DNA of 64,000 nt from Rhizobium sp. EC-SD404. GTDB lineage: Bacteria > Pseudomonadota > Alphaproteobacteria > Rhizobiales > Rhizobiaceae. Location: NCBI RefSeq assembly GCF_902498825.1, contig NZ_LR701459.1, forward strand, positions 2,589,890 to 2,653,889, read 5' to 3'. The notes under the pieces were generated by a model. That model made no database searches, had not been told where the DNA came from, and saw nothing but the letters and a program-made list of their open reading frames with translations. Below, one piece after another: positions 1 through 64,000 of this stretch (position 1 is its first letter; each line of letters opens with the position of its first letter). The position numbers and the translations under genes are program-made.

Positions 1-1
1 G

Positions 2-580
2 ATCGCGTTCCAGACGAACCTGCTTGCCCTCAATGCCGGCGTCGAGGCAGCGCGCGCTGGCGATGCGGGGCGCGGCTTCGCCGTCGTCGCCCAGGAAGTG
101 CGCGCGCTCGCCCAGCGGTCCGCCACCGCCGCCAAGGAGATCAAGGTCCTCATCCACGGCTCCAACGATCTGATCGGGCGCGGCGTCACGCTCGTCGAGA
201 ACACCGGCGAGGAACTCGGCGCCATCGTCGATCGCGTCGTCGACGTCGACCGCGACCTGCAGGCCATCGCCGAAGCCTCAAGGCAGCAGGCGATCGGCCT
301 CAAGCAGATCAACAGCGCCGTCAACATGATGGACCAGACGACGCAGCAGAACGCCCAGATGGTCGTCGAGACATCCAGCGCGACGGCCAGGCTCTCGGAA
401 GAGGCCGGCACCCTCTTCGATCTCGTCGCCGATTTCGAGATCAGCGGCACGCCACGCTCCGCGTCCGGCTTCCGCCCCGCCGCCACCGCACATACCGGCA
501 GCGGCTTGCAAAGGAACTCCGGCACCGCCTCCGGCGCCGACATCCACACCCACCAAGTCTCGCTGCGAAATTGCGCCTGA
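2..580 (+). CDS. Methyl-accepting chemotaxis protein, C-terminal fragment
   Basis: This is the 3' end of a chemoreceptor; the 5' part lies outside the window. The reading frame is open from base 2 and begins within the highly conserved signalling hairpin: [20 protein letters not shown], then [18 protein letters not shown]. This is the tip that binds CheA and CheW in all MCPs. The following 100 residues are the descending coiled-coil arm, with heptad spacing and [13 protein letters not shown]. The last 50 residues are a low-complexity Ser/Ala/Gly tail with no CheR-binding pentapeptide at the end. Sensor and membrane segments are missing, so the ligand cannot be guessed. The family call is secure. 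Confidence 0.95.
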
Positions 581-924
581 AGCGATCATCGTCTCCTGCG
601 ACCCAGGCGCCAGCACGCCCAGAGCCTGCAAAGGTTCCGCGGCCAATGTCACCATTGCGGCCATGCCGAACCGCCCGTCACTGACCCTGACGTGCGTTCT
701 ACAACTGTGGCTATCGGCAAGCCGCCGCCACAGACACTTAAAGACCACGCCGAAGCGCATCCTCACCGCGCTCCACAGATCGGAGACGTGCCGTCGCGCC
801 CGTGTATCGAGCAAGCAGGCCGCGGCGCGCTACACGCGTTTCCCGCCGTCGGCAGCACTTTTCGATGTAGAACCTGACGCGGCGGGTCTCCGCTGATCGA
901 GACCTTTTAACCGGGGACCATCCA
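581..924. other. Intergenic stretch without a recognisable gene
   Basis: The 344 bases between the chemoreceptor stop and the ynfA-like pseudogene contain only short overlapping open frames on both strands. None has a convincing ribosome-binding site or a recognisable product. No clear terminator hairpin or RNA was seen. Confidence 0.5.
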
Positions 925-1245
925 TTGCCGACGCTCGCCGCCTATGTCGCCGCCGCCATGGCCGAAATAGCCGGCTGCTTCGCCTTCTGGGCGTGGCTGC
1001 GCCTCGACAAATCGGTGCTCTGGCTCATCCCCGGCATGATCTCGCTCACATTGTTCGCGTGGTTCCTTACCTTCGTCGACAGCGACGCCGCCGGCCGAGC
1101 CTAAGCCGCCTATGGCGGCGTCTACATCGTAGCCTCGCTCGCCTGGCTCTGGCTCATCGAAGACATCCGCCCCGACCGCTTCGACCTCACCGGCGCCACC
1201 CTCTGCCTGATCGGCGCGGCCATCATGATTGCGGCACCGCGGTAA
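925..1245 (+). pseudogene. ynfA: YnfA/UPF0060 family small membrane protein, interrupted by an in-frame stop
   Basis: Translation from TTG at 925 gives a protein of 106 codons that follows the UPF0060 (YnfA) family along its whole length: an N-terminal helix with [15 protein letters not shown], a second helix from WLIPGMISL, and a C-terminal [10 protein letters not shown] followed by a last helix. YnfA-type proteins are four-helix inner-membrane proteins of about 108 residues related to small multidrug efflux transporters. Codon 60 (1102-1104) is TAA where the family has Tyr in the conserved GR-x-YAAYGGVY motif, so TAT or TAC became TAA. The frame continues intact to a normal stop at 1243. 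A single nonsense change in an otherwise well-preserved gene points to recent loss, or to a sequencing error. Confidence 0.85.
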
Positions 1246-1414
1246 GCACCCGTCGCATCGATCATCTGAACTGCCGCCCCACCGCTACTTTGGCAGCACC
1301 CGTCACCTTTTTACGCGTTTTCCACCCAAACACGGTCTAACTTAGCGTGGGGGGACTGCGCTTCGAGATCGAGTCGCTGAAGCTCCCGCGTGAGAGGGAG
1401 GTTGATCGCTGTTT

Positions 1415-3157
1415 ATGCATGCTCCGGTAAAATCGCCGCGCCTTCGCGATCCGCACGCTCAACCCGAGAAGGCGCGCTTTTCTGAGCTGTTCAAGCCGAA
1501 GCTTGTGACGGTGCTGGAGGAAGGCTACCGGCTATCCCATTTCAGGGCCGATGCCGTTGCGGGCCTGACCGTCGCCATCGTCGCCCTCCCGCTCTCCATG
1601 GCGATCGCCATCGCGTCGGGCGCGACGCCGGCGCAGGGGCTGATCACGGCCATCGTCGGCGGCTTTCTCGTCTCGCTGCTCGGCGGCAGCCGCCACCAGA
1701 TCGGCGGTCCGGCCGGCGCCTTCATCGTGCTCGTCGCCGCCACCATCCAGGCCCATGGCATGGGCGGCCTCGTCCTCGCGACCTTCTTGTCCGGCCTCAT
1801 GCTCGCCGCCATCGGCTTCCTGCGGCTCGGTACCTACATCAAGTTCATTCCCTACCCCGTCACGGTCGGGTTCACGGCCGGCATCGCCGTCATCATCTTC
1901 GCCAGCCAGTTGACCCCGCTTTTCGGGCTGACCCTCGGTTCGCCCGAGCCCGGGCCCCTGCTCGAGAAGCTGCCGGTGATCTTCGCGGCCCTGCCAACGA
2001 TCAGCCCCGTCACGGCCGCTCTCGCCTTGGCCGCCATCGGCATCGTCGTCGCCGTCCGCAAGCTGAAACCGCACTGGCCGGGATTGCTGATCGCGGTCGT
2101 CGTCACCACGCTGGTCTCGGCGTTGGCCGGCCTGCCGGTGGCAACGATCGGCACGGCTTTCGGCGGCATTCCGTCGGGCCTGCCGGCGCCGTCCCTGCCG
2201 TCATTCGATCTCGATCTCGTCATCGCCGTCCTGCCGAGCGCGCTCGCCTTCACGCTGCTCGGCGCGATCGAGTCGCTGCTCTCGGCGGTCGTCGCCGATG
2301 GCATGACCGGCCGCCGCCACCGCTCCAACTGCGAACTGGTGGCGCAAGGGGTCGCCAATGTCGGCGCCTCGCTCTTCGGCGGGTTCTGCGTCACCGGCAC
2401 CATCGCGCGCACCGCCACCAACGTACGCGCCGGCGCGGTCGGGCCCGTCTCGGGCATGCTGCACGCCGTGTTCCTGCTCGGCTTCATGATGCTTGCTGCG
2501 CCGCTCGCGAGCTACATCCCGCTCGGCTGTCTCGCCGGCGTGCTCGCCGTCGTCGCCTGGTCGATGGTGGAAAAGCACGCCTTCGCCACCCTGCTGCGCG
2601 CATCCTGGGGCGATGCGGCGGTGCTTCTCGTCACCTTCCTGCTGACCATCTTCCGCGATCTGACCGAGGCGATCGTCGTCGGCTTCGCGCTCGGCGCGCT
2701 CATCTTCATCCACCGCATGTCGACGGCAACGCTGGCCGAGCCGCTCGTCGCCGAGGATGAAGCCGATGGGTCTGCGAGCGCGGACGAAGAGCGCCTCACC
2801 CAGCAGGGCGACGTCATCGTCTACCGCGTCTCTGGCGCGCTTTTCTTCGGTGCGGCCGCATCGATCGGCAGCCTGCTCGATCGCGTCGCGACGTCGGCGC
2901 ATGTCCTCGTGCTGGATCTGTCCGCCGTCCCGATGATCGATTCCACCGCCGGGGAGATGATCGCCTCCATCGCGCGCAGCAAGAAGCGCCGCGGCGGCCG
3001 TGTCATCATCACCGGCACGACCGGAACGCTGCGGCGCGATCTCTTCGCCCATGGCGTGGCGCCACCCGTCGTGCGTTTCGACCGCACCGTGGAAAGCGCA
3101 CTCCGCCGCCTCAAATCCACCGACCCGACGGACGACGGCGCGACAGCCGCGCAGTGA
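1415..3157 (+). CDS. SulP family inorganic anion transporter with STAS domain
   Basis: A 580-residue SLC26/SulP permease. After a polar N-terminus of about 45 residues comes the transporter core, with the family signature around ADAVAGLTVAIVALPLSMA and the Gly-rich stretch GGPAGAFIVL, then some ten more membrane segments to about residue 430. Residues about 460-560 form a cytoplasmic STAS domain (VIVYRVSGALFFGAA, LDLSAVPMIDSTA) that usually regulates transport. Family members carry sulfate, bicarbonate or dicarboxylates; the substrate cannot be chosen from sequence, and no sulfate-assimilation or carbonic-anhydrase gene sits beside it. GGGAGG lies upstream of the ATG, though with longer than usual spacing. 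The stop abuts the stop of the convergent dmeF gene. Confidence 0.9.
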   Translation: MHAPVKSPRLRDPHAQPEKARFSELFKPKLVTVLEEGYRLSHFRADAVAGLTVAIVALPLSMAIAIASGATPAQGLITAIVGGFLVSLLGGSRHQIGGPAGAFIVLVAATIQAHGMGGLVLATFLSGLMLAAIGFLRLGTYIKFIPYPVTVGFTAGIAVIIFASQLTPLFGLTLGSPEPGPLLEKLPVIFAALPTISPVTAALALAAIGIVVAVRKLKPHWPGLLIAVVVTTLVSALAGLPVATIGTAFGGIPSGLPAPSLPSFDLDLVIAVLPSALAFTLLGAIESLLSAVVADGMTGRRHRSNCELVAQGVANVGASLFGGFCVTGTIARTATNVRAGAVGPVSGMLHAVFLLGFMMLAAPLASYIPLGCLAGVLAVVAWSMVEKHAFATLLRASWGDAAVLLVTFLLTIFRDLTEAIVVGFALGALIFIHRMSTATLAEPLVAEDEADGSASADEERLTQQGDVIVYRVSGALFFGAAASIGSLLDRVATSAHVLVLDLSAVPMIDSTAGEMIASIARSKKRRGGRVIITGTTGTLRRDLFAHGVAPPVVRFDRTVESALRRLKSTDPTDDGATAAQ

Positions 3158-4168
3158 TCAGCGCGTCGGCATCGCCTGGACTTCCACCGTCACATGCGAC
3201 AGCTGCCTGATTCCGGACAACAGTGCCTTATAGTGCCCCGGCGCCTGCGGTCGCGGACAGGCAAGCGCGATGATCGCCGCGTGGTGCCCCGGCCCCACCT
3301 GCCACACATGCAGGTCGGTGATCGTTCCACCTTCCGCAGAAAGCGCAGAGCGGATCGCACCCGCGAGTTGCCCATCCTCCGGCACGGTGTCGAGCAGCAC
3401 GCCGCCCGACTGCCGCATGAGACCGACCGACCAGCGCGCGATGACAAGCGCGCCGACGAGGCCCATTAGCGGATCGGCCCAGATCCAGCCATTGAGACTG
3501 CCGACGACGAGTGCCGCGATCGCCAGAACCGAAGTCAGCGCATCGGCCAGCACATGCAGATAGGCCGCGCGCAGATTGTTGTCCTGCACGCCGGCACCCG
3601 ACTGACCCTGCGGGGCATGATCGTGCGCCGCATGGTCATGCCCATGATGATCGTGGTCGTGGCCGGAAGCATGCCCATGGGCATGGGAATGACCGTGATG
3701 GTGCCCGTGATCTTCCCGCAGTAGCCAGGCGCTGATCAGATTGACCGCAAGCCCGATCACCGCGACGAAGATCGCCTGACTGAAACTGATCGGCACCGGA
3801 TTTGCGAGCCGCAGCAGGCTTTCCCAGCCGATCAGCAGCGCGACGATGCCGAGCACGACGGCACTGGCAAATCCCGCCAGGTCGCCGAACTTTCCCGTCC
3901 CGAAGGTGAAGCGGTGGTCGCGTGCATGGCGACGCGCATAGAGATAGGCAAACGCCGAGATCATCAGCGCCGCCGCATGGGTCGCCATGTGCCAGCCATC
4001 GGCCAACAGCGCCATCGAGCCGTAGATCGCACCGCCGACGATCTCGATCACCATCATCGACGCCGTCAGCGCGATGACCAGCCACACGCGCTTTTCGTTG
4101 CGGTCGTGATTGTCGCCCAGGAACACGTGGTCGTGGTCCCCATCCAGTCGCAATTGCCCGGCCATCAT
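3158..4168 (-). CDS. dmeF: Cation diffusion facilitator metal exporter, DmeF type
   Basis: A 336-residue CDF family efflux protein that exchanges protons for divalent metal across the inner membrane. The transport site is visible in helix 2 (D57, H60 and H64 in ADGWHMATH) and as HVLAD in helix 5. Between helices 4 and 5 (about residues 151-195) there is a long His/Asp-rich cytoplasmic loop, as in DmeF proteins, which in rhizobia export cobalt and nickel. The RNA upstream reads AAGGAGGCC before two consecutive ATGs; the second, at 4165, has better spacing. It lies 42 bases behind an RcnR/FrmR-type repressor gene and is almost certainly co-transcribed with it. The neighbour makes Co/Ni more likely than Zn as the substrate. 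Confidence 0.88.
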   Translation of the reverse strand: MMAGQLRLDGDHDHVFLGDNHDRNEKRVWLVIALTASMMVIEIVGGAIYGSMALLADGWHMATHAAALMISAFAYLYARRHARDHRFTFGTGKFGDLAGFASAVVLGIVALLIGWESLLRLANPVPISFSQAIFVAVIGLAVNLISAWLLREDHGHHHGHSHAHGHASGHDHDHHGHDHAAHDHAPQGQSGAGVQDNNLRAAYLHVLADALTSVLAIAALVVGSLNGWIWADPLMGLVGALVIARWSVGLMRQSGGVLLDTVPEDGQLAGAIRSALSAEGGTITDLHVWQVGPGHHAAIIALACPRPQAPGHYKALLSGIRQLSHVTVEVQAMPTR

Positions 4169-4210
4169 GGCCTCCTTGATTGCGCGCCACCCCGTTCGAG
4201 GCGGCCGCTC

Positions 4211-4480
4211 TTATTTCAGATATGTCCTCAGAACGCCCATCAGCTCTTCGCCGCCCTGGCGCCGGTCCGCTTCGGTCTCGGCCTCCAGCACATGCTCGCG
4301 CAGATGGTGCTCCATCACCTCGGCCGTCAGGCCGGAAATCGCGCCGCGGATAGAGGCGAGCTGTCTCAGGATTTCGCCGCAGGGCGCCTCGCCGTTTAGC
4401 GCACGCTCCACGCCTTCGAGCTGGCCCTTCAGCCGCCTCACCCGTCCGATCAGCCTGTCCTTGTGCTTCTGCGTGTGCAT
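4211..4480 (-). CDS. dmeR: Metal-responsive repressor of the RcnR/CsoR/FrmR family (DmeR-like)
   Basis: An all-helical DUF156 repressor of 89 residues from the preferred start. The family four-helix pattern is clear (IGRVRRLKGQLEGVERAL, then SIRGAISGLTAEVMEHHL). From the start used here the candidate metal ligands are His2, Cys34, His58/59 and His63, the arrangement of Ni/Co-sensing RcnR rather than the Cys-Cys pattern of Cu-sensing CsoR. Two ATGs are six bases apart; GGAAGG sits directly against the first (4486) but five to six bases before the second (4480), so the second is chosen. The gene is first in a dmeR-dmeF operon and preceded by an operator-like sequence at 4494-4521. Metal binding should release the repressor and induce efflux. 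Confidence 0.85.
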   Translation of the reverse strand: MHTQKHKDRLIGRVRRLKGQLEGVERALNGEAPCGEILRQLASIRGAISGLTAEVMEHHLREHVLEAETEADRRQGGEELMGVLRTYLK

Positions 4481-4493
4481 CCGCATCCTTCCG

Positions 4494-4521
4494 AAATATA
4501 ACCTAGGGGACTATACTATAT
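4494..4521 (-). promoter_or_regulatory. DmeR-box-like operator upstream of dmeRF
   Basis: On the minus strand the 28 bases read AT-rich arms flanking a C tract: ATATAGTATAG, then TCCCC, then TAGGTTATATTT. This matches the form of the DmeR box described for Rhizobium leguminosarum, AT-rich inverted arms around a run of C, and the G/C-tract operators of RcnR. It lies 14 bases before the repressor start codon, where binding would block initiation. Confidence 0.75.
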
Positions 4522-4563
4522 GCAGCACTGTGACGGAAGAGGCCGGGTCGCGAATTCGGTTTT

Positions 4564-5730
4564 CTAGGCGACTGCGGCCCGTTTCGGGCGTTGCTCGCGG
4601 CCGTCATGCACCCGGTTGCGGCCGGCGCGCTTGGCGTCGTAGAGCCGCTCGTCCGCTTCGCTGATCAGCTGGGTGATGGTCTTGTCCTCGGCGGCACCCC
4701 GCAGCGCCACACCGACGCTGATCGTCACCACCCGACGAAGCGCGCTTCCGCCCTCGTCATGCAGTGCCTCGACGGTTTTGCGCATGGCTTCCGCCACCGC
4801 CCGCACATGGTGATGGTCGCGGGCATCGACGACGATCGCAAATTCCTCGCCGCCATAACGCGCGACGAGCGTCACGCCGGCGATCGTCGTGCGGCTGAGC
4901 GCATCGGCGATGCGCCGCAGGCACGTGTCGCCCTCCGCATGGCCGAAGGTGTCGTTGTAGCTCTTGAAGTGGTCGACATCGATCAAAAGCACGCCGAGCG
5001 CACCGGAGGATGCCCGCAGCACACGCATCAGCCGCCGCCGGTTGCCGAGCCCCGTTAGCGGGTCCGTCTCCGTCTGAATCTCGAGGTCACGATTGGCCGC
5101 TTCGAGCGCTGCCTTGCGCTCCTGAAGATCGGAGACCAGCCGTAAATTTTCGCGCGAAAGCTTGAGCGCCAGCGTCAATTGCGTGCCGAGCCCGCGCGCC
5201 ATCATCGCGAGCGTCCCGCAGAGAAGCACGCCGGCGATCGCCAGCGCATTGCTATAGGCGATCCCGCTCGCGAGAAGGCCGCCGCAGGTCAGAAGAAGCG
5301 CCGGGAACTGGAAGAGATTGTAAGCCCGCTGGTAGACCGCGGCAGGAAAGCTCACCGTCACCGACCCGGTGATCAGGCTGCACACCACCAGCGCCTGCTC
5401 CACGCTGCCATGGACGATCATGAACGCCGCACCCGCGCCCCATGCCACGCCGGACGTCCCATAAATGCCGCAGACGAGCCGCGCCCAGTGCCGTGACGTG
5501 AAAGCGGCCGGCCGGCCGAAATGGCGCATGACCGCACTTCCGAGATGCACCACCGCCGTCGCGGTCACCACCACGAACCAGACCATTAGCTCGGCCGGAA
5601 TGCCCTCGCTCCAGAAGATCGAAAGCGCGATTACTGCGCCCACGATCGACATCACCGAAGCCGGTGCGGCCTTGTAGAGCGCGTCGATCTGCAATTTGAG
5701 ATCCGCGTCCATGCCTGACTTTTCCGCCAA
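4564..5730 (-). CDS. Membrane-anchored diguanylate cyclase (GGDEF)
   Basis: A 388-residue enzyme expected to make cyclic di-GMP from two GTP. Residues about 20-190 contain six hydrophobic segments, an unnamed membrane sensor region; residues about 190-220 are a coiled linker. The GGDEF domain starts with the usual TDPLTGLGNRR at about 222, has the metal Asp in LLIDVDHFKSYND, and carries the active-site loop GGEEF at 293-297, which is catalytically competent. The inhibitory RxxD I-site expected just before the loop is absent (the segment is SRTTIAG), so product inhibition through that site is not expected. The gene stands alone. Confidence 0.92.
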   Translation of the reverse strand: MAEKSGMDADLKLQIDALYKAAPASVMSIVGAVIALSIFWSEGIPAELMVWFVVVTATAVVHLGSAVMRHFGRPAAFTSRHWARLVCGIYGTSGVAWGAGAAFMIVHGSVEQALVVCSLITGSVTVSFPAAVYQRAYNLFQFPALLLTCGGLLASGIAYSNALAIAGVLLCGTLAMMARGLGTQLTLALKLSRENLRLVSDLQERKAALEAANRDLEIQTETDPLTGLGNRRRLMRVLRASSGALGVLLIDVDHFKSYNDTFGHAEGDTCLRRIADALSRTTIAGVTLVARYGGEEFAIVVDARDHHHVRAVAEAMRKTVEALHDEGGSALRRVVTISVGVALRGAAEDKTITQLISEADERLYDAKRAGRNRVHDGREQRPKRAAVA

Positions 5731-5824
5731 ATCCTGCCCCCACTTTCAGCGGCGCCAGCATGACATCAGAGCGCTAACAAGCACTTACCGAAACATGCAC
5801 CTCGTGCGTCGGCCCACGCCGCGC

Positions 5825-7171
5825 TCAGTCGCAATGCCGATAGCCGTTGCGACGCGCCCGCAGATCGAAATGAAAATGGTCGGCGTGGTTGGCGTCCGAT
5901 CCGGGACCCAGGATCGTGTTGAAGTATTTGCAGCCATCGTCGCGCACCGAGTTCAGCAGCCCGCGCTCGCGAAACGCGAACAACCCCTTGGCGCTGACAT
6001 CGATCACCCGGCCCGAATTCAGCTTGATCGAGCCGACGTCGATCGCGTTGCCCTTGGAGTGTTCCGACATCGGCGCGCCCCGGCGCGAATTCATCGTCCG
6101 GCACGAATAGCCGCCCATGGAGCCGACCGTTTCGATTCCCGAGAGGTAACGCTTGCGCGTCGAAGGCGCGAGTTCGTTCTTCACCCAGGTCGCAAAGGCC
6201 TCCGCCATCTGGCAGTTGAGCAGCGTCGCGGGCCGCACGTTCACCCCGCCCGAAAGCCCCGAAACCTCGACCGGATGCGCGATCCCGCAGGAATTGCCGT
6301 TGCCGACGGCCGGCTTGTCGGTGAACTGCACGCCGAGCCGCTGCAGTCGCTGCCGGCAGGCCGCTTCCGCCGCAGGCAGGCTGCTCTGCGGTTCGCGCGC
6401 TCGGGCAAACGGGTTGAGCGCCCGCGGAAAGATCCCGGCGACCCGCTGCGGCTCTGGCGCCTGCTGCACGACCGGCGCTGCCGCAACCGGCGGCGCGGCA
6501 ACGGGAGGCGCAACGGCCGCGACCGGCGCCGAAACGGGAGGAGCCGCGGCGATCGGCGCCGATGGCGGCGCATAGACCGGTGCCGCTGCAGGCGGAATCA
6601 TAGAAGGCTGGGCGGTGACGGGCGCCACCGGGCTTTGCATCGGGCTCGGCTGGCCTGCAAGCCGGGCCTCGCCGTTCGGGCCCAGCGTGCCGAGGATCTG
6701 CGGCTGGTCGGATGGAACATAGCCGGGCTGCCACCCGTCCGGCACGGGCCGCCCCTGCATCTGGGCAAGTGCCGCATCGTCGACCGGCAGCGGTTGCCCG
6801 CGCTGCAGCACCGCAAGGCCGGAGCCATAGCCAAGGTCACCGGCAGGCGCGGTCACGCCAGCCCCGGACGAGACACCTACTCCCGCCCCTGTCCCTTGTG
6901 CCAGGCTCTCATAGGCCGGCAGCCCCTGCGCGGGCGGCGCGCCATAGGTCGCGGATTGCCAGCCAAGTCCGGCAGGCGGCTGAGGCGTGATCGAACTCGT
7001 GGAAATCGCTTCAGGCGGCGCCAGCACGCTCGAGGCCGAGCAGGACACCAACAGCATCGCCGCAAACCCGCCGGCCAGAAGCCGGCTCAGTCCGAGTGCC
7101 GTGCACCGCCTCGCGGCAAGGCCGCTTTTGCGGCCGACTGCGCCGTCCAATCCATCGATGGCCATGAACAT
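5825..7171 (-). CDS. Extensin-like C-terminal domain lipoprotein (putative cell-wall peptidase fold)
   Basis: A 448-residue envelope protein. It begins with a basic segment, a hydrophobic helix and a lipobox ending LLVSC (Cys about 44), so it is probably a lipoprotein. Residues about 50-290 are low complexity and rich in Ala, Pro and Val. The last 190 residues are the bacterial extensin-like domain: CRQRLQRLGVQF, GYSCRTMN, SEHSKGNAIDV and HADHFHFDL. The SxHxxGxAxD and HxDHFHxD elements resemble the zinc sites of LAS-type D-Ala-D-Ala peptidases, so a role in peptidoglycan is plausible though unproven. GGAG lies just before the ATG. The gene stands alone, 94 bases from the diguanylate cyclase start. 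Confidence 0.85.
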   Translation of the reverse strand: MFMAIDGLDGAVGRKSGLAARRCTALGLSRLLAGGFAAMLLVSCSASSVLAPPEAISTSSITPQPPAGLGWQSATYGAPPAQGLPAYESLAQGTGAGVGVSSGAGVTAPAGDLGYGSGLAVLQRGQPLPVDDAALAQMQGRPVPDGWQPGYVPSDQPQILGTLGPNGEARLAGQPSPMQSPVAPVTAQPSMIPPAAAPVYAPPSAPIAAAPPVSAPVAAVAPPVAAPPVAAAPVVQQAPEPQRVAGIFPRALNPFARAREPQSSLPAAEAACRQRLQRLGVQFTDKPAVGNGNSCGIAHPVEVSGLSGGVNVRPATLLNCQMAEAFATWVKNELAPSTRKRYLSGIETVGSMGGYSCRTMNSRRGAPMSEHSKGNAIDVGSIKLNSGRVIDVSAKGLFAFRERGLLNSVRDDGCKYFNTILGPGSDANHADHFHFDLRARRNGYRHCD

Positions 7172-7317
7172 GCGTCTCCAGACCGGTCCCTTGGAGAAAC
7201 ACCCTAGGCCAACATGGTAAATGAGGACTGAACGCTTGCGGGATCCCGCCCGCGCTCGCTAAACGGGAAGGCGCATCGAGCGCGACATCGCCTTGAAAGC
7301 CGCGAAGGATCCCCCGC

Positions 7318-7701
7318 ATGGACGAAGCCCCGAGACCGACCGGCGAACTGACGCTCAGAACGCTCGCCATGCCCGCCGATCTCAATGCCGCCGGCGATAT
7401 CTTCGGCGGCTGGGTCATGGCGCAGATGGACCTTGCCTCCGGTATCCGTGCCGCCGAGCGCGCCAGGGGCCGCGTCGTCACCGCCGCCGTCAACGAAATG
7501 GCCTTCGCCATGCCGGTCAAGATCGGCGACACGCTCTGCATCTACACCGAAGTCGCAAAAGTCGGCCGCACCTCCATCACCCTCACCGTCGAAGCCTGGG
7601 CCCAGCGCTACCTTTCCGACCGCATGGACAAGGTCACCGACGCCACCTTCGTCATGGTCGCACTCGACGAAACCGGCAAACCGACGCCCGTCCCGGCGTG
7701 A
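7318..7701 (+). CDS. yciA: Acyl-CoA thioesterase, YciA-like hotdog protein
   Basis: A 127-residue single hotdog domain. It contains the family motif ADLNAAGDIFGGWVMAQMD, where the Asn and Asp are the usual catalytic region, followed by the strands of the sheet (VNEMAFAMPVKIGDTLCIYT). YciA-type enzymes hydrolyse short to medium acyl-CoAs and regulate the free CoA pool. GAAGGA eight bases before the ATG supports the start, and the length equals the family norm. There is no operon partner: the next gene is convergent. The hotdog thioesterase assignment is secure; the exact substrate is not. Confidence 0.9.
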   Translation: MDEAPRPTGELTLRTLAMPADLNAAGDIFGGWVMAQMDLASGIRAAERARGRVVTAAVNEMAFAMPVKIGDTLCIYTEVAKVGRTSITLTVEAWAQRYLSDRMDKVTDATFVMVALDETGKPTPVPA

Positions 7702-7723
7702 TCGTGCGCCGCCATCGCCTGCC

Positions 7724-8671
7724 TCAGGCGCGTGCGGCCAACCTCACCTGCGCCAATGCCCCCGCCGGCCCGTCGAGCGAGGCGATGGCCGCCGGCCAGG
7801 CTTCGGCGTCAACGCCGAGAACGGTGCGCAGCCATGCAAGCGTCAGCCGCCGCGTCACCTCCAGGCTGTCGGGCGCCTCCACCTCCGTTTCCTTCGCATC
7901 CAGCCCCGCGATGCCACCGAGCCCGTGACCGACGCCCTGCACGGTGACGAGAGCCTCCGCCCCTGCTCCATCGTGAAAGGCGTCGGCGTGCCAGTCCGGC
8001 CCGCGCGGCGTGAAATGCGGATCGTCCTCTGCGCCGCAGACCACGAGACTGCGCGTCGTCATCGTCGCGAAATCCACGTCGAAGAACGGAAAGCGCGCCG
8101 CACTGTCGGCCGTCAGATCCTTGCCGCCGCGCCCCGGCGCAGCCAGGAGCACCCCGGCCGCGATGCGCGGATCGGCAAAGCTCTCGCCTTGCAATCGCGC
8201 GCCGAGCAGCAGGCCGACCGTGTGACCGCCGAAGGAATGGCCGGCGACTGCGATGCGCCGGTGGTCGAGGCGCCCCGCCACGGCCTTCGCCTGCCCTTCC
8301 ACCTCGGCCAGCCGGTCGAGGATCGTCGTCATCTCCGCTATGCGCTCGCGCCAGAAGAACGGTGCGCCGGGCGCATCGCGCGGCAGGCCGGCCACCTTGG
8401 AGTTCCCATGCGTCGGCTGAATCACCGCCAACCCCCGCTCGGCCCAGAATTGCGCAAGCGGCGCATAGCCATCCTTGGAGGGAATGTAGTGCGAAGGCCC
8501 GCCCCCGTGCGACAGAAGCACGATCGGCAGATCCTCGCCTTCCGCCGGCGCCGTCACGCGCAGTTCGAGCGGTGTGCGCCCCGCCATGGGCAGGGTCACG
8601 GGCGTGTAAGCCACACTCATCCGTGGCTCAGGCGTCGGAATGGTCCGCGCGCGGCCGATCAAGGCGTTCAT
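7724..8671 (-). CDS. Alpha/beta hydrolase (PAF-acetylhydrolase/chlorophyllase-like dienelactone fold)
   Basis: A 315-residue hydrolase. Visible elements are the oxyanion region LLSHGGGPSHY, the nucleophile elbow GHSFGGH (Ser near residue 165), an acidic strand VVCGAEDDPHF and a late His in VQGVGHGLGG, together a Ser-Asp-His triad. It resembles proteins annotated as acetylhydrolases of the PAF-AH/chlorophyllase group; the substrate is unknown. A longer frame extends to 8761 but overlaps the upstream gene. The start at 8671 is preferred because GGGGAG lies eight bases ahead and only 17 bases separate it from the SDR stop. The two genes form an operon divergent from an AraC-type regulator. Confidence 0.82.
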   Translation of the reverse strand: MNALIGRARTIPTPEPRMSVAYTPVTLPMAGRTPLELRVTAPAEGEDLPIVLLSHGGGPSHYIPSKDGYAPLAQFWAERGLAVIQPTHGNSKVAGLPRDAPGAPFFWRERIAEMTTILDRLAEVEGQAKAVAGRLDHRRIAVAGHSFGGHTVGLLLGARLQGESFADPRIAAGVLLAAPGRGGKDLTADSAARFPFFDVDFATMTTRSLVVCGAEDDPHFTPRGPDWHADAFHDGAGAEALVTVQGVGHGLGGIAGLDAKETEVEAPDSLEVTRRLTLAWLRTVLGVDAEAWPAAIASLDGPAGALAQVRLAARA

Positions 8672-8687
8672 AAACCCGTCTCCCCGC

Positions 8688-9470
8688 TCAAGCCGCATCG
8701 GCCGTCGTTTCGCGGAAGAGCCGCTCCGCATCGGCGCCCGCCGGCAACCGCATCGGGGCATCCGGCTCCGTCACCGCCCGCCAAACCGCCTGCGCCACGT
8801 CGTCGGCATACGTCTTCTCGGGCGCACTGCGCAGCGCCGCGAAGTTTTCCTCGACGAATGCCTTGTAGGGCGCAGGCACCTCCATCCCCATCCGCGCCAT
8901 GGCATTTTTGCCGAAAGCGGTCGTCGGCGCCGATCCGGGCAGTATGAGCCGCGTGCGGATACCGAACTGCGCCGTCTCCAGCGCAAGGCTTTCCGTGAAC
9001 GCGTTGAGGGCGGCCTTGCTCGCGCTATAGACCGAGAGCGCCGGAAGCGGCCGCAGCGTCACGCTCGAACTGATGTTGACAATCACGCCCGATCCCCGTG
9101 CGCGCATTCCGGGCAGCACCGCCTGGGTCACCGCCATCGCGCCGATCACATTGGTCTCGAAAAGCTCGCGCGCCTTGGCCATGTCGACGCCCTCCAGCAC
9201 GTTGAGCATGCCCACCCCGGCATTGTTGACCAGCGCATCGAGCACACCCGCCTCCTTGACCGCCCGCGCGATGCTCGCTTCATCCGTCACGTCGAGCGGC
9301 AGCACGTGCAGCCGACCGGGCAGCCCCTCCTGCTCGGCCATCGCGTCGGCCTCCCCACCCGGCGTCGGGTTACGCATGGTCGCGAACACCTCATAGCCTC
9401 GGGCGAGAAACAGCTCAGCCGTCGCGCGACCGAAGCCGGACGAAGCACCGGTGATGAGAATTCTGGGCAT
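8688..9470 (-). CDS. Short-chain dehydrogenase/reductase (SDR)
   Basis: A 260-residue classical SDR. It has the NAD(P)-binding TGASSGFGRA near the N-terminus, the NNAG motif at about residue 86, a catalytic Ser in NISSS and the YSASK catalytic Tyr-Lys. An Arg follows the second beta strand (TMRNP), which favours NADP(H). The substrate cannot be read from sequence. It is the first gene of a two-gene operon with the alpha/beta hydrolase and is transcribed divergently from the AraC-type regulator, whose probable binding sites lie in the shared promoter region. That layout suggests the regulator controls this pair in response to a small molecule that SDR and hydrolase process. Confidence 0.9.
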   Translation of the reverse strand: MPRILITGASSGFGRATAELFLARGYEVFATMRNPTPGGEADAMAEQEGLPGRLHVLPLDVTDEASIARAVKEAGVLDALVNNAGVGMLNVLEGVDMAKARELFETNVIGAMAVTQAVLPGMRARGSGVIVNISSSVTLRPLPALSVYSASKAALNAFTESLALETAQFGIRTRLILPGSAPTTAFGKNAMARMGMEVPAPYKAFVEENFAALRSAPEKTYADDVAQAVWRAVTEPDAPMRLPAGADAERLFRETTADAA

Positions 9471-9516
9471 GGAAAATCTCCTGTTGTTGCTGAAACAGGA
9501 AATGGACAGAAAGAGC

Positions 9517-9562
9517 CGGACTTTCTATATTCGAAAGTCCGCTTCTATTCAGCGAAAGTCCG
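9517..9562. promoter_or_regulatory. Candidate operator: inverted and direct repeats of GAAAGTCCG
   Basis: In the divergent SDR/regulator intergenic region CGGACTTTC (9517-9525) and GAAAGTCCG (9533-9541) form a perfect nine-base inverted repeat with a seven-base spacer. GAAAGTCCG occurs again at 9554-9562, exactly 21 bases (two helical turns) after the previous copy. Direct repeats two turns apart are the usual arrangement for AraC-family dimers. The last copy ends five bases before the regulator GTG. Confidence 0.7.
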
Positions 9563-9567
9563 AAATC

Positions 9568-10473
9568 GTGACCATCCCGACGACAGACCCCCTCGCCAGC
9601 GTCGTCACGCTCCTGAGGCCCCAGCCCTCGATCTCCAAGCGCGTCACCGGCGGCGGCCGTTGGCACGTGGAGCGCACGAACATGGCAAGCCCGTTCTACT
9701 GCGCCATCGTCGAAGGCACCTGCCGGCTCACCATCGAAGACCGCGCACCGCTCCTTCTCGAGGCCGGCGATTTCGTCCTCGTGCCGGAAGTCTTCGATTT
9801 CACACTGTCGAGCATCGATCCACCGCCGAAGGATGCCCCGCGCACGCCGCTCGAAACCGGCCCCGGAACGTTCCGTCTCGGCGACCCTGAAGCTCCGACC
9901 GAGCTCAAATGTCTAGTCGGCCACTGCCGCTTCGCCTCGCCCGACAAGGCCCTCATCGTCTCGCTCCTGCCGGCCGTCATCCATGTGCGCGCGCAAGCCC
10001 GCCTGATCGCGCTCGTCCAGATGATCAACGAGGAAACGCGCAGCGACCGGCCCGCGCGCGACATGGTGCTCGAGCGCCTCCTGGAACTGCTGCTGGTCGA
10101 AGCCCTGCGCTCCGTCACCAGCACCATGGCAGATCCCGGCCTGCTCCGCGGCCTCGCCGATCCCCGCCTTGCACTCGCGCTGCGCCGGATTCACGCCGAT
10201 CCCGCCGCCCGCCTCTCCGTCCAGGGCCTCGCAACCGCAGCAGGCATGTCCCGCACCACCTTCTTCGATCGCTTCCGAAACGAAGTCGGATCAGCCCCAA
10301 TGGAATACGTCGCCGCCTGGCGCATGGCGCTCGCCAAGAACATGCTCCTCACCGGAAACATCGCCCTCACTGACCTCGCCCGCCACGTCGGCTACGGCTC
10401 CGTCAGCGCCTTCTCCACAGCCTTCTCCCGCCACGTCGGAACCCCACCCGGAGCGTTTGCCGCGCAGGGGTAG
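9568..10473 (+). CDS. AraC-family transcriptional regulator with N-terminal cupin
   Basis: A 301-residue regulator. The N-terminal 180 residues are an AraC-type ligand-binding cupin (RVTGGGRWHVERT, GDFVLVPEVFDF). The C-terminal about 100 residues carry two helix-turn-helix motifs: LSVQGLATAAGMSRTTFFDRF and ALTDLARHVGYGSVSAFSTA, the latter being the AraC signature. The open frame extends upstream to 9451, but that would cover the repeats and the start of the divergent SDR. GTG at 9568 is preferred because homology-like sequence (TDPLASVVTLLRP) begins right after it. It very likely controls the divergent SDR/hydrolase pair and itself. Confidence 0.87.
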   Translation: MTIPTTDPLASVVTLLRPQPSISKRVTGGGRWHVERTNMASPFYCAIVEGTCRLTIEDRAPLLLEAGDFVLVPEVFDFTLSSIDPPPKDAPRTPLETGPGTFRLGDPEAPTELKCLVGHCRFASPDKALIVSLLPAVIHVRAQARLIALVQMINEETRSDRPARDMVLERLLELLLVEALRSVTSTMADPGLLRGLADPRLALALRRIHADPAARLSVQGLATAAGMSRTTFFDRFRNEVGSAPMEYVAAWRMALAKNMLLTGNIALTDLARHVGYGSVSAFSTAFSRHVGTPPGAFAAQG

Positions 10474-10622
10474 AGATGACGGGGTGATGGGCTGAGCGGT
10501 GTGTAGAGGTTTGGATGATGGTCGAAATGGGTGAATTGCGGACAGGCCGCTTTTGGCGGTCGTGGCACCGAGGCAGCCATAGCTCTGCTTGCGCGAGCAC
10601 ATTCAATGGTCGATGATCCAGC

Positions 10623-10979
10623 ATGACCGAGTTACTTGACCATGATGCATACATAGCTGCGGCGCCTGAAGCCCTTCGGCCACAACTTGCCGTCGTTCGT
10701 TACCGCCTGAAGCAAGCTCTTCCTGACGCGGAAGAGGTCATGCAGTACGGTATGCCGGGTTTCAGTTCCGGAGGCATGATGATCGCGGGCTACGGAGCGT
10801 TCAGCAAACAGTGCGGTCTCTATGTTAGCAAAGGCGCGATCAACGCGCATGCCGACGATATCGCTGCAGCCGAGCTTAAAGCATCCAAGACTGGTGTCAC
10901 TTTCTCACCAACAAAGCCGATACCTGACGAACTCATCACTGCGCTTGCCTTGGCGTCCCGCAAAGACGCGGCGGGCTGA
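10623..10979 (+). CDS. DUF1801 domain protein
   Basis: A 118-residue single-domain protein with the DUF1801 (YdhG-like) pattern: PEALRPQLAVVRYRLKQALP, EEVMQYGMPGF, the Cys/Tyr-containing CGLYVSKGAI and the closing FSPTKPIPDELITALA. Family members are cytosolic alpha/beta proteins once likened to frataxin-type iron chaperones, without a firm biochemical role. No strong ribosome-binding site precedes the ATG. Codon use is less GC-biased than in the neighbours, and the gene opens an island of orphan genes that runs to about 13.2 kb. Confidence 0.78.
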   Translation: MTELLDHDAYIAAAPEALRPQLAVVRYRLKQALPDAEEVMQYGMPGFSSGGMMIAGYGAFSKQCGLYVSKGAINAHADDIAAAELKASKTGVTFSPTKPIPDELITALALASRKDAAG

Positions 10980-11131
10980 GCGGCAAATGTCCGAGATGGG
11001 GTGGGTTCCGGTCCGTCCGCTTCGCGTATCATGACCCGCCGGAGCCGCCATAGGTCGGCTCGCTATGCGCTTCTCCGGCCCTCCCTATCGGCTCGCCGCC
11101 GGTCATGCCGTATAACTTTCTTGGCACTCAC

Positions 11132-11896
11132 CTACTTGCGACTCCGACTGAAGCGTTCGATGGGCTTTCCAGTTAGCAAACCAACATCGTACTCGTCCCC
11201 TTTCCAGCGCTCCAAATAAGGCTCGCCGAATTGTTCCGCGTAATCAATCCAGGCGTTGCCGAAGGAATTGACAAAGTCAGCAAGCGACTCTTTGCCTTCC
11301 GAATAAAGCGGAACCCATACAGACCGGGCGATATCGTCTCCCGTGTGATGATAGACGTTGGGCGTCATATAAACGAAGCCATCGACATGGCAATTTGACA
11401 GCCCCAAAGCGGCATTTCCGAGGATGGAAAGCGCGTTTGCCGGCGTGAGGCCAAAATTATTGTCGTTTGCGAACACCGCCAGACCAAAAGCGTCTGGAAT
11501 GTTCAGATGATGTTTCGTGGCCGCGATCTGCCTATTTGCCTTGCGAAGAGCCTGTCGCAGAGGATTAGCAATCTGCTGCCGGATACGGCCTGCTACTCGC
11601 TCGGGCATGGGCTCGCCGCGAAACAGAAAGCCCATTAATTCACTACCCGTGTGCCCGAAATGCGCAAACGCCCGCGCGACGCGCTCGGGGTAAGCATCGC
11701 GAGAGTCCGTTTCCATGCACTTCAGCTCTACGACGACGCGGTCTTCAGGAAAATAGAAGTCTGCGTTCAGGGTCATTGCAGGCTGATCAGGCATCAGGTC
11801 GCGCACGATCTGTCCGTTGCGAAACGTCGGTACGAAGTTCGCGAATTCGGGTTCGATGTTGATGAGTGTCGGTTGCCAGTCGAGATTGCCCTTCAT
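11132..11896 (-). CDS. Uncharacterised protein with PD-(D/E)XK nuclease-like motif
   Basis: A 254-residue protein I do not recognise as a named family. Residues 40-60 contain NADFYFPEDRVVVELKC. D46, E57 and K59 have the spacing and hydrophobic strand context of a PD-(D/E)XK nuclease core, with E16 or E18 as a possible fourth acidic residue. The remainder is mixed alpha/beta without signal peptide or membrane segment. AAGGGA eight bases before the ATG supports the start. It is transcribed divergently from a gene carrying an HEPN-like motif and its GC content is lower than the surroundings, both of which fit an acquired accessory locus. Nuclease activity is an inference from the motif alone. 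Confidence 0.6.
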   Translation of the reverse strand: MKGNLDWQPTLINIEPEFANFVPTFRNGQIVRDLMPDQPAMTLNADFYFPEDRVVVELKCMETDSRDAYPERVARAFAHFGHTGSELMGFLFRGEPMPERVAGRIRQQIANPLRQALRKANRQIAATKHHLNIPDAFGLAVFANDNNFGLTPANALSILGNAALGLSNCHVDGFVYMTPNVYHHTGDDIARSVWVPLYSEGKESLADFVNSFGNAWIDYAEQFGEPYLERWKGDEYDVGLLTGKPIERFSRSRK

Positions 11897-12089
11897 TTGC
11901 TAATCCCTTCTTGTCCGTTCTCTTTTAGCAATTGGAGCACGAGCGCAGACATATACGTGAACAGATAATCGATGTGTTCGGTTTCGGTAAGAGCATCTTG
12001 ATTGATCTCCGAATTCCACATGCGAATGCCTTTGCCGAGATGGTCGGCGTCTTCTTTCCTCACTCAACAAATCGCAGAAAGTCGATGAA

Positions 12090-13034
12090 ATGGTACGATC
12101 CGACATCCAAAAGATGCTGGGGTGGAAGGAACGGCGCGGTGAGCTCCGCCTGACTTCCATGCTGTCAGACGACCTCCGCCAGCTCGGACAACTTTGGGAC
12201 GAGAAAGCAGGCGAGGCTGAGGAGTTTGCTGATTTCATACCGATGAGGATTGTCACCATGATTGAAGTCGGCGTGCGGGAGGCAATCCGCGAACTGGTCG
12301 ACTCCGGTCCACCGTATCTCGAGCGTGCCGAAACGTTGTCCAAGGGAGCAAAGCTGGATTTTGCACTGTTATCCGGTCTGCAAGACCGGAAGCTGTCGGT
12401 CGGGGATTTGGTCGCCCACACCGTCTCAATCAACGACCCGGGACGCGTAGTGGCTCATATGGATGCGCTAATTCATGGCTTCGTGAACAAACTTAAAGCG
12501 TCACACGAAAGATGGATCGAGGAAAAGGCCGATTGGCCTTTAGCGCCGATCATCAGCGACTACGATGAAATGTTCAGGCAGTTGTCGCGAGTGTTCACCG
12601 TGCGGCACATTCTGACCCACGAGCTACCGCGCGACCCCGCGTTCGACCCGGCAGAGATTCCTAGATTTGTGGCCGCCGGTGTCGAGTTTCTATCAGCGAT
12701 CGACTGGGTGCTGGTGCAGGAACTGAAAGGCGCGTTGGCGCGAACCCAAACCACGATGAACATCCAGGCTGGCGACGCCATGCGCGAACTTGAAGCACAG
12801 ATGGCGGACATGATCGCTGCGATCGAGAAGCGCGGCGATACTGACGGCGCACTGCTCCGGCGGAGCCAGTTCGCATGGCAAGCATACGCTAGGGCAGAGG
12901 CTGATTTTCGCGCTTCGCTCGTTGAGGGGGGGTCGATGTATCCGCTGGTGTGGGCTACTGCGCAATCGGAGAATATTCAGCACCGCATCGAAACCTTGCG
13001 CTGGTGGGTAGAGCGTGACGAAGGCGATCTTTAG
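12090..13034 (+). CDS. Uncharacterised protein: HEPN-like motif plus C-terminal LprI-like (DUF1311) domain
   Basis: A 314-residue, mostly helical protein with no signal peptide. Residues 1-200 include RHILTH at 172-177, an Rx4H pattern of the kind found in HEPN RNases, inside a helix-rich region (MFRQLSRVFTVRHILTHELP). Residues about 208-310 follow the LprI/DUF1311 domain closely (TQTTMNIQAGDAMRELEAQM, SQFAWQAYARAEADFRA, EGGSMYPL, then HRIETLR) but lack the disulfide cysteines seen in secreted members, consistent with a cytoplasmic version. Function is unknown. The gene is divergent from the PD-(D/E)XK-like gene, 193 bases away. The start is uncertain because no clear Shine-Dalgarno is present and ATG at 12159 is possible. 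Confidence 0.6.
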   Translation: MVRSDIQKMLGWKERRGELRLTSMLSDDLRQLGQLWDEKAGEAEEFADFIPMRIVTMIEVGVREAIRELVDSGPPYLERAETLSKGAKLDFALLSGLQDRKLSVGDLVAHTVSINDPGRVVAHMDALIHGFVNKLKASHERWIEEKADWPLAPIISDYDEMFRQLSRVFTVRHILTHELPRDPAFDPAEIPRFVAAGVEFLSAIDWVLVQELKGALARTQTTMNIQAGDAMRELEAQMADMIAAIEKRGDTDGALLRRSQFAWQAYARAEADFRASLVEGGSMYPLVWATAQSENIQHRIETLRWWVERDEGDL

Positions 13035-13276
13035 AGTTGGGCACGTATTTCGTTCCCGGCCTTTCAGACATGGCCACCTCATGTGTCAGCTGACCTACGG
13101 CAGGTTCTGGGATTTCGCTCTTATGGTGCAAACGGCCGCATTGGGGCCCTGACCCACCCGTCTCGCTTCCCAGCCGTAGTTCAACCCCCAACCACCCCCC
13201 AACTATAACCTATCTTAAAGACACCCCCGCTCATTGGCCTACACAGCGGCACCCTTCACAATTTCAGGAGTCGTCC

Positions 13277-14809
13277 ATGGACAACCAGACCGCTATGGAC
13301 GACGCCGCACCCATCGACTCCGGCGTGCCGGGCCTCAATCATCTCATGCGCGGCGGCTTTGCCAGGGGTCGCGCCCATCTGGTCGAAGGGCGGCCGGGCA
13401 GCGGCAAGACCACGGTCGGGATGCAGTTCCTGCTCGATGGCGTGCGCCGCGGCGAGTCCTGCCTCTACATCACCCTGTCGGAGAGCAAGCGCGAGCTCAT
13501 CTCCGTCGCCCACCGCCATGGCTGGTCGCTCGACGGTCTGGAGATCTACGAACTCGTCCCGCCCGAACTCAGCCTGGACAAGTCCAAATACCAGTCGATG
13601 ATCCACTCCTCCGAGCTCGAGCTCGGCGAGACGCTGGAGATGGCGCTCGCTGCCATCGAGAAGCACCGCCCGACACGGCTCGTCTTCGACAGCCTGTCGG
13701 AAATCCGGCTCCTGTCGCAGGGCTCGCTGCGCTATCGCCGCCAGGTGCTCGCGCTGAAGAGCTTCGTGCTCCTCAAGGACATCACCACCCTCTTCCTCGA
13801 CGATCTGACCGGCGAGCAGGACGATCTCAATCTCCATTCCGTCTGCCACGGCGTCCTGCGCCTGGAGCATTACGTGCCGGCCTATGGCGGCGAGCGGCGG
13901 CGCGCGCGGCTGATCAAGATGCGCGGCGTGCAGATCCGCGGCGGCTTCCACGACATGGTCATCCAGCCGGGCGGCGTCACCGTCTTCCCGCGCCTCGTCG
14001 CCTCCGATCACGTCGAGAAGGATTTCGGCGATGACGCCAAGAGCGGCACGGCGCTCGACGATCTGTTCAAGGGCGGCCTGACGCGCGGCACCAGCACGCT
14101 GCTCATGGGCCCGTCCGGCGCCGGCAAGTCCTCGATCTCCGCGTGCTATGCCTTTGCGGCGCTCTCGCGCGGCGAGCCCGTCTACCTCGTCACCTTCGAG
14201 GAGACCAAACGCATCGTGCTTGCCCGCGCCAAGGGCCTGGGCATGGACCTCGCGCCCTTCCTCGAAAGCGGGCTGTTGACGCTCGATCAGGTCGATCCGG
14301 CCGAGCTTTCGCCGGGCGAGATCACCGGCCGCCTGCAGCACGCCGTCGAGCATGCGGGCGTCAAGATGGTGATCATCGACAGCCTCACCGGCTACCTCAA
14401 TTCCCTGCCCGAGGAGCAGCAGCTGCTCCTGCAGATGCACGAGATCCTCACCTATCTCAATCAGCAGGGCATCGTGACCCTTCTTCTGCTCGCCAATCAC
14501 GGGCTGATCGGCCATATGAGTACGCCGGTCGATCTCACCTATCTGTCCGATTCGGTGATGTTGCTGCGCTACTTCGAAGCCGGAGGCCGGATCCGCCGCG
14601 CCGTCTCGGTGGTGAAGAAGCGCACCGGGCCCCATGAGGATGCGATCCGTGAATTCACGCTGTCGTCGGATGGAATATCGGTGGGCGAGCCGCTTGCGGG
14701 TTTCACCGGCGTGCTCTCCGGCACCCCGCGCTTTGCCGGCGATCGGGGCTCGCTGATGCGGCAGGCGGGGCATGGACCGGTCAGCGGAAACGAGCAGAGT
14801 GTCGGCTGA
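13277..14809 (+). CDS. KaiC-like double RecA-fold ATPase
   Basis: A 510-residue protein with two KaiC domains. The N-terminal domain has Walker A GRPGSGKTT (38-46), catalytic Glu in LSES and Walker B LVFDSLSE. The C-terminal domain has Walker A GPSGAGKSS (about 278), the Glu pair in FEET and Walker B VIIDSLTG. Cyanobacterial KaiC is a hexameric autokinase; here HMST is found near the position of the KaiC phosphosites, followed by an insertion, as in KaiC-like proteins of other bacteria. AGGAG six bases before the ATG supports the start. No kaiA or kaiB is nearby. The 3' end overlaps an HWE kinase gene by 38 bases, which suggests that output passes through that kinase rather than a classical clock. 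Confidence 0.9.
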   Translation: MDNQTAMDDAAPIDSGVPGLNHLMRGGFARGRAHLVEGRPGSGKTTVGMQFLLDGVRRGESCLYITLSESKRELISVAHRHGWSLDGLEIYELVPPELSLDKSKYQSMIHSSELELGETLEMALAAIEKHRPTRLVFDSLSEIRLLSQGSLRYRRQVLALKSFVLLKDITTLFLDDLTGEQDDLNLHSVCHGVLRLEHYVPAYGGERRRARLIKMRGVQIRGGFHDMVIQPGGVTVFPRLVASDHVEKDFGDDAKSGTALDDLFKGGLTRGTSTLLMGPSGAGKSSISACYAFAALSRGEPVYLVTFEETKRIVLARAKGLGMDLAPFLESGLLTLDQVDPAELSPGEITGRLQHAVEHAGVKMVIIDSLTGYLNSLPEEQQLLLQMHEILTYLNQQGIVTLLLLANHGLIGHMSTPVDLTYLSDSVMLLRYFEAGGRIRRAVSVVKKRTGPHEDAIREFTLSSDGISVGEPLAGFTGVLSGTPRFAGDRGSLMRQAGHGPVSGNEQSVG

Positions 14810-15848
14810 ACCTGCCCGCATCATCGTCTGCACGCCCTTCGGCCGCGATGCGGAGATCGCCTGCGGCCTGATCCGCGACGCCGGCTTCGATCCCGTCGCC
14901 TGCACCGACCTGCCCGAGATCCTGCGGCTCCTGCCCCCCGTCCAGCACGATGCGCTCTGCCTCGTCATCACCGAGGAAGCCCTGCTCGACGGCGAGCGCA
15001 GCGCCCTAGCCGCCTGGATCGAGCAGCAGCCGCCCTGGTCCGATTTCCCCGTCATCATCCTCGGCTCGCGCGGCCAGGAGCTCGACGGGCGCCTCTCCTT
15101 CCTCAACCACGGCCACATCGTGCTGGAGCGCCCCTTCAGCGCCGCCTCGCTGACCAGCGCCGTCGCCTCCGCCGCGCGCGCCCGCACCCGCCAGCTCCAG
15201 GTCAAGGCCTATATCGAGGAGCGCGAAAAGTCCGACGAGCGCCAGAAGCTCCTGATCCGCGAGCTCCACCACCGGGTCAAGAACACGCTCGCCAACGTCC
15301 AGGCGATGCTCGGCGCCACCGCCCGCTCCCACACCGATATCGACAGCTTCACCCGCGCCTTCTCCAGCCGCATCGTGTCTCTGTCGCGCACCCATGAGAA
15401 GCTGACCGAGGATTACTGGCAGACCGCATCGCTGCGCCGCATCCTCACCCAGGAACTCGACATCTACGACACCGAATCCGGCCGCTTCGGCATCGAAGGT
15501 CCCGATATCCACCTCGTCTCCGATATCGCCGTGCCGCTCGGCATGGCCTTCCACGAACTCGCCACCAACGCCGTCAAATACGGCGCGCTCTCCGTCGACC
15601 GGGGCCGCATCGACGTCCACTGGTCGATCATGGAAACCGAGGGCGACCGCCGCTTGAGCCTCGACTGGCGCGAAGCGAACGGCCCCATCGTCACGCAACC
15701 CACCCGCAAGGGCTTCGGCTCCGTCCTGCTGGAGCGCGTCCTCACCGTCCAGTGCCAGGCCGATATCCGCACCGATTTCGCCGAAAACGGCTTCTCGCTG
15801 CACCTCGCCATGCCCCTGCCGAAGTCCCGCCTCGTCCCCCAATACTGA
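14772..15848 (+). CDS. HWE-family sensor histidine kinase with N-terminal pseudo-receiver
   Basis: A 358-residue cytoplasmic kinase. Residues about 15-135 resemble a receiver fold (ARIIVCTPFGRDAEIACGLI, a PF segment late), but the strand that should end in the phospho-accepting Asp reads LCLVITEE, so it is a pseudo-receiver. The kinase part has the phospho-His at 167 in ELHHRVKN, the N-box ATNAVKYGAL and WREANGP, the W-x-E that names the HWE family. No membrane segment is present. The gene starts inside kaiC and must be translationally coupled to it, implying that the KaiC-like ATPase and the kinase work together. The cognate response regulator is not in the neighbourhood. Confidence 0.88.
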   Translation: MDRSAETSRVSAEPARIIVCTPFGRDAEIACGLIRDAGFDPVACTDLPEILRLLPPVQHDALCLVITEEALLDGERSALAAWIEQQPPWSDFPVIILGSRGQELDGRLSFLNHGHIVLERPFSAASLTSAVASAARARTRQLQVKAYIEEREKSDERQKLLIRELHHRVKNTLANVQAMLGATARSHTDIDSFTRAFSSRIVSLSRTHEKLTEDYWQTASLRRILTQELDIYDTESGRFGIEGPDIHLVSDIAVPLGMAFHELATNAVKYGALSVDRGRIDVHWSIMETEGDRRLSLDWREANGPIVTQPTRKGFGSVLLERVLTVQCQADIRTDFAENGFSLHLAMPLPKSRLVPQY

Positions 15849-15984
15849 AGCTTCCGCGCCCGCCTTCGCCCACGCCTTTGCCCACACCTTCCCATGAGTT
15901 TTGTTGGCCAAAAGCGCCCAACTCTCATTGGACGCCCGCAAACAGGCCGACTTAAGGTTGCGTGCTGGGGCAAAGGAGAGCGGT

Positions 15985-16362
15985 ATGAAATATGCAAGTC
16001 CCTTGGTATTCGGCATAGGCTTGGCGGTGGCCGGCTGTGTCGCCCCGTCCCAGACGAGCGTCCCCGGCCCCACCGGCGAACGCATCGTCCAGGCCAAATG
16101 CGGCGGCTCGCCCGATGCGTGCTTCGAAGAAGCCGCAGCCACCTGCGGCGGCCAGTATCGGGTCGTCGACAGCCACAGCAATGCCGGCGGCGCGCTCGGC
16201 GATTCCGTCCCGGGTCCCGTCACCTGGTACAATCTCAGCTACATTTGCGGTCCGTCCGATGGGCGCATGCCGGACTTCGCCTTCCGTGGCCAGTCCTACC
16301 GCCCCGCCACGGTCACCACCTGCAGCCCGTTTGGAAATTCGATCAGGTGCATCCAGAGCTGA
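15985..16362 (+). CDS. Small secreted lipoprotein of unknown function
   Basis: A 125-residue protein beginning MKYASPLVFGIGLAVAGC, a lipoprotein signal peptide with lipobox AVAGC. The mature part has several cysteines (AKCGGSPDACFEE, ATCGGQYRV, YICGPSD, TTCSPFGN, RCIQS), suggesting a disulfide-bonded periplasmic or outer-membrane protein. An upstream in-frame ATG at 15901 would hide the signal peptide; AAAGGAGAG before 15985 decides for the shorter form. A second small lipoprotein gene follows after 23 bases, so the two may be co-transcribed. I do not recognise the family. Confidence 0.75.
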   Translation: MKYASPLVFGIGLAVAGCVAPSQTSVPGPTGERIVQAKCGGSPDACFEEAAATCGGQYRVVDSHSNAGGALGDSVPGPVTWYNLSYICGPSDGRMPDFAFRGQSYRPATVTTCSPFGNSIRCIQS

Positions 16363-16385
16363 TAGCAGCATAAGGGACGAACACA

Positions 16386-16703
16386 ATGAACCGCATATCG
16401 ATGGTATCGCTGCTCCTCTTGGCAGGCCTGGCTTCCGGCTGTTCGGAAACCATGGACTCGTCGGAAACGACCAGCCTCAACCCCACCTTCATGTCGCCCA
16501 CCCAGATGACCGACTATTGCCGCGGCGAAGCGGCGGGCCGCTACATGACACGGCCTGATAGCGTCAGCGTCGGCGTGCCGCAGCCCGGCGTCGGCGGCGG
16601 CTACATCGTCACCGGCAGCGTCGACCAGGGCACGATGGGCAGCGCCCCGTTCGAATGCCGCTTCGGCAATGGCGGCGATTACGTCTCTCTGACGGAACTC
16701 TGA
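16386..16703 (+). CDS. Small lipoprotein of unknown function
   Basis: A 105-residue protein with the signal MNRISMVSLLLLAGLASGC, lipobox ending at Cys 19. The mature part is polar and contains FMSPTQMTDYCRGEAAGRYM and a Gly-rich turn, then ECRFGNGGDYVSL, with two Cys that could form a disulfide. The pattern (TDYCRGEAAG near the start, CxFxxxGxF-like end) recurs in small rhizobial lipoproteins without assigned function. It follows another small lipoprotein gene after 23 bases on the same strand. Confidence 0.75.
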   Translation: MNRISMVSLLLLAGLASGCSETMDSSETTSLNPTFMSPTQMTDYCRGEAAGRYMTRPDSVSVGVPQPGVGGGYIVTGSVDQGTMGSAPFECRFGNGGDYVSLTEL

Positions 16704-17050
16704 GATCGACGGACCAGACCGCAACGACCTGTCGCCGCATCGACGGCGGCACGTCATCGGCGGAAAAAGTCACCGCAACCCGTCGCTGTCGCGGCAGCAA
16801 CGCCGTTCGGCCACGCCGTCGCGGCCACACGCCCACACAGCCACGCCATGCGGCAACGCCGTCGCAGAAGCACTGACACCGCATGCGGTACCGCCGAAGA
16901 TCACCGCCGATCACCGGAGACCGGGTCCGGCATGATCCACCCGTCGCGCCGCAGGTCCGATGCATCCAGTGAAGTCCGGCGCGCGGCGCAAACCCGCCGC
17001 TGACCGGCAAGGCGAAAAACGGAAACAGGCGTTCGCGAAAGGTTCGCATC
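16704..17050. other. Intergenic stretch without a recognisable gene
   Basis: These 347 bases are GC-rich with an irregular recurrence of CACGCC and AACGCCGTCG-type words around 16795-16870. No open frame on either strand is convincing, and no terminator or promoter could be identified with confidence. Confidence 0.4.
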
Positions 17051-17785
17051 ATGACGCGTGGCGGTGACTATCCCTATTACGACGGCCACCCGGTGCCCAT
17101 CGAAGGCCGGGGCTGGGCGCTCCTCCTCGCCTCCCTCGCCGTCGGCTTGCTGGCGCTCTCCTTCTTCCCGCCCGTCGGCTTTCCGGCCACCTTCATCCCC
17201 GCTCTGCTCTTCCTCAGCATCCCGCTGCTGACCCTGTTCCTCCTGGTCGGCCCCGCCACGCGCGCCCTCTTCCGCCCCGTCGGCTTGAAAGAGCTGGCGC
17301 TCATGGTCGCGTTCGGCGCCCTCACGCTCGCAGGCTCCGTGTTCCTGGCCTTCCTGCTGACCTATCTCGGAGCGCTCGCGCCCAATCCCGTCGTGGAAAC
17401 CATGGCGACCATGACCAACCTCGATCTGGCGAAAAGGCTCGCGCCGACCGTCCCGCAACTGCTGGGCGAAGAACTCTTCGGCATCCTGCCGTTCCTCGCA
17501 ACGCTCTGGCTCTGCACCGCAAAACTGCATCTCGGGCGCAAAACCGCGATCGCCATCGCCCTCCTCGTCTCCGCCCTGATCTTCGGAGCAGCCCACCTGC
17601 CCACCTATGACTGGCACTGGGCCCAGTCCCTCATCGGCATCGGCGGCGCACGGATCTTCCTCACCCTCGCCTACATCGCCACCCGCAACCTCTGGGTCTC
17701 CACCGGCGCCCACATCCTCAACGACTGGACCGGCTTCATCCTGACATTCGAAAGCAGTCATATGCCGATGGGGAGTGAGGGGTGA
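17051..17785 (+). CDS. CPBP family intramembrane protease-like protein
   Basis: A 244-residue membrane protein with about seven hydrophobic segments. The C-terminal half shows the CPBP (Abi/CAAX prenyl protease type II) arrangement: a glutamate pair in LLGEELFGILPF, FGAAHLPTYDWHW, and HILNDWTGF in the last helix. The classical first motif is EExxxR; here the sixth position is Ile (EELFGI), so it is an atypical member and its protease activity is uncertain. The two His motifs that complete the site are present. AAAGG seven bases before the ATG supports the start. No operon partner is visible. Confidence 0.8.
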   Translation: MTRGGDYPYYDGHPVPIEGRGWALLLASLAVGLLALSFFPPVGFPATFIPALLFLSIPLLTLFLLVGPATRALFRPVGLKELALMVAFGALTLAGSVFLAFLLTYLGALAPNPVVETMATMTNLDLAKRLAPTVPQLLGEELFGILPFLATLWLCTAKLHLGRKTAIAIALLVSALIFGAAHLPTYDWHWAQSLIGIGGARIFLTLAYIATRNLWVSTGAHILNDWTGFILTFESSHMPMGSEG

Positions 17786-17959
17786 CGTGTTTGGGGGGTG
17801 CGGAAAGGCAACGAGAGGTCGAAGCCAGCGCAACGCCACCTCTCCGACCGACGGAGGTTCGGTAGCTAAGATTTGACGTCGGCTTGGCTGCTTTGGGGTG
17901 GGAAGCGGAAGGGCAGCTTCGAAGCCCGATGGAGCGTTAAGCAGACAAAATTGCTGAAA

Positions 17960-18850
17960 TCAAAACATTGTATTCTGCGCTGAAGAGCGAACGGCTTTGG
18001 TCAAGAGATCGAGAGACGCTACCGGAAGGCCAGACACGATCCAGTTCAACTCAACATCGATACGTATTGCCGGATCGAGTTCCACCAGCCGCCCGGCAGT
18101 AATGTGAGGTTCGGCCATTTTGATTGGTTGCATGCCCCAAGCCAATCCTGCGATGGCCAGATCGATAAAGGCATGTGTCGATGCGACGGAGTATGTTGGG
18201 GCGTCTAGCTCGATACCGAACGCGTCTCGTGCCCATCTCGCCTGAAGTTGGTCTCGCCGATCAAAGCGCAGGCAAGGCGCATGCGCCAGCTCGGCAGCGG
18301 TTATGTACTTTGGAAAGTAACGAGCGACGAAATCGGGGCTCGCGCAGGCGGCATAGCGTAGCGAGCCAAGCGGAATTGTACGGCATCCCTGCACAGAGGT
18401 GGCGTCCGCTGTGACGGCGGCCATGACTTCACCGGAGCGAAGGCGATCGGCGGTGTGTGCCTCATCGTCCAGAGTCAGGTCGAGCGGAACGCCGGACGTT
18501 TGCCCGAATATCCGTGCAGCCTCAGGAAACCATGTGGCGAGACTATCTGCATTAACGGCCACCTTCAGCGGGACCCGTGAGCGTTCTGGTCCTGCATGGT
18601 CCGCCAAATCGGGTGTGAGCTCGGTTTCTAGTAATCGCACACGGTCGAAGTGGGCACAAAGCTTTCGGCCAAGCTCCGTAAGCTGGCAGGGCTGCCCGCG
18701 GATGATGAGGATGGCTCCAAGCCGTTCTTCCAGACCACGGACGCGTTGCGAAACGGCGGAAGGCGTAATGCCTAGAGCCAGGGCGGCACGTTCAAATGTG
18801 CCTTCACGGATGACAGCCGAAACGGCGGCAAGGGCGGGATAATCCAGCAT
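17960..18850 (-). CDS. argP: LysR-type regulator, ArgP/LysG group
   Basis: A 296-residue LysR family regulator. The N-terminal winged helix-turn-helix reads DYPALAAVSAVIREGTFERA and ITPSAVSQRVRGLEERLGA, with the ArgP/IciA hallmark QPCQLTELGRKL just after. The C-terminal two-lobe domain binds the co-inducer, usually lysine or arginine in this group. It is transcribed divergently from a LysE/ArgO-type exporter 74 bases away, the standard arrangement in which LysG/ArgP activates the exporter when the basic amino acid accumulates. A nine-base inverted repeat lies directly upstream of its start. Confidence 0.9.
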   Translation of the reverse strand: MLDYPALAAVSAVIREGTFERAALALGITPSAVSQRVRGLEERLGAILIIRGQPCQLTELGRKLCAHFDRVRLLETELTPDLADHAGPERSRVPLKVAVNADSLATWFPEAARIFGQTSGVPLDLTLDDEAHTADRLRSGEVMAAVTADATSVQGCRTIPLGSLRYAACASPDFVARYFPKYITAAELAHAPCLRFDRRDQLQARWARDAFGIELDAPTYSVASTHAFIDLAIAGLAWGMQPIKMAEPHITAGRLVELDPAIRIDVELNWIVSGLPVASLDLLTKAVRSSAQNTMF

Positions 18851-18851
18851 G

Positions 18852-18870
18852 GATGAAGCATTGCTTCATC
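18852..18870. promoter_or_regulatory. Perfect inverted repeat between argP-like and lysE-like genes
   Basis: GATGAAGCA, one T, TGCTTCATC form a perfect 9+1+9 palindrome right in front of the regulator start codon (18850). A second inverted repeat, GTGGCG(8)CGCCAC at 18905-18924, ends against the lysE ATG. LysR-type activators bind interrupted palindromes in such positions, so the first repeat is a good operator candidate. Confidence 0.6.
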
Positions 18871-18924
18871 GGCTAAAGAAAAACAAGTTTTACTTCAGAG
18901 CAGCGTGGCGGCATTAGTCGCCAC

Positions 18925-19554
18925 ATGATCAGCTCCGTGACACCGTTCATTTCAGGGTTCGCCCTGTCCGCCGCACTCATCATGGCGATCGGTGCACAGA
19001 ACCTCTTTGTGTTGCGTCAAGGGCTCAAACGAGAGCATGTTGGGGCGATTGTCGTATTTTTCGGACTATCAGACGCTCTGCTGATCGTAGCCGGCGTCAG
19101 CGGCGTGGGCGCATTCCTGTCGGCTGTACCGGGTTTGGCGACGGTTCTCACGATCGGCGGTGCGATCTTCCTGGCGTGGTATGGCATCACTGCGCTTCGG
19201 CGGATGACCTCATTGAACGCACTGCCAGTGACGGCTAGCGGGCAACTCTCGCTTGGCCGTGTCATGATCACAGGTGCAGCGTTCACCTTTCTCAATCCCC
19301 ATGTCTATCTTGATACGGTCCTCTTGATGGGGACAGCAGCCTCTGCGCAGCCGGAAGCTTCGCGGCCGTTGTTTGCGTTCGGGGCTGCAACAGCAAGTTT
19401 CGTATGGTTCGCTATTCTTGGCTTTGGTGCCCGACTGTTCCAATCGGTGTTCACTCGCCCACTGGCCTGGCGATTTCTGGATGCCGTTGTCGGCATCGTC
19501 ATGTTAGGCATTTCTGCATCGCTTCTGATGGGTGCACTCAATCAACCGGGCTGA
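18925..19554 (+). CDS. lysE: LysE/ArgO family basic amino-acid exporter
   Basis: A 209-residue inner-membrane exporter with six predicted helices. The N-terminal signature FISGFALSAALIMAIGAQNLFVLRQGLKREHV is that of LysE/ArgO proteins that export lysine and arginine (only parts quoted: AIGAQNLFVLRQG). The NPHVYLDT motif in the middle is also typical. No Shine-Dalgarno is visible; instead an inverted repeat ends directly at the ATG, so translation may be leaderless or structurally controlled. It is divergent from its probable activator and followed by an RhtB-type exporter and a DapA-like gene, forming an amino-acid export and metabolism cluster. Confidence 0.9.
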   Translation: MISSVTPFISGFALSAALIMAIGAQNLFVLRQGLKREHVGAIVVFFGLSDALLIVAGVSGVGAFLSAVPGLATVLTIGGAIFLAWYGITALRRMTSLNALPVTASGQLSLGRVMITGAAFTFLNPHVYLDTVLLMGTAASAQPEASRPLFAFGAATASFVWFAILGFGARLFQSVFTRPLAWRFLDAVVGIVMLGISASLLMGALNQPG

Positions 19555-19561
19555 ACCGACT

Positions 19562-20182
19562 ATGACCGTTCAAGACTTGCTGCTGGTCTATGCTGCCTAC
19601 GTCATCGCAGTGGCTAGCCCTGGCCCGAGCAACATGGCCATCATGAACGCAGCGATGCGTCACGGCCGTCGTTCCGGTCTCGCCATGGCCGCTGGCGTTA
19701 TTACGATGTCGGCGATCTGGGGCACGATTGCCGCAACAGGTGTTTCGGCTCTTCTGACCACCTATGCCAATGCCGTGACGATCCTAAAGGTTGGAGGTGC
19801 GCTCTACCTGCTGTGGCTCGCCTGGAAGGCGGCACGATCGGCAGCCACCCCGGACAAGGAAATGGATCAGAGGGTATGGGCCGCGCCGAATGCTTGGAGC
19901 TCCTATCGGCGCGGTGTGCTCATGCATATCGGCAACCCAAAAGCTGTTCTCGCCTGGCTCGCGATCATGTCCCTTGGGGTTGACCAGGCGGCCAGGCCTG
20001 CCGCCGTCGCGGTTGCGCTAATCGGCTGCATCATCCTCGGCGTCATTGTCTTTTCCGGCTACGCGCTTTTGTTCTCAACGGCTCCGATGGTGAAGGCCTA
20101 TGCAAGGGCGAGGCGCTGGTTTGAAGGTGTGCTTGCCGTTTTCTTTGCCGCAGCCGGCCTCCGGCTGCTCTTTTCAAGATGA
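19562..20182 (+). CDS. LysE/RhtB family amino-acid exporter
   Basis: A 206-residue member of the same LysE superfamily as its neighbour but of the RhtB branch, shown by YVIAVASPGPSNMAIMNAAM (the ASPGP motif), a central GVLMHIGNPKAVLAWLA and six hydrophobic segments. RhtB-type proteins export neutral amino acids such as homoserine and threonine. The frame is open from 19532, but ATG at 19562 begins the conserved sequence and lies eight bases after the lysE stop, so the pair is surely co-transcribed. The presence of both branches side by side suggests a broad exporter set under the ArgP-like regulator. Confidence 0.88.
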   Translation: MTVQDLLLVYAAYVIAVASPGPSNMAIMNAAMRHGRRSGLAMAAGVITMSAIWGTIAATGVSALLTTYANAVTILKVGGALYLLWLAWKAARSAATPDKEMDQRVWAAPNAWSSYRRGVLMHIGNPKAVLAWLAIMSLGVDQAARPAAVAVALIGCIILGVIVFSGYALLFSTAPMVKAYARARRWFEGVLAVFFAAAGLRLLFSR

Positions 20183-20198
20183 TCGCCAAGGCTCAGAA

Positions 20199-21098
20199 AT
20201 GCTCAAGTCTTCACCGTTTCACGGACTATCCGCCTTTCCAATCACCCCGGCTGATAAGGATGGGCGCGTCGATACCGATGTCTTGTCGCGGCTGCTGGAA
20301 CGGCTCTGCGAAGCAAGAGTGGATTCCATTGGTCTTCTCGGCTCGACCGGCATCTATGCGTATCTGACCCGCGAGGAGCGGCGGCGCGCGATCGAGGCGG
20401 CCGTCGAGTGTGTGCGAGGTCGAGTGCCGATTGTTGTCGGGGTGGGCGCGCTCCGCACAGATGAAGCGCAACGTCTCGCCCGGGATGCAGAGGCAGCAGG
20501 CGCCGACGCTCTGCTGATGGCGCCGATGTCTTACACTCCGCTCACGCAGAATGAGGCCTATGAGCACTACCGGGCTGTCACGGAGGCGTCCGGTTTGCCA
20601 CTTTGCATCTACAACAATCCCGGCACGACCCATTTCAACTTCAGCCTGGACCTCCTGGCCAGCCTCTCCAGCCTGCCATCGATCAAGGCCGTAAAAATGC
20701 CGCTGCCGTCTGATGGCGACTTCGCCTCCGAAATCGCGACGCTACGCGAACGAATGGATCTTGCGATCGGCTACAGCGGAGACTGGGGAATGGCAGATGC
20801 AATGTTGGCAGGTGCAGACGCCTTCTACAGCGTCCTTGGCGGCACGCTGCCTCGTCCAGTCTTGTCGATGGTGAGAGCCGCGCAGGCTGGCAATGCCGAT
20901 GAAGCGCGGAAGATTGACGCATTGCTCGCGCCTTTGTGGGACACCTTCAAGGCCTATGGCAGCCTTCGGGTCATGTACGTGCTGGCCGAACTGATGGGAC
21001 GAGGGAGACTGGTTCCACCTCGGCCCGTTCTCCCACTTGAGGGAGAGTCCCGGAAAGAAGTTATAGCGGCTATCGATCCCTTGCTGGCGATTGGATGA
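20199..21098 (+). CDS. Dihydrodipicolinate synthase family protein (DapA/NanA-like aldolase)
   Basis: A 299-residue class I aldolase. Family marks are the N-terminal FPITPADKDGRVD, the substrate loop GSTGIYAYLTREERR (in place of GTTGE...L), the catalytic Tyr in YNNPG and the Schiff-base Lys in AVKMPLPS. The altered loop and the context make it unlikely to be the housekeeping lysine enzyme; members with such changes act on other 2-oxo acids. A longer open frame reaches back to 20100 inside the exporter gene; ATG at 20199 is where the family begins. It follows the RhtB-type gene by 16 bases and completes a lysE-rhtB-dapA-like operon. Confidence 0.85.
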   Translation: MLKSSPFHGLSAFPITPADKDGRVDTDVLSRLLERLCEARVDSIGLLGSTGIYAYLTREERRRAIEAAVECVRGRVPIVVGVGALRTDEAQRLARDAEAAGADALLMAPMSYTPLTQNEAYEHYRAVTEASGLPLCIYNNPGTTHFNFSLDLLASLSSLPSIKAVKMPLPSDGDFASEIATLRERMDLAIGYSGDWGMADAMLAGADAFYSVLGGTLPRPVLSMVRAAQAGNADEARKIDALLAPLWDTFKAYGSLRVMYVLAELMGRGRLVPPRPVLPLEGESRKEVIAAIDPLLAIG

Positions 21099-21389
21099 CG
21101 TCCGCACATTTATTTGGCGCGTTCAGCCTATGGCAACTTTCAGGGCGAGTAGCCGAGAGGTTCAACGGCCGAAACGGGGTCGAAAGCGGTCACAACAGCC
21201 TCGGCGCCAGTAAACAGGCGCCCACCCCATTCAGCCCCCATTCACGTCCATTCCGTTAACAATTCCTCAAGGTCTCAACGGTCACGCCCGCGTGATCGGA
21301 GGCGTTTTCGGGAACTATCTGTCGCTTGCGACCGTTTCAGTCTCGAAATCAACGATAACTGCACGTCAAGAATCGCAGTGAGGTACGTC

Positions 21390-21941
21390 ATGAAAACCTT
21401 TTTGAAAGCCGCCGCCTTCGTCGTGGGCATGCTGGGCGCCGGTAGCGCGCTGGCCCAGTCGGCGCTGGTCATCACCGATCTTAATTTGCGCGCCGGTCCG
21501 GGCACCGGCTACCAGTCCGTCGGCGTCCTGCCGAACGGATCGGTCGTCAACATTGCCGGCTGCACCTCGGGCTATTCCTGGTGCCGCGTGAACTATCAGG
21601 GCTATGACGGCTGGGCCTCGTCCCGTTATCTCGCCCAGCAGGAAGGCCGTTATGCCGGCGGCGGCAATTTCTCGTCGTCCGCTGCGTCCATCGGCATCCC
21701 GCTGATCGCCGGCGTTGTCATCGGCAGCGCGCTCAGCAACAACGACCGCGACTACCGCCGTCCGGACCGCTACGACCGCCGCGACTGGCGTGCCGATCGT
21801 CGTGACTGGCGCCGCGAAGCCCGCCGTGACTGGCGTGACGATCGCCGCGATGACCGTCGCGACTGGCGCAACGACCGTCGTGGGAACGATACGATCCGCC
21901 GTCTGCGCAGCAACGAGCCGTTCCGCTTCCAGACCGACTGA
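21390..21941 (+). CDS. Secreted SH3b-domain protein with Arg/Asp-rich tail
   Basis: A 183-residue protein with a signal peptide (MKTFLKAAAFVVGMLGAGSALAQ; cleavage after ALA, residues quoted in part). Residues about 25-85 form a bacterial SH3 domain (LNLRAGPGTGYQSVGVLPNG, CTSGYSWCRVNYQGYDGWAS) with two cysteines. A hydrophobic Gly-rich segment follows, then a C-terminal run of repeated DWR, DRR and DYRR units (residues about 115-165), strongly charged and probably extended. Such proteins sit in the periplasm and may bind peptidoglycan. A GTG four codons upstream could also start translation; ATG with AGG seven bases before is preferred. Confidence 0.83.
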   Translation: MKTFLKAAAFVVGMLGAGSALAQSALVITDLNLRAGPGTGYQSVGVLPNGSVVNIAGCTSGYSWCRVNYQGYDGWASSRYLAQQEGRYAGGGNFSSSAASIGIPLIAGVVIGSALSNNDRDYRRPDRYDRRDWRADRRDWRREARRDWRDDRRDDRRDWRNDRRGNDTIRRLRSNEPFRFQTD

Positions 21942-21992
21942 TCGAGCAGACCCTGATCGGGCCGACGCCTGATCTTTGAGTGCACGCAAGAG

Positions 21993-22020
21993 CGCGTCGT
22001 CCCCTTGGGGCGGCGCGTTT
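21993..22020 (+). terminator. Rho-independent terminator-like hairpin after the SH3 gene
   Basis: CGCGTCGTCCCC (21993-22004), TT, then GGGGCGGCGCG (22007-22017) pair with a single bulge and are followed by TTTTCTC. The position 52 bases after the SH3 gene stop fits a terminator. Confidence 0.7.
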
Positions 22021-22172
22021 TCTCGTTTCAGGGTTCCGGCATCGCACCACCCGCAATGCCGGGAGCACGCACACCGATCGCGAGAAGCGAAGCTTCCGAA
22101 AAGCCGTCATTCGGCCGGCCAAACCGGTGCGCTCCCCTTCCAATCGCCACAGACTCCGCCCATATTCCCCCC

Positions 22173-25466
<3,294 letters not shown>

Positions 25467-25928
25467 AACCAGCCGCGTTGCGCTACTCTCCCCCTTGCGG
25501 GGGAGATGTCGGTCCTGAGCTTGTCGAAGGGCCAACAGAGGGGGGGGCCTGTCCACTTGTCGGTTTCCTTGTGTGCCCCAAGCAACCAACCGAGGTGCCT
25601 GTCAGACGCCACCAGCAAGGCCCACCGCCCCCTCTTTCACCTGCGGTGACTCTAAGCGGAGAGTTGACCTGCCGCTTGGCCTGGTTCGGAAAACGAGCAT
25701 CGGCACCAATCTGCCGTCTCTTTAGATATGTAGGTTAACCGGATCCGATCTACGATAGCACCCGATCAAATCCGGAATTCGTCCAAATAGCGGACGGTGC
25801 AACGACAAAAACAGGCGCAATCTCGGCAATTGCATAACTCGCCCTTACGCGCCATAATTGCGACGCGCCGAGCTCCGACACCTTAGACTACAGTTTTGAG
25901 ATCGATATGCATAATACTCGGAGATAAA
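25467..25928. other. Gene-free junction with a REP-like element, entering AT-rich DNA
   Basis: After the uvrB stop there is a palindromic element at 25487-25549: TCTCCCCC-TTGC-GGGGGAGA followed by GTCGG, an inserted CCTGAGCTTGTCGAAGG and AGAGGGGGGG. Elements of this form are scattered between genes in many alphaproteobacteria. From about 25735 base composition shifts to AT-rich. No gene is supported between the element and the ATPase gene. Confidence 0.7.
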
Positions 25929-27318
25929 ATGCACATCAAACAAATATACGTTAGGGATCTTCACGGTATTTTTTCGAAAAGAATTCATTTTCACAAAGAT
26001 TATACATTTATTCATGGCATTAATGGCAGCGGAAAAACCAGCATACTTCGAGCTATGCAAGCGTCGTTGGCTCCAGATCTCGAATGGATCGCGTTAAATA
26101 AATTTTCTGTGATAGAAATACACGTTGAGAACGGGCCTAGCAAATTTCAGTTTAGATATGAGAAAGCCGATGGCGCAATTGTTTTAAAGATGCGCGTTGG
26201 AAACGACAGGTCGCGGGAAGACTACAGCACGGAAAAACTAGATTTCATAATAAATAATACGTCTCGAAGAGACGTCGATATGAAAAATGAACGCGATCTC
26301 GTTAAGCGTTATGTTTTTGGGCTCTTCGAAAACAGTAAGATATTAAAAATAATCCAAAGCATCCCTACCCCGACATTTCTCGGCCTGAACAGAACGTCAG
26401 AATCCTACACCGAAAATGACCAGAGCTTTTACGAGCGTCGAGTACGTGCGCATCCGAACCCTATTCTTGCTCCAACCTCCGAGGCCATGACCCAAGGACT
26501 TGGTCAAGCTCTCGATCTGATCTTCAGGAGATCCCGGATCATAATTCATCAACGGCGACAACTTGAGGACCAGCTTCGAAACAATATTTCGCTACTGCTT
26601 TTCTCGAGCAGTTCTACACAACGAGAAAAAAATTCAGATTGGCCGGAACAGAAAGACATTCTGAAGTATAGGAGGATGAAGAGAGAGATATCTTCCACCC
26701 TGACAAAGATTGGATTCGATAGCGAAAAGTCCAGATTTCAAATTGGAACTTTCTTTGATCGCATTATCGATCTCACGCGCAAACTCAATAGATACGATAA
26801 CTTTCAAACAGCCGCCCAAGAACTCTCTAAAACACCCAAGGGCATAGACTTTTTATATGAATGGTTTGAGCATCAGCCGTTGATTGGCCTGATAGAAAAT
26901 TACTTTAATCTTATTGACAATTTCAACAAGAAAGAAAGATCTCTACGTAGAGATTTGACAAAATTTGAGGTCATCGTAAATGAGTTTTTCAGCGATTCTC
27001 GAAAGAATGTGAAAATCGGCGAGTCGGGGGGAAGCAAAGATTTCAATTGGATCAAAGTATATAGATGTTCATAATCTCAGCTCTGGCGAAAAGCAAATAT
27101 TTGTCCTGATAAGTCACTTAATATTCAACCCCCTGATAAAAAAAGCCAATGTTTTGATAATAGATGAGCCGGAGATTTCATTGCACGTTCGGTGGCAGGA
27201 AATATTTGTTGAAAGCGTTTTGAATGCGAACGATCAAACTCAACTTATACTCGCTACCCACAGCCCTTCGATCGTATTGGACCGCACTGATAATATGGTC
27301 GATCTAAATGTCGCTTAA
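25929..27318 (+). pseudogene. AAA/ABC-type ATPase of a PARIS-like (AriA-like) defence system, frameshifted
   Basis: Read as one gene this encodes about 462 residues. The first part (stop at 27074 in the uncorrected frame) has Walker A GINGSGKTS near residue 27 in the usual SMC/OLD-like N-terminus (MHIKQIYVRDLHGI). The ABC signature LSSGEKQ, Walker B VLIIDEPEISLH and the ATHSPSI switch are only found in another frame up to 27318. The frames join cleanly if one base is removed from the six-G run at 27026-27031, giving SGEAKISIGSKYIDVHNLSSGEKQ (quoted in parts: KYIDVHNLSSGEKQ). GGAG six bases before ATG 25929 supports that start. The 3' end overlaps the DUF4435 gene by 11 bases. AT-rich composition marks recent transfer. 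Decay, phase variation or sequencing error are all possible. Confidence 0.75.
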
Positions 27319-28138
27319 GTACTCAGAAAGAGCTTCAGTGGGTTACGCCGCCCTTTACGCTTCACTGAACGAAAAAACAATATTTGTAGAAGACGCGAAG
27401 GGCCGCATAATCCATGAGAGAATAGTCGAATCGATCATCGGACCAGGTCGCGTGAGACGAATAATCCCGTTGAACGGGCGATTGCCGCTTCTCAAAGAGT
27501 GGGAGAAAAATAAGCTTAACGACAATAATCTATACATACTGGATGGAGACCTAAATCTTCTTTGGGGTGAAGAGGTGGATGGCACCAATATTGTCCAGAT
27601 AGACGCTTATTGCGTTGAGAATATAATCATTAACGAGTTAAATTTTCGAAAGTTACTCGAAGACTATGACTTAACTGAAACACAAACTGAGGAAATTATT
27701 ACCAGCATCAAGGTCTCAATTAGTGAGATTTCAGATAAATGCTTGGGACTGTTTATACTGTACGCAATTGCCTTTCGTATAAGAAAAATAAAGACAGTGA
27801 GCGACGGCATCCTACGATTTTGTAGTCAAATAAAAATTGAAAAAAATAGAGTCGATAAGCGAAAGAGAGAGCTTATAAGCGCGATAATAAAAGAAATTGG
27901 GTTTGAAAATTTCAAAAATCAAAAAGAGTTGATAAAAAATAACATCCTATCAAGCAGCATATCACGTGAGCGATTTATATCCGGTAAGGATTTTATTCTT
28001 CCGATGGTTCACAAGATTGTTGAGAGTAAAGCTGCTTACAAAGGGCCGTCAACGATATTGGCGCGGCAATTATCCCGACATGTCAGACCAAATGATGCGG
28101 GTAATTATCGGGATTTCATCCGCCGTCACTTTCCTTAA
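27308..28138 (+). CDS. DUF4435 (TOPRIM-like) protein, AriB-like partner of the ATPase
   Basis: A 276-residue protein matching the DUF4435 pattern: an N-terminal acidic motif in TIFVEDAKGRI (E28, D29), the LNGRLPLL segment, the acidic strand YILDGDLNLLWG and the conserved IDAYCVENIII, followed by a helical C-terminus. DUF4435 domains are related to the TOPRIM nuclease domain of OLD proteins; in PARIS, AriB is such a protein, held inactive by the ATPase AriA and released when a phage anti-restriction protein is sensed, then causing cell death. The gene starts 11 bases inside the ATPase gene, is as AT-rich as it, and is itself intact. The PARIS label is by architecture; other ATPase-DUF4435 systems exist. 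Confidence 0.72.
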   Translation: MSLKYSERASVGYAALYASLNEKTIFVEDAKGRIIHERIVESIIGPGRVRRIIPLNGRLPLLKEWEKNKLNDNNLYILDGDLNLLWGEEVDGTNIVQIDAYCVENIIINELNFRKLLEDYDLTETQTEEIITSIKVSISEISDKCLGLFILYAIAFRIRKIKTVSDGILRFCSQIKIEKNRVDKRKRELISAIIKEIGFENFKNQKELIKNNILSSSISRERFISGKDFILPMVHKIVESKAAYKGPSTILARQLSRHVRPNDAGNYRDFIRRHFP

Positions 28139-28669
28139 TCCCCCCAAAATTTTCCCCGTCCCTCGCGCCCATGCCATACTCCTCGCATCCTTCACCACGA
28201 CGGGATGGGACAGGTCGACGGTCCGGTTTCAGCGGTGAGGGACGGCGCTTCCGCCGGTGGCCAACGTAGCGGCCGGCTGGAGAGGTCCCAAAACGGCTCC
28301 CCCTGCCACTACGAGCAGGTTCGGCTGCGTGCCCGTGCAAGCGGGCCGACCGCATGCCCCCAGACAGGCGATGCGCCCGGGGGCGGTCGGATCCCGCGCA
28401 GAGAGCTGGAACCGGGATCTGACGGAGGATGCTCCCGAGAACGCCGCCGGGGCGCGATGACCGTGCCACTCGAACTACATCTACCCAGGCGGCTCGATCC
28501 TTGCGCCCCGGACCCGTCATCTCTGCCCTCTCCCCGCCGCGGCAAACCGCCCCGTCGGACGCCTTTCTGCGTCCGACAACGCCCATAAATCCCGGACGCA
28601 TTTCTGCGTCCGACAATGCCCAGAAGCCGGGTGCTGTTGCGCGTCCTGAAACATCAACGGAGATCCGCC
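28139..28669. other. Gene-poor junction with strong inverted repeats, possible structured RNA
   Basis: Composition returns to GC-rich here. The 531 bases hold no convincing gene. A long stem can form at 28341-28397: GCGGG-CCGACC-GC-AT-GCCCCC pairing with GGGGGC-GGTCGG-AT-CCCGC around an 17-base loop. Upstream, GGGAC at about 28239 can close on GTCCC at about 28289. At 28557-28585 and 28594-28622 lie two near-identical 29-base units, each GGACGC(C/A)TTTCTGCGTCC plus GACAA(C/T)GCCCA, a hairpin in tandem. Function unknown; an RNA gene or the end of the inserted island are both possible. Confidence 0.4.
28557..28622. repeat. Tandem hairpin repeat, two 29-base units
   Basis: The units at 28557-28585 and 28594-28622 differ at two positions and start 37 bases apart. 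Each contains GGACGC, a short loop and GCGTCC. They end just before a small hypothetical gene. Confidence 0.75.
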
Positions 28670-28993
28670 ATGCCGCGCAGCCACCATCCCGACAGGGACC
28701 GGTTCAAGTTCCGCCTCGCCTGCGCCACGGTCGACGAGCAATTGAACGCCATCGGCGCCACCATCGAGGCGATGGCGCGACGCCGGTGGCGTCCGCCCCC
28801 GGCCGAGGAGGCAAGGCGCTGCGACCTCGCCGCCTGCCGGCGTCACCGCGCCTGCCAGAGCGACGCCGTCCGCCGCGCCTGCGAGCGGATTCCGTTCGAA
28901 CGGGCCGAAGCGGCGCGGGTCGCAGCAATCCCCGGCGAATTCCCCTGGAACGTGATCTACCCGACCGAACCTAACGACGACGACGACGCCTGA
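28670..28993 (+). CDS. Small hypothetical Cys-containing protein
   Basis: A 107-residue frame from ATG 28670 (a longer frame starts at 28616). CGGAGATCCGCC precedes the ATG and provides GGAG. The protein has a helical, hydrophobic-poor N-terminal half (DEQLNAIGATIEAMARRRWR), then four cysteines in CDLAACRRHRACQSDAVRRAC (part quoted) and an acidic DDDDA end. Small proteins with a CRRxRxC core occur widely in Rhizobiales without known function. Support is composition and the ribosome-binding site only, so it may not be real. Confidence 0.45.
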   Translation: MPRSHHPDRDRFKFRLACATVDEQLNAIGATIEAMARRRWRPPPAEEARRCDLAACRRHRACQSDAVRRACERIPFERAEAARVAAIPGEFPWNVIYPTEPNDDDDA

Positions 28994-29117
28994 GGGCGAC
29001 ACCTAAGAACGAAGACCGGGGACGCGGGGGCGAGACCGCCGCCCCCTCTCCGGTCATACACCGGTCGCATTTGACGCCGCTCTTTATCGCACCACCGATC
29101 TCGCTTAAGCAGGGGCC

Positions 29118-29759
29118 ATGACCCTGATCAAGCGATCCCCCGCCCCTTCCCGACCCAAAGCCCTTCTCGTCGTCCTCCTCGCCGCCCTCGCCGGGCTGGC
29201 GCTCCTGCCGGCGCCCGCGCTTTCGCGGGACTGGCAGCCCTCCGAGCGCATCGAGACCTATGCGGTCACGGGCACGACGGGCATCGATCTCTACCGCTCC
29301 ATCGGCGAGCGCGCGCCGTCGGCCGGCGTCGGCCAGGCCATCGCCTTCACCGATTTCGAGCTTCTGTGGTCGCGCGATTACCGGCCGCAGCCGGATGGCT
29401 CCTGTATCCTCGCTTCCGCCCGGCCGAGCCTCACCATCATCTACCGCTGGCCGACAGCGCCTTCGGGCCTTGCGCCGGAAGTGGCGGCCAGTTGGGCCCG
29501 CTTCATCGAAGGCGTCGAAAAACACGAGCGCGTCCATGGCGACCACGTGATCGAGATGACCGAGAAGATCCAGGCCTTCTCCACCGGCCTGTCGGCGCCG
29601 GCCGATGCCGATTGCAACAAGGTCCGCGCCAAGCTCCAGGAATTCCTGGCCGGCATGGCGGCCGAGCGGCTGAACCGCGCCCGCACCTTCGACCGCGCCG
29701 AGATGGGCAATGGCGGCAACGTCCACCAGCTCATCCTCGCCCTCGTCAACGGTCCATGA
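29118..29759 (+). CDS. DUF922 family secreted zinc-protease-like protein
   Basis: A 213-residue protein with an N-terminal basic segment and a hydrophobic helix ending APALSRDW, a probable signal peptide. The mature part follows DUF922: ETYAVTGTTGIDLYRSIGER, a central WPTAPSGLAPEV, and the motif EKHERVHGDHV, in which HERVH is an HExxH zinc-binding helix. DUF922 members are predicted periplasmic metalloproteases. The gene precedes a CHAD gene by 10 bases on the same strand, so the two are probably co-transcribed. Activity is inferred from the motif. Confidence 0.82.
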   Translation: MTLIKRSPAPSRPKALLVVLLAALAGLALLPAPALSRDWQPSERIETYAVTGTTGIDLYRSIGERAPSAGVGQAIAFTDFELLWSRDYRPQPDGSCILASARPSLTIIYRWPTAPSGLAPEVAASWARFIEGVEKHERVHGDHVIEMTEKIQAFSTGLSAPADADCNKVRAKLQEFLAGMAAERLNRARTFDRAEMGNGGNVHQLILALVNGP

Positions 29760-29769
29760 GAGGCGCCCG

Positions 29770-30933
29770 ATGCCCTACCGCCTGACGCCCAAGGACAAGA
29801 GCTTCCAGGCGACCGTGCGCCGCATCGCCGGCGAACAGCTCGCCCGCGCCATCGAAGAAGCCCGTGCCGTCCCGCCGAACCCAGACGCCGGCCCGCACCC
29901 GGACCAGCAAGCCGGCGGCGCGGCCGCCACCGCCACGGAAGGCCTCACCGAACGCCAGCGCGTCCACCAGCTGCGCAAGCGCATCAAGAAGGTGCGCGGC
30001 CTCATCCGCATGGTCCGCCCCGCCTTTTCAGATTATGCCAAGGAGAATGCGGCGCTGCGCGATGTCGGCCGGTCGCTCGCGCCCCACCGCGAAGCCCAGT
30101 CGCTGATCGCCGCCTTCGATGCGCTCGTCGCCGCCTACCGGTCCGATCGCGCGCTTCCGCCGCTGCGCAGCCAGTCCGTCACCGCCCTTCGCCGCCGCCT
30201 CGTCGTTCCGCTTGTCGAAGAAACCGGCGCCGCCGCCCCGGTCATCGAAGCCGCCGCCACCGAACTCGCCGCCATCGCCGAACGCGCCCGCTCGTGGAAG
30301 ATCCGGCCGAAGGGCTCAAAAGCCTTCGCCCGCGGCCTCGCCGACACCCACAACGCCGCCCGCAAAGCCCGCGTCGATGCCCTGAAGGCGCTCGCCGCGA
30401 TCGAGGCCGGCCCGCCGTCGCCCGAAACCCAGGCGATCGAGAACCGGCAGCAATCCCGGTGGGACGGCGCCGAGACGCTGCACGAATGGCGCAAGCGCGT
30501 GAAGGCCCACGCCCAGCATCTGCGCATCCTCGCTCCCGTCTGGCCGGAAGCCGTCGGCCCCCAGGTCGATGCCGCCCGTGCGCTCGCCGAGGATCTCGGC
30601 CGCCACCACGATCTCGCTGAACTCGTCCGCGCGCTCGGCGACGACGCTCTCGGCCATCACCCGACCCGCGTCGCCCTCATCGATCTCGCTTATGCCCGCC
30701 AGGCCGCCATCGAGGCGACAGCCCTTGCCGCCGGCGCGCGGATCCTCGCCGAGAAATCGAAGCCCATGGCCGCCCGCCACCGCGCGCTCTACAAGCTCTG
30801 GAAGGCGGAAGACCGCAAAGCGGCACCCGGCAAGGCCGGCGAAACGCTTCCGGCCAGCCCCCCGCCCGTCAAGGGATGGTTCGCCGCCAAACCCAATGGC
30901 GGCAATAGCGGGAACGGCGACGCCGAGAGCTGA
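29770..30933 (+). CDS. CHAD domain protein
   Basis: A 387-residue all-helical protein with the conserved His pattern of CHAD domains: RVHQLRKRIKKVRGLIRMVRP near the N-terminus, HEWRKRVKAHAQHLRIL in the middle and DLGRHHDLAELV later. CHAD domains bind inorganic polyphosphate through these basic residues and occur at polyphosphate granules, often near CYTH phosphatases; no CYTH gene is nearby. The open frame reaches back into the DUF922 gene, but ATG at 29770 gives the natural start (MPYRLTPKD). It follows the DUF922 gene closely. Confidence 0.85.
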   Translation: MPYRLTPKDKSFQATVRRIAGEQLARAIEEARAVPPNPDAGPHPDQQAGGAAATATEGLTERQRVHQLRKRIKKVRGLIRMVRPAFSDYAKENAALRDVGRSLAPHREAQSLIAAFDALVAAYRSDRALPPLRSQSVTALRRRLVVPLVEETGAAAPVIEAAATELAAIAERARSWKIRPKGSKAFARGLADTHNAARKARVDALKALAAIEAGPPSPETQAIENRQQSRWDGAETLHEWRKRVKAHAQHLRILAPVWPEAVGPQVDAARALAEDLGRHHDLAELVRALGDDALGHHPTRVALIDLAYARQAAIEATALAAGARILAEKSKPMAARHRALYKLWKAEDRKAAPGKAGETLPASPPPVKGWFAAKPNGGNSGNGDAES

Positions 30934-31040
30934 CCGGTCAGCGCAAACGCCCGATCCATCACCAGAATTGATTTGTCGACAAAAGGGTGCAGGTCTAGCC
31001 AGAGCGCAACCCTCACTCGCTCCCGGTCCCGGTCCCGCAG

Positions 31041-31952
31041 ATGCCCTTTTCAGCCAATGTCCGCGGCGCGATCTTCATGTCGCTGGCCATGGCCGGTTTC
31101 CTGTTCAACGACACCGTCGTCAAGGTTCTCGCCGCCGACATGAATGTCGGCCAGGTCATGGCGCTGCGCGGCATCTTCGCCACCATCGCCATCACCGCGC
31201 TCGCCTGGTGGCGCCATGCGCTGCGGCCGATCCGAGTCGCCTTCCAGCCGATGATCCTGCTGCGCATCATCGGCGAGGTCGGCGGCACCGTCACCTTCCT
31301 CATCGCGCTCACGCACATCCCCATCGCCAACGCCTCTGCCATACTTCAGGCTCTGCCGCTCGCCGTCACCATGGGCGCGGCCCTGTTCCTGTCCGAGCCC
31401 GTCGGCTGGCGCCGCTGGAGCGCCATCGCCATCGGCTTTTGCGGCGTCATGCTGATCGTGCGGCCGGGCGTCGAAGGCTTCAGCTTCTATTCCATGCTGG
31501 TGCTCGGCACCGTCTTCTTCGCCGCCATGCGCGATCTGGCCACCCGCATGGTGCAGGCCGAGGTGCCGTCGCTCTTCCTGTCGGTGGTCACCTCCCCCAT
31601 CGTCGGCCTAACCGGCGTTATCATGGCCCCGATGATGGGCGGCTGGACCCCGGTCGATGCCGGCCATATCGGCCTCCTGGTTCTCTGCGCCGTCCTGCTC
31701 CTCATCGGCTACCAGTTCATCATCATGGCCATGCGCAGCGGCGACATCTCCTTCGTCGCTCCCTTTCGCTACACAAACCTGCTCTGGGCGATCCCCACCG
31801 GCTACCTCGTCTTCGGCGACGTTCCCGATGCCTATATGATCATCGGCGCAACGATCATCGTCGTCTCGGGCATCTACACCCTCTACCGGGAACGCAAGCG
31901 CCCCGAAGTCGACCCAGTGGCCGCGGAAACGGCAAAACAACCCTCGCCGTGA
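31041..31952 (+). CDS. DMT superfamily (EamA) transporter
   Basis: A 303-residue inner-membrane protein with ten hydrophobic segments arranged as two five-helix EamA repeats (first beginning FSANVRGAIFMSLAMAGFLFN, second with VLLLIGYQFIIMAMRSGDI). Typical of the group are ALRGIFATIAI after the second helix and FRYTNLLWAIPTGYLVFGD near the end. Family members export metabolites or amino acids; the substrate is unknown. No clear Shine-Dalgarno precedes the ATG. The MFS gene follows on the same strand after more than 40 bases and may be independent. Confidence 0.87.
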   Translation: MPFSANVRGAIFMSLAMAGFLFNDTVVKVLAADMNVGQVMALRGIFATIAITALAWWRHALRPIRVAFQPMILLRIIGEVGGTVTFLIALTHIPIANASAILQALPLAVTMGAALFLSEPVGWRRWSAIAIGFCGVMLIVRPGVEGFSFYSMLVLGTVFFAAMRDLATRMVQAEVPSLFLSVVTSPIVGLTGVIMAPMMGGWTPVDAGHIGLLVLCAVLLLIGYQFIIMAMRSGDISFVAPFRYTNLLWAIPTGYLVFGDVPDAYMIIGATIIVVSGIYTLYRERKRPEVDPVAAETAKQPSP

Positions 31953-32038
31953 GGCCAGGGAGACGACAAACAAAAAGCTAAGGCCACCTTTCCTTTTTGG
32001 TATCGATGCGCCAATTGGTCGGCGAAGGATATGTCCGC

Positions 32039-33268
32039 ATGCCACCTGCTCGCTTTCTCGATCCCCGCACCCCGCCGCACATCTTGACGCTGGTCCTCAT
32101 GGCGGCGCTCGGTGCGTTGAACATGAACGTCTTCCTGCCCTCGCTTCCGGGCATGGCGCGCTATTTCAACGCCGACTACGCGCTCGTTCAGCTGACCGTG
32201 TCCGCCTACCTCGCCGGCACCGCGTTTCTGCAGATCTTCATCGGCCCCTTGTCGGACAGGTTCGGCCGCCGCCCGGTCATGCTGGTCAGCATCTGGCTCT
32301 TTCTCGGCGCCACACTGATCTGCGTCTTCGCGCCGACGATCGAAATCCTGCTGATCGGCCGCGTGCTGCAGGCGGTCGTCGTCGCCGGCCTGGTGCTCTC
32401 GCGCGCGATCGTGCGCGACATCGTCGGCCCTTCGCAGGCTGCCTCCATGATCGGCTATGTGACGATGGGCATGACGCTGGTGCCGATGGTCGGCCCGGCA
32501 CTTGGCGGCTTTCTCGACCAGATGTTCGGCTGGCAGGCCAATTTCATCCTCACTTTCGTCTTCGGCGTCATGGTGCTGATCGTGTGCTGGCGCGACCTCG
32601 GCGAAACCAACCAGGCGATGTCCGCCAATTTCGCCCAGCAGTTCCGCGCCTATCCGGAGCTTTTGAAGGCTCGCCGGTTCTGGGGATACACGCTCACGGC
32701 AACGTTCGCTTCCGGCGCATTCTTCTCGTTCCTGGGTGGCGGTCCCTACGTGGCGAACGTCATTCTCGGCATGACCCCGGCCGAACTCGGCTACCACTTC
32801 TTCTTCATCGCCTTCGGCTACATGATCGGCAACTTTCTGACAGCGCGGTTCTCCGTCAATGTCGGGCTGAATGCCATGATGGTGATCGGCAATTTGATCT
32901 CCGCCCTCGGCATGGCGCTGTCGATCGCACTTTTCTGGTCGGGCTTCTTCCATCCGATGGCATTCTTCGGGCCGATCTTCTTCGTCGGCTTCGGCAACGG
33001 CATGGCGCTGCCCAATGCCAATGCCGGCATCGTCTCGGTCAAGCCACGCCTTGCCGGGTCGGCCTCCGGGCTCGGCGGCGCACTGATGATCGGCGGCGGC
33101 GCTTTGTTGTCTGTGCTGGCCGGTTCGCTTCTGTCCGAAGAGTCCGGCCCATATCCGCTGCTTTACGTCATGTTCTCTTCGTCTCTGGCAGGGGTCGCGG
33201 CGGCGCTTTACGTCCTCTATGTTGTGCGTCAGGACCGGTTGGCCGGCATCGTGATGGACGACGAGTAA
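32039..33268 (+). CDS. MFS drug-efflux transporter, Bcr/CflA type
   Basis: A 409-residue 12-helix major facilitator protein. The N-terminal LVLMAALGALNMNVFLPSLPGMARYF (part quoted) and the motif A segment GPLSDRFGRRPVML are those of the Bcr/CflA multidrug exporters (TIGR00710-type). AAGGA nine bases before ATG 32039 favours it; the frame can start earlier at 31997. The fdhD gene follows after 18 bases, so the transporter may be co-transcribed with the molybdenum-cofactor genes although no functional link is obvious. Confidence 0.88.
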   Translation: MPPARFLDPRTPPHILTLVLMAALGALNMNVFLPSLPGMARYFNADYALVQLTVSAYLAGTAFLQIFIGPLSDRFGRRPVMLVSIWLFLGATLICVFAPTIEILLIGRVLQAVVVAGLVLSRAIVRDIVGPSQAASMIGYVTMGMTLVPMVGPALGGFLDQMFGWQANFILTFVFGVMVLIVCWRDLGETNQAMSANFAQQFRAYPELLKARRFWGYTLTATFASGAFFSFLGGGPYVANVILGMTPAELGYHFFFIAFGYMIGNFLTARFSVNVGLNAMMVIGNLISALGMALSIALFWSGFFHPMAFFGPIFFVGFGNGMALPNANAGIVSVKPRLAGSASGLGGALMIGGGALLSVLAGSLLSEESGPYPLLYVMFSSSLAGVAAALYVLYVVRQDRLAGIVMDDE

Positions 33269-33286
33269 GGTCCGACGGAGAGTATT

Positions 33287-34180
33287 TTGACGGAACGTGA
33301 ATTCATCGTGCGGCCCGATCCGACCGATCAGCGGCTCTCGACGATCGTCGAGGGCATCGATCAGAACGGCGATGCCGTCGATACGCGGGTGGTGACCGAA
33401 AAGGCGCTGACGCTCTATCTCAACGCAAGGGAGATCGTCACCATGATGACGATCGGCGATCATCCGGACCTTTTGGCGCTCGGATATTTGCTCAATCAGA
33501 ACATGTTGAAGCCGACCGACCACGTCACCGGCATCGACTACGATGAAGAACTCGAAGTCGTCGTCGTGCGCACCGAGGAAGAGACCAACTACGAGGACAA
33601 GCTGAAGAAGAAGGTCCGCACCTCGGGCTGCGCCCAAGGCACGGTCTTTGGCGACATCATGGACAATCTGGACAGCATTTCATTGTCCAAGGATGCCCGG
33701 CTTCGCACATCGTGGCTCTATGCGCTGACGCACAAGATCAACACCGCTCCATCGCTCTACCTCGAGGCAGGCGCGATTCATGGCTGCGTGCTGTGTGCGG
33801 AAGACCGGCCGCTCGTTTACATGGAGGACGTCGGTCGTCACAACGCCGTCGACAAGATCGCCGGCTGGATGTTCCAGACGAACGAGGACCCGTCCGACAA
33901 GATCTTTTACACGACCGGTCGCCTTACGTCCGAGATGGTCATCAAGACCGCCATGATGGGCATCCCCATCCTGGTATCGCGTTCGGGCTTTACCGCCTGG
34001 GGTGTCGAACTCGCCCGCAAGATCGGCCTGACGCTCATCGGCCGTGCGCGCGGAAAGCGCTTCGTCGCACTGGCCGGTACCGAGCGCATCATCTTCGATC
34101 TCGATCCCGACAAGGTGCCGGATGAAGAGGGCCGATCCGGGCGCAAGGGCAGCCGACGCGAGATCGAGGCCGAAGCATGA
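33287..34180 (+). CDS. fdhD: FdhD, formate dehydrogenase accessory sulfurtransferase
   Basis: A 297-residue FdhD. In E. coli this protein transfers sulfur from IscS to the molybdenum cofactor before its insertion into formate dehydrogenase. Conserved elements are VRTSGCAQG with the active Cys (one Cys rather than the CxxC of E. coli), AGAIHGCVLC, EDVGRHNAVDK, TTGRLTSEMV and LVSRSGFTAWGVELA. It starts with TTG at 33287; GGAGAG six bases upstream supports this. Its stop overlaps the mobA start as ATGA, beginning a tight four-gene operon (fdhD-mobA-mobB-moeA). The formate dehydrogenase itself lies elsewhere. Confidence 0.95.
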   Translation: MTEREFIVRPDPTDQRLSTIVEGIDQNGDAVDTRVVTEKALTLYLNAREIVTMMTIGDHPDLLALGYLLNQNMLKPTDHVTGIDYDEELEVVVVRTEEETNYEDKLKKKVRTSGCAQGTVFGDIMDNLDSISLSKDARLRTSWLYALTHKINTAPSLYLEAGAIHGCVLCAEDRPLVYMEDVGRHNAVDKIAGWMFQTNEDPSDKIFYTTGRLTSEMVIKTAMMGIPILVSRSGFTAWGVELARKIGLTLIGRARGKRFVALAGTERIIFDLDPDKVPDEEGRSGRKGSRREIEAEA

Positions 34181-34824
34181 CCGGACCTTCCAGGAAGGAC
34201 ATCCTCGGCTGCGTTCTGGCAGGCGGTCTCTCACGGCGCATGGGTGGCGGCGACAAGGCGCTTTTGGAAATCCGTGGCGTCCCGATGCTGACCCGCGTAA
34301 TCGACCGGCTCAAACCCCAAGTGTCTTCGCTCGTTCTCAACGCCAATGGCGATGCAGGCCGCTTTGCGGAGTACGACCTTCCCGTCATCGCCGACACTGT
34401 CGGCGATTTCGCCGGCCCGCTCGCCGGGGTTCTTGCCGGCATGCGCCACGCGCAAACTGCGGACCAGTCGATCAGCCATGTCGCAACCGCGGCCAGCGAC
34501 ACGCCGTTCTTTCCCGTCGATCTGGTGGAGCGCTTCGCCGAAGTAACGACGACCGCCGACACGATCGCACTGGCAACGTCGGACGGCAATCGTCATCCCG
34601 TCTTCGGCCTGTGGCCCGTCGCACTCGCCGACGATCTCGAGACCTGGTTAAAAGAAAGCGACACCTTCAAGGTGCTCGCTTGGGTCCACCGCCACAGGCT
34701 GGCAACAGTGGACTTCGATTTGGTAAGACACGGCGAACACAGCTTCGATCCGTTCTTCAACGCCAACACGCCGGAAGATATGATTGCGGCGGAGACTTTC
34801 CTTCGGGAGCAGCAGATTTCATGA
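34177..34824 (+). CDS. mobA: MobA, molybdenum cofactor guanylyltransferase
   Basis: A 215-residue nucleotidyltransferase that joins GMP to Mo-molybdopterin, giving the bis-MGD cofactor used by DMSO-reductase family enzymes such as formate dehydrogenase. The N-terminal GTP-binding motif GCVLAGGLSRRMGGGDKALL is the family signature, and FAGPLAGVLAGM and ASDTPFFP follow in the expected order. The length is typical. Start and stop codons overlap those of fdhD and mobB by four bases, so translation is coupled. Confidence 0.94.
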   Translation: MTGPSRKDILGCVLAGGLSRRMGGGDKALLEIRGVPMLTRVIDRLKPQVSSLVLNANGDAGRFAEYDLPVIADTVGDFAGPLAGVLAGMRHAQTADQSISHVATAASDTPFFPVDLVERFAEVTTTADTIALATSDGNRHPVFGLWPVALADDLETWLKESDTFKVLAWVHRHRLATVDFDLVRHGEHSFDPFFNANTPEDMIAAETFLREQQIS

Positions 34825-35357
34825 CGAGACAGTCCCAACGCGTCTTTGGCGTCACCGGATGGAAGAATTCCGGCAAGACGGGCCTGACCGTGCGCATCGT
34901 CGAGGAACTGACCCGCAGAGGCTGGCGCATTTCCACCGTGAAACATGCCCATCACGAGTTCGATATCGACAAGGAAAACACGGACAGTTGGCGTCATCGC
35001 CAAGCCGGAGCCGGCGAAGTGGCCATCGTTTCCGGCAAGCGCTGGGCCCTTATGCATGAGTTGCGTCACGAATCCGAACCTGCGCTTGAAGACATTCTCG
35101 AGCGCCTGGCTCCTTGCGATCTCGTTGTGATCGAAGGCTACAAGCGCGAGAACCATCCGAAAATCGAAGCCCGGCGGCTGGATGCCGCCAACCGCGCGCC
35201 ACTGGCTGCTGCAGATCCCAACATCATCGCGATCGCTGCCGATCATCCGGTGTCCGAAGAACATCTGCCGGTCTTCGACCTGGACGACACCATCGGTATT
35301 TCCGATTTCATCGAGCGCGTCACGGGCCTGGCCGAGCGTCGGAGCGCTGCGTCATGA
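34821..35357 (+). CDS. mobB: MobB, molybdopterin-guanine dinucleotide adaptor
   Basis: A 178-residue GTP-binding protein that assists MobA. It has the P-loop GWKNSGKTGL directly after the start, the conserved STVKHAHHEFDID and DLVVIEGYKRENHPKIE. A much longer open frame reaches upstream to 34044 through mobA, but ATG 34821 overlaps the mobA stop as ATGA and begins the homologous region. It likewise overlaps moeA by four bases. Confidence 0.94.
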   Translation: MTRQSQRVFGVTGWKNSGKTGLTVRIVEELTRRGWRISTVKHAHHEFDIDKENTDSWRHRQAGAGEVAIVSGKRWALMHELRHESEPALEDILERLAPCDLVVIEGYKRENHPKIEARRLDAANRAPLAAADPNIIAIAADHPVSEEHLPVFDLDDTIGISDFIERVTGLAERRSAAS

Positions 35358-36640
35358 CCACGGGACGTCGGCTCCTCGACGATTGTTTTCTGCACGACCG
35401 AGACCGCATGCGGCATTCGGAGGTGCTCGCTTTGATCTCCGAGCGGCTCGCGCCCATCGTGCCGATGGAAATGGTGCCTCTGCGGGAGGCAGCCGGACGC
35501 ATTCTGGCCGAGCCGATCGCTGCCCCGCGCGATGTCCCCTTCTCCGACAATTCCGCAGTCGATGGCTATGCCTTCGCCTATGCCGACTACTTCAAGCGCA
35601 ATACGCTCGGTATCCGCACGCGCATCGCTGCCGGGGACCTTGCACCCGCCGAGATCGGCAGATCCGAAGCGGCACGCATCTTCACCGGGGCAGCGATGCC
35701 AGCCGGCGCGGACACCGTCGCCATGCAGGAAGATTGCGAGCTCTCGGAGGACGGTTCGACGGTCACCGTGCCGAAAGGTCTGAAGCCTGGTGCCAACCGA
35801 CGACGTGCCGGCGAGGACGTCGCGCAAGGATCAATCGCGATCGAGCCCGGCGTTCGGCTTCGCGCGCAGGATCTTGCCGCAATCGCGTCGTTCGGATTTG
35901 ACGAAGTGCCGGTCTGCCGTCGCCTGCGCATCGCCGTTTTGTCCACAGGCAACGAACTCGTGGAACCGGGCAGCGCCGATCCGTTTCAGCCTGGTCAGGT
36001 TTTCGACAGTAACCGGACGATGCTGGCCGCATTGGCGCAGACGATGCCGGTCGAGATCACCGATCTGGGCATCCTCAAGGACGACGCAGCTCTCATTGCC
36101 AGCACGATCGAAGATGCAGCCGGCACCCATGACGTGATCCTGAGCACAGGCGGCGCATCGCGTGGCGAGGAAGATCATGTGGTGACGACGCTCGATGCGC
36201 TCGGCAAGAGGCACCTGTGGCAGATCGCCGTCAAGCCCGGACGCCCCATGGTGGTGGGTCAAATCCAGACGGACCAGAGGGATTGCGTGTTCTTCGGCCT
36301 GCCTGGAAACCCTGTCGCGGTTCTCGTCTGCTTCCTGCTCTATGTCCGCCCCGCGCTGACGATTCTCGGTGGCGGCCAAGCGCTAGAGCCCGCCCGGTAT
36401 CATCTGCCCGCAGGTTTCCACATCGCGCGCAAAAAAACGGATCGCCGGGAATTCCTCCGCGGCTGGCTTGCCACCGGTGCCGACGGCATCTCCCGCGTCG
36501 AAAAATTTCCGCGCGACGGTTCGGGTCTCATCACGGGACTGCGGCAGGCGACCGGGCTGATCGAGTTGGATGAAGAGGTGAACGAGGTGCGCGTAGGCGA
36601 TCGCGTCGCATTTATTCCGTTCAACGAGTTCGGGCTTTGA
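35354..36640 (+). CDS. moeA: MoeA, molybdopterin molybdenumtransferase
   Basis: A 428-residue enzyme that inserts molybdate into adenylylated molybdopterin. Family marks include PFSDNSAVDGYAF, FTGAAMPAGADTV, RRAGEDV, LSTGNELVEPG, STGGASRGEEDHV, KPGRPMVVG and FGLPGNPVAVLV, in order, across the four MoeA domains. It closes the fdhD-mobA-mobB-moeA operon with an ATGA overlap. With these genes the cell can make and sulfurate bis-MGD for a formate dehydrogenase. Confidence 0.95.
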   Translation: MTTGRRLLDDCFLHDRDRMRHSEVLALISERLAPIVPMEMVPLREAAGRILAEPIAAPRDVPFSDNSAVDGYAFAYADYFKRNTLGIRTRIAAGDLAPAEIGRSEAARIFTGAAMPAGADTVAMQEDCELSEDGSTVTVPKGLKPGANRRRAGEDVAQGSIAIEPGVRLRAQDLAAIASFGFDEVPVCRRLRIAVLSTGNELVEPGSADPFQPGQVFDSNRTMLAALAQTMPVEITDLGILKDDAALIASTIEDAAGTHDVILSTGGASRGEEDHVVTTLDALGKRHLWQIAVKPGRPMVVGQIQTDQRDCVFFGLPGNPVAVLVCFLLYVRPALTILGGGQALEPARYHLPAGFHIARKKTDRREFLRGWLATGADGISRVEKFPRDGSGLITGLRQATGLIELDEEVNEVRVGDRVAFIPFNEFGL

Positions 36641-36786
36641 AAACTTACGCGAAGGCCGCTAACGTCAATTTGGATTTTTATTGCAATTGCGAATGGCGTC
36701 CGCATTAATCCATTCAAAGCGCTTCAATCAGACCCCGACGCCATAATGGACAAAGGGGCACCAGACTAACCACAGAGAGGAATATA

Positions 36787-37563
36787 ATGCGCATTCAAAA
36801 GCTCATGCTCGCAGCATCGGCAGCAACCCTCGCCTTGACGATGGGGGCAGCCAGCGCCCAGGAAGTCGTTCGCATCGGCACCGAAGGCGCCTACCCGCCA
36901 TTCAACGTGCTCGAAGCAGACGGCACCCTGACCGGCTTCGACATCGATATCGCAAACGCGCTTTGCGAAGAGATGGAAGTCCAGTGCGAGTTCGTGACCT
37001 CCGACTGGGATGGCATCATCCCAGGTCTGCTCGCCGGACGTTTCGACGCGATCATCGCGTCCATGTCGATCACCGAAGAGCGCAAGCAGCAGGTCGACTT
37101 CACCGAAAAGTACTACAACACGCCGCCCGCCATTGCCGTGCCGACCGACAGTGAACTCACCGAAGCAACAGACGAAGCCTTTGCAGGCCTGGCGCTTGGC
37201 GCGCAGTCTTCCACGACGCATTCGAACTATGCCGAGGAAAAGCTGCCTTCGGCCGATCTGCGTCTCTATCCGACGCCCGATGAATACAAGCTCGACGTCG
37301 CTGCCGGCCGCATCGATGGCGTAATCGACGACGTGATCGTTCTGAGCGAGTGGCTCGAATCCGAAGATGGTGCTTGTTGCAAGCTGCTCGACACGCTGGA
37401 AACGGATCCGGTCATCAATGGCGAAGGCGCCGGCATTGCCATCCGTCCGGGTGAAGACGAGCTTCGCGAGAAGTTCAACGCCGCTATCCTGGCCATTCGC
37501 GAGAACGGCACCTACCAGGAAATCAACGACAAGTATTTCGACGTCGACGTCTACGGCAGCTAA
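36787..37563 (+). CDS. Polar amino-acid ABC transporter, periplasmic binding protein
   Basis: A 258-residue binding protein of the SBP_bac_3 family with a signal peptide cleaved after ASAQ (about residue 25). The mature start VRIGTEGAYPPFNVLEADG and the segment GFDIDIANALCEEM are those of lysine/arginine/ornithine- and octopine-type binders; SDWDGIIPGLLAGRFDAI is also conserved. A Cys pair appears in DGACCKLLD. GAGAGGAATATA before the ATG supplies the ribosome-binding site. Two permease genes follow beyond a hairpin, which would give more binding protein than permease. Basic amino acids are the most likely ligands; opines are an alternative. Confidence 0.9.
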   Translation: MRIQKLMLAASAATLALTMGAASAQEVVRIGTEGAYPPFNVLEADGTLTGFDIDIANALCEEMEVQCEFVTSDWDGIIPGLLAGRFDAIIASMSITEERKQQVDFTEKYYNTPPAIAVPTDSELTEATDEAFAGLALGAQSSTTHSNYAEEKLPSADLRLYPTPDEYKLDVAAGRIDGVIDDVIVLSEWLESEDGACCKLLDTLETDPVINGEGAGIAIRPGEDELREKFNAAILAIRENGTYQEINDKYFDVDVYGS

Positions 37564-37584
37564 GCTTAAACGTCATTCGAACTC

Positions 37585-37626
37585 CATCATGGCCGGCTTA
37601 TCCAAAACCGGCCATGATGTCTTTTT
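37585..37626 (+). terminator. Strong terminator-like hairpin between binding-protein and permease genes
   Basis: CATCATGGCCGG (37585-37596) and CCGGCCATGATG (37608-37619) form a perfect 12-base-pair stem with an 11-base loop, followed by TCTTTTT. It has the features of an intrinsic terminator, probably partial, as is common after the binding-protein gene of such operons. Confidence 0.85.
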
Positions 37627-37670
37627 GCATCCGTCCCGAAATGGATGGCGAAGAAACGGGATAGCGGCAA

Positions 37671-38444
37671 ATGCTTCAAGCCCTGATGACTTGGCTCGAT
37701 CCGCTATGCGGCACCCTTGGCATCTTCCGTCTCCTTCCTGATGAAAGTCTGCTTGCCTGCGGCGATACCGGCTGGGGCGACGAGATCGCATCCGGCGTAT
37801 TCGTCACCGTGTCCCTTGCGTTGGCGACGCTTCCCCTCGGCCTTTTCGCCGGCTTCATGCTGGCGCTCGCCAAGCAGAGCAAGGAAAAGTCCCTGCGGCT
37901 TGCGGCCGATATCTACACCACCATATTTCGCGGCCTGCCCGAGCTGCTGACGCTGTTTCTCGTCTATTACGGCGCGCAGATCGGCCTTCAGAACCTGCTG
38001 GCCGCGACTGGATCCACGACGACGATCGAGATCAACGCGTTTCTGGCAGGCATGGTCGCGCTTGGTCTCGTCTTTTCGGCCTATTCGAGCGAAGTTCTCG
38101 TATCGGCGTTCCACGCCATTCCCAGCGGGCAATATGAGGCCGGCTCGGCACTGGGGCTCAGACGAAGCACCACCATGCGGCGCATCATCATCCCGCAATT
38201 GGTGCGCATCGCCCTGCCTGGACTCGGCAATCTCTGGATGATCCTGTTGAAGGAGACGGCGCTCGTTTCGGTCATTGGTCTCGCCGACATCCTGCGCCAG
38301 ACCGGCATCGCTGCGCGCGTGACCCGCGAGGCCTTCATGTTCTTCGGGCTCGCCTGCCTGATCTACCTAGTCCTCGCCATGCTATCCTCGATCGTCATCC
38401 ACTACATCGAGCGCTGGGCCGGCCGTGACGAGGCACGCACATGA
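37671..38444 (+). CDS. Amino-acid ABC transporter permease (HisQ-like)
   Basis: A 257-residue inner-membrane permease of the HisMQ family with five or six hydrophobic segments. GVFVTVSLALATLPLGLFAG near the start and the cytoplasmic coupling loop EAGSALGLRRSTTMRRIIIPQ (EAA motif) that contacts the ATPase are visible. YTTIFRGLPELLTLFLVYYG is the family hallmark. It overlaps the next permease gene by four bases. The ATP-binding subunit expected in the operon is absent here. Confidence 0.9.
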   Translation: MLQALMTWLDPLCGTLGIFRLLPDESLLACGDTGWGDEIASGVFVTVSLALATLPLGLFAGFMLALAKQSKEKSLRLAADIYTTIFRGLPELLTLFLVYYGAQIGLQNLLAATGSTTTIEINAFLAGMVALGLVFSAYSSEVLVSAFHAIPSGQYEAGSALGLRRSTTMRRIIIPQLVRIALPGLGNLWMILLKETALVSVIGLADILRQTGIAARVTREAFMFFGLACLIYLVLAMLSSIVIHYIERWAGRDEART

Positions 38445-39271
38445 GCGTGATCCAGCGGATGCTGCCGCCCGAGCCGCCTCCGCCGGCATTAGCCGCAGGA
38501 TGGTCGCCGTCCCGCATCGCCGGCCACTTCTTCCTGGCGATCTGGATCGCCGGAAGCGTGGGACTGTTCCTGTTTCTTGTCGGCAGCTACGACAGCCAGA
38601 AGATGATCCAGTACGGGCCTGGCTATCTGAGCGGCCTGTGGATCACGCTGCAATTGGTGATCATCTCCGTCGTGCTCGGCGCCGTTCTCTCGGTGCCGGT
38701 TGCCCTTGGGCGCATGTCGAAGAACAAGGTGCTCGGCGCCCTCGCCTATATCTACGTCTATTTCTTTCGCGGCACGCCGCTGATCGCGCAGCTCTTCCTG
38801 ATCTATTACGGCCTTGGTCAGTTTCGCGGTGCGCTTGAGACAGTCGGACTCTGGACGTTCTTTCGCGAGCCCTGGTATTGCGCTCTCTTTGCGTTCACGC
38901 TCAACACTGCGGCGTATCAGGCGGAAATCCTGCGCGGGGCGATCGCCAGCGTTCCGAAAGGCCAGCATGAAGGTGCCGCAGCGCTCGGCCTGCCGCGCAA
39001 CGTCACCTTTCGCAAGATCATCCTGCCCCAGGCGATGATGGTGGCCCTCCGTCCCTACGGCAACGAAATCATCCTGATGATCAAGGGGTCGGCGATCGTG
39101 TCCATCATCACGGTCTTCGACCTGATGGGCGAAACGCGACGGGCGTTCTCCCGCACCTTCGACTTCCAGACCTATCTCTGGACAGCCGTATTTTATCTCC
39201 TCATCGTCGAAGCACTACGCAATCTATGGGCCGTTTTCGAGCGTCGTCTCACCCGGCATCTAAAGCGTTAA
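38441..39271 (+). CDS. Amino-acid ABC transporter permease (HisM-like)
   Basis: A 276-residue second permease of the same system, with YVYFFRGTPLIAQLFLIYYG and the EAA loop HEGAAALGLPRNVTFRKIILP. It starts with an ATGA overlap on the first permease gene, so the two proteins are made in equal amounts and should form the heterodimeric channel. The downstream gene is a histidine kinase after 170 bases, not an ATPase, so the transporter must borrow or share a HisP-type subunit encoded elsewhere. Confidence 0.9.
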   Translation: MSVIQRMLPPEPPPPALAAGWSPSRIAGHFFLAIWIAGSVGLFLFLVGSYDSQKMIQYGPGYLSGLWITLQLVIISVVLGAVLSVPVALGRMSKNKVLGALAYIYVYFFRGTPLIAQLFLIYYGLGQFRGALETVGLWTFFREPWYCALFAFTLNTAAYQAEILRGAIASVPKGQHEGAAALGLPRNVTFRKIILPQAMMVALRPYGNEIILMIKGSAIVSIITVFDLMGETRRAFSRTFDFQTYLWTAVFYLLIVEALRNLWAVFERRLTRHLKR

Positions 39272-39441
39272 CCGCCTGAATTTGCGGTATAAAAGAATTT
39301 TCTCAAATTGCGGATAATCGCGAAAATGCTTGTAATGGCATTTCTTCTGGGTGAAGGATGAACTTCGGGATATTCATGTGATTTGGAAGAACGAGGGACG
39401 CGCTTTTACGGACACAATTTCCCGCTCGTAGGCCAATCGGT

Positions 39442-41001
39442 TTGACCGTCGAGATCGTTTCCGACTTTTGCTTCGCAACCAGACGGTGCTGGCACTTGAT
39501 ATCGAAAGAAAGCGCGCACGTGGCTTCTGCGGAATTCGAGAGATTTGGGGGCCTGTTTGAGGCGATCCCGAGCCCCTACATGGTGCTCGACCCTCAATTG
39601 CGATACGTCGCGGCAAATCCCGCCTATTGCAAAGCCACGGGCAAGAGCCTGGATGCATTGCTTGGCAGGGACATCTTCGAAGTCTTCCCCAATGACGGTC
39701 CGGCTGGCCGCGATCTTCGCGATTCATTGAACCGCGTTCTTCAGACGGGCAAGTCCGATACGCTCGCCCACATCCACTATGCCATACCCAATGCCGACGG
39801 CGACGGGTTTGAGGATCGCTATTGGACTGCCATCCACTTCGCGGTCATGGATGAAGACGGCGTCGCAACGCATGTGGTGCAGAATACTGTCGACGTGACG
39901 GAACTGCATCGCCTGCGACGCTCGACATTCGTGCCGTTCCGCACCGTGGGTCTCGAAACGGCTCTCATCCGCCGTGCCCAGGAAGCCGAAGAAGCGCAAA
40001 AGGCGCTTCTGGAGGAGAACAACGATTTCCGCCGCCTGTTCAATCAGGCGCCTGGCATGATTGCGGTACTATCCGGTCCCGAGCATGTGTTCACCTTCGT
40101 GAATCAGGCTTACATCCGCTTCGTCGGCCGTAAGAACCTTGTCGGCAAACCCGTTCGCAAAGCACTGCCGGAATTGGCCGGACAGGGTTTCTACGAGATG
40201 CTCGACAGCGTCTATCAAACGCGGGAGCCGATCAGCCGCGAGGCTGCGCGCATCGTGCTGCAACACGAAAAAGGAGGGCCAGAGAGCGAGGCTTTTCTCG
40301 ATTTCACCTACCATCCCATCTTTGACGGCGCGAACCAGGTGACCGGCGTCTTCGTCCAGGGGCTCGACCGGACCGAAAGCGTGAAGTCGGCGCGGGGCCG
40401 CGAGCTGCTGCTTCGCGAACTCAACCATCGCGTCAAGAACCTCTTCTCGGTCGCCATCTCGATGGTGACAATGACGGCACGCAACGCGTCGACCCCGAAG
40501 GAGATGGCAGGAATCCTGACCGGACGCCTCAGCGCCTTATCCCATGCTCACGGCATGGTCATGAACGAAGCCGGATCCGATGCCGATGGTGGGCGGATCG
40601 CGTTTCACGATCTGGTCGAGCGCATCATGGCGCCGCATGTCGACGACGAAGGCTCTCGCATGAAGATCGGCGGACCGTCCATCGTCCTCGGATCAAAAGC
40701 CGCGACGAGCATGGCACTTGTCATCCACGAGATGGCCACCAATGCCGCGAAATACGGTGCCCTGTCGACCGCTGAAGGCCGGGTTAGCGTCCTGTGGGAA
40801 ACTGACAACGATGCCTTCCGCTTGAACTGGACGGAGACCGGCGGCCCGCAGATCCGATCCGCACCGGAACCCAGCGGGTTCGGCAGCAGGTTGGCCAAGA
40901 TCAGCGTCGAGGGACAATTGGGAGGCAAGCTGGATTTCGCCTGGCCGCCGGAAGGTGCACAGGTCGCGATCGCTTTCCCTTTAAAGAACGCATCGCTCTA
41001 G
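39442..41001 (+). CDS. PAS-domain HWE-family histidine kinase
   Basis: A 519-residue soluble kinase (from TTG 39442; GTG 39520 is an alternative that begins at the first PAS domain). PAS 1 spans about residues 35-155 (FEAIPSPYMVLDPQLRYVAAN), PAS 2 about 190-310 (FNQAPGMIAVLSGPEHVFTFVN). The kinase has phospho-His 329 in ELNHRVKN, the N-box ATNAAKYGAL and NWTETGGP with the W-x-E of HWE kinases. All catalytic elements are intact, in contrast to the LOV kinase nearby. It converges on the lovR-like regulator gene, 26 bases away, so that regulator is a possible phosphorylation target. Confidence 0.88.
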   Translation: MTVEIVSDFCFATRRCWHLISKESAHVASAEFERFGGLFEAIPSPYMVLDPQLRYVAANPAYCKATGKSLDALLGRDIFEVFPNDGPAGRDLRDSLNRVLQTGKSDTLAHIHYAIPNADGDGFEDRYWTAIHFAVMDEDGVATHVVQNTVDVTELHRLRRSTFVPFRTVGLETALIRRAQEAEEAQKALLEENNDFRRLFNQAPGMIAVLSGPEHVFTFVNQAYIRFVGRKNLVGKPVRKALPELAGQGFYEMLDSVYQTREPISREAARIVLQHEKGGPESEAFLDFTYHPIFDGANQVTGVFVQGLDRTESVKSARGRELLLRELNHRVKNLFSVAISMVTMTARNASTPKEMAGILTGRLSALSHAHGMVMNEAGSDADGGRIAFHDLVERIMAPHVDDEGSRMKIGGPSIVLGSKAATSMALVIHEMATNAAKYGALSTAEGRVSVLWETDNDAFRLNWTETGGPQIRSAPEPSGFGSRLAKISVEGQLGGKLDFAWPPEGAQVAIAFPLKNASL

Positions 41002-41027
41002 GTCTGAAGCAGGAACTTCTCCAGCCA

Positions 41028-41462
41028 TCAGCGCGCAGTCGCGCGCAACTCCACGGGCGTCACGGCATCAGCGTCGTTATTCTCGTTGATGACTCCGAGC
41101 AGATGGCGCAGCGCATCCTTGACGCCCGAGACGGTGTAGGGTTTCGAGATGATGCCGTAAGCCCCGACAAGATCTTCAGGCAGTGCGGCGCGGTTTGCGG
41201 TGACAAATACGACCAGCGCATCGGTGCTCTCGACCGCGAAACGCGCGACGTCGACACCGGTCGGTCCATCCAGGAGATGGACATCGACCAGGCAGAGATC
41301 GGGCCTCGAACTCTTGATCACATCGATTGCTTCGTTCTTCCGACCGGCCTGTCCGGCGACGGTAAAACCGACATCCTCGGCAATCATCTCCAGATCGAGT
41401 GCCAACAGAACTTCGTCTTCGACGATGACGATCTTGCGTGGCTTGCGGTGGTCAGTCGCCAT
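41028..41462 (-). CDS. Single-domain response regulator (LovR-like)
   Basis: A 144-residue receiver domain without output domain. It has the acidic pair E15-D16, the phospho-accepting D60 in LCLVDVHL, Thr in FVTAN and Lys in ISKPYT. Such stand-alone receivers act as phosphate sinks or relay proteins. The start lies 11 bases inside the LOV kinase gene, so both are co-translated, the arrangement of lovK-lovR in Caulobacter, where LovR damps the general stress response. The cognate kinase here has lost its ATP-binding residues, so the phosphate may come from another kinase such as the neighbouring PAS-HWE protein. Confidence 0.88.
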   Translation of the reverse strand: MATDHRKPRKIVIVEDEVLLALDLEMIAEDVGFTVAGQAGRKNEAIDVIKSSRPDLCLVDVHLLDGPTGVDVARFAVESTDALVVFVTANRAALPEDLVGAYGIISKPYTVSGVKDALRHLLGVINENNDADAVTPVELRATAR

Positions 41463-42618
41463 GGGAACCCCCGTTCAGCGGCATTGCGAGCTTGACCCCA
41501 CAGCGCCCATCCATATCCGTAAATTCGACGCGCGCTTCGAGTTGCCGTTCGATCAGGCGCATCGTCCAACCTTCGATACCGTCGAACGCGCGACGGCAAT
41601 TGACTTCCGTGAGGTCGGCAGAAGACACGTCAAGAACGAGCTTGCCGTTCTTAGTTTGGGCACTGATTTCCAGCTTTGCTCCATCCGCGATGTTCTCGGT
41701 GTTTGAAACTAGGCTGCGGACGAATTCGTTAAGCGCCAAAGCCAGCGGAGCAGCTTTGCCGATCGGCAGCAGCACTTCTTCCATCTGGTAAGCCGGCTCT
41801 GAGTGCCAGCGCGGATGATTGGTGAGCACCTTGCTTACCAGGATGCGAACAAAGGTATCGACGCGGAAATAACCGATCGCTTCTTTATTGTGCTGGTCCT
41901 GGTGGGCGAGGCCCAAGGCATCGATGCGCTGGTGGAGCCGGTTGACGACTTCGCGGGCTTCCGGGCCGAGATCGCGACGCAATTCGAACCCCAGCAATGA
42001 ATTGATCAGCTGCAGATTGTTTTTGACCCGATGGTCCAGCTCGTTGATCAGCCGTGATCGTTGAGACAGAAGCCGCATCAACTCGCCGGTGCGATCATCG
42101 ATCTGCTGCTCAAGCAACGTCTTGGTTTCGCGCAATTCATCGTTGACGGAGTGAAGATCGAATTCGGTCTGCTTCTTGTCGCTGACATCGAGCTGCGAGC
42201 CGAAGAAGAACTTCACTTCGCCTTTGCTGTTTCGAACGGGTGACAGGAAAAGCGAATTCCAGAACGGGGTACCGTCCTTGCGATAGTTCACCAGTTCCAC
42301 ATGGACATCTTCTTCGCGAGCAATCGCATGCGTGATCCGCTCGACCGCCCGTCGGCTCGTGTCGGGCCCCTGGATGAACCGACAGTTCTGGCCGATTACC
42401 TCGTCGTGCTCGTAGCCCGTTAACCGACAGAAGGCCTTGTTGGCAAATATGATAGGATTATCCTGATCGGACGGCCCCGTGATGATCATAGCCATACGGG
42501 TGCCGTTGATCGCCGCAGCAAAGGGATCGCCGATCTCATGCTGGCTGTACAGCAGACGTTCGGCGACTTTTGCGTCAGATATCTGGCGTCCAGTCGGTGG
42601 TTTACGCACGTCGGTCAA
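41452..42618 (-). CDS. LOV-domain histidine kinase with degenerate ATPase domain (LovK-like)
   Basis: A 388-residue protein. Residues about 35-150 are a LOV blue-light sensor with the flavin-binding signature GQNCRFIQG (Cys79 forms the photoadduct), plus NPIIFANKAF and YRKDGTPFWN. A coiled coil leads to the HWE/HisKA_2 dimerisation helix with H196 in ELDHRVKN. The C-terminal catalytic domain is eroded: the N-box Asn is missing (LNEFVRSLVSN instead of LNELxTNAxK), the DxGxG loop reads DVSSADL and the GxGL turn reads EGWTM. It may thus act as a light-dependent phosphotransfer or scaffold protein. A candidate EcfG promoter lies upstream. Confidence 0.87.
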   Translation of the reverse strand: MTDVRKPPTGRQISDAKVAERLLYSQHEIGDPFAAAINGTRMAMIITGPSDQDNPIIFANKAFCRLTGYEHDEVIGQNCRFIQGPDTSRRAVERITHAIAREEDVHVELVNYRKDGTPFWNSLFLSPVRNSKGEVKFFFGSQLDVSDKKQTEFDLHSVNDELRETKTLLEQQIDDRTGELMRLLSQRSRLINELDHRVKNNLQLINSLLGFELRRDLGPEAREVVNRLHQRIDALGLAHQDQHNKEAIGYFRVDTFVRILVSKVLTNHPRWHSEPAYQMEEVLLPIGKAAPLALALNEFVRSLVSNTENIADGAKLEISAQTKNGKLVLDVSSADLTEVNCRRAFDGIEGWTMRLIERQLEARVEFTDMDGRCGVKLAMPLNGGSHGD

Positions 42619-42687
42619 GCCACAGTGCCTCGGTTATGGAAGCACCAAGGCCGGGCCCTCGGCGTCATCCCGAATGATTGCTGGATC

Positions 42688-42713
42688 AACTACTGATCCG
42701 TCAAAAGAGTTCC
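42688..42713 (-). promoter_or_regulatory. Candidate EcfG (general stress sigma) promoter for the LOV kinase operon
   Basis: On the minus strand GGAAC (42713-42709) is followed after 18 bases by GTT (42690-42688), fitting the GGAAC-N17-xGTT form of alphaproteobacterial EcfG/SigT promoters. The -10 element is 70 bases before the LOV kinase start. In Caulobacter lovK-lovR belongs to that regulon, which supports the reading. Confidence 0.6.
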
Positions 42714-42770
42714 ACGCATTCGTCGAGATCGGGACACCTGCCTCGTCCGTAACGAAAGTCTATGAAAGCG

Positions 42771-45236
42771 TTAAGGAATTATTTGCCATGCGCCCTCGAC
42801 AGACGGCTCGTATTGAGCGGGGTCCGTTTCAATCCTGAGCGCTTCGACATTGCTCCAAGTCTCGGCCAGATCACTGTAGTGGCGCGAGAAGATGTTGCCG
42901 GACTGGCCGGTGGTGATCATGAACGTGGATGCGTCCAGATCGGCCAGGTCGTAGATCGCCCGGTAGCTCGATGCGTGGCGGTTCGCGTACGGATCGTCCT
43001 CATTCGAAAAGACCGTTCTGCCGCGATCGAGCGTGAATGGGCCGCCGCCGCTTTCGACCTCGACATTGAAGATGCGATCAAGCGGCGCGACCTGACCAAA
43101 AGGCTGATGCACGCTCAATGCACGGTGCGCCGCGCCCCAATTCCAGGCACTCCTATCGTTTCCATAACGCCGTTCGATGTCGCCCAGGGCGCGCTCGAGC
43201 GCTTGATGCACGATGGCAGCGCAACTTTCCCTGGCTTCGGTGCCGATATCATCGCACCAGTCGCGGTTCGTTTCTCCGCCGAGCACGCTGGCCATCACCA
43301 GACCCTGGGCCTGGAACCATCCATCGAAAGCCGGGCCGAGATCGTCGGCAAAGATCGCCCGGGTCGCCTCGCGAAGCCAAGCCATCGCGATGAGCGGTTC
43401 GGGACGATCACGCCCCATCTGAAAATCCCAGCCGGACAGAAGCGCGGCCACAAAGGGATCGCCCTCTCCTTCGTTTTGCGCCATCGACAGCATTACCGGC
43501 ATCAGTTCGGCGAAAACCGGCGAATAGACGTCTGCCTGCGCTGCGCGCGACAATTCCACCGTATGCTGGTCGTCCGCGTCGACGATGAGCGCGTCGACAC
43601 GCTCCTGGCGATAAGGCTCGTCCCAGTCCAGTGTCAGCATCTCGGCATAGTCATCGCCGACGATCCGGGTATTGGCTGTTCCGATGGCGCCCACTTGCGG
43701 ATCGGTCTCGCGCGGCAGTGCGTCAAAATCAACAAAGCCCTGCCAGTCATAGATCGCATTCCATCCCGGCACAGGCGCACGACCCATCACAAGGTTGTCT
43801 GGATGACGGACAGGCACGCGGCCGGGCGCGATCAATCCGATAGCGCCTTGCCGATCCGCAACGACGATCGACTGCATCGGCGTCACGAAGCCTTCCATGC
43901 CGGCCTGGAAGTCAGCGACGGTTTGGAAGTCCCACAGCGCCAAGCCGACCGATATGGTTGTGTCGTCGCGGGCAAGTGCCGTCCATTGAAGCGCCGCCAC
44001 ATGGTCTTCGGGTAGCAGGCGATCGAGGTTGCGGTAACTTCGCGGCAGAACCGGACCGTGCCTAGTGCTGAGACGCGTGAAGCGGTGCGACTCACCACCG
44101 GAAATGGCGATCGTCTCTTCGCTTCTGCCGAACAGCGCCCATCCGTCCGGGGTACGATAGCGATCCGGATCGCCCAGCCGGACCTGCTCGATGAACAGGT
44201 CCTGGACATCGGTCCCGGTGTTGGTGAAGCCCCAGGCGACATCGTCGTTGCGGCCAAGCAGCACGAGTGGAGCTCCGGCAAGCGTGGCTCCGACGAGGTT
44301 CTGCGCGGCCGCATCATCATCTCCGTCGACGCGCAAATGCGCGAGGTACCAGACCGAAGGTGCGCTCAAGCCCAGATGCGGATCATTGGCGAGGATCGGC
44401 AAGCCGGTATCGGTGCGCTGACCGGAAACGACCCAATTGTTCGAAGCACCCTCGCCCGTCATGCCGCCATGCTCAATCAGGCCAAAGGGTTGCGGGCGAA
44501 GGCCCGCTTGTTGCAACGGCGCGGCGTTGCGAAGTTCCAGCAAATCGATGAGAACCGGAAGTGCCGGTGCATCCTGCCCTGGAACTAGAGGCAAAAGTTC
44601 GGCGATCTCTTCGGAGTTCAGGCCTTGGCGTGCGAAGGCGAGACGGTTGACCTCGTCGCCGATATTGGCGGCCAGGCCGACAGACATCATCTTGACGACG
44701 GCGACGCTGTCGGCTGGCGTCCATGGCTCGGGTTGATGGCCGAGCGCCACGAATTCGACCGGCAGGCGCGAAGCAAAGAAGCGGTTGTCGCGCTGAAGCC
44801 AGGCGTTGACGCCATCCGCATAGCGCTGCAGCGCTTGGCGGTCGGCCTCCGGCAGAATTGCGAGCGAGGCGACGGACGCCTCGTAAATGGCTACGCTGCG
44901 CAGGAAGATATCCGTGTCGAGCGTAGTCGACCCGAACATCTCCGACAGACGGCCCTGCGCCGCCATGCGCGCCACTTCCATCTGCCAAAGCCGATCCTGT
45001 GCGTGGGCGACGCCGAGCGCAACGAACACGTCGTTTCGCGATGTTCCCCGGATGTGTGGCACGCCGTTGGCATCCCTCGCGATCGTGACCGGCCCGCTCA
45101 TTCCTTCCAATTGGATCGTGCCGGCGGCGGGAGGCAGCGAACGGGCCAGCCAGACCACGCCGAGACCGGCGGCCAGAAGCGCAAGTGGCAGCACAGCAAA
45201 TGTCAGTGCAAAGAGGACTTTGAGCACACGCTTCAT
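42771..45236 (-). CDS. Penicillin acylase family protein (Ntn hydrolase)
   Basis: An 821-residue precursor with an N-terminal hydrophobic signal helix, then an alpha region (GPVTIARDANGVPHIRG, ALGVAHAQDRLWQME) and a beta chain whose nucleophile is Ser265 in EGASNNWVVSG. The family is processed autocatalytically before that Ser and works in the periplasm on amides such as beta-lactam side chains or acyl-homoserine lactones. GLPILANDPHLGLSAPSVWY follows as expected. An in-frame ATG seven codons earlier (45257) is possible, but GGAAATAGATCA suits the one at 45236. It is divergent from the dehydrogenase gene; the substrate is unknown. Confidence 0.9.
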   Translation of the reverse strand: MKRVLKVLFALTFAVLPLALLAAGLGVVWLARSLPPAAGTIQLEGMSGPVTIARDANGVPHIRGTSRNDVFVALGVAHAQDRLWQMEVARMAAQGRLSEMFGSTTLDTDIFLRSVAIYEASVASLAILPEADRQALQRYADGVNAWLQRDNRFFASRLPVEFVALGHQPEPWTPADSVAVVKMMSVGLAANIGDEVNRLAFARQGLNSEEIAELLPLVPGQDAPALPVLIDLLELRNAAPLQQAGLRPQPFGLIEHGGMTGEGASNNWVVSGQRTDTGLPILANDPHLGLSAPSVWYLAHLRVDGDDDAAAQNLVGATLAGAPLVLLGRNDDVAWGFTNTGTDVQDLFIEQVRLGDPDRYRTPDGWALFGRSEETIAISGGESHRFTRLSTRHGPVLPRSYRNLDRLLPEDHVAALQWTALARDDTTISVGLALWDFQTVADFQAGMEGFVTPMQSIVVADRQGAIGLIAPGRVPVRHPDNLVMGRAPVPGWNAIYDWQGFVDFDALPRETDPQVGAIGTANTRIVGDDYAEMLTLDWDEPYRQERVDALIVDADDQHTVELSRAAQADVYSPVFAELMPVMLSMAQNEGEGDPFVAALLSGWDFQMGRDRPEPLIAMAWLREATRAIFADDLGPAFDGWFQAQGLVMASVLGGETNRDWCDDIGTEARESCAAIVHQALERALGDIERRYGNDRSAWNWGAAHRALSVHQPFGQVAPLDRIFNVEVESGGGPFTLDRGRTVFSNEDDPYANRHASSYRAIYDLADLDASTFMITTGQSGNIFSRHYSDLAETWSNVEALRIETDPAQYEPSVEGAWQIIP

Positions 45237-45319
45237 TGATCTATTTCCGGTTGGCACCTAAGCAGGTCGACAGGTCTCGTCTGCCGGCATGGCTCGAAAT
45301 TGAATGAGGAGAGAACGCA

Positions 45320-46189
45320 ATGGCGAAAGTCGCTTTCATCGGTCTTGGCGTCATGGGGTATCCCATGGCTGGTCACCTGAAGAATCGTGGTGGCCACGAC
45401 GTCACGGTATATAACCGTAGCGCAGCCAAGGCGGAAAGATGGGCCTCCGAGTTCAACGGCGCCTCGCGTCCCACGCCCGCCGAATGCGCAAAGGATGCAG
45501 ACTTCGTCTTCACCTGTGTCGGCAATGACGAGGACCTGCGCGCGGTTACGACGGGACCGGACGGCGCTTTCCACGCAATAAGATCCGGCGCGATCTTCAT
45601 CGACAACACCACCGCTTCTGCAGAAGTCGCGCGCGAGCTTGCAGCCGTGGCTACCGACAAGGGTTTCGGCTTCCTCGATGCTCCTGTTTCGGGCGGCCAG
45701 GCCGGTGCCGAGAACGGCGCGCTGACCGTGATGGTCGGCGGCGATCAGGCAACGTTCGACAAGGCAAAGTCGGTCATCGAAGCCTACGCAAAGATGGTCG
45801 GCCGCATGGGCGACGTCGGCGCCGGCCAGTTGACCAAGATGGTCAACCAGATCTGCATCGCCGGCCTCGTCCAGGGCCTGTCGGAAGGCCTGCACTTCGG
45901 CATGAAGGCTGGGCTCGACATCGCGGCTGTCGTCGATGTCATCTCGAAGGGAGCAGCAGGCTCCTGGCAGATGGAAAACCGGTACAAGACGATGCTGCAG
46001 GGTCATTACGAGCACGGTTTTGCAGTCGACTGGATGCGCAAAGATCTTTCGATCGTCCTCGACGAGTCACGGCGTAACGGCGCGTCACTTCCGGTCGCCG
46101 CCCTCGTCGATCAGTTCTATGCAGAGGTTCAGAAGATGGGCGGAAACCGCTGGGATACGTCCTCCCTGTTGGCTCGCCTTGAAAAGTAG
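45320..46189 (+). CDS. NAD(P)-dependent beta-hydroxyacid dehydrogenase (3-hydroxyisobutyrate dehydrogenase family)
   Basis: A 289-residue oxidoreductase. The Rossmann motif FIGLGVMGYPMAGHL is at the N-terminus, followed by VYNRS (the Arg suggests NADP), the substrate loop APVSGGQAGAENGALTVMVGG and the catalytic Lys in GAGQLTKMVNQICIAG. This family includes 3-hydroxyisobutyrate, tartronate semialdehyde and glyoxylate/succinic semialdehyde reductases; sequence alone does not separate them here. Length is normal. GAGGAGAG precedes the ATG. It stands alone between the penicillin acylase gene (divergent) and a PAS protein. Confidence 0.92.
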   Translation: MAKVAFIGLGVMGYPMAGHLKNRGGHDVTVYNRSAAKAERWASEFNGASRPTPAECAKDADFVFTCVGNDEDLRAVTTGPDGAFHAIRSGAIFIDNTTASAEVARELAAVATDKGFGFLDAPVSGGQAGAENGALTVMVGGDQATFDKAKSVIEAYAKMVGRMGDVGAGQLTKMVNQICIAGLVQGLSEGLHFGMKAGLDIAAVVDVISKGAAGSWQMENRYKTMLQGHYEHGFAVDWMRKDLSIVLDESRRNGASLPVAALVDQFYAEVQKMGGNRWDTSSLLARLEK

Positions 46190-46304
46190 ACTTACTGCGT
46201 CAGCCTGACACGAAATCTGACAAAACGTATTTACAGGCTGTTAGCAGGGGTAGCATACACCTGAAGCAAGCCGGGCGCAGAAGCCACGGCCAACCTGACC
46301 ACGG

Positions 46305-46775
46305 ATGCTTCTGGTGCTTATCCGCTATGATCTCGACACCCTCGCCGGTGCGCGCCCACAGTTCGAGCAGATCGGGCTGACGGCAGACGATGTCTGCGAC
46401 CTGTCTTCGTATTTCCGCCGGATCGGGTTCTGGCGCATGGATATCGAGCAAGGCCTGACCTACTGGACGCGCGGCGTCTTCGACATCTTCGGAATGGAGT
46501 TTCGTGACGGGCCCGTCTCCCTGACGGAAGCCAATGCGGTCATTCATCCGAACGATCTCGGCCCGATGCTCGAAATCGTCGAGCAGGCCGCCGTCAACCG
46601 CTTGCCGTTTCACGCGATCGTTCGGTTGCGCTCTCGCGGGAGCGAATTCCGCTTCATTCGCTCGGTCGGCAAGTATCGCAAGAGCGACGACGGCAAACCA
46701 GAATTCGTGGGCATGATCTACGAGTTTTTCGAGCCGATCCGGACGCTCGGCATGGCTGCACACGCGGACGAATAG
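46305..46775 (+). CDS. Single PAS-domain protein
   Basis: A 156-residue soluble protein consisting mainly of one PAS_3-type fold: IGFWRMDIEQGLTYWTRGVFDIFGME, an INDP-like IHPNDLG, and the sheet LRSRGSEFRFIRSVGKYRKSDDG (parts quoted). No kinase, cyclase or DNA-binding domain is attached. Stand-alone PAS proteins usually work by binding a partner. The first residues (LLVLIRYDLDTL) do not look like a membrane helix, and no clear Shine-Dalgarno precedes this ATG, so the true start may be slightly downstream. Confidence 0.75.
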   Translation: MLLVLIRYDLDTLAGARPQFEQIGLTADDVCDLSSYFRRIGFWRMDIEQGLTYWTRGVFDIFGMEFRDGPVSLTEANAVIHPNDLGPMLEIVEQAAVNRLPFHAIVRLRSRGSEFRFIRSVGKYRKSDDGKPEFVGMIYEFFEPIRTLGMAAHADE

Positions 46776-46778
46776 TTC

Positions 46779-47267
46779 TCAGGATTCGCTCGAACGGCCG
46801 CCATCCACGACGAGATAGTCGAGCGGAAGCTCTGTCGTGTACTTGATCTGCTGCATCGCAAAGCTCGACGACACGTCTCGAATTTCGATGCGCTGGATCA
46901 GGCGCTTGTAGAAATTGTCGTAGGCAGCGATATCGGGCACGACGACACGCAGCAAATAGTCGACGTCGCCGCTCATTCGGTAGAACTCGACCACTTCCGG
47001 GAAATCGACCACCACTTCCGAAAAACGCTTCAGCCATTCGTGACTGTGCGCGCTTGTGCGGATGGACACGAAGACTGTCACCTGGGCGTTCACCTTGGCG
47101 GGGTCCAGCAGAGCCACCCGCTTTCGGATGACGCCTTCTTCTTCGAGCTTCTGGATGCGCCGCCAGCAGGGCGTCGTCGAGAGGCCCACCTTTTTCGCGA
47201 GGTCGGCCACAGCGAGCGTCGAGTCTTCCTGAAGAAGACGGAGAATTTTGCGATCAAGCCGGTCCAT
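46779..47267 (-). CDS. Lrp/AsnC family transcriptional regulator
   Basis: A 162-residue regulator with the N-terminal winged helix-turn-helix DRKILRLLQEDSTLAVADLA and LSTTPCWRRIQKLEEEGVI, the TPCWRR block being the Lrp signature. A C-terminal RAM domain (SGDVDYLLRVVVPDIAAYDN) binds amino acids and drives oligomerisation. The gene does not lie divergent from an obvious target, so its regulon cannot be deduced from the context. Confidence 0.92.
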   Translation of the reverse strand: MDRLDRKILRLLQEDSTLAVADLAKKVGLSTTPCWRRIQKLEEEGVIRKRVALLDPAKVNAQVTVFVSIRTSAHSHEWLKRFSEVVVDFPEVVEFYRMSGDVDYLLRVVVPDIAAYDNFYKRLIQRIEIRDVSSSFAMQQIKYTTELPLDYLVVDGGRSSES

Positions 47268-47378
47268 GATGGGTCTTCTCTAGAATGGTTTTGCGTCGAT
47301 GCCCTGGCGCGACCGACAAGATGGAATGCAGTTCCAGGGCGTCTGCAATGCTCGCTCTATCACAGGGCCACGGGAGCC

Positions 47379-48041
47379 TCAATGCTCACGCTGTTCAACG
47401 GCGGGAATGAGGCGTGCGGCAACCTCTTTCTGCAAGAAAGGAACCAGTACTTCGTCGAACCAGACATTGCGCGACAACCACGCATTGTTGCGCCAGGAGG
47501 GATGCGGCAGAGGGATGATGAGTCGCCCTGCCGGCGCTGTCTCATCCTCGATCTGCTCCCACGATTCCACGACCTCGTGGAGCGACCGACCGCGCCACTG
47601 CGGCAGATGGTAATCCTGAGCGTAACGCCCGACCGCCAGAACGAGATCGATCTGGGGCATCGCGGCGAAGACCGTGTCGTGCCAGTTGGCGCGACACTCG
47701 CGCCGGGGCGGACGGTCGCCGCCCTTGGCATCGAGCCCTGGAAAACAGAACCCCATCGGCACGATTGCGAACTGGGCCGGATCATAGAATTCCGACTTAT
47801 CCACACCCAGCCAGGTTCGCAACCGATCTCCGGACGGGTCCGTGAAAGGACGGCCAGACGCGTGGACGCGGGTACCCGGCGCCTGGCCGCAGATGACGAT
47901 CCGCGCAATGGAGGACAGAATGCAAACCGGCCGTGGCTCATGGGCCAGAGGCCTTGAGCGCGGATCGGGACGATCCCGGCAGATGCGGCACGAAGCGATG
48001 CTCTCGCCGAGTGCAGCCAGGCCGTCAAAGTCGCAAGCCAA
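47379..48041 (-). CDS. Uracil-DNA glycosylase family protein
   Basis: A 220-residue protein with motif 1 GQAPGTRVHASGRPFTDPSG and the C-terminal motif PLPHPSWRNN, the two active-site segments of the UDG superfamily. Two cysteines near the N-terminus in ASCRICRDR resemble part of the iron-sulfur ligands of families 4 and 5, though a full set of four is not evident. It probably removes uracil or deaminated bases from DNA. An alternative annotation is simply UDG-like base-excision protein. The next gene upstream on this strand, the GST, ends 11 bases before it, so they may be co-transcribed. Confidence 0.85.
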   Translation of the reverse strand: MACDFDGLAALGESIASCRICRDRPDPRSRPLAHEPRPVCILSSIARIVICGQAPGTRVHASGRPFTDPSGDRLRTWLGVDKSEFYDPAQFAIVPMGFCFPGLDAKGGDRPPRRECRANWHDTVFAAMPQIDLVLAVGRYAQDYHLPQWRGRSLHEVVESWEQIEDETAPAGRLIIPLPHPSWRNNAWLSRNVWFDEVLVPFLQKEVAARLIPAVEQREH

Positions 48042-48052
48042 GCGCGAAGCCG

Positions 48053-48664
48053 TCAGGCGCTGGCGCTCGGTCGAGCGCTGACGCGTTCATGCCAGGCGCG
48101 CAAGTGAGCAAGATGCTCAGGCATCTCGATCTTCGCTGGTTTCATGAAGCCTACGGAGACCATGGCCGAGATGTCGGCGATGGTGAACCGGTCGCCGGCA
48201 ATGAAATCGCGATGAGCAAGCTCGCCATCCAGGAACGAAAGAAACTCGATGACGCGCGGCCGGTTGGCCTCGCCCCATTCCTTCACCTGCGGAACTTCCC
48301 ATTCCTTCATCGCGGGATGGAGGTGCCTGAAAACGGCCGCGACAGAGTTTAGAAAGTTGAGTTCGACGCGGCGGTTCCACATCTCGACCTGCGCCTCTTC
48401 CAAACCGCGGTGGCCGAAAAGGTTGGGCTCAGGGTGAAGCGTTTCGATGTATCGGCATATCGCAACGGACTCGGTCAGCACCGTTCCGTCATCAAGTTCC
48501 AAGACAGGCAAACGCTGCAACGGGTTGAGTTTGCTGAGAGCATCGCTCTTGTGGCCAAGCGCTCCCATGTCGACCGGCACACGCTCGATCTCGATGCCTT
48601 TCTCGGCCAAGAAGATCGACACACGCCTGGGGTTTGGCGCCTTGCCCCCATCATGAAGCTTCAT
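48053..48664 (-). CDS. Glutathione S-transferase
   Basis: A 203-residue cytosolic GST. The N-terminal thioredoxin-like domain begins MKLHDGGKAPNPRRVSIFLAEKG and contains the cis-Pro in LQRLPVLELDDG and the glutathione-binding ES in LTESVAICRYIE. The helical C-terminal domain shows FIAGDRFTIADIS. The open frame extends 30 codons further, but ATG at 48664 matches the family. Substrate unknown; GSTs of this type detoxify electrophiles or reduce disulfides. Confidence 0.9.
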   Translation of the reverse strand: MKLHDGGKAPNPRRVSIFLAEKGIEIERVPVDMGALGHKSDALSKLNPLQRLPVLELDDGTVLTESVAICRYIETLHPEPNLFGHRGLEEAQVEMWNRRVELNFLNSVAAVFRHLHPAMKEWEVPQVKEWGEANRPRVIEFLSFLDGELAHRDFIAGDRFTIADISAMVSVGFMKPAKIEMPEHLAHLRAWHERVSARPSASA

Positions 48665-48844
48665 GAACCGAACGTCCTCCCAATGCCGCAGGCGAGCTAT
48701 TTCCCATGCTTCGTGCCTCGTTTTAGGGGCTCGCCGCGATGGCCGCAATCGCATGGAGCATGGGCGCGGTACCTCCTTCGAAGGGTCTTCTTAATAAATT
48801 CTCGTTAACCTTCCGGCAAATAACCGCATGACCCAAGACGGACG

Positions 48845-50386
48845 ATGACGATCGCACTCGAGAGCACCGGCGACAAGAATATCGTCGACCGATCACGCCC
48901 GCAGCGCAATGCAGGTGTGTCTCAAGCCGTGCGCGCAACCCGTGAAAGGCTTCAGTTCCGGCAACCGCTGAGCCACCATTTCGCGCGTGAGATGATGCTT
49001 CTGCATATCAATTCGCTGCTTCAGGGCGCGGCGGCGATGCCTTTGCTCGTTCTGGCGGCGACGGGCATCAGCATTTATTTCGGCGAATCTTTCGAATTGA
49101 TCCCCTGGTCGGCCGTAACGCTGGCCGCCTACGCCATTCTGGTCTTCCTGGCGCGCCGTGCATCGGTCCAAAACTTCGATCCGCCGACAACGAGAAAATG
49201 GACCATCCGCTTTCTCGGCGCACATCTGGTTATCGGCCTGTGCTGGGCGATCTTCGCCTATCAGGACTGTGCGACCTGCTCCGGTCCATCCTTCTCTTTC
49301 TACAAGGGCGTCATCCTGCTGGTTGCCCTCGCCGCTTCGGCGATGGCGACATTCACTCTGAAGCGGGCGATCATCGCTTCGTTCGGACCGCCTGTGATCG
49401 CACTGGGCCTCAGCGCCTATTTTCACGGGAGCCCCTACGACATCGGCATGGCGGCCGTTCTAGGCGCGGCCTTCTGCTACTTCGTGTTCGTTTCGAACCG
49501 GCTCTACGTGTCCAATTTGACGCTTCTCTCCTTTCAATCGGAAAAAGTGGCGCTGATCGCGGAGTTGGAAGTGGCGAACGCCGTATCCGACGAAGCGCGA
49601 AGGCGGGCAGAGGAGGCAAACCTCGCAAAGTCGCGGTTCCTGGCTTCCATGAGCCATGAACTCAGAACCCCTCTCAATGCCATTCTTGGGTTCTCGGAGG
49701 TCATGAGCCAAGAAGTCCTCGGGCCGATGCCAAACCCAACCTACAAGGACTACGCCGCCGACATTCACCGCTCCGGCGAGCACCTGCTCAATCTCATCAA
49801 CGAGATCCTCGACCTGTCGAGGATCGAGGCCGGTCGCTACGACCTGAGCGAGGAAGCCTTGTCACTCGTCGAGATCGCCGAGGATTGCATCGGCATGGTG
49901 CAGCTGAAGGCACGCAGCAAGCACATCGATATTCGGGCCCAGGTCGAACCGTCTCTGCCGCTGGTGTGGGTCGATGAGCGTGCTATGCGGCAGGTTGTGC
50001 TCAACCTTCTGTCCAACGCCGTGAAGTTTACGCCGCAAAACGGCATCGTTACCGTGAAGGTGGGTTGGACCGCCGGCGGTGGCCAGTATCTGTCAGTGGT
50101 CGATGACGGTCCGGGAATACCCGAAGAAGAAATCCCGATTGTGCTGTCCGCGTTCGGGCAAGGCTCAGTCGCAATCAAGAGCGCCGAACAGGGAACGGGA
50201 CTTGGTCTGCCGATCGTCCAGGCCATCCTCGCCAAGCACGGTGGCCAGTTCGTGCTGCGCTCGAAGTTGCGCGAGGGTACGGAAGCGATCGCAATCCTGC
50301 CACCGCGGCGCGTTCTGCAGAGCATTCCGCCAATCGACGACGACAGCATCTATACGACGAAGCAGAAGAAGCCGGTTTTTGCTTGA
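48845..50386 (+). CDS. Membrane sensor histidine kinase (PleC/DivJ-like kinase core)
   Basis: A 513-residue kinase. Residues about 50-215 contain about six hydrophobic segments, a membrane sensor of unknown input, followed by a short coiled coil. The HisKA domain has SMSHELRTPLNAILGFSEVM (His about 275) and the extended YKDYAADIHRSGEHLLNLIN typical of PleC/DivJ/PdhS kinases of alphaproteobacteria. The ATPase domain is complete: NLLSNAVKFTP, DDGPGIP and GTGLGLPIV. It could belong to the CtrA/DivK cell-cycle network, but that group has many members and the exact role is open. No response regulator is adjacent. Confidence 0.88.
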   Translation: MTIALESTGDKNIVDRSRPQRNAGVSQAVRATRERLQFRQPLSHHFAREMMLLHINSLLQGAAAMPLLVLAATGISIYFGESFELIPWSAVTLAAYAILVFLARRASVQNFDPPTTRKWTIRFLGAHLVIGLCWAIFAYQDCATCSGPSFSFYKGVILLVALAASAMATFTLKRAIIASFGPPVIALGLSAYFHGSPYDIGMAAVLGAAFCYFVFVSNRLYVSNLTLLSFQSEKVALIAELEVANAVSDEARRRAEEANLAKSRFLASMSHELRTPLNAILGFSEVMSQEVLGPMPNPTYKDYAADIHRSGEHLLNLINEILDLSRIEAGRYDLSEEALSLVEIAEDCIGMVQLKARSKHIDIRAQVEPSLPLVWVDERAMRQVVLNLLSNAVKFTPQNGIVTVKVGWTAGGGQYLSVVDDGPGIPEEEIPIVLSAFGQGSVAIKSAEQGTGLGLPIVQAILAKHGGQFVLRSKLREGTEAIAILPPRRVLQSIPPIDDDSIYTTKQKKPVFA

Positions 50387-50488
50387 ATACGCCGGCGATC
50401 AAACGCTGACGGCGCTCTTTTTCTTTACACGACTGCTAAAGCACGGACATCATCAACTTCAATCATCCAATTGATTCGCTTGGATTCC

Positions 50489-50968
50489 ATGAATTCGACG
50501 CCCGCGACCATCGACCAGACGCGCGAAGGGAGCCTCATTCAGTATGGGGCTCTACCCTATCGCCTGCGTGAAACTGGCGACGTCGACTATCTCGTGGTGA
50601 CGTCACGGGGAACCGGACGCTGGATTCTTCCCAAAGGCGGATTGGTAAAGGGAAAGACGGCCGGTCAATCGGCCATGCAAGAAGCGCTCGAAGAAGCAGG
50701 CGTGCGCGGCAGGCTTCATGGCGAGCCGATCGGCATCTATCGTACGACCAAGCAACGTCCCCGCCCCCTCTCTGTGACCGTGCTGCTCTTTGCGCTGCGG
50801 GTCGAGGAGATGCTGGACCATTGGCCTGAGAAAGGTCAGCGCATCCGCAAATGGGCAAACCTGGCCGAGCTGGACGAACTCCTGACAGACGACGGCGCGG
50901 CCCAGCTCATCGCTAAGTTCGACCGCATCATGCGCGTCGACATTTCCGGCCGATCCTCGCGGAACTGA
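50489..50968 (+). CDS. NUDIX hydrolase
   Basis: A 159-residue NUDIX protein, probably cytosolic. The NUDIX box region reads GGLVKGKTAGQSAMQEALEEAGVRG: the EExG end is kept, but the first Glu is replaced and the Arg of REUxEE is Gln, so it is a variant box seen in some diphosphoinositol or dinucleoside polyphosphate hydrolase-like members. WILPKGG before the box also fits that group. The frame is open from 50471 (TTG); ATG at 50489 is preferred. Confidence 0.83.
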   Translation: MNSTPATIDQTREGSLIQYGALPYRLRETGDVDYLVVTSRGTGRWILPKGGLVKGKTAGQSAMQEALEEAGVRGRLHGEPIGIYRTTKQRPRPLSVTVLLFALRVEEMLDHWPEKGQRIRKWANLAELDELLTDDGAAQLIAKFDRIMRVDISGRSSRN

Positions 50969-50987
50969 CCTTTACGATCCGCTGCCA

Positions 50988-51497
50988 TCAGTGCCGTTCG
51001 TAGAACGCGTTCCCGCCCGCCTCGAGCTGGTAGTGCATGTTCTTGTACGGGAAGCTCAGGCCCGCCATGTGAAAAAACTTCGCTTCATCCAAGCTTGGAT
51101 GACGGTGGCCATCGAGAACCTTGTCGGCGGCAGCGACGACGTCCGGCACCTTTTCACGCGGCATTTCCCGTGAAAGCACGCCTGGGGCGAACTGGTTCTT
51201 CTGGCCGACCACTTCGCAGATCGTATCGGGAAACTCTTCCGCCTCGACACGATTCATGACGACGGTCCCGACGGCAACGAGACCTTCTTCACTGGAACGG
51301 TTGGATTCGAAATAGATCGCGCGCTCGAGGCACTCCCGATCCTTTTCGCTATCGGCCACAGGTGTTGGAGCAATGGAACCGGTGGCCATCTCGTCGATGG
51401 CGTTATTCGCCATACAGCCGCTGAGTGACGCGACAATTGCCATCCCGACAATGGCCCGTACGCCGAAAGACCGGCCTGAAGCCAGCTGATCGCCCAT
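50988..51497 (-). CDS. Cell-wall hydrolase, SleB-like (Hydrolase_2), lipoprotein
   Basis: A 169-residue protein with an N-terminal hydrophobic segment and lipobox SLSGC (Cys about 28). Residues 55-165 are the Hydrolase_2/SleB domain: CLERAIYFESNRSSEEGLVAVG with the catalytic Glu, VMNRVE, and the late FPYKNMHYQLEAGGNAFY. SleB-type enzymes are lytic transglycosylases that cut peptidoglycan. AGAGGG seven bases before the ATG supports the start. It is divergent from the cold-shock gene. Confidence 0.87.
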   Translation of the reverse strand: MGDQLASGRSFGVRAIVGMAIVASLSGCMANNAIDEMATGSIAPTPVADSEKDRECLERAIYFESNRSSEEGLVAVGTVVMNRVEAEEFPDTICEVVGQKNQFAPGVLSREMPREKVPDVVAAADKVLDGHRHPSLDEAKFFHMAGLSFPYKNMHYQLEAGGNAFYERH

Positions 51498-51768
51498 GGA
51501 AAACCCTCTTTACGCAAAACAAGGCTTCTGCTGACGACGCAATGAGGCAATAGAGTGACAGCAGCCTCAGAAAGGCTCTTCGCAAATTTACTTGCGTTTG
51601 TTTTCAAGTCATGCATACGCTCAAGCTGTTCGGGATGTGCTGACCCGGAGACTGGACTGACGTTCTTTCCCCGTACGTGACTGCTCGACACCGCCGCGGA
51701 TCGCGGCCTGGCCATCCGCGCGATAGGCGTGCGGCGGTCGGAAACAACCGGGAAAAGGACCCAGTACC

Positions 51769-51981
51769 ATGGCTCAGACGGGCACCGTAAAGTTCTTCAA
51801 CACCGACAAAGGCTACGGCTTTATCACTCCTGATGGCGGTGCAAAGGACGTTTTCGTCCACATCTCCGCTCTCCAGGCCTCCGGCATTGCGCATCTGAAC
51901 GAAGGCGACAAGGTCTCCTTCGACACGGAAGCCGACCGTCGCGGCAAGGGTGACAAAGCAGTCAACCTGCAGCAGCTCTAA
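51769..51981 (+). CDS. cspA: Cold-shock domain protein
   Basis: A 70-residue CspA-family OB-fold protein with both RNA-binding motifs, KGYGFITP (RNP1) and VFVHISAL (RNP2), and the [13 protein letters not shown] start. It binds single-stranded nucleic acid and melts RNA structure; many paralogues in alphaproteobacteria are growth- rather than cold-regulated. AAGGA nine bases before the ATG is strong. The 270-base gap upstream leaves room for a long structured leader, which is typical of these genes. A strong terminator follows. Confidence 0.94.
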
Positions 51982-52029
51982 GCGCTGATACTTTCGGCCG
52001 GTCTTCGGACCGGTCCGGCACACATGAAA

Positions 52030-52055
52030 GGGCGACCCTCGGGTCGCCCCTTTTT
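52030..52055 (+). terminator. Intrinsic terminator of the cold-shock gene
   Basis: GGGCGACCC (52030-52038), TC, GGGTCGCCC (52041-52049) form a perfect nine-base-pair stem, followed by C and TTTTT. It sits 48 bases after the cspA stop. Confidence 0.92.
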
Positions 52056-52089
52056 GTTTGAAGCAACTCTACTGGGATGAGTGAACAAG

Positions 52090-52115
52090 AAAGGGCGGCC
52101 CGAGAGCCGCCCTTT
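52090..52115 (-). terminator. Terminator-like hairpin after the Kazal lipoprotein gene
   Basis: AAAGGGCGGC (52090-52099) and GCCGCCCTTT (52106-52115) form a ten-base-pair stem with a six-base loop. On the minus strand it is followed by CTTGTT, and it lies about 30 bases after the Kazal gene stop. Confidence 0.75.
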
Positions 52116-52145
52116 GGATAGAATGCGTGGTGATGTGACGAAGCT

Positions 52146-52652
52146 TTAGCAGGGGCCCTGAGCGACAACGCGGAAGCCGGAGTTGTCCGCTTCGCACGAA
52201 TTGCCGAAGGTCTGGAACTGCGGACCGCGACGGCCGCAAACGGGCGCATATTCGCGGGTGCAGATGCCGGGACCGCCTGGGCGACCCGGTCCGGGACCAC
52301 CACCCCAACCTGGGCCAGGTCCACCAGGACCACCCCAACCTGGACCAGGCCCGGGTCCGGGTCCGCCGGGGAAACCGGGACGCGGCGGTGGGCCAGGCCG
52401 GCGGCATTCGCCATCGGCGACAACGCGGAAGCCTTGCGCACGCGCCACGCACTGGTTGGGTAGTGTCTCGAGACGACCGTTTCGATCGCCGCACACAGGA
52501 GCGTAGATCTGAGGACAGGCTTGCGGCCCGGGCGGCGGTCCAGGAGGACCGGGCGGAAACGGACGCGGACCGTCGTCTACGACAACGCAGCCCGACAGGA
52601 TCGACAAGAGGACAAGCGAAACACCAACCGATTTTGCGGAAAGAAACGACAT
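52146..52652 (-). CDS. Lipoprotein with two Kazal-type protease-inhibitor domains
   Basis: A 168-residue secreted lipoprotein (signal ending LLSILSGC). Two Kazal-like modules are visible: CPQIYAPVCGDRNGRLETLPNQC (part quoted) ending in VADGEC, and CTREYAPVCG...FGNSCEADNSGFRVVAQGPC. Each holds the YAPVCG core and the C-terminal Cys, joined by a 45-residue linker of Gly-Pro-Gly repeats; a Pro-rich stretch also precedes module 1. Kazal domains inhibit serine proteases and are uncommon in bacteria, although small Kazal proteins are known in rhizobia. A longer frame exists to 52688; GAGGAGG eight bases before 52652 decides the start. Confidence 0.85.
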   Translation of the reverse strand: MSFLSAKSVGVSLVLLSILSGCVVVDDGPRPFPPGPPGPPPGPQACPQIYAPVCGDRNGRLETLPNQCVARAQGFRVVADGECRRPGPPPRPGFPGGPGPGPGPGWGGPGGPGPGWGGGPGPGRPGGPGICTREYAPVCGRRGPQFQTFGNSCEADNSGFRVVAQGPC

Positions 52653-52738
52653 ACAGAGCCTCCTCGCTCGGCGAAGGCGAAGAGACATCTTCGCTCGTGG
52701 CGGATGCTACCGCTGTCCGGTTGTAGGCGCAACCGATC

Positions 52739-53731
52739 TCACGCGGCGAGACGGCCGTCGAGCCCTTCCATCGCGACGAACGCTTCGGCGATGACGTCCG
52801 GACCGGCTCCACGCTGACTGGAGCGCTCCGACAGGATTTGTCGGAAGCGCCGGGCACCCGGAACGCCCTGGAAAAGACCAATCATGTGCCGCGTAACGTG
52901 GACCAACCTGCCGCCAGCCGCCATATGCCGGGCGGTATGTTCCATCATTGCGTCTCGCACGTCGGCCCATTCCACCGGTGCGGGATCCTCACCGTAGATC
53001 AACCGGTCCACATCGGCCAGTTGAGCCGCGTTGTGATAGGCGGCCCTCCCCATCATGACGCCATCGATGTGGCGCAGATGATCAGCAGCCTGATTCAAAT
53101 CCTGAACGCCGCCATTGATCCCGATGAAAACATGCGGAAACTTCTGCTTGAGCCGATAGACGCGATCGTAGTCGAGCGGCGGGATGTCCCGGTTTTCTTT
53201 CGGACTGAGCCCCTGCAGCCAGGCCTTGCGGGCGTGCACCCAAAGCGCATCTGCGCCGGCATCCAGAACGGCCATCGCGAGCGCATCCAGCGCCTGTTCC
53301 GGGTCTTGGTCATCCACGCCGATCCGGCATTTCACCGTGACGGGTATCGAGACGGCACTTCGCATGGCCGCCACGCCTTGAGCGACGAGCCCGGGCGTTT
53401 GCATGAGGCATGCACCGAAGGTGCCGGACTGCACCCTGTCCGACGGACAGCCGCAATTCAGGTTGATCTCGTCATAGCCGAAATCGGCGCCGATCCGAGC
53501 GGCTTCGGCAAGCTTCCCAGGATCCGATCCCCCTATCTGGAGGGAGACGGGATGTTCGACCGGATCAAAACCGAGAAGCCGGTTTCGATCGCCATGGATC
53601 ACCGCGTCGGCGACGACCATCTCGGTATAGAGCAGGCTGCGCTTCGTCAGCAGGCGATGGAGAAAGCGACAGTGCCTGTCCGTCCAGTCCATCATCGGCG
53701 CGATCGCGAATCTATGCTGGGCGTAGGTCAT
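52739..53731 (-). CDS. dusA: tRNA-dihydrouridine synthase A
   Basis: A 330-residue flavoenzyme that reduces uridines 20 and 20a in the D-loop of tRNA. It has the FMN-barrel start FAIAPMMDWTDRHCRFLHRL, the catalytic Cys in INLNCGCPSDRVQSG, the VKCRIGVDD strand and GINGGVQDL, and the DusA-typical HARKAWLQGLSPKENR. The frame is open to an ATG at 53794, but the extra 21 residues are not family-like; neither start has a strong Shine-Dalgarno. It is followed on the same strand only by the Kazal gene, which is probably separate. Confidence 0.93.
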   Translation of the reverse strand: MTYAQHRFAIAPMMDWTDRHCRFLHRLLTKRSLLYTEMVVADAVIHGDRNRLLGFDPVEHPVSLQIGGSDPGKLAEAARIGADFGYDEINLNCGCPSDRVQSGTFGACLMQTPGLVAQGVAAMRSAVSIPVTVKCRIGVDDQDPEQALDALAMAVLDAGADALWVHARKAWLQGLSPKENRDIPPLDYDRVYRLKQKFPHVFIGINGGVQDLNQAADHLRHIDGVMMGRAAYHNAAQLADVDRLIYGEDPAPVEWADVRDAMMEHTARHMAAGGRLVHVTRHMIGLFQGVPGARRFRQILSERSSQRGAGPDVIAEAFVAMEGLDGRLAA

Positions 53732-53859
53732 GGCCTGCCTGATCGGGCATTGATAATGCGGCGTTCCATCCAGGAAGCCAGTTGCAACGGACATATCGGT
53801 GATAATTGTTCCATCAGCAACCCCGACGCTCGATCACTCGGGATGGCGACCGCGCGTTC

Positions 53860-54276
53860 TCAGTGGGTGGAGCAGGTCGCGCAGAGACCGCGCAGTTCCA
53901 CCGTCGTCTTGCGCGGCTTGAAGGCGCGTTCGCGCATCCATGTGCCGAGGCGCGTTTCGATCTCGGCGTCGGAGAACTCTTCGACCTGGCCGCAATTCTC
54001 GCAGATCGCAAAGCCGATCATGCCGTGGCTTGCGCAATGGGGGTGGGCGCAGGCGATGAAGGAATTGAGGCTTTCGAGCCGGTGGACGAGCCCGAGTTCC
54101 TGCAGCTTGTCGAGTGCGCGATAGACCTGCAGCGGCGCCCGAAACCCCTCGTCGCGAAGCTGGTCGAGGATCGTATAGGCGCTCAAGGGCCCCTCCGCGC
54201 TGCTCAGCGCATCGAAGACGAGTTTCTGGTTCTTGGTCAGGTCGCTCATTTTACGTTCGTGAACATGGGTGGTCAT
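53860..54276 (-). CDS. zur: Zur, zinc uptake regulator (Fur family)
   Basis: A 138-residue Fur-family repressor. The N-terminal winged helix is SAYTILDQLRDEGFRAPLQVYRALDKLQ (parts), and the structural zinc is held by C92-C95 in CENCG and C132-C135 in CATC. Regulatory ligands include the His/Cys in ACAHPHC. It is Zur rather than Fur because it is joined to znuB by an ATGA overlap in the znuC-znuB-zur operon. With zinc bound it should repress the divergent promoters between znuC and znuA. Confidence 0.93.
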   Translation of the reverse strand: MTTHVHERKMSDLTKNQKLVFDALSSAEGPLSAYTILDQLRDEGFRAPLQVYRALDKLQELGLVHRLESLNSFIACAHPHCASHGMIGFAICENCGQVEEFSDAEIETRLGTWMRERAFKPRKTTVELRGLCATCSTH

Positions 54277-55097
54277 CGGCGACCTCCTTCCTGCGGCTGT
54301 GGCCCGGATCTGCGAGCCACCGGCGCGATCTGGCTGACGAGGAACAGGGCAAGCGCGGCAACCACGATCGACGGTCCCGAAGGCGTATCGAACTGCAACG
54401 AACCGAACAAGCCTGAAACGACGGCGACGACGCCGATGAGCGATGCCATGACGGCCATCATTTCCGGCGTGCCTGAGAAGCGGCGGGCTGTGGCCGCGGG
54501 AATGATCAGGAGCGAGGTGATGAGCAGGATGCCGACGATCTTCATGGCAATCGCGATCAGGAGCGCCATCAGCAGCATGAAGGCGACGCGCGCGCGTTCC
54601 GGATGCATGCCTTCCGCTTCGGCAAGCTCGGCATTGACGGTCGCGGCCAACAGAGGGCGCCAGAGCCAGGCGATGCCCGCCAGCACCAGCGCGCCGCCAC
54701 CCCAGATGAAGGCGATGTCCGTGTGCGACACGGCGAGGATATCGCCGAAGAGGAAGCCCATCAGGTCGATCCGCACCCAGGTCATGAAGGCGACCATGAC
54801 GAGGCCAAGCGCCAGTGTCGAATGCGACAGGATGCCGAGCAGCGCGTCTGTCGACAGCGACTGGCGCCGATGCAGCAGAAGCAGCGCCGCCGACACGAGT
54901 GCAGCGACGACGAAGACCCCGACCATCAGGTTGATATCGAGGAGAAACGCGATGGCGACGCCCAGCAGAGCCGAATGCGCCATGGTATCCCCGAAATAGG
55001 CCATACGCCGCCACACGATGAAGCAGCCGAGCGGGCCGACCGTGATGGCGACGCCGATGCCGGCGACCAGCGCGCGGATGAAGAAGTCATCCAGCAT
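54273..55097 (-). CDS. znuB: ZnuB, zinc ABC transporter permease
   Basis: A 274-residue membrane protein of the ABC-3 family with eight or nine hydrophobic segments: LVAGIGVAITVGPLGCFIVWRRMAYFGDTMAHSALLGVA in part is the family start, and AEGMHPERARV is the coupling loop toward ZnuC. The open frame continues upstream inside znuC; ATG at 55097 is the family start. It overlaps znuC by 11 bases and zur by four. Confidence 0.93.
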   Translation of the reverse strand: MLDDFFIRALVAGIGVAITVGPLGCFIVWRRMAYFGDTMAHSALLGVAIAFLLDINLMVGVFVVAALVSAALLLLHRRQSLSTDALLGILSHSTLALGLVMVAFMTWVRIDLMGFLFGDILAVSHTDIAFIWGGGALVLAGIAWLWRPLLAATVNAELAEAEGMHPERARVAFMLLMALLIAIAMKIVGILLITSLLIIPAATARRFSGTPEMMAVMASLIGVVAVVSGLFGSLQFDTPSGPSIVVAALALFLVSQIAPVARRSGPQPQEGGRR

Positions 55098-55992
55098 GGT
55101 GATGCCCCCTGTGCCCCTGCTCGTGCTCATGACCATGCTCATGGCTCGGAGCCGGGGCGCTCTCGGCGTGATCATGCGGCTGGTGGCTATGATCATGATC
55201 GTGGTGATGGCCGTCATCGGGATGACAATGGTCCGTCACCGAACCATCGGCATGCTTGACCCGGCCGTCGGGCAGATGGGTGTGGTCGTGACGATGGCTG
55301 TAGACCGCCAGCGTCGAAGCTGCGCGCGCGCCGAACAACTGCAGATATTCCGGGCTCTGAGCCACGATCTCCGGCGCGCCGCGGCAGCAGACATGGCCAT
55401 TGAGGCAGATGACCGTATCTGTTTCTGCCATCACCACATGCAGATCGTGGGAGATCAGCAGAATGCCGCAGCCCGTACGGTCGCGAATCTGCTTGATGAG
55501 ATCGTAAAGCTCAATCTCGCCGGAGAAATCGACACCTTGAACCGGCTCGTCGAGAATGAGGAGATCCGGCCGGCGCACCATGGCCCGCGCCATCAGGGCG
55601 CGCTGGAATTCGCCGCCCGAAAGGTGCTGGACCTCCGCATCGGCCAGATGGGCGATGCCCACCGCCTCGAGCACTTCATCGATTTCGGCGCGCGGACGGC
55701 TTCCGGTCAGCGTCATCAGCCGCCGCACGGACAGCGGCAGCGTCCAGTCTATGGCGAGCTTCTGCGGAACGTAGCCGATCGTAAGATCCGGCTTGCGCGT
55801 GACAGTGCCCTCGTCTGCCTTCATCAACCCGATGGCGGCCTTGGCGGTGGTCGACTTGCCGGAGCCATTCGGACCGATCAGCGTCACGATCTCGCCCGGC
55901 GAAATGGTGAGATCGACGCCACGCACCAGCCAGCGCCCGCTGCGCCGAACTCCGACGCCGCTCATCTCCACAAGGTTTGTCCGCTGCACCAT
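55087..55992 (-). CDS. znuC: ZnuC, zinc ABC transporter ATPase with His-rich tail
   Basis: A 301-residue ABC ATPase. Walker A is GPNGSGKST, the signature HLSGGEFQR, Walker B LLILDEPVQGVD and the switch His in ISHDLH. After residue about 245 comes a tail rich in His and Asp (HRHDHTHLPDG, DDGHHHDHDHSH and more), which probably binds zinc and may regulate transport. The frame is open to 56058, but ATG at 55992 is preferred. It is the first gene of znuC-znuB-zur, divergent from znuA. Confidence 0.93.
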   Translation of the reverse strand: MVQRTNLVEMSGVGVRRSGRWLVRGVDLTISPGEIVTLIGPNGSGKSTTAKAAIGLMKADEGTVTRKPDLTIGYVPQKLAIDWTLPLSVRRLMTLTGSRPRAEIDEVLEAVGIAHLADAEVQHLSGGEFQRALMARAMVRRPDLLILDEPVQGVDFSGEIELYDLIKQIRDRTGCGILLISHDLHVVMAETDTVICLNGHVCCRGAPEIVAQSPEYLQLFGARAASTLAVYSHRHDHTHLPDGRVKHADGSVTDHCHPDDGHHHDHDHSHQPHDHAESAPAPSHEHGHEHEQGHRGHHHAG

Positions 55993-56040
55993 CAACCCTT
56001 TCGATGCGCCATTTCGGCGCTTGTCACCGCATATGGCACA

Positions 56041-56076
56041 CGTTATAGGGTTACACAAGAAACGTTATAAGATTAC
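56041..56076. promoter_or_regulatory. Two Zur-box-like repeats between znuC and znuA
   Basis: CGTTATAGGGTTAC (56041-56054) and CGTTATAAGATTAC (56063-56076) are direct repeats with a 22-base period, each an imperfect form of the GTTATnnnATAAC-like palindrome of alphaproteobacterial Zur boxes. They occupy the short divergent promoter region 27-60 bases before the znuA start. Confidence 0.7.
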
Positions 56077-56102
56077 GATTTCAACTGAACTGAGGGACTA
56101 GC

Positions 56103-57212
56103 ATGAAATCTTCCGCTCTCGTCGCATCGTCGGCCGCCGCGTTCATGGCGGCGACCGCTCTGACAGCCTCGCCCGCTTTGGCGCTCGACGGCGTGGTTAC
56201 GTCGATCAAGCCGATCCACTCGCTGGTCGCGGGCGTGATGGAAGGCGTGGGCGAACCGGAACTTCTCGTCAAGGGCGCCGCCTCCCCGCATACCTACACG
56301 CTGCGCCCCTCGGATGCAGCAATGCTGCAGGACGCGCCGCTCGTGTTCTGGGTCGGTCCGGGGCTGGAGCCCTTCCTCGACCAGCCGCTCGACACGTTGA
56401 GCGCCAATGCCCGCGTGGTGACGCTGGAACAGACCGAAGGCTTGACGCGGCTCGAATTCCGCGAAGGCGGCGCCTTCGAGGCACACGATCATGGAGACCA
56501 TGGCGACGACCATGCTCATGACGAGCACGCTGAAGCCGGCCATGACGCCGATGAGCATGCACACGATGACGAAGAGCACGACCACGGCCATGACGAACAT
56601 AGCCACGACGACCACGGTCACGACCATGCCGACGAAGAAGACGCCGCGCATGACCATGGTGACGATGACAATGCCGGGCATGATCACTCCGGGACTGACC
56701 CGCATTATTGGCTGGATCCCGAAAATGCGAAGTTGATGGTGGGCGCGATCGTGACGGCTCTGTCTGATGCCGATCCGGACAACGCCGAGGTCTATCGCAG
56801 CAATGCGGATGACCTGACGTCGCGGATCGACGAATTGTCGACCGACATCGCCACGACCGTCGAACCGGTTGCCGACCGGCCCTTCATCGTCTTTCATGAT
56901 GCCTATCGCTATTTCGAGGAGCGGTTCGGCCTTCAAGCCGCCGGCGCGATTACGATCAGCCCGGAAGTGGCGCCGGGGGCGGAACGCATCTCCGAACTGC
57001 GCCAGCGCGTGAGCGAGCTCGATGCTGCCTGCGTCTTCGCCGAGCCGCAATTCGAGCCTCGGATCGTCAATGTCGTGATCGAAGGCACAGATGCGAAGGC
57101 GGGCGTGCTGGATCCGGAAGGCGCGGAGATCGCCGACGGGCCTGATCTCTACTTCGAGCTTCTGCGCAACATGGCGACGTCGTTCGCGACATGTCTCGGC
57201 GAAGAAAGCTGA
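56103..57212 (+). CDS. znuA: ZnuA, periplasmic zinc-binding protein
   Basis: A 369-residue cluster A-I binding protein with a signal peptide (cleavage near ALAL, residue 28). Zinc ligands are H in SIKPIHSLV, H in ASPHTYTLRPSD, H in FHDAYRYFEERF and the C-terminal acidic region. Residues about 128-200 are a long flexible loop made almost only of His, Asp and Glu (for example HDHGDHGDDHAHDEHAE), longer than in E. coli ZnuA and typical of zinc-specific members. It is transcribed divergently from znuC under the Zur-box-like repeats and closed by a terminator. Confidence 0.95.
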   Translation: MKSSALVASSAAAFMAATALTASPALALDGVVTSIKPIHSLVAGVMEGVGEPELLVKGAASPHTYTLRPSDAAMLQDAPLVFWVGPGLEPFLDQPLDTLSANARVVTLEQTEGLTRLEFREGGAFEAHDHGDHGDDHAHDEHAEAGHDADEHAHDDEEHDHGHDEHSHDDHGHDHADEEDAAHDHGDDDNAGHDHSGTDPHYWLDPENAKLMVGAIVTALSDADPDNAEVYRSNADDLTSRIDELSTDIATTVEPVADRPFIVFHDAYRYFEERFGLQAAGAITISPEVAPGAERISELRQRVSELDAACVFAEPQFEPRIVNVVIEGTDAKAGVLDPEGAEIADGPDLYFELLRNMATSFATCLGEES

Positions 57213-57241
57213 TTACTACGTTTGATTGAAACCCCGACGAA

Positions 57242-57273
57242 AAAAGGCCCCGACAGCGCTGCCGGGGCCTTTT
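57242..57273. terminator. Bidirectional terminator between znuA and the HupE-like gene
   Basis: AAAAGGCCCCG (57242-57252) pairs with CGGGGCCTTTT (57263-57273) around a ten-base loop. A and T runs on either side let it act for both convergent genes. Confidence 0.9.
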
Positions 57274-57306
57274 CTCTGATCGCGTTGATCGCAGTCCGGC
57301 GAAATA

Positions 57307-57915
57307 TCAGATGATGCCGGCCACGATGGCGACACCGGCAAGCGCCATCACGCCGCCACCGGCGCGCGCTGCAAGCACGCCCTGCGAGCGCGACAGCTTG
57401 CCGATGCCGAGGCCTGCTGCGATGCCCGCAGCATGAAGAAGGGCCGTTGCCGCCATGAAGCCGAGGCCATAGGCGAGCCCCGCGCTGTCCTGAGGCATTT
57501 CGGTGCCGTGCGCATGACCATGGAAGATTGCGAAGAAGCCGACGAGAGCCATGGCCGCAGCGACCGGCATCTGGCGGCCGAAAGCGGCGGCTGCGCCGAT
57601 GGCGACGATCGACAGGCCGATGCCGAGTTCGACGAGCGGCAGGTCGAATGCAAAAGCGCCAAGGATCCCGCCGATCGCCATGGCGCCGACAAAGGCTGCC
57701 GGGACGAGCCAGAGCGGCCGGTTCGAGCTGGTTCGGTCAGAGACGAGATACGCCAGAAAGCCGACGGCGATCATCGCAAGAAGATGGTCCAGGCCGCCCA
57801 ACGGATGCATGAAACCGTAGGTGAAACTTGCATTGTCATGGCTGCCATGACCGGTATGGGCGAATGCCACCCCAGTCGAAAGCGCGAAGGCTGCAAGTGT
57901 GGTCAAGATACGCAT
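57307..57915 (-). CDS. HupE/UreJ family permease, probable cobalt importer
   Basis: A 202-residue membrane protein with a cleavable-looking N-terminus (LALSTGVAFAHTGHG) that exposes an HTGHG metal site, then GFMHPLGGLDHLLAMIAVG, the family hallmark, and FFAIFHGHAHGTEMP. Six membrane segments follow. HupE/UreJ proteins import nickel or cobalt. Because the gene is preceded by a cobalamin riboswitch, cobalt is more likely: high B12 would shut off import. ATG at 57915 is the likely start; the frame runs to 57945. Confidence 0.9.
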   Translation of the reverse strand: MRILTTLAAFALSTGVAFAHTGHGSHDNASFTYGFMHPLGGLDHLLAMIAVGFLAYLVSDRTSSNRPLWLVPAAFVGAMAIGGILGAFAFDLPLVELGIGLSIVAIGAAAAFGRQMPVAAAMALVGFFAIFHGHAHGTEMPQDSAGLAYGLGFMAATALLHAAGIAAGLGIGKLSRSQGVLAARAGGGVMALAGVAIVAGII

Positions 57916-57971
57916 GTGTTGTCCTTTCGGGGCCCTCCGCCCCACCTTTGGGTCGTATATGCGGCTTTGCC

Positions 57972-58138
57972 GCGTGGCTGACGGCCGGTCTCCTGGCTCG
58001 GGACCAATCCCCTCCGCCTTCCCGATGCAAGAAGCACACCAGTGGCATGATGAAGGGGCGTCGTCCCTGACAGTCGCGGGGGCGGCGCCGGCTTTTCACC
58101 GGCTTCCCGTTTCACCTTGAAACTCAAGGCACCGTCGC
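57972..58138 (-). ncRNA. Cobalamin riboswitch
   Basis: On the minus strand the RNA shows the ordered conserved blocks of the B12 element: GGTGCC near 58130, GGTGAAACGGGAAGCCGGTG, CCCCCGCGACTGT, GGAAGGCGG and the B12 box GAGCCAGGAGACCGGCC near 57987-58003. It ends about 57 bases before the HupE-like gene, enough for a terminator or ribosome-binding-site sequestering stem. Binding of adenosylcobalamin should reduce expression of the permease. Confidence 0.92.
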
Positions 58139-58211
58139 AACGATTGGTGACAGCGGCTGCGATAAAACACAACCGGTGCCGATGCTCATTTCTTGAGCAA
58201 AAGCTGACGCT

Positions 58212-59264
58212 TCACTTCTTTCTGCGGGCAGGCCCTTTGCGCTCCGCCGATGCCGCCCACAGATTGATATCGGCGTCGCGGGCATGGCTGTCGATTTCGG
58301 CAAGCTCGGCATCGGTGAAATCGAGATTGGCGAGTGCACCCACGCAATCCTCCACCTGCGACACACGGCTCGCGCCGATCAGCGCCGAGGTGACGCGGCC
58401 ACCGCGCAGGACCCAAGCGATTGCCATCTGCGCCAGCGTCTGGCCGCGCTTCTCGGCGATCTCGTTCAGCGCACGGATATTGGCGAGGTTCTTGTCGTTC
58501 AGGAACTCCGGCATCAGGGACTTGCCCTGGCTGGCACGGCTGTCGTCAGGTACGCCCTTCAGATACTTGGTCGTGAGCATGCCCTGCGCGAGTGGCGAGA
58601 ACACGATCGAGCCGATGCCGAGATCATCGAGCGCATCGAGAAGCCCATCCTCCTCGACCCAGCGGTTGAGCATGGAATAGCTCGGCTGGTGGATGATGCA
58701 CGGCGTGCCGAGGTCCTTGAGGATCGCTGCGGCTTCCCGCGTCCGCTGGGCGTTGTAGGACGAGATACCGGCATAGAGCGCCTTGCCGGAGCGCACGATC
58801 TGATCGAGCGCCATCATCGTCTCTTCAAGCGGCGTTTCCGGATCGAACCGGTGCGAATAGAAGATGTCGACATAGTCGAGACCCATCCGCTTCAGGCTCT
58901 GGTCGCAGGAGGCGATCACGTATTTGCGGCTGCCCCACTCGCCATAGGGCCCCGGCCACATGTCGTAGCCGGCCTTGGAAGAGATGATCAGCTGATCGCG
59001 GTAGCCGGAAAAATCGGTCCGCAGGATTTCGCCGAAAGCCGTTTCCGCCGATCCGGGCGGCGGGCCGTAATTGTTGGCGAGGTCGAAATGAGTGATGCCG
59101 AGATCGAAGGCGCGGCGGCAGATGTCGCGCTTGGTCTGATGGGGCGTGTCGTCGCCGAAATTGTGCCAGAGACCGAGGGAAATCGCGGGAAGCTTCAACC
59201 CGCTGCGGCCGCAACGGTTGTAGCGCATCGTTTCGTAACGGTTTTCAGCCGGCTGCCATGCCAT
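58212..59264 (-). CDS. Aldo/keto reductase, YghZ/Gpr type
   Basis: A 350-residue NADPH-dependent aldo/keto reductase close in pattern to E. coli YghZ (L-glyceraldehyde 3-phosphate reductase): ENRYETMRYNRCGRSGLKLP, ISLGLWHNFGDD, GITHFDLANNYGPPPGSAE with catalytic Asp and Tyr, KAGYDMWPGPYGEWGS and the coenzyme segment LIGASRVSQVED. The frame opens at 59318; ATG 59264 with GGGAG eight bases before gives the YghZ-like N-terminus. It ends the minus-strand catabolic cluster; a role there, or in methylglyoxal-type detoxification, is inference. Confidence 0.9.
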   Translation of the reverse strand: MAWQPAENRYETMRYNRCGRSGLKLPAISLGLWHNFGDDTPHQTKRDICRRAFDLGITHFDLANNYGPPPGSAETAFGEILRTDFSGYRDQLIISSKAGYDMWPGPYGEWGSRKYVIASCDQSLKRMGLDYVDIFYSHRFDPETPLEETMMALDQIVRSGKALYAGISSYNAQRTREAAAILKDLGTPCIIHQPSYSMLNRWVEEDGLLDALDDLGIGSIVFSPLAQGMLTTKYLKGVPDDSRASQGKSLMPEFLNDKNLANIRALNEIAEKRGQTLAQMAIAWVLRGGRVTSALIGASRVSQVEDCVGALANLDFTDAELAEIDSHARDADINLWAASAERKGPARRKK

Positions 59265-59331
59265 GGCGCAATCTCCCTTCATGCTTTGAAGCGCGAGGGA
59301 TAGGCGCTCCGCCGCCAAAACGGAAGAGGCT

Positions 59332-59529
59332 TCACGCCTTGCGTCGCGCGGCCTCGCGGATCAGCGCAGCGAGCGTCTCGCCATCGCCGATGGCGTTCGC
59401 CATCAGGAGAATGAGCCGTGCGTTGAAGCGCTGTGCCTCTTCGGTCGAGAGCGTCCGTTGCGCCGCCATTAGCTCGGCATAGAAGCGATCGCCGGCAGGT
59501 CCGAGCCGGTCTTGCAGAAGATCGGTCAT
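59332..59529 (-). CDS. DUF2783 small protein
   Basis: A 65-residue helical protein (MTDLLQDRLGPAGDRFYAEL, STEEAQRFNARLILLMANAI) matching DUF2783, which is found next to flavin monooxygenase and fumarylacetoacetate-hydrolase-like genes. Its ATG overlaps the monooxygenase stop as ATGA, so the two are translationally coupled and may form a complex. Function is unknown. Confidence 0.82.
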   Translation of the reverse strand: MTDLLQDRLGPAGDRFYAELMAAQRTLSTEEAQRFNARLILLMANAIGDGETLAALIREAARRKA

Positions 59530-61145
59530 TGGCCGGCTCCAAGCGTGCGTTTGTGGGCGACGGCAATGTCGTCGGCGCTGGGCGCGACAAACGCTGCCGC
59601 GACGTGCTGGTCCGGCCGAACGAGATAGGTGAAACCCTGTCCAAGCCGTTTGAGGGCGTGCCCCTCCAGATCGATCAGGCAGTCTTCGCCGGCCGAGGCA
59701 TCGGCCACGACCTGGATGACCGGCAAGCCGTTTGCAATCGGCCGGTCCCGCTCCGTGGTCAGCACGCAGAAATCGCCGCCGATTTCGTTGAGCAGCCAAG
59801 TCGATCGGTTGCCTTTGAGCACCGGCGCATCGGGCAGAACACTGCCCGGTTTGACGGGAGCGTCTACCCCGGATGCCGTCTGCATCGACATTCCTTCCAG
59901 CGAACAGGGCAGCGACAGCCGTCCGGAATTGACGAGGCGCCGGGCAAAGGGCGCGTCAGCCGCAAGCCGAAGGACCTCATCGCGGAAGATGCGCTCCATC
60001 TCCGTCTTCGGAGTCATGAAATTGGTCGCGTTGGCGGACTGCGCAATGTTCTCGTCGGCGCCGTGGACACGTTCTTCATTGTAGCTCTCGATCAACGTCT
60101 CCGGTGCCTTGCCCTGGATGACCGCCGCGAGTTTCCAGCCGAGATTGTCGACGTCGTGCATGCCGCCATTGCCGCCGCGCGCGCCGAAGGGCGACACCAC
60201 ATGGGCGCTGTCGCCGACGAAGACGACGCGGTCATGGACGAACCGATCGAGCCGGCGGCACTGAAACGTGTAGACCGACACCCAGTCCAGTCCGAACGGC
60301 CTGTCGCCGACGATGGCCCGGATGCGCGGGAGAACCTTTTCCGGGCGTTTCTCTTCGAGGGGATCTGCATCCCAGCCGAGTTGCAGGTCGATGCGGTAGA
60401 TGTTGTCCGGCTGCTTGTGGAGAAGCGCCGATTGCCCTTCGTGAAACGGCGGCTCGAACCAGAAATGCCGCTCGGCCTCGCCGGAGGCGAAGAGATCGTC
60501 GTCCATGCGAATGTCGGCGATGAGGAAGCGCTCCTCGAACAGCCGGCCGCTGAACTCCAGACCCATCATGTCGCGCAGCGCAGACCTGGAGCCATCGCAA
60601 GCCATCAGCCAGTCGGCGGTTAGATCGTAGGCGCCGAAGGGCGTCTCCACCGAAAGACGCGCGCCATCTCCCTGCTGGCGCAACGCCACGACCTTGTTGC
60701 GAAAGCGCAGTTCGATCAGATCTGGGAAGTCCCGGCACCGATCGACCAGATAATGCTCCACGTAATATTGCTGGAGGTTGATGAAGGCCGGCATCTTATG
60801 CCCGGCTTCAGGCAGCAGGTCGAAATTGTACACCTCGCGGTCGCGGTGGAAGAGCCGGCCGACCTTCCAAGTGACGCCCTTCGCGAGCATGCGATCGGCG
60901 ACACCGAGACGATCGAAGATTTCCAACGACCGCTTCGCCCAGCAAATGGCCCGCGAACCGACGGACACAACGTCGTTGTCGTCAAGCACGACGGAAGCCA
61001 CGCCTTTCAGCGCGAGATCGATCGCCAGAGCCAGACCGATCGGCCCTGCCCCGACGATGACGACCTGATACTGCTCGGGCACCTCACCGCCCGCAAGCTC
61101 CGGCGGACAGATCACTTCGAAGGGCGTGTGGGTAAAGGTCGGCAT
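59526..61145 (-). CDS. FAD-dependent aromatic monooxygenase, MhpA/PheA type
   Basis: A 539-residue flavoprotein hydroxylase. It has the dinucleotide-binding VVIVGAGPIGLALAIDLA, the DG motif ADWLMACDGSRSALRDMMG, the second FAD motif VVFVGDSAHVVSPFGARGGN and, behind it, DVDNLGWKLAAVIQG. A C-terminal thioredoxin-like domain follows (about 420-539, YLVRPDQHVAA near the end). Relatives hydroxylate 3-hydroxyphenylpropionate, phenol or resorcinol-type rings. The start chosen (61145) skips eight residues of the open frame. With the FAA hydrolase nearby it suggests degradation of an aromatic compound, not identified. Confidence 0.88.
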   Translation of the reverse strand: MPTFTHTPFEVICPPELAGGEVPEQYQVVIVGAGPIGLALAIDLALKGVASVVLDDNDVVSVGSRAICWAKRSLEIFDRLGVADRMLAKGVTWKVGRLFHRDREVYNFDLLPEAGHKMPAFINLQQYYVEHYLVDRCRDFPDLIELRFRNKVVALRQQGDGARLSVETPFGAYDLTADWLMACDGSRSALRDMMGLEFSGRLFEERFLIADIRMDDDLFASGEAERHFWFEPPFHEGQSALLHKQPDNIYRIDLQLGWDADPLEEKRPEKVLPRIRAIVGDRPFGLDWVSVYTFQCRRLDRFVHDRVVFVGDSAHVVSPFGARGGNGGMHDVDNLGWKLAAVIQGKAPETLIESYNEERVHGADENIAQSANATNFMTPKTEMERIFRDEVLRLAADAPFARRLVNSGRLSLPCSLEGMSMQTASGVDAPVKPGSVLPDAPVLKGNRSTWLLNEIGGDFCVLTTERDRPIANGLPVIQVVADASAGEDCLIDLEGHALKRLGQGFTYLVRPDQHVAAAFVAPSADDIAVAHKRTLGAGQ

Positions 61146-61180
61146 CAGGCAACCTTGCGGGGATGGCAACTACGACCTAA

Positions 61181-61194
61181 ATTATGGCCATAAT
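61181..61194. promoter_or_regulatory. Palindromic operator candidate of the toxin-antitoxin pair
   Basis: ATTATGGCCATAAT is a perfect 14-base palindrome located 15 bases before the antitoxin start, where Phd/VapB-type antitoxins bind to repress their own operon. It also lies 36 bases before the divergent monooxygenase start. Confidence 0.7.
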
Positions 61195-61208
61195 AATCGG
61201 AGCTCGCC

Positions 61209-61433
61209 ATGAACGTGACCGTTGCGGAAATGAAGGCGAACCTGTCGGAAATCCTGCGCAAAGCAGCCGCCGGTGAGGACATTGTCGTGACGCGGCATGG
61301 CAAGCCATATGTGAAGCTAAGCGCCGAAAAGTCTGCTCGCACGCTCCCAAGGATTGGCGCGTTCAAGGGGCAGTTCAAGATCGCAGACGATTTCGATGTG
61401 CTCGGTCCTGAATGGGACGAGTACGTCAAGTGA
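61209..61433 (+). CDS. Type II antitoxin, Phd/YefM family
   Basis: A 74-residue antitoxin. The N-terminal DNA-binding part MNVTVAEMKANLSEILRKAA followed by GEDIVVTRHGKPYVKL is the Phd/YefM pattern; the acidic C-terminal FDVLGPEWDEYVK would wrap round the toxin. CGGAG precedes the ATG. Its stop overlaps the toxin start as GTGA. With the palindrome upstream the operon is probably autoregulated. Confidence 0.9.
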   Translation: MNVTVAEMKANLSEILRKAAAGEDIVVTRHGKPYVKLSAEKSARTLPRIGAFKGQFKIADDFDVLGPEWDEYVK

Positions 61434-61801
61434 CCGCCTATCTCGCGGATACCCATGTTCTGATCTGGGCACTCGATGGATCGAAGGAGCTCGCCGCAGA
61501 GCACGTGGCGATCCTCAATTCCGATGCGGTGGTCTTCGTCAGCATTGCTTCGCTTTGGGAAATCGCCATCAAGACCGCGCTGGGAAAGCTGGAGGCACCG
61601 CCAAAGCTGAACGAACAGATCGAGAGCGCCGGCTTCTCTATTCTTCCGATCGAATTGGCGCACATCGACGCCTTGAAAGATTTGCCGCATTATCATCGCG
61701 ATCCCTTTGATCGTCTCCTCATCGCTCAAGCGAAAATGGTTGGCTTGACCATTCTGACTTCGGACAGTCAGTTTGCCCGATATGCGGTTGATATCGCCTA
61801 A
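61430..61801 (+). CDS. vapC: PIN-domain RNase toxin, VapC-like
   Basis: A 123-residue PIN domain starting at GTG 61430 inside the antitoxin stop. Acidic catalytic residues are Asp in YLADTHVLIWALDG, Glu in SLWEIAIK and Asp in PFDRLLIAQA, with a fourth in LTSDSQF. The sequence belongs to the PIN group paired with Phd-type antitoxins (COG3744). It should cleave RNA when the antitoxin is lost. The pair sits on the plus strand in the middle of a minus-strand catabolic cluster. Confidence 0.9.
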   Translation: MTAYLADTHVLIWALDGSKELAAEHVAILNSDAVVFVSIASLWEIAIKTALGKLEAPPKLNEQIESAGFSILPIELAHIDALKDLPHYHRDPFDRLLIAQAKMVGLTILTSDSQFARYAVDIA

Positions 61802-61820
61802 GCCTGAAGCCTCTCCAACC

Positions 61821-62771
61821 TCAGGCTTGCAGCGCGCTCCACATCGCCTTGTCGCGTTCGGCCGTCCAAATGCGCGGCGTGTCGATGCCGCGGGCCTCGT
61901 CATAGGCGCGGGCGACGTTGAACGGGAGGCAGTGCTCGTAGATGGCGTAGCTGGCGAATTTCGGATCGCAGTCGGCGCGCACCGCATCCCACGTCTCTTT
62001 CAGCGAGCCACCACGTGCGGCGATGCGCTTTGCCGGACGGTAAGTGCTTTCGACGAAATCGCGTGTGTTCTCGATCGCCTCGCCCACGAGCGCCTTTCCA
62101 ACGAGCGCGTCGCCGCGGCCAGGCGCGATCGCGTCGACATCGAAGGCCTTGATGGCGTCGAGCGTGCCGCCCCAGTCACCGAAATGGCCATCTCCGCAGT
62201 AGCAGGCCGAGTGATATTCGACGATGTCGCCGGTAAACATCACATTGGCGTCCGGCACATGGGCGACGATGTCGCCGGCGGTGTGCGCACGGCCGAGATG
62301 CATGAGATCGACGCGGCGCGTGCCGAGATAGACCGTCATACGGCCCGCCAAAGTCTGCGTCGGCCAGGTGAGGCCCGGGATGCTCTCATGGCCCTGGAAT
62401 AACCGGGGAAAGCGTTCGAATTCCGAATCCCAGTCTTCCTGGCCGCGCTCGACCACCATCGCGCGCGCCTTGTCCGACATGATGATCTCCGAGGCCGCGT
62501 ACGCCGAGGCACCAAGCACCCGCACGGCGTGGTAATGCGTCAGCACCACGTGCTTGATCGGCTTGTCGGTGACGGAGCGAACCTTTTCGACGACCATGTT
62601 GGCCAGCCGCGGCGTCGCCTGCGCATCAACGATCATGACGCTGTCGTCACCGATGATCACGCCCGTATTGGGATCGCCTTCCGCGGTGAATGCCCAGAGA
62701 TCCCGGCCCACCTCGGTGAACGAGATCTTCTTGTCAGGCATGTCGCCCTGCGACGCGAACGCTTTTGCCAT
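61821..62771 (-). CDS. MBL-fold metallo-hydrolase-like protein with altered metal motif
   Basis: A 316-residue metallo-beta-lactamase fold protein (VIIGDDSVMIVDAQATP, LGRAHTAGDIVAHVP, MFTGDIVEY). The first metal motif, normally HxHxDH, reads HYHAVRV here, so the Asp and last His are missing. The His of GRAHTAGD and the Asp of FTGD remain. A single-metal or non-hydrolytic role is possible. It follows the FAA hydrolase gene by six bases and belongs to the same operon. Confidence 0.85.
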   Translation of the reverse strand: MAKAFASQGDMPDKKISFTEVGRDLWAFTAEGDPNTGVIIGDDSVMIVDAQATPRLANMVVEKVRSVTDKPIKHVVLTHYHAVRVLGASAYAASEIIMSDKARAMVVERGQEDWDSEFERFPRLFQGHESIPGLTWPTQTLAGRMTVYLGTRRVDLMHLGRAHTAGDIVAHVPDANVMFTGDIVEYHSACYCGDGHFGDWGGTLDAIKAFDVDAIAPGRGDALVGKALVGEAIENTRDFVESTYRPAKRIAARGGSLKETWDAVRADCDPKFASYAIYEHCLPFNVARAYDEARGIDTPRIWTAERDKAMWSALQA

Positions 62772-62777
62772 CGGGAT

Positions 62778-63794
62778 CTATTCCTTCTCGTATTTTTCGA
62801 CGGTCTGCTCGATCGCTCCGAAGATTGAGTGGCCCGTCTTGTCTTTCATTTCGATGCGAACTTTGTCGCCGAACTTCATGAACGGCGTCAGCGGCTTGCC
62901 GCCGGCAATCGTTTCGATCATGCGGATCTCCGCGATGCAGGAATATCCCACCCCGCCCTCGCTAACCGGCTTGCCGGGCGCACCGTCGAGCTTGTTGGAA
63001 ACGGTACCGGAGCCGATGATCGTGCCGGCCGACAATGCACGGGTCTTCGCAGCATGGGCGATCAACTGCGGGAAATCGAAGGTCATGTCCTTGCCGGCAT
63101 CGGCCCGGCCGAAGGGCTTGCCGTTGAGATCGACCAAGAGCGGCAGATGAAGCTTGCCGCCGTCCCAGGCGTCGCCCAACTCGTCCGGCGTTACCGTCAC
63201 GGGGGAAAATGCGGATGACGGTTTGGACTGGTAGAAGCCAAAACCCTTGGCCAGTTCGCCGGGGATAAGGCCGCGCAACGAGACGTCGTTGACGAGCATC
63301 ACGAGCCTTATCGCCGCGCGGGCTTCATGGATCGATGCCCCCATCGGCACGTCGTCGACGATGACGGCGATCTCGCCTTCCATGTCGATTCCATACGCTT
63401 CGTCTGCCATGCGGATCGGATCGCGCGGCGGCAGGAAGCTGTCGGATCCGCCCTGATAAATCAGCGGATCCTCCCAGAAGCTTGCCGGCATCTCGGCGCC
63501 ACGGGCCTTGCGCACCAGTTCGACGTGATTGACGTAGGCGGAGCCATCCGCCCATTGGTAGGCGCGCGGCAGCGGCGAATGGGCATCGTGCTCGTGGAAG
63601 CGCATGGTCGGCTGCGAACCCGTCATCATGCCATCGTAAACACGCTCCAGGCGCGGCGCGGTATGGGTCCAGTCGTCGAGCGCGGCCTGCAGCGTGCGCG
63701 CGATATGGCCGACCTCGGAACACAGCGTCAGATCCTTCGACACCACAACCAGCCGGCCGTCCCGCGTGCGGTCTTTCAGGGTTGCCAGTTTCAT
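62778..63794 (-). CDS. Fumarylacetoacetate hydrolase family protein
   Basis: A 338-residue FAH-fold enzyme with an N-terminal domain (MKLATLKDRTRDGRLVVVSK) as in bacterial fumarylacetoacetases. Metal ligands are E-x-E in DMEGEIAVI and Asp in LVNDVSLRG; the catalytic region includes GKDMTFDFPQLIAHAAKT and GTIIGSGTVSNK. It cleaves C-C bonds of 1,3-diketo acids at the end of aromatic ring degradation (fumarylacetoacetate or a relative). The frame opens at 63878, but ATG 63794 overlaps the upstream gene by four bases and begins the conserved domain. Confidence 0.9.
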   Translation of the reverse strand: MKLATLKDRTRDGRLVVVSKDLTLCSEVGHIARTLQAALDDWTHTAPRLERVYDGMMTGSQPTMRFHEHDAHSPLPRAYQWADGSAYVNHVELVRKARGAEMPASFWEDPLIYQGGSDSFLPPRDPIRMADEAYGIDMEGEIAVIVDDVPMGASIHEARAAIRLVMLVNDVSLRGLIPGELAKGFGFYQSKPSSAFSPVTVTPDELGDAWDGGKLHLPLLVDLNGKPFGRADAGKDMTFDFPQLIAHAAKTRALSAGTIIGSGTVSNKLDGAPGKPVSEGGVGYSCIAEIRMIETIAGGKPLTPFMKFGDKVRIEMKDKTGHSIFGAIEQTVEKYEKE

Positions 63795-64000
63795 GCGCTC
63801 TCTCTCCCGGTTTCGGCCTTTGCGGCCGGCAGTGCGATCTCCAGGCCGTCCCGGCCGATGGTGATGCGACCGTCCCACGTCTCGGCCACCGCCGCCAGCC
63901 AGTCGGCTTCGGAAAATTCCGGATCGTCCGCCGGGATGAGATGATGCAGAACGAGGTGACCGACATCGGCCATCGTGGCGATGCGGCCGGCATCCTCCGC
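63791..64000 (-). CDS. MBL-fold hydrolase, C-terminal fragment
   Basis: The last 69 codons of a gene that begins beyond the window edge. AEDAGRIATMADVGHLVLHHL followed by IPADDP, an AWLAA-type helix and GRITIGRDGLEIALP is the typical end of metallo-beta-lactamase fold enzymes, the His in HHLIPADD being the last metal ligand. It overlaps the FAA hydrolase start by four bases and so heads, or continues, the same operon. Confidence 0.82.
   Translation of the reverse strand, partial: AEDAGRIATMADVGHLVLHHLIPADDPEFSEADWLAAVAETWDGRITIGRDGLEIALPAAKAETGRESA

What the first reader, a model, noticed from the sequence alone, without database searches (positions are those of the whole stretch)
25929..28138. 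PARIS-like ATPase + DUF4435 defence locus split by a frameshift in a G6 run
An AT-rich two-gene insert has the AriA/AriB architecture. The ATPase Walker A half and its LSSGEKQ/Walker B half lie in different frames; removing one G from 27026-27031 restores about 462 residues with a family-like bridge (KYIDVHNLSSGEKQ). The toxic-type DUF4435 partner is intact. A homopolymer is a classic slippage site, so the locus could be a decayed system, or one switched off reversibly to avoid autoimmunity.
Basis: partly seen in the sequence, partly recalled or inferred. Interest (0 to 1): 0.85.

Follow-up and report, generated by a model that had tools for sequence, protein, structure and literature searches.

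The report
Broken PARIS pair beside RNA-marked hotspot
A bacterium of the rhizobia family carries a two-gene phage-defence cassette of the PARIS kind whose first gene is interrupted, in a slot where its relatives keep other defence systems, beside a structured RNA gene that seems to mark such slots.

Summary

The larger result lies outside the given coordinates. The cassette fills a slot between uvrB and a structured RNA (core 28153-28341) without an Rfam match. After uvrB, three relatives hold a DRT, a type III-A retron and a type II-A retron. The RNA was found in 42 of 297 Rhizobiaceae genomes; in 47 copies, 27 of 36 pairs changed on both sides. AT-rich cargo of 1.2 kb or more stands within 4 kb on its 5' side at 15 of 47 copies, on its 3' side at none, and defence-family matches are concentrated on the 5' side.

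The parts
22005..25466 (+). uvrB ORF (mechanical TTG start), left border of the slot
   Evidence: UvrB, UvrB_inter and UVR Pfam domains; 88.8% (G001) and 89.9% (G002, to 24907, then pieces to 25476) DNA identity to the genus mates
25929..27074 (+). AriA-like ATPase, N-terminal part in its own frame (381 aa; Walker A GINGSGKTS at 26016-26042)
   Evidence: AAA_23 4.2e-7 and AAA_15 1.3e-5; colinear with unbroken 462-463 aa relatives
27019..27038 (+). stretch in which the reading frame changes; contains the G6 run 27026-27031
   Evidence: overlap of the two tblastn matches of intact relative P0005
27034..27318 (+). AriA-like ATPase, C-terminal part in the other frame (LSSGEKQ at 27076, Walker B, ATHSPS); no ATG/GTG/TTG between the stop at 27010 and the signature motif
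   Evidence: AAA_21 62.7 bits; PADLOC AriA 2.8e-22; start-codon check
27308..28138 (+). AriB-like DUF4435 Toprim protein, intact, overlapping the end of the ATPase gene
28153..28341 (+). core of a structured RNA gene (DNA conserved in the genus to about 28583), right border of the slot
   Evidence: 36 pairs, 27 with changes on both sides in 47 copies; no Rfam match with E up to 1 on 25400-28700
29118..29759 (+). DUF922 gene, conserved right neighbour
   Evidence: DUF922 3.8e-33; 92-93% identical in the two genus mates

Best explanation
This is a PARIS-type cassette (AriA ATPase sensor plus AriB Toprim nuclease) in a slot between uvrB and a structured RNA gene. The ATPase gene has suffered a frame change at or beside a short G run. 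Shown here: family and fold of both proteins (the ATPase fold on an intact relative), the split, the intact partner, the slot and its different cargo in relatives. Inferred: the truncated ATPase has Walker A but no signature motif or Walker B, so it cannot form the ATPase head; AriB is then neither held ready nor released, and the cassette is silent and harmless, as E. coli PARIS is without ariA. No other break was seen in the two genes, so the change is probably recent. Cassettes in the slot would be exchanged between its conserved borders.
Against: No reads were available, so the run length in the living strain is unproven; 0 of 9 longer runs broken still allows an error rate of up to about 28% per run (95% bound, my arithmetic). 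P0005 is only 48% identical in the N-terminal part, and no intact copy of this pair at this locus was seen. Only pieces of the window's own ATPase were tested. The N-terminal part alone matches PtuA profiles slightly better than AriA (2.6e-9 against 1.6e-8) and is below the AAA_15 cut-off (25.4 of 32.1 bits). The P0005-P0007 ATPases and the DUF4435 relatives came from separate searches, so their pairing was not seen; pairing was seen in the more distant L021 and as a fusion in L152.
Confidence: 0.6

Rival explanations
1. The G run is miscounted in the assembly and the gene is intact in the cell.
For: The run stands in the 20-base stretch of the break, no other break was seen in either gene, and the overlap with the next gene is still in place.
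Against: In 400 kb none of the 4 frame splits among 264 compared genes has a G/C run of five or more within 30 bases; one has a T5. The contig is 3.95 Mb long, so this is not a fragmentary assembly.
Confidence: 0.25
2. The run is a reversible phase switch that turns defence on and off in the population.
For: The break is at or beside a homopolymer and the rest of the locus is open.
Against: Six is short for a contingency run (general knowledge); 28 runs this long or longer occur in 400 kb; no length variants were available to test it; the supposed need is weak because ari deletions are non-toxic.
Confidence: 0.07
3. A full or two-part ATPase is still made, by programmed frameshifting, transcript slippage or internal initiation.
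For: Both parts match P0005 well (48% and 74%).
Against: No ATG, GTG or TTG in the C-terminal frame between its stop at 27010 and TTG 27154, which lies behind the signature motif at 27076; no stop codon at the site in the first frame (sequence); relatives P0005-P0007 have no break.
Confidence: 0.05
4. The RNA is only a neutral neighbour; the slots are ordinary permissive intergenic sites and the association with defence genes is chance or shared history.
For: 30 of the 39 wider copies do not reach the AT-rich cut-off on the 5' side, and at 24 of 39 the longest AT-rich stretch is 600 bases or less; in G004 DUF922 stands between cargo and RNA; most 5' flank proteins look like ordinary genes; no recombinase was found among the cargo proteins scanned with Pfam (one search prints only 25 of 81 families).
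Against: One-sidedness: 15 against 0 of 47 copies and 71 against 3 PADLOC families.
Confidence: 0.4

Closest known systems
PARIS (AriA/AriB) of E. coli, PDB 8ux9 and 8v45-8v49
   Same: ATPase gene followed by a DUF4435 Toprim gene; both folds match AriA and AriB best
   Different: The AriB-like protein is only 13% identical to the solved one over the aligned part; the ATPase is split; activity untested; it lies on a 3.95 Mb rhizobial contig, while the E. coli systems described in PMC9122126 come from P4-like satellites (passages)
AriAB single-gene PARIS fusion
   Same: One stands 140 bases 5' of a copy of the same RNA in G565 (L152, E 9.4e-203)
   Different: One fused gene, not two
Septu / retron PtuA ATPases
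   Same: Related ABC-type ATPase head; PtuA profiles match the N-terminal part slightly better than AriA (2.6e-9 against 1.6e-8)
   Different: Partner is DUF4435, not an HNH PtuB; the C-terminal part and the fold of the relative prefer AriA
Defence hotspots of P2-like phages and P4-like satellites (PMC9122126, abstract and passages)
   Same: One place, many alternative defence systems
   Different: Here the slot lies between uvrB and a structured RNA gene and other copies of the RNA mark further sites; phage or satellite genes were not searched for beyond the immediate neighbours
alpha-r14 / NfeR1 RNAs of rhizobia (PMC7143759, passages); the cuckoo RNA paper is known to me only from its reference list
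   Same: Multi-copy RNA genes in Rhizobiaceae
   Different: alpha-r14 RNAs are described there with three hairpins and the anti-SD motif unpaired in the loops; ours has five helices over about 184 positions and no Rfam match

Membership tests
PARIS | ATPase passing AAA_15 (32 bits) or AAA_21 (27 bits), the published detection rule | tested here: met
   C-terminal part AAA_21 62.7 and AAA_15 45 bits; N-terminal part alone AAA_15 25.4 and AAA_21 18.5, below the rule (rule read)
PARIS | adjacent DUF4435 protein passing 27 bits | tested here: met
   45.8 bits; genes overlap by 11 bases
PARIS | DUF4435 protein with the AriB fold and acidic Toprim-type residues | tested here: met
PARIS | ATPase with the AriA fold | tested here: met
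PARIS | both genes intact | tested here: not met
   ATPase split between frames at 27019-27038
PARIS | phage defence, trigger sensing, tRNA cleavage | not testable with these tools
   needs experiments
Defence hotspot | different defence systems at one conserved site in relatives | tested here: met
   After uvrB: PARIS (G000), DRT UG13a (G001), retron III-A (G002), retron II-A (G004; named by its NDT protein, as its RT fits II-A and III-A almost equally). G020 has uvrB and DUF922 neighbouring without AT-rich cargo
Known RNA families of Rfam 15 | match to any of 4227 models | tested here: not met
   No match with E up to 1 on 25400-28700; none at gathering score in 7 other loci with copies
Structured RNA | compensatory changes above shuffled and slid controls | tested here: met
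   47 copies: 93.5% of 1630 cells paired, slid versions 44-57%; 235 cells changed on both sides against a mean of 68.6 in shuffles (alignment fitted to the model). The 8 building copies alone: 94.4%, slid 40-53%
Structured RNA | made as a discrete transcript | not testable with these tools
   no expression data; a structured DNA element is not excluded

The most novel reading that the evidence does not exclude
A multi-copy structured RNA gene family of Rhizobiaceae, without a match in Rfam, marks one-sided defence slots: the DNA 5' of the RNA is where defence cassettes (PARIS, DRT, retrons, CBASS, HEC-01, Septu) are taken up and exchanged, and the RNA gene or its promoter is itself the address or a partner in expression rather than a bystander.
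Probability: 0.4. Interest if true: 0.85.

Novelty: new variant of a known kind. Interest (0 to 1): 0.6.

Why it matters
The split PARIS pair alone is a new, probably silent member of a known system. The setting is what is new: a structured RNA gene without an Rfam match whose 5' side collects defence systems would give a sequence handle for finding unknown defence genes in Rhizobiaceae, for example the cargo without a PADLOC match in L078, L079, L115, L116, L128 and L135. It also makes the question of how defence cassettes choose their sites testable.

Tried and rejected
Relatives of the ATPase in the 84,980-species collection: none with A4 (two patterns, 91 stretches, none confirmed; records near the own genome may be left out). 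Viral contigs: none with A4. Plasmid records with the RNA stretch: none. A degenerate RNA motif in viral contigs gave one stretch, L166, which the RNA model does not support (best E 0.11). Sequence searches of the PDB with the DUF4435 protein and with its 21-row profile gave no AriB; the fold comparison did. The RNA model found no copy outside the own genome in 289 genomes of the class (E 1e-5, stricter filters).

Rejected: independent translation of the C-terminal part, for lack of a start codon; a Septu reading, because the partner is DUF4435. The first frame-split count (4 here, 16 in G001) was inflated by antisense ORFs and was replaced.

Limits of the RNA survey. One search scored at most 8 candidates per genome, so copy numbers are lower bounds. 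Of its 113 matches, 8 had built the model and I fetched flanks of 40 more, chosen by hand (high scores, multi-copy genomes); L154 was dropped (contig end), leaving 39. The AT-rich cut-off (1.2 kb, GC under 0.55) was chosen after looking; at it the pnp-linked copies of G000 and G001 do not count (850 and 800 bases). PADLOC hits include broad profiles (mad3 and WYL occur in the 3' control too) and candidate systems; 25 of 71 families were printed, and how many proteins they come from is not given. No unrelated RNA genes were used as a control.

Literature: in the listings I saw no title or abstract on this RNA or these slots (two returned no paper); most of the listed papers were not opened, and the library holds only open-licence papers. 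Two papers asked for were not held.

Full report
Observation. The insert at 25929-28138 is AT-rich, GC 0.403 against 0.629 for the window outside 25401-28150. It holds an ATG ORF of 381 aa (25929-27074), a second ATPase piece in another frame that ends at 27318, and an intact ORF of 276 aa (27308-28138). Three unbroken proteins of 462-463 aa from public collections align with both pieces. The closest, P0005, matches 48% in the N-terminal and 74% in the C-terminal piece and places the frame change within 27019-27038, around the G6 run. In the own genome the family profile covers positions 1-369 in one frame and 356-463 in the next.

Rarity. The protein search gave 2 DUF4435 relatives besides the window's own at E 1e-5; with a three-sequence profile it gave 22 proteins, own included, at E 1e-3. 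The ATPase profile was found in 3 of 385 genomes of the class at E 1e-20, own included. DUF4435 occurs in 10 of 199 Rhizobiaceae genomes, own included, 9 over the cut-off. The two genus mates lack it.

Is the break real? I compared 400 kb of this genome with 400 kb of genus mate G001. 264 G001 genes were recognised here: 248 in one frame, 4 split over two frames, 12 otherwise partial. None of the 4 splits has a G/C run of five or more within 30 bases; one has a T5. 109 G/C runs of five or more lie inside genes read in one frame, 9 of them six or longer. The reverse comparison gave 237 of 262 in one frame, 3 splits (one near a G5, one near a T6) and 22 partial. So this assembly shows no habit of run errors, but only reads can settle one site. 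The C-terminal frame has no usual start between its stop at 27010 and TTG 27154, behind the signature motif at 27076. A silent cassette fits the E. coli result that deletion of either gene is non-toxic and abolishes defence (PMC9122126 passage; mechanism comment PMC11455837 read whole; AriB passages of PMC12409363).

Setting. The host belongs to the same genus as Rhizobium albus NBRC 110149: genus mate G002's contig has the same length as BSNO01000001.1. In the stretch I compared (20000-36000), the DNA from about 21220 through uvrB and from 28133 (G001) or 28148 (G002) to 36000 is 88-95% identical in the genus mates, but between these each carries different AT-rich DNA. PADLOC names it a UG13a reverse transcriptase of the DRT class in G001 (3.1e-194) and a type III-A retron in G002 (RT 3.3e-100, PRTase 5.6e-59). 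G004, of another genus, has a retron after uvrB that its NDT protein places in type II-A. G020 has uvrB and DUF922 neighbouring with no AT-rich cargo and no RNA match.

The RNA. The right border starts with a stretch 95% identical in both genus mates, against 88-90% for the flanking blocks. It has no Rfam match. The own genome, both genus mates and G004 each hold a second copy, 69-74% identical to the window's. Eight copies gave a fold of 36 pairs. The covariance model found 113 copies in 42 of 297 Rhizobiaceae genomes (22 of 109 genera), one to seven per genome (at most 8 candidates scored per genome), and in the class only the own genome among 289. Over 47 copies (median identity 0.62) 27 of 36 pairs show changes on both sides and 93.5% of cells pair, against 44-57% for slid partners; that alignment is fitted to the model, so the counts lean towards it. 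Transcription is not shown.

The RNA and defence genes. With AT-rich defined as 1.2 kb or more under 0.55 GC within 4 kb, the 5' side has it at 9 of 39 wider copies and the 3' side at 0 of 39 (two-sided sign test 0.004). For the 8 building copies it is 6 and 0; those 8 drew my attention first. For scale, 400 kb of this genome holds one such stretch, the window's own, and 400 kb of G001 holds four. PADLOC names for cargo on the 5' side: a CBASS cyclase and 2TM effector at the own genome's second copy and HEC-01 in G004; an AriAB fusion 140 bases from the RNA in L152, Septu in L148, a helicase in L126, DpdB in L139, a weak hit in L129. No match came for the proteins scanned from L115, L116, L128 and L135 or from L078 and L079. 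In all, the 14 proteins listed and 5 proteins of L078 and L079 were scanned. Over all ORFs of 180-1100 aa within about 3.7 kb, 90 on the 5' side match 71 PADLOC families at E 1e-15 and 111 on the 3' side match 3. Pfam on the 5' set lists mostly ordinary families, and no integrase among the 25 printed of 81. How cassettes enter is unknown; exchange between conserved borders is my inference.

Verdict. The pair is PARIS by family and fold, with a split and probably inactive ATPase gene. The one-sided association of defence cargo with a structured RNA gene is the part worth following.

Noticed in passing
L077 9174-10609 (G000:C18:3679174-3680609): The own genome's second copy of the RNA, next to pnp, has a CD-NTase (4.1e-147) and a 2TM effector (7.1e-75), a CBASS-type pair, on its 5' side.
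   Followed up: partly
L152 5719-7860: An AriAB single-gene PARIS fusion (9.4e-203) stands 140 bases 5' of an RNA copy in another genus.
   Followed up: partly
L078 9500-11709 and L079 7619-8955: Unassigned gene sets on the 5' side of the pnp-linked RNA copies of G001 and G002; a receiver-like domain in one, no PADLOC match. Candidate unknown defence systems.
   Followed up: partly
L115, L116, L128, L135 (5' flanks): AT-rich cargo without a PADLOC match at E 1e-5; one L115 protein has an ORC-CDC6-like Pfam hit.
   Followed up: partly
window 25189-25352: In-frame direct repeats in the C-terminal tail of the UvrB ORF (GAPASAERSEKLKGGAN units); the tail differs much between the three species.
   Followed up: no
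window 57965-58151 (-): Cobalamin riboswitch, the only Rfam match at gathering score in the window.
   Followed up: no
L012 9133-9648: A weak HNH-like ORF (E 0.008, below the Pfam cut-off) between the DRT cargo and the RNA in G001, possibly a remnant of earlier cargo.
   Followed up: no
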